DNA of 38,805 nt from Halothiobacillaceae bacterium (GTDB lineage: Bacteria > Pseudomonadota > Gammaproteobacteria > Halothiobacillales > Halothiobacillaceae), in contig JAQVHL010000023.1 of NCBI GenBank assembly GCA_028696185.1, positions 1 to 38,805 on the forward strand, read 5' to 3'. This document shows positions 1 to 38,805 of this stretch, piece by piece. The notes below the pieces were generated by a model, which did no database searches, had not been told where the DNA came from, and saw only the letters and a program-made list of their open reading frames with translations. The position numbers were made by a program, and so were the translations under genes. How positions within the stretch are numbered: position 1 is the first letter of the stretch; every line of letters begins with the position of its first letter.

Positions 1-53
1 TTTCGCCCGCCTTAAGCGGCACGCTTCGAACGACTTGAATCGCGTGCGGGCGA

Positions 54-358
54 GTACCTTTCTTTGCTTGCCCAAAGAAAGGTACCAAAGAAAGGGCACC
101 CCCACGGAGGCGCCCTTCGGGCAAGCCATGGCCGGGGCCGCTCCGACCGGGCCGTCCCGAATTCGAGCGCCGTACCCGCCAGGGCTTGGGGCATGGATGC
201 CCCAAGGGTGCGAGAACAGGATGCACAACATCCTGTTGTGACGGGACTGAAAGGGCCCTCCATGGCCCTTTCACCCGGTCTCCACAACCCCGTCCATGGC
301 GCCTCCAGGGGGGGCTGAGAATCCTTCGTCCGGCGCTGAATTGTCCGCAAAACCTTCG
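54..358. repeat. Array of hairpins; repeat copy 1
   Basis: This gene-free stretch downstream of the UPF0149 gene holds four consecutive perfect stem-loops. They are 54-85 (13-bp stem GTACCTTTCTTTG, loop 67-72), 185-206 (10-bp stem CTTGGGGCAT, 2-nt loop), 215-237 (9-bp stem AACAGGATG, 5-nt loop) and 248-273 (10-bp stem TGAAAGGGCC, 6-nt loop). A smaller GCCC/GGGC hairpin lies at 112-122. On the minus strand, 358 down to about 250 resembles 13541-13640 closely, including the loop ATGGAG, so this is a partial copy of the element there. Similar TTTCTTTGCTTGCC-type palindromes are, from memory, common between genes in proteobacteria. Any ORF here is a by-product of the repeat. Function is unknown; an RNA 3'-end structure or a mobile palindromic repeat are the two options. 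Confidence 0.8.
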
Positions 359-372
359 ATTGTTACCCACCC

Positions 373-1029
373 TTAGCGCTTGCCACGCCCGCTGCGCGCG
401 CGCGTGCGCTGGCGGACCGGCGTGTGGTGGGCGGCCAGGCGCTTGGCGCGGGCGAACTGGTACAGCGCCTGGATCATCTCCGGCACCGCATTTCGGGCGA
501 TATCCATCATTTCCGCTTCTTCATCGGCATCCGGCCATTCCTCCCCCTGTTCTTCCACGTCTTCCTTGATCATGCCGTTGAGCAGATAGAACGGCTCGAT
601 GCCGAAGGCGAAGGCTTCCTTCTCCTCTTCCTCTTCGAGGATGTCAATCCACGAGCGCTCGCCGAACAGCAGCCCATCGAGATAGGCACTGGCCCAGTCG
701 GCCCATATTTCCTCGCGCTCCTCGTCGTTTTCAGCCTCATACACCGGCTTGGGGTGCGCGCCGGATTCCAGCTCGGCCAGGGTGTGGTTGTAATAGGCCA
801 TGAGGCGCTGCATCAAGGCTTCGGCTTCTTCCGGGGACGCGAACACGGTTTTCTCGCCCAGCACGAAGGGCAGCCAGTCGGAGGGCTGTGGTAATTCGGG
901 GCTGCTGTGCAGTCCATAGAAAAACGCTTGCAATTCAGCGGCGTTCATTGCGTACTCGGCCAGCTGCGGGCCGGTCAGGGCTTCATGCAGGGCCAGCAGG
1001 TCGTTCTGGGAGAAAGTTTCAACATTCAT
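373..1029 (-). CDS. UPF0149 (YecA/YgfB-type) family protein
   Basis: The product is 218 aa and acidic in the middle with a basic Arg/Lys-rich tail. It shows the UPF0149 pattern: an N-terminal helical part with AAELQAFFYGLHS, then a PSDWLPFVLGE segment near residue 50, then WADWASAYLDGLLFG around residue 110. Acidic runs (DILEEEEEKEAF, DADEEAE) follow. The family has no established enzymatic activity; E. coli YgfB has been linked to regulation, but I infer nothing more here. I chose the ATG at 1029, not the upstream codon at 1068, because AAGGA lies 10 bases before it and the conserved region follows directly. A 74-bp gap separates it from the SDR gene upstream, so it may be the last gene of the proQ operon. 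Confidence 0.75.
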   Translation of the reverse strand: MNVETFSQNDLLALHEALTGPQLAEYAMNAAELQAFFYGLHSSPELPQPSDWLPFVLGEKTVFASPEEAEALMQRLMAYYNHTLAELESGAHPKPVYEAENDEEREEIWADWASAYLDGLLFGERSWIDILEEEEEKEAFAFGIEPFYLLNGMIKEDVEEQGEEWPDADEEAEMMDIARNAVPEMIQALYQFARAKRLAAHHTPVRQRTRARSGRGKR

Positions 1030-1103
1030 GGCGGGTATTTCCTTGGCCGGAGATTTGCATTTGAACATGGGTGGATGGGGCTGTGAAGCCAGGCGCAGGG
1101 GCT

Positions 1104-2009
1104 TTAGTCGAAACAGCCCGGCAGACCCTGGTCGAGCGTGGGATAACGGGGTGTCCAGCCCAGTTGCGCCTTGATGCGCGCATTGGACAGGCGGCGCGAT
1201 TCGTCGAGGAATTCGCGCTGCATCGCACCGGACTGTTCGCGCAGCTCGGCCAGCGGGCGACAGGGCGGGCGCGGCAGGCCGGCGTAATCGGCAATCCGGT
1301 AGAGAAAATCGGTGGTGGAGCTCGGTTCATCGTCTACCACGGGGTAAATGGCGATGCCCGATGCGGGCGGGGTGCGGGCGGCAAGCAGGCAGGCCCAGGC
1401 CAGATCGTCGGCATGCACGCGATTGCTCCAGGGCGCCTCGTTGGGGCAGACCACGGGCAGGCCGTCGCGCAGGCGCTGCAAAGGCAGCCGGCCGGGGCCG
1501 TAGATGCCGGGGACGCGCAGGATCGTCAGGGGAATTTGATGGGCCTGAGCGTAGGCAGTCCATTGTCGTTCAGCGGATAGGCGTCGCCGGGCGCGGTCAT
1601 TGCCCGGTGCTGGCAGTCGCGATTCATCCACCCAGGCGCCACCGCAATCGCCATATACACCGCTGGTGGACAGGTAGACAAGTCCACGGGGCCGCGATGC
1701 ACCAAGGAGCGCGATCAGGCGCGTCACGCGGGTGTCATCCGTTCCGTGAGCAGCAGGCGGAGCGGTGTAGATGAGCACAGAGCGGGAGCAGGCCGCGCGG
1801 GCGTCGCCGTTCAGTTGTGCGTCCATGCGGTCCAGATCCAGCGGCCAGGCGTGTGCCGGCGCGGCCGGGCAATGGCGCGAGAGGCTGTAAACCGGGCCTC
1901 CGGGCGTCTCGCTCAGGGCCTGTTCGGCAATCCGTGCCGCGATGTCGCCGTAACCGACGAGCAGCAGAGAGGAGGGCGCGTGCAGGAGGTGTGCCCGGCG
2001 CCGCTTCAA
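1104..2009 (-). CDS. NAD(P)-binding SDR-type epimerase-like protein (YeeZ-like)
   Basis: The 301-aa product is an atypical extended short-chain dehydrogenase/reductase. The N-terminal nucleotide-binding turn reads LLLVGYGDIAARIA (residues 15-28), and YLSTSGVYGDCGGAWVDE around residue 112 matches the YeeZ-type signature. ILRVPGIYGPGR and VHADDLAWA follow, as in sugar-nucleotide epimerases. The classical YxxxK catalytic pair is not evident: the Tyr of SGVYGDC has no Lys four residues on, so the reaction may differ from that of ordinary epimerases. The start is a TTG at 2009 that overlaps the proQ stop (TTGA), with AAGGG just upstream, which implies translational coupling to proQ. The substrate cannot be predicted. 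Confidence 0.75.
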   Translation of the reverse strand: MKRRRAHLLHAPSSLLLVGYGDIAARIAEQALSETPGGPVYSLSRHCPAAPAHAWPLDLDRMDAQLNGDARAACSRSVLIYTAPPAAHGTDDTRVTRLIALLGASRPRGLVYLSTSGVYGDCGGAWVDESRLPAPGNDRARRRLSAERQWTAYAQAHQIPLTILRVPGIYGPGRLPLQRLRDGLPVVCPNEAPWSNRVHADDLAWACLLAARTPPASGIAIYPVVDDEPSSTTDFLYRIADYAGLPRPPCRPLAELREQSGAMQREFLDESRRLSNARIKAQLGWTPRYPTLDQGLPGCFD

Positions 2010-2797
2010 CGGCCCTTGAGTGCGGCGAAGCGTTCGGCCAGCGCGGCCAGCTGTTCGGCGGTCGCCTGTTCGGCCGGTTTATCCTCGCGCGGCGCTGTGT
2101 GTTGGGCCGGGGACCGGGGGGCTTCGCCGGCCGCTTTTGGACGGGCGTGCGGCGCACGGCGCGGACCGCGGCCTTCGCCATCGCGTCGCGGTTTGCGGCG
2201 CACTTCGCCGCCGCTTGGAGCGGCTGCGGCGGTGCCATCGCTCTTGCCTTCTCGACGGGGCTTGCGCGGACGGCGGGTTTCACCTTCGCCTTCGGTCGCT
2301 TCTCGGCGGCGCGGTGCGCGTTCGGGCTTGGGAATCAGGTCGATCTGCGCCTGGGCATGGGTCTTCATCTCCTCGGTGATCTCACCTGCGGCCTCGCCGT
2401 TGAGGTCGATCCGGTGCGTGCTGCCCAGCACGGCGCGATGGTAGGCGAGCCCGCCTGTGTAATAGCGCAGCGCACGACGGATGGCCTGGGAGTTCAAGCC
2501 TTCCAGCAGCGGCGAACGCGCGGAAAGGAGGGCCTGCAGGGTGCCAATCGCGAGGGGCTGAACCTTGCGTCCTTCGGTGAAAAAGGCCAGTGGGTAGGCT
2601 TCGGCCAGGCGGGCAATGACCTCGCGCGGATGCGGGCCCTTGTCGCGGGGCTTGCCGGTTTCGTTCGCACTGGCTTCACTCGCGCTGGCCTCGCCCGGCG
2701 CGATTGCGCCTTCGTCGGCCACCCCCTCGGCCTGTGGAGCGGCTGTCGGCTCCAGGATTTCGGGTGTCGGGAGGGGGGAAGTTTCAGGTGCCTGCAT
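2006..2797 (-). CDS. proQ: ProQ/FinO-family RNA chaperone
   Basis: The 263-aa product carries a ProQ/FinO domain at about residues 55-152: PREVIARLAEAYPLAF, then PLAIGTLQAL, then SQAIRRALRYYTGGLAYHRAVL. The family binds structured RNA, mostly sRNAs and mRNA 3' ends, and guides post-transcriptional control. Before the domain is an Ala/Glu/Pro-rich low-complexity stretch of about 50 residues. After it is a long Arg/Lys/Pro-rich disordered tail (155-263) instead of the Tudor-like C-terminal domain of E. coli ProQ, so binding specificity may differ. It is the first gene of a unit with the SDR gene, which starts inside its stop codon. A promoter with an extended -10 is visible about 90 bp upstream. 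Confidence 0.9.
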   Translation of the reverse strand: MQAPETSPLPTPEILEPTAAPQAEGVADEGAIAPGEASASEASANETGKPRDKGPHPREVIARLAEAYPLAFFTEGRKVQPLAIGTLQALLSARSPLLEGLNSQAIRRALRYYTGGLAYHRAVLGSTHRIDLNGEAAGEITEEMKTHAQAQIDLIPKPERAPRRREATEGEGETRRPRKPRREGKSDGTAAAAPSGGEVRRKPRRDGEGRGPRRAPHARPKAAGEAPRSPAQHTAPREDKPAEQATAEQLAALAERFAALKGR

Positions 2798-2858
2798 GTC
2801 GTTTCACTCGTCGGACGTGCGCCCAGGGGCGTGGATGTTCGCGTCGTCGGCTTTGGGG

Positions 2859-2901
2859 GCCGTCGAAATATCCGACGGCGGTTCTGTCGGGCATTCTAGC
2901 A
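2859..2901 (-). promoter_or_regulatory. proQ promoter (extended -10) and leader hairpin
   Basis: On the minus strand TG-C-TAGAAT lies at 2901-2893, an extended -10 element. The best -35 candidate (TTCGCC, spacer 18) is weak, which fits extended -10 promoters. Transcription would start near 2886, giving a leader of about 90 nt. The leader contains a 7-bp perfect GC hairpin, GCCGTCG/CGACGGC, at 2859-2879. A second hairpin (CGATCC/GGATCG, 2971-2987) lies further upstream between the genes. Base matches are seen directly; promoter activity is inferred. Confidence 0.45.
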
Positions 2902-3053
2902 GCCTGTCGGATTTGAGGCGAACTGGCTGCAATCGCGGTGTGCCGGTGCTTGTTTCGTGTGTTTTTTGGGCGATCCTTCGCGGATCGTGCGGGAAATGTC
3001 TTGAAAATTCGCCCTTGTGTCGGTCGGCTCAAAGAGCGCAGGGCCAGGGGCTT

Positions 3054-3461
3054 TCAGCGGGCGATGTCGTCAATCACGTCGAGGATGAGCCCCTTGTGCG
3101 GGCTCGCGATCACCACGTCGCTGCCGACCCGGTAGTAGCCATAACCCTGCGGCAGGGCTTTGAGTTCGCGCAGCAAGGCCGGGGGCAGGGGGCTCCAGGG
3201 CGCGGCGGGTGGCCAGCGGTCGCCGCGTGCCAGGCGTTGGGCGTGACCGGGGGGAACGCGGCTATGGCGCTCAAGGCCAGGGGGACGGTGGCGGCGGTAC
3301 CAGTCACGGATAAACATCGCCTCGCGCTCACTGAAGTGCAGCATGAGGGTGGGGGGCATGCTTGGCTGCTGGGGCGGCGGTGGGGCGGTATGAGAAAGGC
3401 TGGGGGTCACCGCCAGCAGCAAAGTCGCCAGAGCCAGGGGAGAGGAAAAACGCATGTTCAT
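3054..3461 (-). CDS. Small periplasmic CigR/RcnB-like protein
   Basis: The 135-aa product begins with a signal peptide (MNMRFSSPLALATLLLAVTPSLSHTA, cleavage near residue 25). The body has PPGHAQRLARGDRWPP followed by LPPALLRELKALPQGYGYYRVGSDVVIA and ends LILDVIDDIAR. This order (PPG...LARG..LPP, then GY-x-RVG-x-DVV, then a terminal DVI) is typical of the small envelope proteins annotated as RcnB or CigR-like. RcnB affects nickel/cobalt homeostasis and CigR is a Salmonella anti-virulence regulator; neither role can be transferred here. Its ATG overlaps the ampG stop (ATGA, 3458-3461), so it is the last gene of the glyQS-ampG operon. Confidence 0.6.
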   Translation of the reverse strand: MNMRFSSPLALATLLLAVTPSLSHTAPPPPQQPSMPPTLMLHFSEREAMFIRDWYRRHRPPGLERHSRVPPGHAQRLARGDRWPPAAPWSPLPPALLRELKALPQGYGYYRVGSDVVIASPHKGLILDVIDDIAR

Positions 3462-4729
3462 TCCCTCGTGGCGGGTGCAGCGGACGCCTCGTCGCGTTCG
3501 CGGTCGGCGTATTCAACGGCCGGTTTCAGGCGCAAGAGCAGCCACAGCCCCGGCAGGGCGGCGATGAAGGTCAGGAAGAAGAACACAGGCCAGTCCAGCG
3601 CCTCCACGGTGAAGCCTGCGAGCGGCCCGAGATAGACGCGCCCGAGCGAGGCCAGCGCGGAGAGCAGGGCGAATTGTGTCGCCGAGTAGCGTGCGTTGCA
3701 CAGGCCCATCACGAGTGCGACGAAGGCCGCCGTGCCCATGCCCCCGGCGAGGTTTTCCATGGCGATGGTGACCACCATCAGCGCGTAACCGGGCGCCAGG
3801 GCCAGGAACATATACCCCAGGTTGGTTATGGCCTGCAGGACGCCGAACAGCAGCAGCCCCCGGTACAGCCCCAGGCGTGCAAGCCACAGGCCGCCGACCA
3901 GTGCGCCCAGGAGGGTGGCGGCCAGACCAAAGCCCTTGTTGATGACGCCGACTTCGGTGGGCGAGAACCCGGCGCCCCGGATCAGGAAGGCCGTGGTCAG
4001 GGTGCCGGCAAAAGCGTCACCGAACTTGTAAAGCACGATGAGCAGCAGCAGCGCCCAGGCTTCCGGGCGGGAGAAAAACTCGCCCAACGGGCCGACCACG
4101 GCCTCGCTCAGCGTGCGTGGCGGAGCGGGCGGCGCTTCGGGGTTCGGCGCGAAGAGGGTGGCCAGCAAGCCTACCGCCATCAGGCCGGCCATCAGGAAAT
4201 AGGTGTTCGCCCAGCCGATGTGGTCGCCCAGTATCAGCGCCAGGGCGCCGGAGACCAGCATGGCCAGACGGTAGCCGCCCACGGACAGGGCCGCGCCCAG
4301 GCCGCGTTCGGCGGGTTTGAGGGCGTCGGTGCGCCAGGCGTCGAAGGCGATGTCCTGCGAGGCGGAAAGAAAGGCCACCATCAGCGCCAGGGTGGCCATG
4401 CGCCAGGACTCGCCCACCGGGTCGGTCATGGCCATCAGCGCAATGGCCAGCATGAGCAGCAACTGGGTAATCAGCATCCAGCCCCGGCGCCGTCCGAGCA
4501 GCGGTGGCACAAAGCGATCCAGCACCGGCGCCCACAGGAACTTGAGGGTGTAGGGGAGCCCGGCCAGGGCGAACAGCCCGATGGTGGTGATGTCCACGCC
4601 CTCGACGGTAAGCCAAGCCTGCAGCGTACCCGAGCTCAGAAGAAGGGGCAGCCCGGAGGAAAACCCCAGAAAAAGCATCACCCCCTGCCGACGATTGAGC
4701 ACGGCCGCGAGCACACCGGAGGCGCGCAT
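3458..4729 (-). CDS. ampG: AmpG-type muropeptide permease (MFS)
   Basis: The 423-aa product is an inner-membrane major facilitator transporter with about 12 hydrophobic segments. AmpG hallmarks are GFSSGLPLLLSSGTLQAWL (residues 22-40), LKFLWAPVLDRF with RRRGWM in the loop after helix 2, and SASQDIAFDAWRTDAL, which matches the conserved helix 4-5 loop. AmpG imports N-acetylglucosaminyl-1,6-anhydro-N-acetylmuramyl peptides for cell-wall recycling and thereby influences AmpC induction. E. coli AmpG is longer (491 aa, with two extra helices); this shorter form is common in other proteobacteria. The gene starts 4 bp after the upstream kinase gene and overlaps the CigR-like gene downstream. Confidence 0.88.
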   Translation of the reverse strand: MRASGVLAAVLNRRQGVMLFLGFSSGLPLLLSSGTLQAWLTVEGVDITTIGLFALAGLPYTLKFLWAPVLDRFVPPLLGRRRGWMLITQLLLMLAIALMAMTDPVGESWRMATLALMVAFLSASQDIAFDAWRTDALKPAERGLGAALSVGGYRLAMLVSGALALILGDHIGWANTYFLMAGLMAVGLLATLFAPNPEAPPAPPRTLSEAVVGPLGEFFSRPEAWALLLLIVLYKFGDAFAGTLTTAFLIRGAGFSPTEVGVINKGFGLAATLLGALVGGLWLARLGLYRGLLLFGVLQAITNLGYMFLALAPGYALMVVTIAMENLAGGMGTAAFVALVMGLCNARYSATQFALLSALASLGRVYLGPLAGFTVEALDWPVFFFLTFIAALPGLWLLLRLKPAVEYADRERDEASAAPATRE

Positions 4730-4733
4730 GAGC

Positions 4734-5633
4734 TCAGCGCTCCGGCGGGGGCAGGCCCGCCTCGGTCAGCAGGGTTTCCATCATGCGCATGGCCTGATTG
4801 GCGTAGGCGCCGCCGAACAGATTGTAGTGATTGAGAATGTGGTAGAGGTTGTAGAGTCTCTGCCGCCGCTCATGGCCGGGTGGCAGCGGGGCGGTGGCGA
4901 GATAGGCCTGGTAGAAGCGCGGGGCGAAGCCGCCGAACAGCGCGGTCATGGCCAGATCCGTCTCGCGGTCGCCGTGGTACACCGCTGGGTCGAAGATCAC
5001 CGGTTCTCCCGCGCGGGTGTAGCCGCAGTTGCCGGCCCACAAATCCCCGTGCAGTAGGGAGGGCCGGGGTGTGTGACCGGCCAGCAGTACGGATACGGCG
5101 TCGAGCAGGTGCTCGCCCAGCGCGCGCAGGCGGGCCGGGGCCTCATTGTGCGCGGCCAGCGTCAGTTGCGGGCGCAGGCGCTCCTCGCGCCAGAAACCGG
5201 CCCAATCGGCATGCGAGGCATTGGACTGCGCGGTGCGGCCGATGAAGTTGTCACCGCAGGCGCCGAAGGCGGGGCCTTCCACCGCGTGCAGGGCCGCAAG
5301 GCCCTCGCCCAGCCGGTCCGGGTTGTCCGGGCCGCCTTCCATGTCCAGGTATTCGAGCACGAGAAACGCCTGTCCGCCCGCCAGACCGCGGCAGACCGGC
5401 GCGGGCACGCGCAGGGCGCCCGCTGCCGCGAGCCGGATGAGTCCTTCGGCTTCGGCCTCGAACATCGGCAGGCGGGCGGCGGTGTTGAGCTTGACGAAAA
5501 ACGCCTCGCGCCCGTCGTCGATGCGCCAGGTTTCGTTGATGCAGCCCCCGCCGCGTGGGCTGGCCTCATGCACCCGGAACGGGCCGCCGGTCGCGGCGCG
5601 TATCGCATCCTCGATGGCCGCCCAGCGGTTCAC
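4734..5633 (-). CDS. Fructosamine kinase family protein
   Basis: The 299-aa product has the aminoglycoside/ketosamine kinase fold. FFVKLN (Lys48) is the ATP-anchoring lysine, LVLEYLDM forms the hinge, HGDLWAGN (195-202) carries the catalytic Asp and metal-binding Asn, and IFDPAVYHGDRETDLAM (214-229) is the DFG-like segment typical of the FN3K/YniA group. The family phosphorylates sugar adducts on proteins or small ketosamines and is thought to serve deglycation; the substrate here is unknown. The start is GTG at 5633 in a four-base overlap (GTGA) with the plsC stop, so the gene is coupled to plsC within the glyQS operon. Confidence 0.85.
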   Translation of the reverse strand: MNRWAAIEDAIRAATGGPFRVHEASPRGGGCINETWRIDDGREAFFVKLNTAARLPMFEAEAEGLIRLAAAGALRVPAPVCRGLAGGQAFLVLEYLDMEGGPDNPDRLGEGLAALHAVEGPAFGACGDNFIGRTAQSNASHADWAGFWREERLRPQLTLAAHNEAPARLRALGEHLLDAVSVLLAGHTPRPSLLHGDLWAGNCGYTRAGEPVIFDPAVYHGDRETDLAMTALFGGFAPRFYQAYLATAPLPPGHERRQRLYNLYHILNHYNLFGGAYANQAMRMMETLLTEAGLPPPER

Positions 5634-6418
5634 CGCGTCGCGTCCCCGCGCACGGCTGTATCGGCCGTTTCGGCCATCTGGGCCATGCGCGCCTCGATCC
5701 AGGCTTCGACTTCGGCGTTCAGCGTGTCCGGGGTCTTGCCTTCAACTGGAATCGGCGCGCCGATGATGACACGCACGGTGCCCGGATGCTTGATGAAGCT
5801 ACGCCGTGGCCAGACTTCGCCGGCATTGTGCGCGACCGGTATGACCGGTGTGCCGGTGGCGATGGCAAGCGACGCGCCGCCGGCCTTGTAGCGGCCCTGA
5901 GTGCCGGCGGCGGTGCGGGTGCCTTCGGGGAAGATGATGACGAAACGCCCTTCGCGAAGGGCGGTTTCGCCCTGTTCGCGCAGCTGTTCCAGCGCGCGGC
6001 GTTTGGCATTGCGGTCGATGGCGATCGGCTTGATGAGCGCCAGCCCCCAGCCGAATACCGGTATCCACAGCAGTTCGCGCTTGAGCACGAAGACCGCGAG
6101 GGGGAACAGGCCGGGCAGGAACAGGGTTTCCCAGGTGGACTGGTGTTTGGCCAGCACCACGCCGCCGTTTTGCGGGATGTGTTCGCGCCCTTCGACGGTA
6201 TGACGCACGCCGCAGGTGACGCCCAGCCACCAGACGACGAAACGCGGCCATCGGTAGAGCAGGGGGTAACGGGATTTGAGCGGTAGCAGCGCGGAGAACA
6301 GGATCACCGGGATGAAGGCGACCAGCGCGGTGAGAAAGCCCGTGGAGAAGGCCAGCGAGCGCAGGAAGGCGAGTACGCCGGGGGCGCGCTCGCGTCGGGT
6401 GGCGGCGGTGTCGCTCAT
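5630..6418 (-). CDS. plsC: 1-acyl-sn-glycerol-3-phosphate acyltransferase
   Basis: The 262-aa membrane-bound protein transfers an acyl chain to lysophosphatidic acid to give phosphatidic acid. An N-terminal membrane region spans about residues 20-48. The catalytic box reads KHQSTWE, His92 with Glu97 rather than the usual Asp of HX4D. The substrate-binding block is FPEGTR (163-168), and PVIPVAHNAG forms block IV. HX4E occurs in a subgroup of PlsC-like proteins, so activity is still expected. In many relatives a gmhB phosphatase gene sits between glyS and plsC; here plsC overlaps the glyS stop directly (ATGA, 6415-6418). Confidence 0.88.
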   Translation of the reverse strand: MSDTAATRRERAPGVLAFLRSLAFSTGFLTALVAFIPVILFSALLPLKSRYPLLYRWPRFVVWWLGVTCGVRHTVEGREHIPQNGGVVLAKHQSTWETLFLPGLFPLAVFVLKRELLWIPVFGWGLALIKPIAIDRNAKRRALEQLREQGETALREGRFVIIFPEGTRTAAGTQGRYKAGGASLAIATGTPVIPVAHNAGEVWPRRSFIKHPGTVRVIIGAPIPVEGKTPDTLNAEVEAWIEARMAQMAETADTAVRGDATR

Positions 6419-8493
6419 GCGGACAGCAGCGAGAGGTCGGCGGTGCGCATGAACAGCGCGCCCAGGCGTCCGAGCAGGGCCAGGCGGTTGGCGCGCACGG
6501 CCGGGTCGTCGGCCATGACCATTACGCCGTCGAAGAAGGCATCGACCGGCTCGCGCAGATGGGCCAGATGCGCAAGGGCGGTGGTGTAGTCGCCGGCTTC
6601 GAACAGCGGGCCGACATCCAGTGCGGCGGCTTCGATGCGGTCGAACAGCAGGTATTCCGGCCCTTCGGTCAGAAGGGTGGTGTCCACCTCGGTCGGCAGC
6701 TCGCCTTCGTGCTTGCGCAGGATGTTCTGGATGCGCTTGTTGGCGGCGGCCAGCGCTTCGGCCTGCGGCAGTTCGAGGAAGGCATTGACGGCATTCACGC
6801 GCAGGTCGAAGTCGTGCGGGCGGGTCGGGCGGCAGGCGACTACGGCATCGAATACATCGTGACGGATGCCGCGGTCCAGGTAGTAGGCGCGCAGGCGCTC
6901 GGTCATGAAATCGAACACCGGCAGCACGCTGTCCGCGGCGTTCACCTTGCCTTGCAGCCCGCGCGCGGCGGCGTGCAGGAGCGCGTCCAGGTCCAGCGGC
7001 AGGGCGCGTTCGATGACGATGCGCAGCACGCCCAGCGCGGCGCGGCGCAGGGCGAAGGGATCCTTGGCGCCGGTCGGCCCCTGGCCGATGGCAAAGATGC
7101 CGATCAGGGTGTCGAGCTTGTCCGCCAGCGCCACCGCCTGCGCGATGGGGTTGCCGGGCAGGGCATCGCCCGCGCGGCGCGGCAGATACTGTTCATCCAG
7201 CGCCACGGCTACCGCTTCCGGCTCGCCGTCGTGGCGGGCGTAGTAGCGGCCCATCACGCCTTGCAGCTCGGGGAACTCGCCGACCATGCTGGTTTGCAGG
7301 TCGCACTTGGACAGCTTCGCCGCGCGGGCGGCCAGGAGCGGGTCCGCGCCCAGATCGCCGGCGATGCGCTGCGCCAGGGCCTCGACGCGCTCGGTCTTGT
7401 CGTACAGGGTGCCGAGCTTTTGCTGGAACACCACCGTTTTGAGTGATTCCAGGCGCGCGATGAGCGGCTGCTTGCGGTCCTCGCGCCAGAAGAATTCCGC
7501 GTCGGCAAAACGCGGACGGATGACGCGCTCGTTGCCTGCGCGCACTTCGCTCTCGTCGCGGCTGACGATGTTGGCCACGGTGATGAAGTGCGGCATCAGC
7601 CGGCCTTCGGCATCGACCACCGGGAAGTATTTCTGGTTGCCCTGCATGGTGGAGATCAGCGCTTCGGCCGGCACGTCCAGAAAGCGCGCCTCGAAGCCGC
7701 CGGTCACCGCCACCGGCCATTCGACCAGTGCGGAGACCTCGTCCAGCAGCGCTTCGTCGATGACCGCGCGGCCCCCCAGCCCGTGCGCGGCGGCTTCGAC
7801 CTGGGCGCGGATCGCGGTGCGGCGCTCGTCGAAATCGACCATCACATGGCCCTGGGTTTTCAGCAGCGCGGCGTATTCGTCCGGGCGGCCGATGTAGATC
7901 GGCGCCGGGGCATGGAAGCGGTGGCCACGCGTCTCGCGCCCGGTCTTCACCGCCAGGATGTTCGCGTCGATCACCTCGTCACCGAACAGGCAGACCACCC
8001 AGTGCACCGGGCGCACGAATTCGGCCGACAACGCCCCCCAGCGCATGCGCTTGGGGATGGGCAGGGCGGCGAGCGCGCGCTCGATGAGGCCGGGAATCAG
8101 CGCGGCGGCCGGCTGGCCGGGTTCGGTCTGGGTGTGGGTCAGCCAGGCGCCCTTGTCGGTGCGCAGCTGTTCCAGCTCCTCCACGCTCACGCCGCAGGAG
8201 CGGGCAAAGCCCTGCGCCGCCGGGGTGGCGCAGCCGTTGTCGTCGAAGGCGGCCTGCAGGGCCGGGCCGCGCCGTTCCACCCGGCGCTCGGGTGTGGATT
8301 CGGACACCCCACGCACCAGCACCGCCAGCCGGCGTGGCGCGGCATAGGCCTCATGCCCGGCCGGGGTGAGTCCGGCGTCGAACAGCCCGCGCGTCACCGC
8401 ATCGGCAAACGCATCGCGCAGCGTCGCCAGCGCCTTCGGCGGCAGTTCCTCGGTTCCGATTTCGATCAGCAGGTCGCGGTGTTGCATGGTCAT
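6415..8493 (-). CDS. glyS: Glycyl-tRNA synthetase beta subunit
   Basis: The 692-aa product matches the usual size of the bacterial beta subunit (689 in E. coli). It opens with DLLIEIGTEELPPKAL, a family signature, and contains QGNQKYFPVVDAEGRLMPHFITVANI, FFWREDRKQPL, KLGTLYDKTERV and the GQGPTGAKDPFALRRAALGVLRI block. The beta subunit binds tRNA-Gly and pairs with GlyQ in an alpha2beta2 enzyme. The start is ATG at 8493; a second in-frame ATG two codons later is also possible because the Shine-Dalgarno (GGAAC) is weak. A 68-bp gap separates it from glyQ, and it overlaps plsC by four bases. Confidence 0.97.
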   Translation of the reverse strand: MTMQHRDLLIEIGTEELPPKALATLRDAFADAVTRGLFDAGLTPAGHEAYAAPRRLAVLVRGVSESTPERRVERRGPALQAAFDDNGCATPAAQGFARSCGVSVEELEQLRTDKGAWLTHTQTEPGQPAAALIPGLIERALAALPIPKRMRWGALSAEFVRPVHWVVCLFGDEVIDANILAVKTGRETRGHRFHAPAPIYIGRPDEYAALLKTQGHVMVDFDERRTAIRAQVEAAAHGLGGRAVIDEALLDEVSALVEWPVAVTGGFEARFLDVPAEALISTMQGNQKYFPVVDAEGRLMPHFITVANIVSRDESEVRAGNERVIRPRFADAEFFWREDRKQPLIARLESLKTVVFQQKLGTLYDKTERVEALAQRIAGDLGADPLLAARAAKLSKCDLQTSMVGEFPELQGVMGRYYARHDGEPEAVAVALDEQYLPRRAGDALPGNPIAQAVALADKLDTLIGIFAIGQGPTGAKDPFALRRAALGVLRIVIERALPLDLDALLHAAARGLQGKVNAADSVLPVFDFMTERLRAYYLDRGIRHDVFDAVVACRPTRPHDFDLRVNAVNAFLELPQAEALAAANKRIQNILRKHEGELPTEVDTTLLTEGPEYLLFDRIEAAALDVGPLFEAGDYTTALAHLAHLREPVDAFFDGVMVMADDPAVRANRLALLGRLGALFMRTADLSLLSA

Positions 8494-8561
8494 GTCGACA
8501 GGAGTTCCAAATAGCGGGGTTCAGGGCGCCGGCAGGGGCGCCCCGGCCGAGGAGTGTCAGG

Positions 8562-9479
8562 TCAATCCGTTACATCCGTGCGGGCGAGCATCGGGAAGCC
8601 GAGTTTCTCGCGCGCGGCGTAGTAGCTTTCGGCCACGCCGCGCGCGAGGGTGCGTACGCGCAGGATGAAGCGCTGGCGTTCGGTCACGGAGATGGCGCGG
8701 CGGGCGTCGAGCAGGTTGAAGCTGTGCGAGGCTTTGAGCACCTGCTCGTAGGCAGGCAGCGGCAGGCCGGCGTCGATCAGGCGCAGGGCTTCTTTCTCGC
8801 ACTGGTCGAACAGGGCGAACAGGAAGGCGGTGTCGGCCTGTTCGAAGTTGTAGGTGGATTGCTCCACCTCGTTCTGGTGGTAGACGTCACCGTAGGTGAT
8901 GACGCCCTCGGGGGTGCGTGCCCAGATCAGGTCGTACACGCTCTCGACCTTCTGCATGTACATCGCCAGGCGTTCAAGACCGTAGGTGATCTCGCCGGAA
9001 ACGGGGTGGCAGTCCAGCCCGCCGACCTGCTGGAAGTAGGTGAACTGGGTCACTTCCATGCCGTTGAGCCACACTTCCCAGCCCAGGCCCCAGGCGCCCA
9101 GGGTGGGGGATTCCCAGTTGTCCTCGACGAAGCGGATGTCGTGGGTGAGCGGGTCGAAACCGAGCAGGCGCAGCGAGCCCAGGTAGAGCTCCTGGATTTC
9201 GAGCGGCGAGGGCTTGAGCAGCACCTGGAACTGGTAGTAGTGCTGCAGGCGATTGGGGTTTTCGCCGTAACGCCCGTCGGTCGGCCGGCGCGAGGGCTGC
9301 ACATAGGCCGCGCGCCAAGGCTCCGGCCCGATGGCGCGCAGGAAGGTGGAGGGGTGGAAGGTGCCCGCTCCCACTTCCATGTCCAGCGGCTGGAGGATGG
9401 CGCAGCCCTGCTGCGCCCAGTAGTCCTGGAGTGCGAGGATGAGGCCCTGGAAGGTGGTCAGGTCGAACTTCGATGACAT
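8562..9479 (-). CDS. glyQ: Glycyl-tRNA synthetase alpha subunit
   Basis: The 305-aa product is the catalytic alpha subunit that activates glycine; E. coli GlyQ has 303 residues. It begins [22 protein letters not shown] and contains [23 protein letters not shown], the class II motif 2 region [20 protein letters not shown], and [21 protein letters not shown], all near-identical to family members. It is the first gene of a minus-strand unit glyQ-glyS-plsC-kinase-ampG-cigR-like. A -10-like TATACT lies about 30 bp upstream of the ATG. Confidence 0.98.
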
Positions 9480-9508
9480 GGGTCGGCCGTCAGGCTGGTA
9501 AAAGGCGC

Positions 9509-9514
9509 AGTATA
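9509..9514 (-). promoter_or_regulatory. Possible glyQ -10 element
   Basis: The minus strand reads TATACT here, five of six bases of the sigma-70 -10 consensus, 30 bases upstream of the glyQ ATG. It is framed by a small inverted repeat (GGCGC/GCGCC, 9504-9520). No good -35 is visible at 16-18 bp (best TTCGCC, 19 bp), so this is tentative. Confidence 0.3.
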
Positions 9515-9552
9515 CGCGCCCCAGGGGGCAAGGGCGAAGAGGCGGGGCGAGG

Positions 9553-9581
9553 TTGGTTGCTTCCTCGTTCGCGTGTATAAC
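9553..9581 (+). promoter_or_regulatory. Candidate promoter of permease/GGDEF operon
   Basis: TTGGTT (9553-9558) and TATAAC (9576-9581) are separated by 17 bp. The -10 matches the consensus in five of six positions and the -35 in three. Transcription would begin near 9588 and give a leader of about 94 nt before the ATG at 9682. No operator was recognised in the leader. Confidence 0.4.
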
Positions 9582-9681
9582 AAGCTGTCGGGACGGTTTG
9601 CTGGTTCTTGAAAGGCCATTCCGTCGTGATGCGTGTGTCCCGTGTTTTGCCTCTTTCGTTTTTCCCCGGAAGGCTCAACCC

Positions 9682-11214
9682 ATGCCGCTTGCTCTGTCTG
9701 CCGGTTTGTCCGCCCTGCCTATCGTTACCATCCTGGGACTGATGCTCATCTGGCGCTGGTCTGCGGCCCGCGCGGGGCTCGCGGGGCTGGTGCTGGCGCT
9801 CGCCCTGGCCTGGCTTTTGTTTGGCTTCGGTCAGGGGGGGCGGGATCTGCCGGCGACGCGCGGAACAGCCGGAGCGCTGCTGGAAGCGGTTTTCATCAGT
9901 CTGACCATTCTGTGGATCATCTTTCCCGCGCTGTGCATCCATCACCTGCAGGTACGCACCGGGGCGACGGACCATATCCGCGCCTTGCTCGCGCATGTTT
10001 CCGACGATCCGCGCATCGTGGCCATTGTGGTGGCCTGGTTCTTTGCCTTGTTTCTCGAAGGCGTGGCGGGTTTCGGCACGCCGATTGCGCTGGCAGCGCC
10101 CTTGCTGGTCGGTGCGGGTTTTTCCCCCATCACTGCCGTGATCCTGGTCCTGATCGGTCATGCGGTGGGGGTGTCCTTTGGCGCCGTGGGGACGCCGGTG
10201 ATGGCGCAGGAGGCCGCGACCGGCTTGCCGGGCGTGCAGATTGCCGCCGCCACGGCGGCCTATCACGCGCCCTTGGGCTGGCTGATGCTGATGTTCATGG
10301 TCTGGCTGGTGGCGCGGGCCCGACCGGAGGACATGGCGGGGCGTGGCCCGGTCTGGGGTTGGGCCTTGCTCGCCGGAGGCTTGTTTCTGCTGCCTTATTA
10401 CCTGATCGCGCGCTTTATCGGGCCGGAGTTGCCGACGCTGGGGGGCGCGCTGATCGGCGGCGTGGCCTTCGTGCTCATCCATCGCGCCTGGTATGCGCGA
10501 CTGGGGCAGGTGGAGGCGCTGAGCCTGAGCGGCAGGCAGATCGTCGCCGCCAGTCTGCCTTATCTGGTCCTGCTGGGGCTGATCCTTGTTTCGCGGCTGG
10601 TGCCGCCGGTCACGGATGCCTTGCGCAGCATCGAGTGGTCCTGGCGCTATGCGGACGTGTTTTCCGGTCGCATCCAGCCGCTCTACCATCCGGGGACGCT
10701 ATTGTTTCTGGGGTTTCTGGGCGCGGCCTGGATGCGCCGCACGCCCACGGGGGTGGTGTGGGAGGCCATGCGCCTGTCGGCTATCCAGTTGGTGGGGGTG
10801 ACGCTGGCCTTGCTGGCCATGCTGGCTCTGGCGCGGGTGATGCTGCATGCGGACATGATTACCACGCTGGCAACGGCGGCCGCTAGCGCAGGCGGCATCT
10901 GGCCCTTCCTCGCGCCGTTCGTCGGCGTGCTGGGGTCGTTTGTGACCGGTTCGGCCACGGCTTCGAACATCCTGTTCAGCGATTTTCAGAAGGCCACCGC
11001 CGAGGCACTGGGTAAGCCGGTGCTGCCGCTGGTGGCCGCCCAGGGTTTCGGCGCGGCGGTCGGTAATCTGATCTGCCCGCACAATGTCATCGCCGGTTGC
11101 GCCACCGTGGGGCTGAAGGACCGCGAGGGCGAGATTCTCGCGCGTACGCTTATCGCCTGTCTGGTTTATGCCGCCTGTGGTGGCGCGCTGGCCTTGTGGG
11201 TGTATGCGGCATGA
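9682..11214 (+). CDS. lldP: L-lactate/glycolate permease family (LctP) transporter
   Basis: The 510-aa product is a multi-helix inner-membrane protein of the lactate permease family. Family blocks are LFLEGVAGFGTPIALAAPLLVGAGF, then GHAVGVSFGAVGTPV, and near the C-terminus GVLGSFVTGSATASNILFSDFQ with QGFGAAVGNLICPHNVIAGCATVGLKDREGEI. Members import L- or D-lactate or glycolate with protons; the substrate cannot be set from sequence. It is shorter than E. coli LldP (551 aa). I chose the ATG at 9682 because GGAAGG lies 8 bases before it and because the longer frame from 9553 would run through the promoter region. The stop overlaps the start of a diguanylate cyclase gene (ATGA, 11211-11214), an unusual partner. 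No lactate dehydrogenase gene is adjacent. Confidence 0.85.
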   Translation: MPLALSAGLSALPIVTILGLMLIWRWSAARAGLAGLVLALALAWLLFGFGQGGRDLPATRGTAGALLEAVFISLTILWIIFPALCIHHLQVRTGATDHIRALLAHVSDDPRIVAIVVAWFFALFLEGVAGFGTPIALAAPLLVGAGFSPITAVILVLIGHAVGVSFGAVGTPVMAQEAATGLPGVQIAAATAAYHAPLGWLMLMFMVWLVARARPEDMAGRGPVWGWALLAGGLFLLPYYLIARFIGPELPTLGGALIGGVAFVLIHRAWYARLGQVEALSLSGRQIVAASLPYLVLLGLILVSRLVPPVTDALRSIEWSWRYADVFSGRIQPLYHPGTLLFLGFLGAAWMRRTPTGVVWEAMRLSAIQLVGVTLALLAMLALARVMLHADMITTLATAAASAGGIWPFLAPFVGVLGSFVTGSATASNILFSDFQKATAEALGKPVLPLVAAQGFGAAVGNLICPHNVIAGCATVGLKDREGEILARTLIACLVYAACGGALALWVYAA

Positions 11215-13427
11215 GCACGGCGGTCGAAGCCTCCCGGCCGTTCTGGCAGCGTTCGGCGCTGTTGGCCTGGGGCGGATTTTCCGTGGTGCTGGGGCTGTTC
11301 ATCCTCTTGGTGCTGTATCAGACCCATCGGGCCGCCATCACGCAGAGCCTGGGGGTGGTTGACGATCTGGCGCGGACTTTCCAGGTGCGCACGACCGGCG
11401 TGCTCGGGGAGCTCGATGCGGCCGTGAGCGATGTCGCTCATCTTCTTTTGCACGAGGAGCAATCCACGGATCGCCTTGCGGAAATCCTGCGTCACCGTAA
11501 GCGCAGCAACCCGTTGGTGCTCGACATGCTGGTACTGGACGCCAGGGGGCAGGTGCGTGCCTGGAGCGGCGAGGGGATGCCGCCTGATGTCTCGGGGCAA
11601 GAGTATTTCCGGCATCATGCGGACACGCCGGACAGCACGATTCACCTCAGCCACCCCACCTTGTCCCTGACTCATGAGGGGGTCGGGTTCGTCGCCCTGT
11701 CGCGTGCCTTGCGCGATGCGTCGGGCCAGTTGCAGGGCGTTGGTGTTGCGCTTTTGCGCGTCGATGCCCTGGCCCGGCTGTATGCCTCGCTGCTGGAAGA
11801 CAGCCCGTTCTCGGTCACGCTGCTGCACCAGGACGGACGTTTTCTGCTGCGCGTTCCGGAGACGACGTTGTCTACGGGGGACGCGCTTGTTGTGCCGCCG
11901 GGGTTCAGCCTGCCGTTGCGGGAAGCAATGACCAATGCCGACTTTCCAGGTCTGGATGGACAGCGGCGCCTGGCATCGGGCCGGCCTGTCGGGCCTTATG
12001 ACCTTCTGGTGGTGGTTTCCGAGGAGCGCTCGCGGGCACGGGTCGGTTGGTGGCATAGCGTGGGCTGGCTATTTGTGTTGTGGTTGCTGGTTTCGCTGGC
12101 CGCCTTGTTTCCCGTGGTGCGTCTGGCGCGGCAGGAGTGGCGGCACGAAATGCGCTTGCGCCAGCTGACCCGTTCCCTGCCCGGTTTTGTCTATCAGTTG
12201 CAGTGTGACGCGCAGGGGCGGTTCCGCTTCAACTACGCCAGCGAAGGTGTGCGGCCTTTGTTCGGGGTGAGCCGCGAGGCGGCAGAAGCCGACGCGCAAT
12301 TGCTGCTGGGGATGATTCATCCCCAGGATTACGATCGGGTGATGCGCGAGAGCAAGGAAACGGCTGAAACCGGTCAGGTCTGGCACAGCGAATTCCGTAT
12401 CCGTCGTGCCGATGGCGATACCTTATGGGTGGAGGCGCGCGATACGCCGACGGCGCTTGCCGATGGAGGGATACTCTGGAACGGGTATGTCAACGAAATC
12501 ACCGGGCGCAAGAACCTGGAACTGGCGCTGAAAGCCAGCGAGGCGCGCTGGCGGGCGTATGTGGAAAATGCCAGTGACATCATTTACAGCCTGACTCCGG
12601 AGGGGGTGTTTTCCTACGTTTCCCCGGCCTGGACGGCGTTGCTTGGCCATGAGCCGGGTGAGGTGATTGGCGAGCCTTTCTCGCGTTTCGTGCATCCGGA
12701 GGATCTGCCGGCCTGCCGCAGCTATCTGCAAAAGGTACTGGAAACGGGCGAAAAGCAGGGCGCCCTCGAATACCGCGCGCAGCACCGGGATGGGCACTGG
12801 TGTTGGCATGTTTCGCGGGGGGCGCCCCTGCTCGACGCTCATGGCGAGGTGGTGAGCTATTTCGGCATCGCCCGTGACATCAGCGAGCGTAAGCTGGATG
12901 AGGAGGGCGTGCGCCGCCGCGCCATGCATGATCCGCTCACCGACCTGCCGAATCGTACGTTCTTCGATGAAATAGCCGGGCAGATCCTGCGTCGTGCGCG
13001 GCGCGAGCACGAACGGGCTGCCCTGCTGTTTCTCGATCTTGACGAGTTCAAGCCGGTCAATGACCGCCATGGCCATGGGGTGGGCGATAAACTGCTTTGC
13101 CAGGTAGCGGAGCGCCTGCGTTGCGGGTTGCGCGAGTCGGACGTGCTTGGGCGCATCGGCGGAGATGAGTTTGTCGTCCTGCTCGCGGAGCTGTTCCACG
13201 ATGAGGATGCTTTGCGCGTTGCGGAAAAACTGCGCGCGCTGGTGGCGTCACCCTTCGAGGTAGATGGGCTGGCGCTGCATGTTTCCAGCAGTATCGGTAT
13301 CGCGTTCTATCCTGAGCATGGCGAGGATGTGGTAACGCTGTCGCGTCATGCGGATCAGGCCATGTATGCGGCCAAGAATGCTGGGCGCAACCGGGTGATG
13401 ATCTGGAATCACCGCATGGAATCCTGA
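11211..13427 (+). CDS. Membrane PAS-PAS-GGDEF diguanylate cyclase
   Basis: The 738-aa product runs: transmembrane helix (about 15-37), a periplasmic sensor region of about 240 residues that looks like a double Cache domain, helix 2 (about 283-305), PAS (about 316-435), PAS with a PAC-like end IARDISERK (about 441-562) and GGDEF (about 570-735). The active site GGDEF is intact at 650-654, preceded by an intact inhibitory site RESD (641-644). It should therefore make cyclic di-GMP and be feedback-inhibited. No EAL domain is present. I chose the ATG at 11211, which overlaps the permease stop, because the first transmembrane helix follows directly. Coupling suggests that the sensor responds to the permease substrate or a related metabolite; this is inference. 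Confidence 0.92.
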   Translation: MSTAVEASRPFWQRSALLAWGGFSVVLGLFILLVLYQTHRAAITQSLGVVDDLARTFQVRTTGVLGELDAAVSDVAHLLLHEEQSTDRLAEILRHRKRSNPLVLDMLVLDARGQVRAWSGEGMPPDVSGQEYFRHHADTPDSTIHLSHPTLSLTHEGVGFVALSRALRDASGQLQGVGVALLRVDALARLYASLLEDSPFSVTLLHQDGRFLLRVPETTLSTGDALVVPPGFSLPLREAMTNADFPGLDGQRRLASGRPVGPYDLLVVVSEERSRARVGWWHSVGWLFVLWLLVSLAALFPVVRLARQEWRHEMRLRQLTRSLPGFVYQLQCDAQGRFRFNYASEGVRPLFGVSREAAEADAQLLLGMIHPQDYDRVMRESKETAETGQVWHSEFRIRRADGDTLWVEARDTPTALADGGILWNGYVNEITGRKNLELALKASEARWRAYVENASDIIYSLTPEGVFSYVSPAWTALLGHEPGEVIGEPFSRFVHPEDLPACRSYLQKVLETGEKQGALEYRAQHRDGHWCWHVSRGAPLLDAHGEVVSYFGIARDISERKLDEEGVRRRAMHDPLTDLPNRTFFDEIAGQILRRARREHERAALLFLDLDEFKPVNDRHGHGVGDKLLCQVAERLRCGLRESDVLGRIGGDEFVVLLAELFHDEDALRVAEKLRALVASPFEVDGLALHVSSSIGIAFYPEHGEDVVTLSRHADQAMYAAKNAGRNRVMIWNHRMES

Positions 13428-13530
13428 GGGCAAGAGGCATTTCAAATGCGGTGTGCGTTGCGAATTTTATGTTCATCGCCCTCGAAGGGGTGTGAACACC
13501 TTGGTGGCTGTTAAACGTTTCACTGAGGGC

Positions 13531-13723
13531 GTTTGCCAAACGAAGGTTTTAAGCGCCGGACGAAGGATTCCCCCCTTGGAGGTGCCATGGCCGGGGTCGT
13601 GGAGACCGGGTGAAAGGGCCATGGAGGGCCCATTTACCCGGCTTCCACAGGCCAGTCCACGGCGGTCCCAAGGGGGCAATTCCGTCCACCCACTCTCGTC
13701 CAACAAACCTTCGTTTGGCAGAC
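13531..13723. repeat. 193-bp palindromic (MITE-like) element; repeat copy 2
   Basis: The element lies between two convergent genes and is symmetrical about its centre. The ends GTTTGCCAAACGAAGGTTT (13531-13549) and 13705-13723 are inverted repeats matching at 18 of 19 positions. Inside are GGACGA/TCGTCC, CCCCTTGG/CCAAGGGG and a central hairpin with arms CCGGGTGAAAGGGCC and GGCCCATTTACCCGG around the loop ATGGAG. The central left half recurs on the minus strand at 358-250. A further perfect palindrome CTGAATCATTCAG follows at 13741-13753, and CGTTTC (13516-13521) mirrors GAAACG (13735-13740). There is no coding capacity and no transposase. The remaining parts of 13428-13775 show nothing else. 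Confidence 0.8.
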
Positions 13724-13775
13724 ATGCTCCAAAAGAAACGCTGAATCATTCAGACCCTGCGCCCAGCCCCAGACA

Positions 13776-14570
13776 TCAGACAATAAGCCGCCGACGCACC
13801 AGCGCCACAGCCAGCAGATAAAACCCCAGCGCATACGCGAACAGCACGCCCAGGTGCAGGAGCACATCACTTGAAGGCAGCCCCAGCACCAGCGGCCGGA
13901 TCAGCGCTACGGCATGCGTCAGCGGCAGCCACTGGGCCAAGGACTGCACGCCTGCCGGCAGGGTGTCCAGCGGGTAGAACACGCCACAAAGCATGAACAT
14001 CGGCGTGACAACCAGCACAAAATAGTAATTGAAGAAGTCGTAATTGCCGGCCACCGCACTCATGGCCATGGCCGGCCCGGCAAAGGCCAGCCCCACCAGA
14101 AATACCACCGGCAGCGCCCACAGTGCGCCGAAGCCGCCGACCACCCCCAGCGCGGCCGCCACCAGCAGGATGGCCGCCGCGCTGATCACCCCCTTGCTGG
14201 CACACCAGAGCATCTCGCCCGCCAGGATGTCGTCGATGTCCAATGGTGTGGCCAGGAGCGCATCGTAGGTTTTCTGCGGCACCATGCGCGTGTAGACCGA
14301 ATACATGCCCTCGTAGCTGACGGTGACCATGGCCGAGGAGGCGACGATGCCAGAGGCGAGAAACGCGAGGTACGGCAATCCGCCCACCTCGCCGACAAAG
14401 GCGCCCAGACCGAGGCCCAGACCGAGCAGGTAGATCAGCGGTTCGCCGAAATTCAGCACCAGGGCAGGGCCGATGATGCGTTGCCAGACCAGGAAATTGC
14501 GCCGCCAGACGGCCAGAGCGTCGCGGCGCAAACGGGGAAGACGCCAGTCCAGATCAAGCCAGGGCTTCAT
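13776..14570 (-). CDS. ABC-2 type transporter permease (NodJ-like)
   Basis: The 264-aa product is an integral membrane protein with about six helices. Typical NodJ/ABC-2 blocks are WQRIIGPALVLNFGEPLIYLLGLGLGLG near the N-terminus, TRMVPQKTYDALLATPLDIDDILAGE in the cytoplasmic coupling loop, and MFMLCGVFYPLDTLPAGVQ before the last helices. The ABC-2 family exports lipids, polysaccharides or lipo-oligosaccharides; the cargo here is unknown. Its ATG overlaps the stop of the ATPase gene (ATGA, 14567-14570), so the two form one exporter. It is convergent with the diguanylate cyclase gene across the palindromic element. Confidence 0.85.
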   Translation of the reverse strand: MKPWLDLDWRLPRLRRDALAVWRRNFLVWQRIIGPALVLNFGEPLIYLLGLGLGLGAFVGEVGGLPYLAFLASGIVASSAMVTVSYEGMYSVYTRMVPQKTYDALLATPLDIDDILAGEMLWCASKGVISAAAILLVAAALGVVGGFGALWALPVVFLVGLAFAGPAMAMSAVAGNYDFFNYYFVLVVTPMFMLCGVFYPLDTLPAGVQSLAQWLPLTHAVALIRPLVLGLPSSDVLLHLGVLFAYALGFYLLAVALVRRRLIV

Positions 14571-15493
14571 TCACGCAACTCCCTGCCGGTCAGGCGCAGA
14601 AACACATCTTCCAGCCCCGAAGGCCGATGCAGGATCGCCCGCCCATGCACGGCCCCGAGGTGGGCCAGCAGGGGGGCGGCATCCTGCGTGTAAACGTAGA
14701 CGCTGCTGCCATGCCGCTCGATACGCGCGTCCATCCCGCCCAGGCGTGCCAGCAGTGCCTCGTCTGGCGCGCCGCGCAGCTCGACCACTTCGGGTTCCAC
14801 ATGCCGGGCCACCAGCTCGGACGGGCTGCCCTGGTCGAGTATCCGCCCCTGATCCATCACCACCAGGGTATCGCACAGGCGCTCGGCCTCTTCCATGTAA
14901 TGCGTGGTGAGGATCAAGGTCACACCCCGCGCGCGCAGCTCCGCCAGCCGCCCCCAGATGACATGCCGCACCTGCGGATCAAGCCCGGTGGTCGGTTCGT
15001 CCAGGATGACAATCTCCGGGTCATTGACCAGCGCGCGGGCAATGGTCAGGCGACGCTTCATGCCGCCGGAAAGCGTTTCCACCCGTGCATCGCGCCGATC
15101 ACTGAGATTGGCAAAGGCCAGCAGCTCGTCGATGCGCGCATCGATGGCCGCGCGGGGGATGCGGAAATACCCGGCGTAGACGCGCAGGTTTTCCGCCACG
15201 GTGAAGTCCGGATCCAGGGTATCGGCCTGTGGCACCAGCCCCACGCGCGCGCGGGTCTCACGCGCGCGCTCAGGCACGGGCAGGCCCAGAACCGTGAGTT
15301 CGCCGCCGTCCTTGGGTGATAGCCCCATGAGCATGCGCAGGGTAGTCGTCTTGCCCGCGCCGTTAGGCCCCAGGAACCCGAAACACAAACCACGCGGAAT
15401 GCAGAAATCGATGCCATCCACCGCCACGCGCCTACCAAAACACTTGCGCAGTCCTTGTGCGCGGACCACGGGAATTGCCTCATTGTGGATCAT
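14567..15493 (-). CDS. ABC-2 transporter ATP-binding protein (NodI-like)
   Basis: The 308-aa product is the nucleotide-binding subunit of the adjacent exporter. Walker A is GPNGAGKT (42-49), the Q-loop glutamine is at 89, the signature is LSGGM (141-145), Walker B is IVILDEPTTGLD (161-172) and the switch histidine lies in TTHYMEEAE (196-204). The C-terminal extension of about 70 residues, with LEDVFLRLTGRELRE at its end, is the form found in NodI/DrrA/CcmA-like ATPases. It overlaps the HAD gene upstream and the permease gene downstream by four bases each. Confidence 0.92.
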   Translation of the reverse strand: MIHNEAIPVVRAQGLRKCFGRRVAVDGIDFCIPRGLCFGFLGPNGAGKTTTLRMLMGLSPKDGGELTVLGLPVPERARETRARVGLVPQADTLDPDFTVAENLRVYAGYFRIPRAAIDARIDELLAFANLSDRRDARVETLSGGMKRRLTIARALVNDPEIVILDEPTTGLDPQVRHVIWGRLAELRARGVTLILTTHYMEEAERLCDTLVVMDQGRILDQGSPSELVARHVEPEVVELRGAPDEALLARLGGMDARIERHGSSVYVYTQDAAPLLAHLGAVHGRAILHRPSGLEDVFLRLTGRELRE

Positions 15494-16158
15494 GCGCGCA
15501 AGCTCCCGCCGGGCATCAGATCCGCGAAGGACTCCAGCGCGGAAAACTCGGCTGTCTCCACCACATCGCCCCGACTGTCAGGACGACGCACGGCCAGCAG
15601 ATGGCGAATGCCGTAGGCACGCGCGGCCCGCAATACGCAGAGGTTATCGTCCACCAGCAGGGTACGCGCGGGATCGAAGGGGTGCGCGCGCATCAGCGCC
15701 TCCCAGAAGCGCGCGTCTTCCTTGGGATAACCGTAATCGTGCGAGGAAACCGCTTCATCGAAATGCCCACCCAGGGCGGTGCGCGAGAGCTTGAGGTTCA
15801 GGCTGGCCCGGTGCGCGTTGGTGACGATCCGCACGGTGCGCCCTTCCGCCCGCATTTGGTCGAGGAAGTCGATGACGCCGGGATGCTCGGCTATCAGATG
15901 CGCCACTTCCTGCTTGAGCGCGACGATATCCAGCTCCAGCAAGGCGCTCCAGTAATCCAGACAGTACCAGTGCAGGGTGCCGCGCACCGCTTTATACCGC
16001 GCAAGCAGGTGCTCCTGCGCATGGGCAGGCGGCAGGCCATGCCGCTGCGCATACCCTTTGGGCAGGTGCTCCAGCCAGAAGTGATTGTCGAAATGCAGGT
16101 CGAGCAGCGTGCCATCCATGTCCAGCAGGAGCGTATCGATCGCAGAAAGGGGAATCAT
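15490..16158 (-). CDS. yrfG: HAD-family nucleotidase, YrfG-like (GMP/IMP nucleotidase)
   Basis: The 222-aa product is a haloacid-dehalogenase-type phosphatase. Motif I is LLDMDGTLLD with nucleophile Asp13 and acid/base Asp15; motif II is IVTNAHR, the Lys is in YPKEDARF, and motif IV is LLVDDN. FDNHFWLEHLPKGYA and AVRGTLHWYCLDYWS are typical of YrfG, which in E. coli dephosphorylates GMP and IMP. I placed the start at the ATG at 16158, with GAAGGA seven bases upstream, rather than the GTG at 16173, which would bury that site in the coding region. Its stop overlaps the start of the ABC ATPase (ATGA). A link between nucleotidase and exporter is not known to me. Confidence 0.82.
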   Translation of the reverse strand: MIPLSAIDTLLLDMDGTLLDLHFDNHFWLEHLPKGYAQRHGLPPAHAQEHLLARYKAVRGTLHWYCLDYWSALLELDIVALKQEVAHLIAEHPGVIDFLDQMRAEGRTVRIVTNAHRASLNLKLSRTALGGHFDEAVSSHDYGYPKEDARFWEALMRAHPFDPARTLLVDDNLCVLRAARAYGIRHLLAVRRPDSRGDVVETAEFSALESFADLMPGGSLRA

Positions 16159-16298
16159 CGGGATGTCCTTCACGCAAATGTAGGGAACATGACAGGAAGC
16201 GCGCCGTTATTTAAACTTAATCAAAGTGTGGATATAAGGGACCTCAATACCCGATAACCGCACGTTTTGATGCGACAGAGGATGGCGTCTGCAACTCA

Positions 16299-16314
16299 CA
16301 TGGAACGTTCCATG
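16299..16314. promoter_or_regulatory. 16-bp perfect palindrome, candidate operator
   Basis: CATGGAACGTTCCATG is a perfect 16-bp dyad in the 197-bp spacer between the divergent HAD and hemerythrin genes, 42 bp upstream of the hemerythrin ATG. Its size and position suit a dimeric repressor or activator site. I do not recognise the regulator. The dyad is directly seen; the role is inferred. Confidence 0.45.
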
Positions 16315-16355
16315 CTAACACTACGGAAGTCTACACGCTTTGAGGGAGACCCATC

Positions 16356-16805
16356 ATGGGGTATGGCATCAACTGGGGACCGGAATTTGAAACCGGCATC
16401 GACATCATCGACGAGCAGCACAGGCGGATTTTCGATTATCTGCTGGAAATCGACCACGCTGTGACGACACATCACGCCGAAGAAGTGGAAAAGGTCGTAC
16501 GCGCGCTGATCGACTACGCCATCTCGCACAACACGTTTGAAGAAAGCCTGATGGAAAAGGCGGGCTACCCAATGCTCGGCCCGCACCATGAAGTGCATGA
16601 AGCCTTCAAGGCCCGCGCACAAGCCTATAACGAGCGACTGGAAAAAGGGGAGGACCCCTTCCGTGTCGGTCGGGAAGTGCGCACCGACATCGCGCTATGG
16701 TTGACCAACCACATCAAGAAAGACGATCAGCATTATGTGCCGTTCGTGAAGAAATCTCTGGAAGGCGGGTTTGTCTCGCGCATGCTGAAGAAATTCTTCA
16801 AGTAA
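16356..16805 (+). CDS. Bacteriohemerythrin
   Basis: The 149-aa product is a single-domain hemerythrin that binds O2 at a di-iron site. All expected ligands are present: His22 (in DEQHRRIF), His58 and Glu62 (HNTFE), His77 and His81 (HHEVH), His119 and Asp124 (HIKKDD, with Tyr127 following). The C-terminus ends in a basic FVSRMLKKFFK helix. Such proteins are proposed to store or deliver oxygen, or to report it, in microaerobic bacteria. The start is set by GAGGGAG seven bases before the ATG. It is monocistronic, with a PAS gene convergent 49 bp downstream and a 16-bp palindrome upstream. Confidence 0.93.
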   Translation: MGYGINWGPEFETGIDIIDEQHRRIFDYLLEIDHAVTTHHAEEVEKVVRALIDYAISHNTFEESLMEKAGYPMLGPHHEVHEAFKARAQAYNERLEKGEDPFRVGREVRTDIALWLTNHIKKDDQHYVPFVKKSLEGGFVSRMLKKFFK

Positions 16806-16854
16806 GCCGCCGCCGCACCGCCAGGGATGGCCTAGCCTGGATAAGGCGACCAGC

Positions 16855-17409
16855 TTACAGTTGACGCATCACATATTCCGTCAGATTGTCTGCCTTCTTC
16901 GAGCGTAGAAAACGCACCAACACCTCCGCACCGTGCTTGCAACGTTCGCTATCGGCCACGTTGCTGGCGTTCTCCGCCTCCAGCATGCGCGTATACAGGG
17001 CATCCCATTCCTCGATCATCTCCCGCTTGGGGATGAAGCGCGCCGAGGTATATCCAACCAAGGTTCCATCACGCACGATCGGCGCCACGCGGGCAAACAC
17101 CCAGTAATGATCGCCGTTCTTGGCCCGGTTCTTGGTCATGCCATAGAACTCCTTCCCGGCCTTGAGCGTCATCCACATCAGGTGAAAAACGGCGCAGGGC
17201 ATGTCGGGATGGCGCAGGATGTTGTGCGGCTGACCGAGCATTTCTTCTTCAGTGTACCCACTGATCTCCACCAGCGAGCGGCTGACATAGGTAATCACGC
17301 CGGACGGATCGGTACGTGACAGGATGGCGCGCATCCCTTCGATCGGCACTTCGCGCCCCGTAACGGGACGGCGCTGCCGTGCGGCGGCTGCCGCCGACAT
17401 CTGACGCAT
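16855..17409 (-). CDS. Stand-alone PAS protein (Aer-type PAS)
   Basis: The 184-aa cytoplasmic product has one PAS domain at about residues 25-135. The pattern TDPSGVITYVSRSLVEISGYTEEEMLGQPHNILRHPDMP, followed by MWMTLKAGKEFYGMTKNRAKNGDHYWVFARVAPI, is that of the FAD-binding Aer aerotaxis sensors and their relatives. Unlike Aer it has no transmembrane anchor, HAMP or methyl-accepting signalling domain. The C-terminal 50 residues are helical and unrecognised. The ATG at 17409 is supported by AAGGGGAG six bases upstream. Output must pass to another protein, perhaps by competing with or docking to a chemoreceptor; that is inference. Confidence 0.85.
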   Translation of the reverse strand: MRQMSAAAAARQRRPVTGREVPIEGMRAILSRTDPSGVITYVSRSLVEISGYTEEEMLGQPHNILRHPDMPCAVFHLMWMTLKAGKEFYGMTKNRAKNGDHYWVFARVAPIVRDGTLVGYTSARFIPKREMIEEWDALYTRMLEAENASNVADSERCKHGAEVLVRFLRSKKADNLTEYVMRQL

Positions 17410-17519
17410 GATGACTCCCCTTCCATGAATCAGAAAAACTGATACATCAATTTTAAATATGTATTATTCGTGCAATATAACCTTAATATTTCACTAAGGA
17501 AACAAACAAATACACACCC
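17410..17519 (-). promoter_or_regulatory. AT-rich promoter region of the PAS gene
   Basis: This 110-bp spacer is strikingly AT-rich beside GC-rich genes and must hold the promoter of the minus-strand PAS gene. TATATT and TAAAAT offer -10 candidates, but no pair with a convincing -35 stands out. A dyad TGATACATCA lies at 17440-17449 and a small hairpin ATCAG-AAAAA-CTGAT at 17429-17443. The dyad resembles an FNR half-site pair but has the wrong spacing. Confidence 0.4.
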
Positions 17520-20027
17520 TTAACGCAAAGCGCGTCCCGGCGGAGCACTCACCACCTGACGCATCAGACCCAGGACAAACAGCAGGGTCAGCCCCACCCC
17601 GCCCGCCAGCGCCCACAAGGGCAGCGCCGCATTGAAGCGCCAGGGCAATTCGAACACCCAGACCGACAGCCCCATTCCCAGCACGCTGGCCGCCAGGGTA
17701 GCCAGCACCGCCGCAAGCATCCCCAGCGCCAAGAACTCCACCAGCAAGGCCCCGGCGACCTGCCGCCGCCGCGCACCCAGCACGCGCAGCAAGGCCGCCT
17801 CGCGCAGGCGCTCGCGGCGTGTGGACAGGAAGGCCGCATGCAGCACGGTCAGGCCCGCGAGCACCGTGAACAGGAACACGTACTGCACGGCCACCGTGGC
17901 ACGGTCCATCACCCCGCGCACCTGAGCGAGCAGGGCATCGAGATCGAACAGGGTCAGGGTGGGGAAACGCTCCAGCAGGCGCCGGTAGGTTTCCTCGCGG
18001 CCCGCCGGCAAATGGAAGCTGGTGATGTACTGCGCCGGATGACGGTCAAGAAACCCCGGCGGGGCGACGACAAAAAAGTTCGGCCGCATCGAATCCCACT
18101 GCACCGAACGCACGCTACGCACCACCGCCTCCACTGGCGCGCCATTGATATCGAAACGCAGCCGGTCCCCCAGGCCGAAGCCCAGCCGTTCGCCGATGCC
18201 CTCTTCAATGGAAAACGCGCCGGATTCGCTATCGCCCGCTGTCCACCAGCGCCCGGCGAGCAGGCGGTTATCGCTGGGCAGCGCGGCCGCCCAGGACAGA
18301 TTGAACTCACGCAGGGCCAGGCGCTGGGCCCGCGCATCGGCATAGTCCTCACCGCGAACCGGCCGCTCATTGATGGCCGTCAGGCGGGCGCGCAGCATGG
18401 GATAAACGCCGGCAGGACGGATACCTTCCTCCGCAAAAAACGCCTGCAGGGCCGGCAGCTCATCCGGCTGGATATTGATGGCGAAATAATTCGGCGCATC
18501 CGCAGGCAACTGGGTACGCCAGGCCTCCAGCAGATCCACGCGCACCACGCCCAGCACCAGCAGCACCGCCAGCCCCAGACTGAGTGCGGACAACTGCGCG
18601 GCGCCGGCATGCGGATGCCGGGTGAGCGCCGCCAACCCCAGGCGCGCACCACCCGAGAAGCGCAGCCGTCCGAACAGACGCAGGGCGCCCCAGGCGGCGA
18701 GGTAGACCACCCCAAGCAAGCCCAGCAAACCCAGACTCAGCACCAGCGCCAGTGTGGGTTCGCGCGCCTGCATCAGCACCAGCAGCCCCATGGCCAGCAG
18801 GGCGGCGGCAAACAACAGGGCCGAGCCCGGCGTGGGCGCCGGCAAGTCACGGCGCAGCACACGCAAGGGCGGCGTGCGGTGCAGGCGCACCAGCGCCGGC
18901 AGGGCGAAACCGAGCAGGGCCACCTGCGCCGTAGCCAGCCCCATGCCCACCGCCCCCAGCCCCGGGGCCGGCAGACGCACGGTCAGGAGCCCCTCCATCA
19001 AGGCCGCCAGCCCGAACTGCGCGAGAAAACCGAACAGCACACCCGGCACGCTGGCCGCGAGCCCCAGGGCGACCAGACGCAGCACGTACAGGCGCAGGAT
19101 GGTCGATGAGGACGCGCCCAGGGCGCGCATCAATGCCGCACTGTCCTGCTGGCGGCTCTGGTAATGCCGCGCCGCCAGCACCAGCGCCGCGCCGGACAGC
19201 AGCACCGCCACCACCGCCGACAGCCCCAGGAACTGCCGCGCGCGATCCAGCGCCGCACGGAACTCCGGGCGCGCATCCTCCACGCCCTCGCTGCGCGCCC
19301 CGGAGGGCCAGCGCGCCTGAGTGCGTTCGGCAAAGCGCGTCAGAGCTGCGTCAGGGCCGGCAAGCAATAGCTGGTGACGAACCCGGCTGACCGGCGTCAC
19401 CAGCCCGGTCGCCGGAACATCCGCAAGGTTCATCATCAGGGTCGGCGCGGGCTGGAAGAACTCACCGCCGGCATCGGGTTCGGCCGCCAGCATCCGGGTC
19501 AGGCGCAGACTCGCGTGCCCCACCGCCAGGCGGGCCCCCGGCTGCACACCCAGCACCGCAAACAGGCGCGCCTCCCCCCAAACCTCGCCCGGCGCCGGAC
19601 CGGCGGCTTCATCGCGCTCCGCTCCGCCTGGCGCGTCAGCGCTGGCCAGCCGGCCGCGCAGCGGATACCCCTCGCCAACCGCCTTGATCTGCACCAGGGA
19701 AGACGCCTCCCCAGCCATGATGACACTGGGAAAGCCCAGCGTGCGCGCCACACGCAGGCCCAGCGCCCGCGCGTCCTCATCCAGCGCCGCATCGAAGGCA
19801 TTCGCGCTGGAAAGACGCCGGTCCGCCGCCAGGAACTCCCCCGCCTGGGCCTGCATGCCGCGTTCGACGCGATCGGTAAAAAAAGCCACGGCGGAAACGG
19901 CGGCCACCGCCACGCACAGCGCAAGCAACATGGCCCCCAGCGAGCCTCCGCGCAGCTCGCGCCACAGACCGCGCAGGGCAAGTCCAGACACCACGGACCA
20001 GGGCGTGGCTCCACTCGCGCGGCTCAT
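17520..20027 (-). CDS. ybbP: FtsX-like ABC transporter permease (YbbP family)
   Basis: The 835-aa product is a large inner-membrane permease with two FtsX/MacB-type domains. A first helix lies at about 30-51, followed by a periplasmic domain of about 210 residues. Helices around 265-370 carry LAARHYQSRQQDSAALMRALGAS, more helices follow in the middle, then a second periplasmic part, and the C-terminal helices hold STRRERLREAALLRVLGARRRQVAGALLVEF. This is the YbbP/SalY layout. E. coli YbbAP has been linked to envelope functions, but its cargo is not settled. Its ATG overlaps the ybbA stop (ATGA, 20024-20027). Confidence 0.88.
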   Translation of the reverse strand: MSRASGATPWSVVSGLALRGLWRELRGGSLGAMLLALCVAVAAVSAVAFFTDRVERGMQAQAGEFLAADRRLSSANAFDAALDEDARALGLRVARTLGFPSVIMAGEASSLVQIKAVGEGYPLRGRLASADAPGGAERDEAAGPAPGEVWGEARLFAVLGVQPGARLAVGHASLRLTRMLAAEPDAGGEFFQPAPTLMMNLADVPATGLVTPVSRVRHQLLLAGPDAALTRFAERTQARWPSGARSEGVEDARPEFRAALDRARQFLGLSAVVAVLLSGAALVLAARHYQSRQQDSAALMRALGASSSTILRLYVLRLVALGLAASVPGVLFGFLAQFGLAALMEGLLTVRLPAPGLGAVGMGLATAQVALLGFALPALVRLHRTPPLRVLRRDLPAPTPGSALLFAAALLAMGLLVLMQAREPTLALVLSLGLLGLLGVVYLAAWGALRLFGRLRFSGGARLGLAALTRHPHAGAAQLSALSLGLAVLLVLGVVRVDLLEAWRTQLPADAPNYFAINIQPDELPALQAFFAEEGIRPAGVYPMLRARLTAINERPVRGEDYADARAQRLALREFNLSWAAALPSDNRLLAGRWWTAGDSESGAFSIEEGIGERLGFGLGDRLRFDINGAPVEAVVRSVRSVQWDSMRPNFFVVAPPGFLDRHPAQYITSFHLPAGREETYRRLLERFPTLTLFDLDALLAQVRGVMDRATVAVQYVFLFTVLAGLTVLHAAFLSTRRERLREAALLRVLGARRRQVAGALLVEFLALGMLAAVLATLAASVLGMGLSVWVFELPWRFNAALPLWALAGGVGLTLLFVLGLMRQVVSAPPGRALR

Positions 20028-20716
20028 CGCGCGAGCTCCTCGCTCAATTGCCCGGCGGCAATGCGCACCCGGCGATCACAGCGGGCCGCCAGCTGCGCAT
20101 CATGGGTGACCAGTACCAGCGTGCTGCCATGCCGCTCGCGCAGCGCGAACAAGAGCTCGATGACGCGCTGACCGGTCACGCTGTCCAGATTACCCGTCGG
20201 CTCATCGGCGAACAGCACACGCGGCTCGCCGGCAAAGGCCCGTGCCAGGGCCACCCGCTGCTGCTCCCCCCCGGAAAGCTGACGTGGATAATGGCGGGCG
20301 CGGGGCGTCAGCCCCACCTGTTCCAGCAAGCTCGCCGCCCGCGCCGCCGCCGCCGTCACGCCCGCCAGCTCCAGCGGCAGCAGGACGTTCTCCAGGGCAG
20401 TCAGGCCATCGATCAACTGGAAGGACTGAAACACAAAACCCACCTGTCCGGCGCGCACACGGGCGCGACCGTCCTCATCCAGCCGGTCCAGACGCTCGCC
20501 CAACAGATGAATCTCACCCTCGCTGGGCGTGTCCAGCCCCGCCAGCAGACCCAGCAGGGTGGACTTGCCTGCCCCCGACGGCCCGACGATGGCCAGCGCT
20601 TCACCGGGCGCGACGGCAAGATCGATCTCATGCAAAATGACCAGCTCGCCCTCCGGCCCCGCGACCTTCTGGGTCAGTCGGCGAGTTTCCATGATAGGTG
20701 CGACGGGTTGCGGCAT
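20024..20716 (-). CDS. ybbA: ABC transporter ATP-binding protein (YbbA/LolD type)
   Basis: The 230-aa product is the ATPase for the adjacent YbbP-type permease. Walker A is GPSGAGKS (45-52), the signature [14 protein letters not shown] starts at 148, Walker B is [12 protein letters not shown] (167-178) and the switch region is VTHD. This matches the LolD/MacB/YbbA group. I placed the start at the ATG at 20716, with GGAGA six bases upstream; a longer frame to 20845 would run through the divergent tesA gene. The start codon shares two bases with the opposite-strand tesA ATG, so each gene's control signals lie inside the other's coding region. Confidence 0.9.
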
Positions 20717-21398
20717 GTTGTTTCTCCAGGCTTTGTTCTGTGGCGTATCTGCGGGGCGCGCGAGGCGTGCTTTCCTCCCCCGCGCCCCGCTCCTGTTGCT
20801 TTGCTTGGTCCTGGCGCCCGCCGCGTGGGCGGAAGGGCCGCGCACCCTGCTGATCTTCGGTGACTCACTCAGCGCCGCCTACGGCCTGGAAACCCGCCAG
20901 GGCTGGGTCGCCCGTCTCGCCGCCGGCCTGCCGCCGGACGTGAAGCTCATCAACGCCAGTATCAGCGGCGAAACCACCTCCGGCGGGCTGAGCCGCCTGC
21001 CGGGCCTGCTCGCCACGCACCGCCCCGCCTGGGTCGTACTCGAACTGGGCGCCAATGACGGCCTGCGCGGCCTGCCGCCCCGGCGCATCGAGGACAACAT
21101 CGACCGCCTTCTGGGCATGATACGCACTTCAGGCGCGCAGGCGCTGCTGGTGGGCATCCAGCTTCCGCCAAACTACGGCCCCTTGTATGGCCAGGGATTC
21201 GCGCAAATGTTCCCGCGGCTGGCACGCGCCCACAACGTGCCGCTGGTTCCCTTTCTGCTCGAAGGCGTGGCCGACCGGCCGGAATGGATGCAACCCGATG
21301 GTCTGCACCCGAATGCGCAAGGCCAGGAGCGCGTGCTGGATAACGTGCGCCCTGTCCTTGCGCCCCTGCTGATGAGCCCCCCGGATCGCGCGCCATGA
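20715..21398 (+). CDS. tesA: Periplasmic arylesterase/lysophospholipase TesA (SGNH hydrolase)
   Basis: The 227-aa precursor has a signal peptide ending LLLLCLVLAPAAWA, with cleavage before EGPRTLL. The mature enzyme shows SGNH block I GDSLSAAYG (nucleophile Ser), block III ELGANDGLRG (Asn) and block V DGLHPNAQG (Asp and His), as in E. coli TesA, a thioesterase/lysophospholipase/arylesterase. The start is uncertain. The ATG at 20715 gives about 19 residues before the basic part of the signal peptide and has only a weak AGGTG upstream; a TTG a few codons later is possible. Divergence from ybbA is the arrangement known from E. coli. The stop overlaps murJ (ATGA). Confidence 0.9.
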   Translation: MLFLQALFCGVSAGRARRAFLPRAPLLLLCLVLAPAAWAEGPRTLLIFGDSLSAAYGLETRQGWVARLAAGLPPDVKLINASISGETTSGGLSRLPGLLATHRPAWVVLELGANDGLRGLPPRRIEDNIDRLLGMIRTSGAQALLVGIQLPPNYGPLYGQGFAQMFPRLARAHNVPLVPFLLEGVADRPEWMQPDGLHPNAQGQERVLDNVRPVLAPLLMSPPDRAP

Positions 21399-22951
21399 GC
21401 CGTCGCCTGCTCAAGGCCACCGCCACGGTAGGCGGGATGACGATGTTCTCGCGCGTGCTCGGTTTCGTGCGTGACGTGCTTTTTGCCCGCCTGTTCGGCG
21501 CCGATGGCGGCACGGATGCCTTTTTCGTGGTTTTCAAGATTCCCAATTTCCTGCGCCGGCTGTTCGCCGAAGGCGCCTTCCAGCAAGCCTTCGTTCCGGT
21601 GCTTTCCGAGTACCGCGAAACCCGCTCACGCGAGGAGCTGCGCGAGTTCATCGACAACATGGCCGGCGTGCTGATGGCCGTGCTGTTTCTGGTCACCGCG
21701 CTGGGCGTGGCGGCCGCGCCCCTGATGATCCTGCTCTTCGCGCCCGGCTTTTCCGGTGATGCCGCCCAGCTCGCCCTGGCCGAACAGATGCTGCGCATCA
21801 CTTTTCCCTACCTGCTGTTCATCTCGCTGACCGCCTTCGCCAGCAGCCTGCTCAACGCCTTCGGCAAGTTCGCCATACCGGCGCTGACCCCGATATGGCT
21901 CAATGTGGCACTGATCGGCGCGGCCCTGGGCCTGGCCCCGCTGATGAGCGACCCCATGCTGGGCCTGGCCTGGGGCGTGTTCATCGCCGGCGTGGTGCAG
22001 CTCTTCTTTCAACTGCCCTTCCTCGCGCGGCTGGGGCTGCTGCCCCGCCCACGCTTTCACCTGCGCCATGCCGGGGTCATCAAGACCGTCAAGCTGATGG
22101 CCCCGGCGATCTTCGGCGCCTCGGTCACCCAGATCAACCTGCTGCTGGACACCGTCATCGCCTCCTTCCTGATCGCAGGCAGCGTCACCTGGCTTTATTA
22201 CTCCGACCGGCTGGTGGAACTGCCGCTGGGCGTGTTCGGCGTCGCGCTGGCCACCGTCATCCTGCCCCGCCTGTCCCGCGAATTCGCCCGACAGACACAG
22301 GACGAGTTCAACCGCACCCTGGACTGGAGCCTGCGGATGACGCTGCTCATCGCCGTGCCGGCCACCCTGGGCCTGATGCTGTTCGGCGCGGCCATACTGG
22401 CCACCCTGTTCCAGTACGGGGCCTTCGACACGGAAGACACGCGCATGGTCAGTCTGGCCCTGATGGCTTACGCCGCCGGCCTGCCCGCCTTCCTGCTCAT
22501 CAAGGTGCTGGCGCCGGGCTTCTACGCCCGACAGGACACCGCCACGCCGGTCAAGATCGGCCTGATCGCGGTATTTTCGAACATCGGCTTCAAGATCGTG
22601 CTGGTCCTGCCCTGGATCAGCCTGGGTTTCGCCGCCGCACACGCGGGCCTCGCCCTGGCCACCGCTCTGGCCGCCTGGGTGAATGCCGGCCTGCTGGGCT
22701 GGGCCCTGCGCCGGCGCGGCCTCTACCGGCCCGGCGCCGGCTGGCCGGCGCTGCTCCTGCAACTGGCCGGCGGCAGTCTGGCCATGATCGCCTTCGCCGT
22801 CCTGGCCCTGCCGGAGCAGGCCCGCTGGGACGAATGGGGGCTCGCCTGGCGCGCCCTGACGCTGACCGGCCTGCTCGCAGGTGCCGCCGCCAGCTTCTTC
22901 CTTGCCGCCCTGGCCCTGGGCCTGCGCCCTTCCGTACTGCGGCGCGGGTAA
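21395..22951 (+). CDS. murJ: Lipid II flippase MurJ
   Basis: The 518-aa product is a 14-helix inner-membrane MOP-superfamily flippase that moves lipid II across the membrane for peptidoglycan synthesis. The N-terminus SRVLGFVRDVLFARLFGA with DAFFVVFKIPNFLRRLFAEGAFQQAFVPVL is the MurJ/MviN signature, including the conserved Arg residues of the central cavity. VKLMAPAIFGASVTQINLLLDT and APGFYARQDTATPVKIG are also typical. Length agrees with E. coli MurJ (511). The start overlaps the tesA stop, so tesA and murJ are co-translated. The usual divergent rpsT neighbour is not here. Confidence 0.97.
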   Translation: MSRRLLKATATVGGMTMFSRVLGFVRDVLFARLFGADGGTDAFFVVFKIPNFLRRLFAEGAFQQAFVPVLSEYRETRSREELREFIDNMAGVLMAVLFLVTALGVAAAPLMILLFAPGFSGDAAQLALAEQMLRITFPYLLFISLTAFASSLLNAFGKFAIPALTPIWLNVALIGAALGLAPLMSDPMLGLAWGVFIAGVVQLFFQLPFLARLGLLPRPRFHLRHAGVIKTVKLMAPAIFGASVTQINLLLDTVIASFLIAGSVTWLYYSDRLVELPLGVFGVALATVILPRLSREFARQTQDEFNRTLDWSLRMTLLIAVPATLGLMLFGAAILATLFQYGAFDTEDTRMVSLALMAYAAGLPAFLLIKVLAPGFYARQDTATPVKIGLIAVFSNIGFKIVLVLPWISLGFAAAHAGLALATALAAWVNAGLLGWALRRRGLYRPGAGWPALLLQLAGGSLAMIAFAVLALPEQARWDEWGLAWRALTLTGLLAGAAASFFLAALALGLRPSVLRRG

Positions 22952-23007
22952 CGATTTGCCCCTTTTTCCTTTATCCTATAGCGTTTAACGGGTAAAACGC
23001 CGGTGGC

Positions 23008-23940
23008 ATGGAACTGATTCGCGGCCTGCACAACCTGCACCCCAGGCACCGTGGCAGCGTGGTGACGCTGGGTAATTTCGATGGCGTGCATGTGGGTCAC
23101 CAGGCCGTACTCAGTCAGGCCGGCACGCATGCCCGCGCCCTGGGGCTGCCGATGACCGCCATCAGCTTCGAGCCCATGCCACGCGAGTTCTTCCGCGTAC
23201 AGCCGGCGGTGGCCCGCCTGACCCGCCTGCGCGAGCGCGTCGAGGCGCTGATAGCGGCTGGATGCGTGGACCGCCTGCTCGTGCTGCGCTTCGACAGGCA
23301 GCTGGCCCGCTGGTCGCCCAGCGAATTCATGCGCCGGGTGCTGGTGGACGGCCTGGGCGCACGACACATCGTGGTAGGCGATGATTTCCGCTTCGGACGC
23401 GGACGCGAGGGAGATTTCCAGCGTCTGGCCGAATTCGGCGAGCAGCATGGGTTTGGCGTCGAGGAAGCGCGCTCGGTGCGCGTCGATGGCGTGCGGGTCA
23501 GCAGCACGGCGATCCGCGAGGCGCTGGCAGCGGGGGATCTGCCCACCGCCGAACGCTATCTGGGCCGCCCCTACCGCATGAGCGGGCGGGTCGCTCACGG
23601 CGACAAGCGCGGCCGGCAGATCGGTTTTCCGACTGCCAACATCTACCTGCACCGCGCCCTGTCGCCGGTACAGGGCGTGTTCGTGGTGCGGGTGCAGGGC
23701 GCGGCAGACCAGACGCTGTACGGCGTGGCCAATGTCGGCCCCCGCCCGACAGTCGGCGGCAGCGAGGCGCGGCTGGAAGTGCATTTGTTCGACTTCGCCG
23801 GGGATCTGTACGGCCGGCACCTGGATGTGGATTTCCTGCACGCCCTGCGTCCGGAAAAGCGCTTCGATTCGTTGCCGGAGCTCATCGCGCAGATCGGCCG
23901 CGACGCCGAAGCCGCCCGCGCCTGGCTGGCCGACCGCTAA
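23008..23940 (+). CDS. ribF: Bifunctional riboflavin kinase/FAD synthetase
   Basis: The 310-aa product converts riboflavin to FMN and FMN to FAD. The N-terminal adenylyltransferase domain shows [18 protein letters not shown] (residues 18-35) and [10 protein letters not shown] near 167. The C-terminal kinase domain carries [22 protein letters not shown] and the [24 protein letters not shown] block. Length is typical (313 in E. coli). A 56-bp spacer follows murJ and contains a short inverted repeat GCGTTT/AAACGC (22981-23000). The Shine-Dalgarno is weak. No FMN riboswitch is visible upstream. Confidence 0.97.
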
Positions 23941-24011
23941 CGGGAGCCGCAGGCCGGCTCCACACAAGAATTTTTGATCTGAACCTATTTTTCGACTGGC
24001 GTACATCTTCC

Positions 24012-26819
24012 GTGGCTGACTACAAACACACCCTCAATCTGCCGGACACCCCCTTCCCGATGCGCGGCAACCTGCCGCAGCGCGAGCCGGACACCCTCGC
24101 CCTCTGGCAGGAGAAGAACCTGTACGCACGCATCCGCGAAGCCTGCGCCGGACGTCCGAAGTTCGTCCTGCACGACGGCCCGCCCTATGCCAACGGCGAC
24201 ATCCACATCGGCCACGCGGTCAACAAGGTGCTCAAGGACATCATCGTCAAGAGCAAGACCCTGGCGGGCTTCGACGCACCCTACGTGCCGGGCTGGGACT
24301 GCCACGGCCTGCCGATCGAATTGCAGGTGGAGAAGAAGCTGGGCAAGGCCGGGGACAAGGTCAGCGCGCGTGAATTCCGCGATGCCTGCCGCGCCTACGC
24401 CGCCGAGCAGGTGGAGCGCCAGAAGGCGGACTTCGTGCGCCTGGGCGTGCTGGGCGACTGGAACCGCCCCTACCTGACCATGGACTTCAAGTTCGAGGCC
24501 GACATCCTGCGCGCCTTGGGCAAGGTCATCGCCAACGGCCACCTGGTGCAGGGCAGCAAGCCGGTGCACTGGTGTGTGGACTGCGCCTCCGCGCTGGCTG
24601 AGGCCGAGGTGGAGTATCAGGACAAAACCTCCGATGCCATCGACGTGCGCTTCCAGGCGGTCGATCAGGCCGCCTTCGAAGCCGCATTGAACGCCGAAGG
24701 CAGCGGCCCCATCGAGGTCATCATCTGGACCACCACCCCGTGGACCCTGCCCGCCAACCAGGGCGTTGCGCTCAACGGCGAGCTGGACTACGTGCTGGTA
24801 GAGGCCGAGGGTGCCCGTCTGCTGCTGGCCGAGGCGCTGGTCGAGGCCACCCTCAAACGCTATGGCCTTGTCGGCGCGGCCATCGTCGGACGCGGCAAGG
24901 GCGCGGCATTGGAGCACCTCAAGCTACAGCATCCCTTCCTCGACCGTCAGGTGGCCGTCATCCTGGGCGACCACGTCACTGTGGATGCCGGTACGGGCGC
25001 GGTTCACACCGCCCCCGGTCACGGCCAGGAGGACTTTATCGCGGGCAACCGCTACGGTCTGCCGGTGGACAACCCGGTGGACGATGCGGGCCGCTTCAAG
25101 CCGGGCACGCCCTTCGTCGAGGGGCTGCATGCCAGCAAGGCCAACCCGGTGATCATCGAGCTGCTGCGCGAGCGCGGCCGCCTGCAACACGCCGCCAAGC
25201 TGAACCACAGCTTCCCGCACTGCTGGCGCCACAAGACCCCGCTGATTTTCCGTGCCACCCCGCAATGGTTCATCGGCATGGACGTGAACGGCCTCCGTAC
25301 GGATGCGCTCAAGGCGATCAAGGAAACCCGCTGGGTGCCGGAATGGGGCGAAAACCGCATCACCGCGATGGTCGAGGGTCGCCCGGACTGGTGCATCTCG
25401 CGCCAGCGCACCTGGGGCGTGCCCATCGCGCTGTTCGTGAACAAGGAAACCCATGAGCTGCATCCCCGTACCAGCGAGTTGATCGAGCAGGTCGCCGTGA
25501 TGATGGAATCGGGCGGCGTGGATGCCTGGTTCAGCCTGGAGCCATCCACGCTGCTGGGCAGCGAGGCCGAGCACTACCGCAAGGTCACTGACACCCTGGA
25601 CGTGTGGTTCGATTCCGGCGTCAGCCATTACGGCGTACTGGCCCAGCGCGCGGAGCTGACCGACCCGGCGGATCTGTATCTGGAAGGCTCCGACCAGCAT
25701 CGCGGCTGGTTCCAGTCCTCACTGATGACCGCCATCGGCATGCACGCCCGTCCGCCATACAGGCAGGTGCTGACCCACGGCTTCACCGTGGACGCGCAGG
25801 GCCGCAAGATGTCCAAATCGCTTGGCAACGTCATCGCCCCGCAGAAGGTGATGAACGCGATGGGCGCGGACGTGCTGCGCCTGTGGGTGGCTTCGGCGGA
25901 TTATCGCGGCGAGATGACCGTCTCAGACGAGATCTTGAAGCGCGCCGGAGACGCCTACCGTCGCATCCGCAACACCGCGCGCTATCTGCTCTCCAACCTG
26001 AACGACTTCCAGCCTGCCGATGCGCTGCCGTTCGAGGACATGCTGCCGCTGGATCAATGGGCGGTCGATCAGGCCGCGCGCTTGCAGGACGAGGTTCTCG
26101 CGTCCTATGACAGCTATAACTTCCACCAGGTCGTTCACGCGGTGCACAACTTCTGCTCGGTCACGCTGGGCGGCTTCTACCTGGACGTGACCAAGGACCG
26201 CCAGTACACCTGCCAGGCCAACTCGCGTGCCCGCCGCTCCAGCCAGACCGCGCAGTGGCACATCGTCGAGGCCCTCACCCGCTGGATCGCGCCCATCCTC
26301 AGCTTCACCGCCGAGGAGCTGTGGGGCTACCTGCCGGGCGAACGAGCGGATTCCGTATTCCTCGCCACCCACTACACCGCCCTGCAACGCATGAGCGATG
26401 ACGCCACTCTTGGCCCGCAGGCCTGGGCGCGCATCCTCGCCGTGCGCGACGAAGTGCTGGCCGTGCTCGAATGCCTGCGCAAGGACGGCGTGATCGGCGC
26501 CAACCTCGACGCGGAAGTCGACATCTACGCCGACGATGCCACGCTCGCCATGCTGGGCACGCTGGACGACGAACTCCGCTTCGTTCTGATTACCTCTTAC
26601 GCCCGCGTCCACCCGCTCGCCGCTCGCCCGGCGGACCGCGCGGTGGTGGACATCGAGGGCGGCCAGATCGCCATTGCCGCCCGCGCATCCCTGCACGGCA
26701 AGTGCGTGCGCTGCTGGCACCACCGCGAGGATGTCGGCAACCATGCCGCGCATCCCGAGCTGTGCGGCCGCTGTGTGGAAAACGTCGATGGCGCGGGCGA
26801 AACCCGCCGCTTTGCCTGA
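24012..26819 (+). CDS. ileS: Isoleucyl-tRNA synthetase
   Basis: The 935-aa class Ia synthetase charges tRNA-Ile and edits valine. HIGH is at 65-68 (NGDIHIGH), followed by [10 protein letters not shown]. The editing domain includes [16 protein letters not shown] and [16 protein letters not shown] is at 599-603. The C-terminal zinc-binding region has [12 protein letters not shown] and LCGRCVENV, and the protein ends there as in the E. coli-type enzyme (938 aa). The start is GTG at 24012 and no convincing Shine-Dalgarno precedes it, so translation initiation may be inefficient or supported otherwise. The order ribF-ileS-lspA-fkpB-ispH is the classical gammaproteobacterial one. Confidence 0.98.
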
Positions 26820-26830
26820 AGCGCCCGGCC

Positions 26831-27325
26831 ATGACGGATAATCGCCCCACCCCGCTGCGCTGGCTCTGGCTGGCCGTATTCGTACTGATCCTCGATCAGA
26901 TCAGCAAATGGGCCGCAACGGCCTGGCTGTCCTATGCCGAGCCGGTGCCGGTCATGCCACTGCTGAACATGACCCTACTGCACAACACGGGCGCGGCCTT
27001 CAGCTTCCTGGCCAGCGCCGGAGGCTGGCAACGCTGGTTCTTCACCCTGATCGCGCTGGCCATCAGCATCGCGCTGGTGATCTGGCTGTGGCGCCTCCCC
27101 GCCCGCGAGCGCCTGACCGGCGCCGCGCTTGCACTGGTGCTGGGCGGGGCGCTGGGCAACCTGATTGACCGCGTACTTTACGGGTATGTGGTGGATTTCA
27201 TCGACGTGTACTATGGCAGCTGGCACTGGCCGGCCTTCAATATCGCCGACTCGGCCATTACGGTGGGTGTGGCCCTGCTCCTGTGGACCAGCCTGCGCCC
27301 CGCAGCCTCTGCCCCACGGAACTGA
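26831..27325 (+). CDS. lspA: Lipoprotein signal peptidase (signal peptidase II)
   Basis: The 164-aa inner-membrane aspartyl protease removes the signal peptide of prolipoproteins after lipidation. Four hydrophobic segments are visible. The catalytic aspartates are Asp113 (GNLIDRVLYG) and Asp140 (FNIADSAITVG), one residue offset from E. coli; LDQISKW and HNTGAAFSFL are further signatures. The ATG is 11 bp after the ileS stop with a weak Shine-Dalgarno, which suggests reinitiation from ileS. A longer frame open back to 26471 lies inside ileS and is not used. Confidence 0.97.
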   Translation: MTDNRPTPLRWLWLAVFVLILDQISKWAATAWLSYAEPVPVMPLLNMTLLHNTGAAFSFLASAGGWQRWFFTLIALAISIALVIWLWRLPARERLTGAALALVLGGALGNLIDRVLYGYVVDFIDVYYGSWHWPAFNIADSAITVGVALLLWTSLRPAASAPRN

Positions 27326-27330
27326 AAACC

Positions 27331-27783
27331 ATGCTCATCGACCGCGACAGCCGCGTCACCCTCCACTATGAACTGCGCCTGACCGACGGCCTGCTGGCCG
27401 ATGCCACGCCGGAAGGCGAACCGCTGCATTTCCAGATGGGCGACGGAACGCTCATGCCGTTGCTGGAAGACTGCCTGATCGGCTTGCCGGAAGGCGAGGC
27501 CACCCGCATCCTGCTGCCGCCCGACGAAGGCTTCGGACACCGCTCTACCGACAATATCCACGTCATGCCGCGCGAGGACTTCCCGGAGGATTTCCGGCCC
27601 GAGCCCGGTCAGGTCATCGATTTTTCCACGCCGACCGGCGAATCGGTTCCCGGCATCGTGCTTGCCGTTGAAAGCGACGAGGTCACGGTCGACTTCAACC
27701 ACCCGCTCAGCGGGCATGTGGTGCAGTTCATCGTCAAGGTGCTCAAGGTCGAACCGTCCGGCGAGGCCGGGGAACCCGCATGA
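27331..27783 (+). CDS. fkpB: FKBP-type peptidyl-prolyl isomerase (SlpA/FkpB type)
   Basis: The 150-aa cytoplasmic protein has a split FKBP domain with an inserted IF (insert-in-flap) chaperone domain. It starts [15 protein letters not shown], has [26 protein letters not shown], then the flap insert [26 protein letters not shown], and returns with [19 protein letters not shown]. SlpA proteins catalyse proline isomerisation and bind unfolded chains. I chose the ATG at 27331, five bases after the lspA stop; the in-frame codon at 27283 lies inside lspA. The stop overlaps ispH (ATGA, 27780-27783). Confidence 0.94.
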
Positions 27784-28736
27784 GTCTGCGTCAAATCGCC
27801 TTAGCCAGCCCGCGCGGCTTCTGCGCCGGAGTCGACCGCGCCATCGAGATTGTCGAGCGCGCGCTGGAAGCCTTTGGTGCGCCCATCTATGTGCGGCACG
27901 AAATCGTTCACAATCGCTACATCGTCGAGAACCTGCACGCCAAGGGCGCCCGCTTCATCGAAGAACTCGCCGACGTGCCCGATGGCGCCACACTGATCTT
28001 CAGCGCCCATGGCGTCTCCCGCGCCATCGAGGAAGAAGCCGCGCGGCGCGGGCTCAAGGTATTTGACGCCACCTGTCCGCTGGTCACCAAGGTCCATCTG
28101 GAAGTGGCCCGTCATGCACGCCAGGGGCGGGAAGTGATACTGATCGGCCACGCCGGGCACCCCGAAGTCGAAGGCACGATGGGGCATTACGATACAAGTC
28201 ACGGCGGCGTGATCCACCTGGTCGAGAATGTGGCCGATGTTGGGCGCCTCCTGGTGCACGACCCCAAAGAGCTGGCCTACGCCACCCAGACCACGCTCTC
28301 CGTCGATGAGACCGCCGCCATCGTCGCCGCCCTGCGCGAGCGCTATCCCGCCATTCAGGGGCCACGAAAGGACGATATCTGCTACGCCACGCAGAACCGC
28401 CAGGACGCCGTGCGCGCCCTGGCCCCGGACTGTGACCTGATGCTGGTCGTGGGATCACGCACCAGCTCCAACTCCAACCGGCTACGGGAAATCGCCGAAA
28501 ACCTCGGCATCCCCGCCCATCTCATTGATGGACCCGAGGATATCCTCCCGCAATGGCTGGAGGGCTGCGAACGCATCGGTCTGACGGCCGGCGCGTCCGC
28601 GCCGGAAATTCTCGTCCAGCGCGTCATCGCCCACCTGCAGGCACTGGCTCCGGACATTCAGCTGATTGAAAACCGTCCGGTGGAGGAAAACATCGTCTTC
28701 GCCCTGCCGCGGGAACTGCGGGACATCGGGGAATAA
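27780..28736 (+). CDS. ispH: 4-hydroxy-3-methylbut-2-enyl diphosphate reductase
   Basis: The 318-aa enzyme makes IPP and DMAPP in the last step of the MEP pathway. Its three [4Fe-4S] cysteines are Cys15 ([19 protein letters not shown]), Cys99 ([11 protein letters not shown]) and Cys201 ([11 protein letters not shown]). The substrate-binding His44, His77, His127 and Glu129 are all in place at a constant +3 offset from E. coli. The gene overlaps fkpB and ends the plus-strand run. It is convergent with the DUF4124-like gene across a spacer with a C13 tract and a stem-loop. Confidence 0.98.
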
Positions 28737-28762
28737 TCTCCCGGCCCTTGGCAACTTCAAAG

Positions 28763-28775
28763 CCCCCCCCCCCCC
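28763..28775. repeat. C13 homopolymer tract
   Basis: Thirteen consecutive C bases (13 G on the minus strand) lie 27 bp after the ispH stop in the convergent spacer. Such tracts are prone to slippage and to sequencing error. It is not in a coding region or next to a promoter that I can see. Confidence 0.9.
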
Positions 28776-28787
28776 GGCTGGACACAA

Positions 28788-28820
28788 GGACCTGAGCGGG
28801 TGAGAAGCCGAATCAGGTCC
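28788..28820. terminator. Stem-loop between convergent genes
   Basis: GGACCTGA (28788-28795) and TCAGGTCC (28813-28820) form a perfect 8-bp stem around a 17-nt loop. It sits midway between the ends of ispH and the minus-strand DUF4124-like gene and could act on both transcripts. No U-tract follows on either strand, so intrinsic termination is doubtful. Confidence 0.35.
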
Positions 28821-28832
28821 GGATTGCACATC

Positions 28833-29204
28833 TCATCGCGCTTTTTTCAGCAAAACCTCACGCTCGCGTCTCAAGGCGCGCAGGCGCCCTGCCCGCTCGG
28901 AATCAGGGCCAATGGTGGAGAGCTCAAAAAAGCGGATCTCGCGCTCCAGCTCTTCAAGGCGTTTGCTATCCTCACTACCCAGTCCTTTCGAGGCACGCGC
29001 TCTTGGCGCGCTGACCGTGGGAATCCGTGGAATAGGCGCCATCTCCACCACATTTGGCTGGGGTTGAAGCACTACGGTCTGCACATTGGCTGGCGGCTCA
29101 TCACCAAAATGCCGCCGCCCCTGCGCGTCGGTCCAGCCATGAATCTCCCCGCTGTGCGCGGGGCCCGCCAAAACCAGAATCATCCCGATGCGAATATGCA
29201 GCAC
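28833..29204 (-). CDS. DUF4124-like envelope protein with coiled-coil tail
   Basis: The 123-aa product has a short signal peptide (MLHIRIGMILVLAGPAHSG, reading the start codon as Met), then GEIHGWTDAQGRRHFGDEPP, which is the YxWxDxxGxxHfxDxPP-type pattern of DUF4124. The C-terminal half (EDSKRLEELEREIRFF to the end) looks like a charged coiled coil. Many gammaproteobacteria carry several such small envelope proteins, and their function is unknown. I chose the GTG at 29204, with AAGGAG six bases upstream; the longer frame to 29252 would lack a signal peptide. A 60-bp gap separates it from metY upstream. Confidence 0.7.
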   Translation of the reverse strand: MLHIRIGMILVLAGPAHSGEIHGWTDAQGRRHFGDEPPANVQTVVLQPQPNVVEMAPIPRIPTVSAPRARASKGLGSEDSKRLEELEREIRFFELSTIGPDSERAGRLRALRREREVLLKKAR

Positions 29205-29264
29205 GAAACACTCCTTGTTCCATGTAATAACACAAGTTTCGGCAATGGCCACAACAGGCGCAAA

Positions 29265-30554
29265 TCACGCACTGCAATTTTGGCGAGTGACCGCGAGCGC
29301 CTGATCGATATCCGCAAGAATATCGTCGATATGCTCGATACCGATGGACAGACGCACAAGATCCTCGCTCACGCCCGCCTTCGCCAGCTCCAGAGGAGAA
29401 AGCTGCCGATGCGTCGTGGTCGCCGGATGACAGGCCAAAGACTTCGTATCGCCAATATTGACCAGACGAGTCACCAGTTTCAGGGCATCGATAAAACGCG
29501 CACCATTATCCCTCCCACCCTTGATACCGAAACTCATCACACTGGCCGCCTTACCTCCCATGTATTTGCACACCAGTGGATAATCGGGGCTATCTGGCGA
29601 GCCGGGATAATTGACCCACTCCACTTGCGGATGCGCCTTGAGAAACTCCGCGACACACAGCGCATTTTCGCAGTGCCGGTCCATACGCACCGGCAGCGTT
29701 TCAATTCCCTGCAGGACAAGAAACGCATTGAATGGCGACAAAGCTGCCCCCATATTGCGCAGCGGCACCACCCGCGCGCGGGCAATAAAGGCCGCATCGC
29801 CAAAGGTTTCTGTATACGAGACCCCATGATAGGAGCGATCAGGTTCAATCAGGCGGGCGAAACGCCCGGCATGAGCCGTCCAGGGAAAGCGCCCGGAATC
29901 CACAATCGCGCCAGCCAGGGTCGTCCCATGCCCGCCCATGTACTTGGTCAGGGCATGCACCACGATATCCGCGCCATGCTCGAAAGGTCGGCACAGATAA
30001 GGGGTTGGCACCGTATTGTCCACGATCAGGGGGACACCGTGGGCATGCGCCATGTCTGCAATGGCCCCGAAATCGACCACATTGGCCGCTGGATTGCCTA
30101 TGGACTCACAGAAAACCGCACGGGTGCGCCCGTCGATGAGTTTCGCCATACCCTCGACATCGTGATAGGCCGCAAAGCGGACCTCGATACCATAACGAGG
30201 CAAGGTGTGGGCGAACAGATTGTACGTACCACCATACAGCGTGGACGTAGTGACGATATTGTCCCCGGCCTCGGCAATCGTCATCAACGCATAGGTGATG
30301 GCCGACATCCCCGACGCCAGGGCCAGCCCTGCAATCCCTCCTTCCAAAGCGGCAACGCGCTTCTCCAGGACCTCATTGGTCGGATTCATCATGCGGGTGT
30401 AGATGTTTCCCGGCACTTTAAGATCAAACAGATCCGCCCCGTGCTGGGTATCATCAAACGCATACGATGTGGTCTGGTAAATGGGCACCGCAACCGCGTG
30501 GGTGCTGGGATCCGGGCTGTAACCCGCATGAACGGCCAGGGTTTCAATTTTCAT
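29265..30554 (-). CDS. metY: O-acetylhomoserine sulfhydrylase (MetY type)
   Basis: The 429-aa cytoplasmic PLP enzyme of the Cys/Met metabolism family makes homocysteine from O-acetylhomoserine and sulfide. It begins IETLAVHAGYSPDPSTHAVAVPIYQTTSYAFDD; YTRMMNPTNEVLEKRVAALEGG follows, and the PLP lysine is Lys204 in HALTKYMGGHG. SLACHPATTTHRQLSPLELAKAGV and LSIGIEHIDDILADI are C-terminal hallmarks. I chose the ATG at 30554, where family similarity begins; the frame to 30608 adds non-conserved residues. The 131-bp spacer up to the next gene (30555-30685) holds partial inverted repeats but no riboswitch I can identify. Confidence 0.92.
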   Translation of the reverse strand: MKIETLAVHAGYSPDPSTHAVAVPIYQTTSYAFDDTQHGADLFDLKVPGNIYTRMMNPTNEVLEKRVAALEGGIAGLALASGMSAITYALMTIAEAGDNIVTTSTLYGGTYNLFAHTLPRYGIEVRFAAYHDVEGMAKLIDGRTRAVFCESIGNPAANVVDFGAIADMAHAHGVPLIVDNTVPTPYLCRPFEHGADIVVHALTKYMGGHGTTLAGAIVDSGRFPWTAHAGRFARLIEPDRSYHGVSYTETFGDAAFIARARVVPLRNMGAALSPFNAFLVLQGIETLPVRMDRHCENALCVAEFLKAHPQVEWVNYPGSPDSPDYPLVCKYMGGKAASVMSFGIKGGRDNGARFIDALKLVTRLVNIGDTKSLACHPATTTHRQLSPLELAKAGVSEDLVRLSIGIEHIDDILADIDQALAVTRQNCSA

Positions 30555-30685
30555 TGCGCCACGCCCGCCTTGAGGAAGAAAGCGCCAGTTTGCCCAAACA
30601 CGACACAAGGCTCAAGCGCAGCGCCTTAGCGCGCGGGCCCATTTCCTTCAAGGGTCCCTTACGAGACGAACCACAAAGAAGGGCA

Positions 30686-31246
30686 TCACATACCGGAAGT
30701 ACATCCCTGCAAATGAGTTTTCATCTCACGCACACGGCCTGATTTGGCCAAAATCAAAAGACGCGCATTGTCGGTCGACAAGCCCGGCGCGCAAAGCGTG
30801 ATAGTACCGGCCTGGAAGCCGCCATTGTGAAGATAGGCATGACCATTGCGACCGAAGCGCACATACTCCGCCACGGTCCTGTTCCCAAAGGCCATGACGT
30901 CACTGGGTAAGGAATCACGATGCCCCAGCACCGGCTCACCCGCATCGAGCACCCGGTTATTGTTGGCATCCACGAATACCACCCACCCAGCCGACCAACC
31001 CCCACCGCGGCAGGTGGTTCCATCGAAACCTGAACATACCGTGGCCCATCCCTGACCGTGCAGCCCCAGTTCACGCGCAGCAATCATGGCATGCATCAAC
31101 TCGGATTTTGCCGAATCCAGGCGCACACGCAAGATCTGTTCGCGCATGGACGGCACGGCCAACGCGAGCAGGATACCCAAAACGAACAGACCCAGCATCA
31201 GTTCAATGAGCGACAGCCCGGATTGCAATCGTCGCAGAGCGTCCAT
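30686..31246 (-). CDS. FimT/GspH-like minor pilin
   Basis: The 186-aa product is a second FimT-like protein at the end of the pilin operon. The prepilin-peptidase site is LQSG-LSLIELMLGL, with Glu at +5 and a 10-residue leader. The rest is a beta-rich GspH-type domain with WSAGWVVFVDANNNRVLDAGE and FGRNGHA, and it has Cys pairs (VCSGFDGTTC). Some FimT proteins bind DNA during natural transformation; I cannot tell if this one does. The start is the ATG at 31246, with GGAGG five bases before it; a GTG two codons earlier lies within that Shine-Dalgarno. A hairpin separates it from pilE. Confidence 0.8.
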   Translation of the reverse strand: MDALRRLQSGLSLIELMLGLFVLGILLALAVPSMREQILRVRLDSAKSELMHAMIAARELGLHGQGWATVCSGFDGTTCRGGGWSAGWVVFVDANNNRVLDAGEPVLGHRDSLPSDVMAFGNRTVAEYVRFGRNGHAYLHNGGFQAGTITLCAPGLSTDNARLLILAKSGRVREMKTHLQGCTSGM

Positions 31247-31282
31247 GCCCACCTCCGATCAATACTCAAACAAGATGTAGAA

Positions 31283-31306
31283 GTGGGCTACTACTCAAGA
31301 GCCCAC
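31283..31306 (-). terminator. Candidate terminator/attenuator after pilE
   Basis: GTGGGCT (31283-31289) and AGCCCAC (31300-31306) form a perfect 7-bp stem with a 10-nt loop. On the minus strand it is followed by TTCTACATCTTGTTT, which is U-rich but interrupted. It lies between pilE and the distal FimT-like gene and could reduce read-through. Confidence 0.4.
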
Positions 31307-31347
31307 CAATCTCGCAGACACAACACAAAGCAACATCAAAAGCTTTA

Positions 31348-31776
31348 TCACCAACAATCGGCCACCGTCCCAGTACCCGACTCAGTTTTTGTTCCAGCCT
31401 GATTCACAGTTAGAATAGCACACTTAGCATCTTTGAGCTGCACCCCCAACGGAGTGGCTGTTACAGTATAGGTCGTGCTCGTCAAACCATTAAATCGTAT
31501 AGCGTAGTACTGATTTAACTTCCCTTGAGTTAAACAGCCCAATCCCGCAGGCGGAAGGGGGGGGTTATTAGTTACTCCCACATAAGTCATGTTGCTCGTA
31601 TAAAAGCGTTCCGCCAACTGCACGTATTCCAGCATGCACGATTTTGCCGCAGCACGACGGGACTTGATCAAATGATCCTGATAGGAAGGGTACGCTACGG
31701 CGGCAATAATCCCGATGATCGCCACCACAATCATCAGCTCAATCAGGGTGAAACCTTGGTCACGCAACCGATTCAT
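31348..31776 (-). CDS. pilE: Type IV minor pilin PilE
   Basis: The 142-aa pilin has an eight-residue leader, MNRLRDQG, then [28 protein letters not shown], with Glu at +5. The globular part has four Cys, including a C-terminal pair (KCAIL...ADCW) likely forming the D-region disulfide. In Pseudomonas, PilE is a minor pilin that helps prime pilus assembly, and this position, just after pilY1-pilY2, is the same. GC content is clearly lower than in the housekeeping genes. It overlaps the upstream gene by ATGA (31773-31776). Confidence 0.9.
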
Positions 31777-32150
31777 TCCAAAGGCTCCGTAATGATCCAG
31801 ACTTCCAGCAAGACCTTGCCGGAATCATCGTATTGAGTCAGCAAGCGGGTCTCCGGCTTGATGTCCTTGAATGGCGCCGAGCCATATCCGGCCAGTTTGC
31901 CGTCGATCACCACCTTGGTCGACGGATTGACAATAAGCTCACCTTCCGATGAGTGAATTACTCCCCTGACAGCATCCAGCTTGTAAAAAAATGCCAAACT
32001 GGGCTCGAAATGCGTGGGTTCCAGGGAGGTCGCCTGAGGATGGGGCGCCGCCTGATCCGGCCTTGCCGCCCCCCCCTCCCCTTCAGCCCAGGCCGCGCCC
32101 CCCACAAGTGGGGCTATCAGGCAAGCAACAAGCAGTTTCGTTTTGTTCAT
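31773..32150 (-). CDS. pilY2: PilY2-like small secreted protein
   Basis: The 125-aa product has a signal peptide ([22 protein letters not shown]) and a small beta-rich body: [46 protein letters not shown], then a terminal [10 protein letters not shown]. Position between pilY1 and pilE, size and the pattern of a short OB-like domain ending in a WI(V) strand fit PilY2 of Pseudomonas, whose exact role in pilus biogenesis is unclear. The assignment rests on synteny more than sequence. AGAGG lies eight bases before the ATG, and a strong hairpin precedes it. Confidence 0.6.
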
Positions 32151-32172
32151 CTTGAAAGCCTCTGTGATAACA

Positions 32173-32192
32173 GGCGCCCCTTGCAGGGCGCC
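32173..32192. other. Strong intercistronic hairpin pilY1-pilY2
   Basis: GGCGCCC/GGGCGCC form a 7-bp all-GC stem with a 6-nt loop in the 60-bp gap between pilY1 and pilY2. No U-tract follows on the minus strand, so it may be an RNA processing or stability element rather than a terminator. Confidence 0.5.
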
Positions 32193-32210
32193 CCGTCAAA
32201 GGGAAAAGCC

Positions 32211-35200
32211 TCAGTCAATACTGATTTCTTTCCAGCCGGTGCGCCCGATATACGGCGCCTCGACGCCGATACCGCCCGCCGCTTCCGCATTCGCCCCACC
32301 GCTGCCGCTGTAGGTCAGTCGCGCCGGCTCACCCGGCTTGCTGCCACCGGAAATGGTCAGGCCGGTAATGCCGCCGATGCCGGGGCTGAAGCCGCTGATA
32401 CCAACCGGCTGACCACCGACAGTGACGGTATCCCCCGCATCACCAATCGTGCCCGAGCGATCGATATCGAAGAAGGGCGTTGCCGGACGACTCCCCGTGG
32501 TGATGTCGAAGGCCATGATCCAGCCCACGGCCTCAGGCGCACAGACATCGCTACCGGCGGTCTGGTAGGTACCAACAATCAATCTGCCACCGAAGAGGAC
32601 AGGCTCAGCGCGGACACGCTCTCCAAGCTTGTTGCCGGAATAGACAAGATCAAGATACCAGCCTTTCTTGCCTGTCATATCGCCCGCGGTTGCCGCAGAG
32701 GTGACGCGGTTGGTGCCAGTTTGATAAACAATGCTGCGCGCCACCAGATCACCACGCTTGACCTGAGTGTTGCTATCTTCAAACCCATAGATGCTCTGGA
32801 CTACGGTACTGGATACGTCATCATCCGCAAGATACTTACCTGTTCCGAAAGCCACATAGCGCTTACCCGAATTGGGATCCTTGTAAATCATCGGCGGCGC
32901 AAGGGCGGGCTGCTCCTGACCTGCTGGACGGTCTGCCTTGAACAGGGGCTCGGTACCCAACGCGTTACTCCAACTGCCCGCACTTGAGGAAGTCAGGTCA
33001 AACTTCCACATATTGCCTTTGATATCACCAGCATAGGCATAATCAGCCGTCCCATCTCCGTTATTATCAAAAAGCTGCGGAGTGGCCAGACCGTTTTCAG
33101 GCAGCGTGGACGCCCCCGCCGGAGCCCCCGCCGGAAGCTTGGCCAGCAGGCTTCCGTCTTTGAGCTTGACGATATAGAGGTAGGCACGCCCTGAAGTGCT
33201 GTTGTAGCCATTACCGAACACGGCCGCCCAATCACCATTATTCATTTTTACGATGCGCGCCAAGCCAAACGGCGTCTGACCAAGATCGGCATCCACCTTG
33301 ATCTTTCCTTTCGCTGTTCCCGTAGCTTGCATCTCCCAGAGGATATTACCAGCGGTAAAACCGCCCGGATTGCTCACATCCAGGGCAAACCAACCTTTTC
33401 CTCCGGCACCCAGATTGCCTACCAGGACGGTCTTCCAGCCCCCCAAATAAGCATCATCAACCGCCAACAAGCCATCGACATAGTACTGATGGTTGTAGTT
33501 TTTATCGGATAGTTTCTTGAGTTCAGGTATCAGCATCGACGGCACATAACCGAACCCTTCAGCACCGGTAGTTGCATCAAAGGAATGCAGGATGCCATCG
33601 TTACTCCCAACATAGACCCTTTTACTCCAGGTTTTCTTGCTATCCACAAAGTTCTGATAGGTATCATGCTCCGGCCAGGACTGATAGAAGCCGTAACCGT
33701 AATTGGCACTGGCCACATAGACGGGGGAGGACTGCACGATATCTGCTATTGGAGCCTTGTCCTCGTGACCCGTGGGGCGGGTCCGGTTACGGTATGTACC
33801 GGCATTTTTCAATTCCTTGGCGGGGTCACCGCGCAAGTAATTAATCAAGTCATTACTATTATCAAGAGCGGTTTTCTGAGTGGTATCCAACCCTGCCACA
33901 TCGAAAGTCGATACAGTTCCGTCGGTTTTAAGTGTATAGAGCTTACGATCACCGTGGACAGGCATCTTTTCTGCCGCCTTCCAGTACGGAACGGAACTCG
34001 GCGTCCCGTCCGAGTTGAACTTGTAGGCCTCCAGATCTCCACTCCAGTCTCCCGGCGTATAGCGCGGCTTGTAGAACAGGCTGTCGCTGCTGATAATCGC
34101 CCCGCTCACGCTGCCCGAGGCGCCCGAGTTGGCGCGCAAGGCAATGGATTGCAAGATTTTACCCAGCGTATCGGAAAGCTCCTGTGCATTGTTCGCCGCA
34201 ATAAACGAGCCCCTGGAATTCACCGACGCATGAAACAGATCGTCGATCTGATCCGTCCCCCAGGTCTTTGTTCCAGCCTTCAGTGCATCCCAATCCGCAA
34301 CAGGATCGAGCGAACCTTTGAGGCCAATCGAAATACCGAAAGTCACCATATGCTGCCAGAACGCGCCATCGGCATCCGGCGAATCCGGATCATCGGTCTG
34401 AACGCCTACATTATTCGGCAGATCGGTTCGCAAATCGTTTTTCCAATACGCCATCGCGATGTCCGCCAGATAATTCGTATTATTATCCTTAAATGGCGCC
34501 TTGGGTGTGTATTGATAGGTTTTTATACCATCCGCATGAGTTATCAAAGAACCATTAGTATTATCAGAATTCCCAGGGGTAGGCGCTTTCTGCAAACCAT
34601 TCCCACAATCATAGTTATTCCAGTAACCATCGGTCGTCAGAATAACGAAACTCTGCCGACAAGAGACATGCTTGCCATCGTCCCCTTTCGGGCCCCAGGG
34701 TCCGTCATCGCTCGTGCTCTTGAAGTATTCTCCAGTCTTGATCAAGGATTCACGCAGCGGGGTACAGCCATTCGAGACATTTTCATTGTGCAGCCTGTCG
34801 AACCAGGTATTTCTATTGGTACTGCCAACGGAAAAATCGCCTGTGGTTGGGATTGCCTGAATCGGCCCCGCCTTGCGGTTAATGAAATCAAGCCCAACAC
34901 GGTATTCCGCCCCCAAGTCGGAAAACGCCTTGCTCAATGCGGCGCGGGCCATTTTGTGACGGGTGCGATAATAGGCATACCAGTTGGCATAGTTCTGCCG
35001 CTCCTGTGCGGCCGAGCGGGTAACCGGGCTGCCGGAGCCATTATCCCATGTCTTCGAAGAGAGCTCCGTACAACCGGTTGTAGTATTAGAGCAACCCGTC
35101 TGAACCGCACATTGATACCACTTGCCCGATGTCCTCAGGATTTTGTAGTGAAAGTAATTGCTTGAATTTGTCGAATCCAAGCCCGGACTCTTCAGTTCAT

Positions 35201-35606
35201 GATAGCACTGAGTGCTGCCCGACAGATTCGTTGTACCGTTGGCCGTATCGGCCTTCGATGCGTGACTTGACGCCGCCGTATAACTCGCGTCGGGCCAGGT
35301 ACTGCCATCGGCTTTGGCCCAAGGTGTGTACGTTACATTCGGATTGTAGAAAATCGTATTGTAGGTATAGGCCCTGGCACGAATATCCAGTCCGGTGATT
35401 GGCGGATAGGTGTCCGGCATTTTTGCCCCGCTCATCGAGCCCGAGTCGTCGACCACCACCATGATATTCGGCGGAATGCTAGACCCACCACCGGAGAGCG
35501 GCTCCTGGGCGATCTCAATAGCGGCCTGGGCCGTACCTGTCGTAGCCAGAGCGGCCAGTAAGGCAAGCGCCAATGGATGACGTGCCCCTTTTTGCTTTGT
35601 GTTCAT
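32211..35606 (-). CDS. pilY1: PilY1-type pilus biogenesis/tip adhesin
   Basis: The 1131-aa exported protein has a signal peptide (cleavage near residue 28). It then has a von Willebrand A-like region starting VVVDDSGSMSG, whose MIDAS DxSxS is Asp53-Ser55-Ser57. The C-terminal half is a PQQ-like beta-propeller (NDGILHSFDATTGAE; NLGAGGKGWFALDVSNPGG). A calcium loop, DNNGDGTAD, lies near residue 845, and a second EF-hand-like loop, DIDRSGTIGDAGD, near 1045. PilY1 controls extension/retraction and can act in adhesion and mechanosensing. The middle (about 33000-35500) is unusually AT-rich. I chose the ATG at 35606 (GGGAG upstream, signal peptide follows); the frame open to 35915 is not used. Confidence 0.92.
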   Translation of the reverse strand: MNTKQKGARHPLALALLAALATTGTAQAAIEIAQEPLSGGGSSIPPNIMVVVDDSGSMSGAKMPDTYPPITGLDIRARAYTYNTIFYNPNVTYTPWAKADGSTWPDASYTAASSHASKADTANGTTNLSGSTQCYHELKSPGLDSTNSSNYFHYKILRTSGKWYQCAVQTGCSNTTTGCTELSSKTWDNGSGSPVTRSAAQERQNYANWYAYYRTRHKMARAALSKAFSDLGAEYRVGLDFINRKAGPIQAIPTTGDFSVGSTNRNTWFDRLHNENVSNGCTPLRESLIKTGEYFKSTSDDGPWGPKGDDGKHVSCRQSFVILTTDGYWNNYDCGNGLQKAPTPGNSDNTNGSLITHADGIKTYQYTPKAPFKDNNTNYLADIAMAYWKNDLRTDLPNNVGVQTDDPDSPDADGAFWQHMVTFGISIGLKGSLDPVADWDALKAGTKTWGTDQIDDLFHASVNSRGSFIAANNAQELSDTLGKILQSIALRANSGASGSVSGAIISSDSLFYKPRYTPGDWSGDLEAYKFNSDGTPSSVPYWKAAEKMPVHGDRKLYTLKTDGTVSTFDVAGLDTTQKTALDNSNDLINYLRGDPAKELKNAGTYRNRTRPTGHEDKAPIADIVQSSPVYVASANYGYGFYQSWPEHDTYQNFVDSKKTWSKRVYVGSNDGILHSFDATTGAEGFGYVPSMLIPELKKLSDKNYNHQYYVDGLLAVDDAYLGGWKTVLVGNLGAGGKGWFALDVSNPGGFTAGNILWEMQATGTAKGKIKVDADLGQTPFGLARIVKMNNGDWAAVFGNGYNSTSGRAYLYIVKLKDGSLLAKLPAGAPAGASTLPENGLATPQLFDNNGDGTADYAYAGDIKGNMWKFDLTSSSAGSWSNALGTEPLFKADRPAGQEQPALAPPMIYKDPNSGKRYVAFGTGKYLADDDVSSTVVQSIYGFEDSNTQVKRGDLVARSIVYQTGTNRVTSAATAGDMTGKKGWYLDLVYSGNKLGERVRAEPVLFGGRLIVGTYQTAGSDVCAPEAVGWIMAFDITTGSRPATPFFDIDRSGTIGDAGDTVTVGGQPVGISGFSPGIGGITGLTISGGSKPGEPARLTYSGSGGANAEAAGGIGVEAPYIGRTGWKEISID

Positions 35607-35638
35607 ATCGACTCTCCCTTTGGAGTTCGGAAAATGGA

Positions 35639-36253
35639 TCAGCTGCGCGGGACGCCCTGCACCGCAATGCTCTGCAATACGGTGCTGGCGCGTCCCGAAG
35701 TGGCGGGAACGGTCTGGCGTGCGGTGACACGGAAGCGGATGTTTTTGGTCTGCTCGTACCCCGAGGCCCCCGCCCCCCGCCCGACCATGCCAGGCGAGGG
35801 GGCGCGGAAGGTCTCGATGATGTAGTCGGTGACCGTGCCTGGTGCAAGAGGTGGCCCCTGATAACCACTGACTGACGGCGGCGTGACCGGACTTCTGCTT
35901 GTGGCCAATAGCCATCGCGCCTGCGTGAGGTTAGCCATTCGTGTTGGGTCACCCGTATAAAACCAACTTGACATATCCCCTTCATTACTGGGGTCATAAT
36001 GCATGACGGCATCCACTTCACCCACGCGTAAGGCACTGTCTACATTCTGGAAGGCCAGGGCACGGTCGTAGTAGTTTGCCGTTACACGCTCCTGCACGTT
36101 GGTGCTGCGCATGGAGGCCACACCAATCAAAGTCATGGCCAGCATGAGAATCAGACTAACAATTAGTGCGGCGCCGTTTTGCCGCCTCTCCGAGCGGGTG
36201 ACCCCCTCACCCGGTAGCGGGGTCGGGATCGGATTTGGATATTGCGTTTTCAT
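35639..36253 (-). CDS. pilX: Type IV minor pilin PilX
   Basis: The 204-aa product has the PilX N-terminus QNG-AALIVSLILMLAMTLIGVASMRSTNVQERV, with Val instead of Glu at +5, as expected for PilX/GspK-like tip pilins. DRALAFQNVDSALRVGE follows, as in the family. The leader before the cleavage site is unusually long (27 residues) and Pro/Gly-rich (NPIPTPLPGEGVTRSERR). Its DNA holds a perfect 7-bp hairpin at 36195-36213. No other start codon exists before the cleavage site, and the ATG overlaps the pilW stop (ATGA). Confidence 0.88.
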   Translation of the reverse strand: MKTQYPNPIPTPLPGEGVTRSERRQNGAALIVSLILMLAMTLIGVASMRSTNVQERVTANYYDRALAFQNVDSALRVGEVDAVMHYDPSNEGDMSSWFYTGDPTRMANLTQARWLLATSRSPVTPPSVSGYQGPPLAPGTVTDYIIETFRAPSPGMVGRGAGASGYEQTKNIRFRVTARQTVPATSGRASTVLQSIAVQGVPRS

Positions 36254-37404
36254 TGTGCACGACTCCGAATAGAGACGACCTGGGTAACCGAGCGGCGTAA
36301 GGGCCGCGCCGTACCCGCATCATCAACGAGATTTCCGTTTGCACTGGCCAAATCCAGCGTGACTTCAACGGAGACCACATCCCCCCAGGCGGCCATGGCG
36401 GTGGCTAACGGGGTACCTGCGGCATCCCACATCGGTGCGAAAGGTGCGGCAGTGGCGGAATTAATTACTGTGTACGCTGTTTCTCCCTGACGACGCACGC
36501 GCACCCGCATATGCTCTACACCCGGTACAATTTCCTCGCTAGCCCAAGCACCCGCACGATAGATAGCGCGATAGAGCGAGCGCTGGTTCCATGTGCCAGG
36601 ACTAACGCTTGTACGGCGATTTTCACCGATATACCACACCACGGGCTCCAGAGCCGCCACGGCCCCACCACGGTAACTTACGGCCAGATCGGGGAGTATA
36701 TTCTGGTCGTCTCCAGACCCAGTGGCGGCTACAGCCACAGATACCCCCGCAACCACAGCCCCGACACGAAAGCTGCTGGCAGTGGCGAAATTGCACGCCA
36801 TCGCCAGATCCCCTGTCGAAAACGTAGGAGGAGTTGTGCTGCCCAGGTTGTAACTCAGCACTCCGGACGTATGAGAGCTGATAACGCCAACGCGGTCTCC
36901 GTTACGTACCAACATAACCAGAGGATTATCTGCACGGATCGCCCCGGGGGTCGCACCATCGGGTGGAGTGAAGGGAGGGAGGGTTACGGGGCTGGGCAGG
37001 GGGTCGCCTGGCTTGAGAACAAGCAAAGGATTGCGCGTGCTGGCCCACCAGCGATTGGGTACGCTTTGTCCACCGAACAGGATACTTTCCGCGACGATTC
37101 CTTGGGTGGTTGTGGTGCTGGCAGCGCCACCGCAGGGTGTGGAGCCCGCTTCGCGGATATCGCGCATCATCATTTCAAGACCGGTGCGCGCATTTTCCTG
37201 CACCATCGCTAGACCTTCAGTCAGCTTGTTTGCGCGACTGTTAGCCATGAACAGGTTGATGACCCCCAGCACGAGCAGTAATCCCAATGTCATGGCGATC
37301 ATGAGCTCGATCAGTGTGAAGCCCCATTGAGACCGTGAGCCCCCAACCAGCGCTCTGGATCCCCCGCGCAAAGCGTACGGCTTGATGTCCGTTTTAATGT
37401 TCAT
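36250..37404 (-). CDS. pilW: Type IV minor pilin PilW
   Basis: The 384-aa product is a large GspJ-like minor pilin. The site is [29 protein letters not shown], with Glu at +5, followed by the PilW helix ANSRANKLTEGLAMVQENARTGLEMMMRDIREAG. Globular blocks include LPDLAVSYRG and VVWYIGENRR, and it ends in SVEVTLDLAS. The leader of 28 residues is long and contains a GGSRALVGGSRSQ near-repeat. It overlaps pilV upstream and pilX downstream by ATGA each. Confidence 0.88.
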   Translation of the reverse strand: MNIKTDIKPYALRGGSRALVGGSRSQWGFTLIELMIAMTLGLLLVLGVINLFMANSRANKLTEGLAMVQENARTGLEMMMRDIREAGSTPCGGAASTTTTQGIVAESILFGGQSVPNRWWASTRNPLLVLKPGDPLPSPVTLPPFTPPDGATPGAIRADNPLVMLVRNGDRVGVISSHTSGVLSYNLGSTTPPTFSTGDLAMACNFATASSFRVGAVVAGVSVAVAATGSGDDQNILPDLAVSYRGGAVAALEPVVWYIGENRRTSVSPGTWNQRSLYRAIYRAGAWASEEIVPGVEHMRVRVRRQGETAYTVINSATAAPFAPMWDAAGTPLATAMAAWGDVVSVEVTLDLASANGNLVDDAGTARPLRRSVTQVVSIRSRAQ

Positions 37405-37958
37405 TGGAACCTCACCTGCAAATCAACAAACTGGTCGGTAGTCCCACCTATCTGCAACCCACGGGCGTCCGACCAGACCACGCGTACCATGCAAGTCACC
37501 CCATCACCATTGCAGGCAACGCCACCACAGGCATCCGGTCCCAGCAGATTCTGGTTGTTTGGGTCGCTGGCAACCTTACGCAAGCCGCCGACGGTTTTCG
37601 TGCCATCTTCACGGGATACGGTTTGTCCATTGATCCAGTCGTAGAGATCGCGTCCCTGTACTGTTGCTGGTGGTGGTGGATTGCAAGCTGCCCCCGGAGC
37701 GCTAGGCAGCGGCATCGCTGCGGCATAATCGGATGGATTGACGCCCTGGGCACGGGCGGCCTGTATGCGGTCGATCAAGTCATATGCCGCGACAATCGCC
37801 ATGCTGCGCTGCATGGAGGAATCACTGTTCTTGAGGCTACTGGTTTGCAAGGAAGCCAAGCCCAGCAAACCGATCGACAGGACAACAATAGCGATGAGAA
37901 CTTCCACCAAGCCTACGCCGGCCTGACTTTTTTCATTCATCATGAAAGAGGTGTTCAT
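37401..37958 (-). CDS. pilV: Type IV minor pilin PilV
   Basis: The 185-aa product carries the GspI/PilV N-terminus SQAG-VGLVEVLIAIVVLSIGLLGLASLQ, with Glu at +5 and a 14-residue leader. SMQRSMAIVAAYDLIDRIQAAR is the conserved PilV helix. The C-terminal part has several Cys, including DACGGVACNGDGVTCMV. I chose the ATG at 37958, which overlaps the FimT/FimU stop (ATGA); an in-frame TTG at 37964 is less likely. PilV, PilW and PilX are thought to form the pilus tip complex that PilY1 joins. Confidence 0.9.
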   Translation of the reverse strand: MNTSFMMNEKSQAGVGLVEVLIAIVVLSIGLLGLASLQTSSLKNSDSSMQRSMAIVAAYDLIDRIQAARAQGVNPSDYAAAMPLPSAPGAACNPPPPATVQGRDLYDWINGQTVSREDGTKTVGGLRKVASDPNNQNLLGPDACGGVACNGDGVTCMVRVVWSDARGLQIGGTTDQFVDLQVRFQ

Positions 37959-38476
37959 ATACAACTCACCCTCTGTGTGACGATGGAGCCGGACGGCAAC
38001 ACGCGGATTTCACGGCGCTCGTTGCTTTTACAGCCCTGAAGTTGGACGACAATCACGATATCCGCCCCGGGGATGCCTTCGTCTGCATTGCCTCGCGCGT
38101 TGAATTCGATAACGTTCGGCCCAGTCACGGTGTCAGTGCTACCGACCGTTACAGGCGCAGCCGTTCGGCGCAGCACATTGGTGGGGGTTGCCTTATCATG
38201 GACGATCCAGCCATTGGCATAGCTTCCTGTCCCACCAAACCCGCCATCACAGTTCGCCTGTGTGGTGTCTGCACGGCAGAGCACAACGGTGGCATTACGA
38301 CGCAAGGCTTCCGAACGGGCCATTTGCAGGGCACCGACGATTTCGTTCGTCAGGGATGTCACCTTGCTGTTGCGTAACAAATCCGTAAAGCTAGGTATCG
38401 CAATCGCCAGCAGCACAACAAGTACGGCGATGGCAACCAGCAACTCGATCAGGGTAAACCCTTGTTGTCGATTCAT
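37955..38476 (-). CDS. fimU: Type IV minor pilin FimT/FimU
   Basis: The 173-aa product is the first gene of the minor pilin operon. Site: [29 protein letters not shown], with Glu at +5 and a six-residue leader. NEIVGALQMARSEALRRNATVVLCRA is the conserved FimT/GspH helix and strand, and a C-terminal Cys pair (GCKSNERREIRVLPSG..VSC) matches FimU. FimU in Pseudomonas bridges the tip complex to the pilus shaft. FimT versus FimU cannot be settled here. I chose the ATG at 38476, with GAAGAAG upstream. Confidence 0.85.
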   Translation of the reverse strand: MNRQQGFTLIELLVAIAVLVVLLAIAIPSFTDLLRNSKVTSLTNEIVGALQMARSEALRRNATVVLCRADTTQANCDGGFGGTGSYANGWIVHDKATPTNVLRRTAAPVTVGSTDTVTGPNVIEFNARGNADEGIPGADIVIVVQLQGCKSNERREIRVLPSGSIVTQRVSCI

Positions 38477-38805
38477 CTTTCTTCTTCCCGGCAGCCCAGC
38501 CCGCATGGCAGGGCGTTGATCGCCTGTCCGGCACGACCGTCGCGCGGTCGCACTTTCTCAGGCTTGATGTTGAGCATAGCGGCCCCTCGATGCCAGGCAA
38601 GCGAGCCGGGTTCAAGCGGTCATTTTCCCCGACAAATGGTGTGCTGATGGGCCGCCTTGAGCTGCGCGGGCGACCGGGCGCTGTCCCGCCATGGTTGTGC
38701 GTGTCTTCACGGGTTCTCTGGGGCGGTGACGCCGTATGAGGTATCCTTGTCTCTTACCGGGTTACCGAAAAATCACTTGCGTCATATCGGGCTTTCGCCG
38801 CCCCC
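38477..38805. other. Gene-free upstream region
   Basis: These 329 bp upstream of the pilin operon contain the candidate promoter and, at 38631-38639, CCATTTGTC on the minus strand, one base off the AlgR-box consensus CCGTTTGTC. No gene was recognised. Short open frames reach the right edge on both strands, and a neighbouring gene may begin or end just outside the window. Confidence 0.5.
38573..38600 (-). promoter_or_regulatory. Candidate promoter of minor pilin operon
   Basis: On the minus strand TTGCCT (38600-38595) and TATGCT (38578-38573) are 16 bp apart, each matching the sigma-70 consensus in four of six positions. Transcription would start near 38566, about 90 nt before the fimU-type ATG. 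The match is modest. Confidence 0.35.

Follow-up and report, generated by a model that had tools for sequence, protein, structure and literature searches.

A palindromic repeat family carrying TwoAYGGAY RNA motifs in a Halothiobacillaceae genome, with a probable single-hairpin remnant

TwoAYGGAY (RF01731) is an RNA family that has remained an orphan since 2010, when it appeared in a listing reportedly made by Weinberg et al. That listing enters it as a probable RNA that is not cis-regulatory (PMC2864571), and another paper proposed from motif matches that it is a CsrA-binding sRNA (PMC4333381). The CsrA/RsmE site is described as an ANGGAN hexaloop in which the A and the GGA are contacted and the N positions vary; the CsrA SELEX consensus is RUACARGGAUGU, and very long, stable stems were unfavourable in that selection (PMC7652899). 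The CsrA-sequestering sRNAs of the CsrB/RsmZ type carry repeated hairpins with GGA loops. As for mobile elements that yield sRNAs, a review names QMITE of Coxiella, a bacterial MITE (PMC10969869). Among open-licence PubMed Central papers, we found none that assigns TwoAYGGAY to a mobile element.

Here we analyse a palindrome in a 38,805-nt stretch of a Halothiobacillaceae bacterium (contig JAQVHL010000023.1, hereafter the window). The palindrome belongs to a multi-copy, structured repeat family of its host genome, and full-length members of that family carry TwoAYGGAY RNA motifs. This one genome yields 80-odd natural variants of the orphan family. From the sequence evidence we consider it fairly probable that an IS5-type mobile palindrome disperses putative CsrA-binding hairpins, and that the window copy is an internally deleted, MITE-like derivative left with a single hairpin.

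The window element and its setting

A preliminary description had placed a nested palindrome at 13531-13723, between convergent genes, and all of the symmetrical parts that it named are present. The outer arms (13531-13549 and 13705-13723) are complementary at 18 of 19 positions. Inside them lie the pairs GGACGA/TCGTCC (13558-13563 and 13696-13701) and CCCCTTGG/CCAAGGGG (13572-13579 and 13668-13675), followed by central 15-bp arms (13606-13620 and 13627-13641) in which a single A:A mismatch and a single G:T pair occur. These enclose the plus-strand loop ATGGAG (13621-13626), which conforms to ANGGAN and has its GGA on the plus strand only. Viewed as one 54-nt arm pair, 13567-13620 and 13627-13680 are 72% complementary. 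Folded as RNA, 13531-13723 reaches -112.5 kcal/mol on the plus strand (z -8.3) and -115.8 kcal/mol on the minus strand (z -8.8), in each case with none of 200 shuffles as good.

The palindrome thus stood as described, and its limits proved slightly short. The terminal inverted repeats (TIRs) reach from 13525 to 13729, making the entire element 205 bp, flanked by ACT and CAA. The left TIR, GAGGGCGTTTGCCAAACGAAGG (13525-13546, plus strand), has one mismatch to the genome form GAGGGTGTTTGCCAAACGAAGG, and the right TIR (13708-13729, minus strand) reads GAGCATGTCTGCCAAACGAAGG on its own strand. Between them, we could assign each part to a piece of a full-length unit. The A arm (13549-13612, plus strand) and the B arm (13635-13706, minus strand) are homologous to the outer arms of two TwoAYGGAY copies, A to that of one copy and B to that of the other, which is inverted. 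The central hairpin (13606-13641, plus strand; left side TGAAAGGGCC, right side GGGCCCATTTA) corresponds to TwoAYGGAY hairpin 1. The window copy keeps one A-N-GGA-loop hairpin, not two, TwoAYGGAY hairpin 2 having been lost. It gives no RF01731 match at E 10, and an Rfam search of the region returned one sub-threshold, unrelated match and, at E 10, only sub-threshold matches of the microRNA type and similar. It is probably an ordinary degraded remnant, a decaying copy with a single hairpin.

The convergent setting is also borne out: a GGDEF/PAS protein gene ends at 13427, and an ABC-2 permease has its stop at 13776. We found no terminator or promoter site within the element. One could suppose that it is a domesticated MITE acting as a cis-regulatory 3'-UTR CsrA site of the upstream GGDEF (diguanylate-cyclase) gene, as the coding strand of that gene carries the loop ATGGAG ~100 bp beyond the stop. 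We judge this very unlikely indeed, because the element offers a single hairpin on a very stable stem and no homologous insertion beside this gene is known in a relative.

A repeat family with the ends of an IS5-family element

Searching the host genome (2.92 Mb in 112 contigs) with the window element, we obtained 84 stretches that match with an E-value of 10 or better. Copies in the host are thus plural, and conserved symmetry is found in relatives as well. About 10 of the 84 span most of the query. The majority of the remainder are half-copies, covering query positions 19-104 or 83-188, which flank a core of ~500 bp or stand back to back within tandem arrays. The sequences of contigs C54 and C72 overlap, and some repeats at contig ends may have been counted twice. 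From the mapped pieces, a full unit reads TIR, B arm, hairpin 1, hairpin 2, A/T-rich hairpin and linker, then A/T-rich hairpin, hairpin 2, hairpin 1, A arm and TIR. It is a palindrome of ~640-740 bp, with one TwoAYGGAY on the plus strand and a mirror-image set on the minus strand; an example of 739 bp lies at C65:90950-91688 (L053). In arrays, an inner unit of ~640-690 bp is repeated within a single TIR pair. When named genomes were scanned for the exact pattern, in a collection that may omit the host itself, the B-arm motif was found in only three MAGs, two labelled Halothiobacillus or Halothiobacillaceae and one labelled Gammaproteobacteria. Against a phage origin, no full unit is matched among 50,697 phage records; among plasmid records, the A/T-rich hairpin region alone is common to three.

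With at most two mismatches allowed, the TIR GAGGGTGTTTACAAAA is found at 85 sites, and a reversed control pattern at none. Pairing these sites within the sequence stretches examined yielded an IS and 24 elements without transposase (136-1404 bp), 25 in all, and left 63 further TIR sites unpaired and outside the 24. Identical 3-bp flanks bound 8 of the 24 paired elements, compared with a mean of 2.3 when right flanks are permuted (p 2e-5). Seven of these duplications are TNA (TGA five times, TCA and TTA once each) and one is AAA. TNA is the sequence of 12 left flanks and of 9 right flanks. Duplications of the TNA type are usual for the IS1031 subgroup of the IS5 family. Such target duplications, which the preliminary description proposed to look for, occur in the family and are absent from the window copy and from 15 further elements of the 24.

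The host genome contains two DDE_Tnp_1 transposases. One belongs to an intact 1220-bp IS on contig C17 (positions 2-1221; L085:2-1221) with ends GAGGGTGTATCCAAAA and right flank TCA; its ends are closely similar to the TIRs of the palindrome family, and its transposase matches the IS5-family model NF033580 at 175 bits against a cut-off of 110. This transposase, a single open frame of 389 aa, has an extra N-terminus with an IS630/Tc3-like helix-turn-helix, in which it differs from the IS5 family. The other DDE transposase (C78) is of the IS4 family and was set aside. Chimeras connect the IS with the non-coding elements: one MITE end on C54 and C72, possibly a single place on overlapping contigs, bears the exact IS-type terminal 16-mer; a chimera at C75:21813-22006 has its left end from the IS and its right end from a MITE; and on C64 an IS left end directly adjoins a MITE.

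The palindrome family is of the MITE type, non-autonomous and transposon-like, in keeping with the mobile-element half of the preliminary description. As in bacterial MITEs, there are multiple copies, 24 of them TIR-paired, which are short and non-coding and form stable stem-loops; TIRs are present, in the window copy too, some copies show duplications, and the genome holds a related IS. The family departs from such MITEs in carrying a conserved RNA family that is found in several gammaproteobacterial families, and in amplifying its internal units in tandem within one TIR pair. With the IS5 family it shares the transposase model, similar termini and 3-bp duplications that are often TNA, whereas the palindrome elements themselves encode no transposase. 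An IS5-family transposase probably mobilizes this MITE-like family, a reading to which the closely similar and chimeric ends within one genome lend good support. Five genomes of a related genus (g2), all carrying the repeat, gave no close homologue of the C17 transposase, so that mobility there would need another enzyme or one since lost.

A different account would make the element structural DNA or a terminator between convergent genes, of the REP/BIME kind: a bidirectional terminator, an mRNA 3' protector or a gyrase/IHF site. The position of the window copy and its strong hairpin on either strand would suit such a role. We nevertheless regard it as quite improbable, because the element contains no terminator-like site and its family has TIRs, an excess of 3-bp duplications and RF01731 content. 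REP/BIME sequences are palindromes of 20-40 nt with a RAYT transposase, from which the host units differ in bearing TIRs and in being far longer.

TwoAYGGAY RNAs and their covarying stems

RF01731 has 83 matches in the host genome, 73 of them above the gathering score, and no match in 14 control genomes. Scores of full copies reach 60 bits in the host; in relatives they are 66-72 bits. Of 27 genomes in the host's family, 17 have the motif, with up to 43 copies in one relative; in one genus (g3), 9 of 10 genomes are without it. Of 274 genomes sampled from the class, 18 have it, often in multiple copies and sometimes as inverted pairs. Some other gammaproteobacterial families also hold several TwoAYGGAY copies per genome (L131-L148). 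Like the Rfam family, the full copies contain two A-N-GGA-loop hairpins and score above gathering. Rfam treats TwoAYGGAY as an RNA motif, whereas the host copies lie as inverted pairs within TIR-bounded, multi-copy palindromes.

We extracted the two-hairpin core from 82 of the 83 host hits, the remaining one being cut by the extraction. In these 82 cores of 59 nt, 39 of them distinct, 98.5% of cells are paired. Cells changed on both sides number 93; shuffles give 33.4 (SD 5.6), and sliding the alignment leaves no more than 10. The host copies are related, so that these covarying cells do not represent independent events. The alignment has a covariation score of 0.293, and shuffles 0.146 (0 of 500 as high). 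Two other measures show no excess over shuffles: pairs with a double change (8 of 22), for which shuffles give 7.1 and 194 of 500 shuffles reach 8, and further pair types, 13 where shuffles give 17.4. For hairpin 2 there are at least four fully compensated alleles. Compensatory changes between full copies are thus found, and the folded-RNA half of the preliminary description holds for the full-length copies, which match RF01731 and have covarying stems.

This variation also accounts for the central hairpin of the window copy. In the alignment, columns 3/26 alternate between A-U and G-C, and columns 6/23 between U-A and A-U. The window hairpin takes its left half, TGAAAG, from one allele and its right half, CATTTA, from the other, and joining the two gives exactly the G:T pair and the A:A mismatch noted above, which are the two pairs that covary between full copies. 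The central hairpin is a hybrid of two hairpin-1 alleles. We infer that the short form arose by loss of the core between the hairpin-1 copies: the two palindromic copies flanking the core would have recombined or slipped on each other, removing hairpins 2 and 3 with the linker, and the left half of one hairpin 1 would thereby have been joined to the right half of the other.

Beside the host and relative copies lies a third, covarying hairpin that the RF01731 model does not include. This A/T-rich hairpin, CTTTTGG-(GTTACTTTTCTTG..CAAGAAAAGTAAC)-TCGC, stands 3' of TwoAYGGAY at 14 of 21 non-host loci, counting one locus per genome and leaving out second copies (L149, L150) and a host locus (L135); one of the 14, from Pseudoalteromonas, was found through the third hairpin and is circular for it. 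Applied to 16 sequences (these 14 together with two from the host), RNAalifold gave 12 pairs, 11 of them with a compensated change. On the Pseudoalteromonas megaplasmid the third hairpin adjoins the RF01731 match (L178:1492-1681). On a fusobacterial plasmid, from Ilyobacter, it occurs at six places without an RF01731 match (L177:1501-1545).

Loop constancy and a putative CsrA sink

We then compared stems with loops in 238,493 bases of the host, in stretches chosen for holding the repeat. When hairpin 1 was searched by its stem alone with the loop left free, 127 of 129 had ANGGAN on one strand, with both N positions variable, and the other two had ATGAAT. Among 94 hairpin-2 copies that have the closing pairs AC..GT, the loop shows AGGA in 91. 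Stems that are free to vary around a nearly fixed A-N-GGA are the pattern expected of a CsrA ligand.

The same palindromes might instead belong to a selfish IS5-type MITE in which processes acting on the DNA itself (template switching or gene conversion between arms) keep the symmetry and the RNA is incidental. Symmetry is perfect on both strands, and a few discrete stem alleles are shuffled among copies (15 for hairpin 1 and 16 for hairpin 2, in 36 combinations); the tandem arrays and hybrid central hairpins also point this way. Correction between arms, however, leaves the constancy of the ANGGA and AGGA loops unexplained. Stems differ completely between genera, in a listing of relatives made by scanning for GGA, which by itself says nothing on loop conservation there. 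On balance we think a purely selfish origin rather unlikely.

The reading in which the palindromes disperse CsrA ligands would run as follows. TwoAYGGAY would be transcribed from the host elements, and each RNA would offer two hairpins whose terminal loops, ANGGA and AGGA, are the recognition element of CsrA/RsmE. These hairpins may bind CsrA, for which the host has one gene, and the dispersed RNAs could then serve as a CsrA sink. Two points count against this reading: sense and antisense RNA are expected from the two strands of the full-length unit, and stems of great length and stability were unfavourable in the CsrA SELEX. The likeness to CsrB/RsmZ lies in the repeated hairpins with GGA loops; the difference is that the putative CsrA ligands of the host are scattered over many loci and not gathered in one gene. 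CsrB identity itself was rejected, the best RF00018 match in the host reaching 17.7 bits against a cut-off of 71.

A broader proposal, which we put forward tentatively and with some doubt, is that TwoAYGGAY is a mobile RNA: a palindrome spread by an IS would scatter a CsrA-titrating RNA of two ANGGA hairpins and an undescribed third, on both strands and in tandem arrays, and its copy number would set CsrA activity in the host. If so, TwoAYGGAY would be a distributed CsrB, selfish or domesticated. The family suggests that a transposon-like element could carry and multiply the RNA sink of a global regulator, and both the function of TwoAYGGAY (CsrA binding) and its spread (IS5 transposase) become directly testable.

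On the overlapping contigs C54 and C72 (L086:1-300 and L087:1-200), an insert of ~63 bp lies inside hairpin 2, three times in tandem, and holds a hairpin of its own, TTGGGGC-ATGGAT-GCCCCAA. Of the 27 hairpins of this type in the stretches examined, 26 show ANGGAN on one strand. In the two that were compared with TwoAYGGAY for strand, at C15:105672 and on C72, the GGA is on the opposite one.
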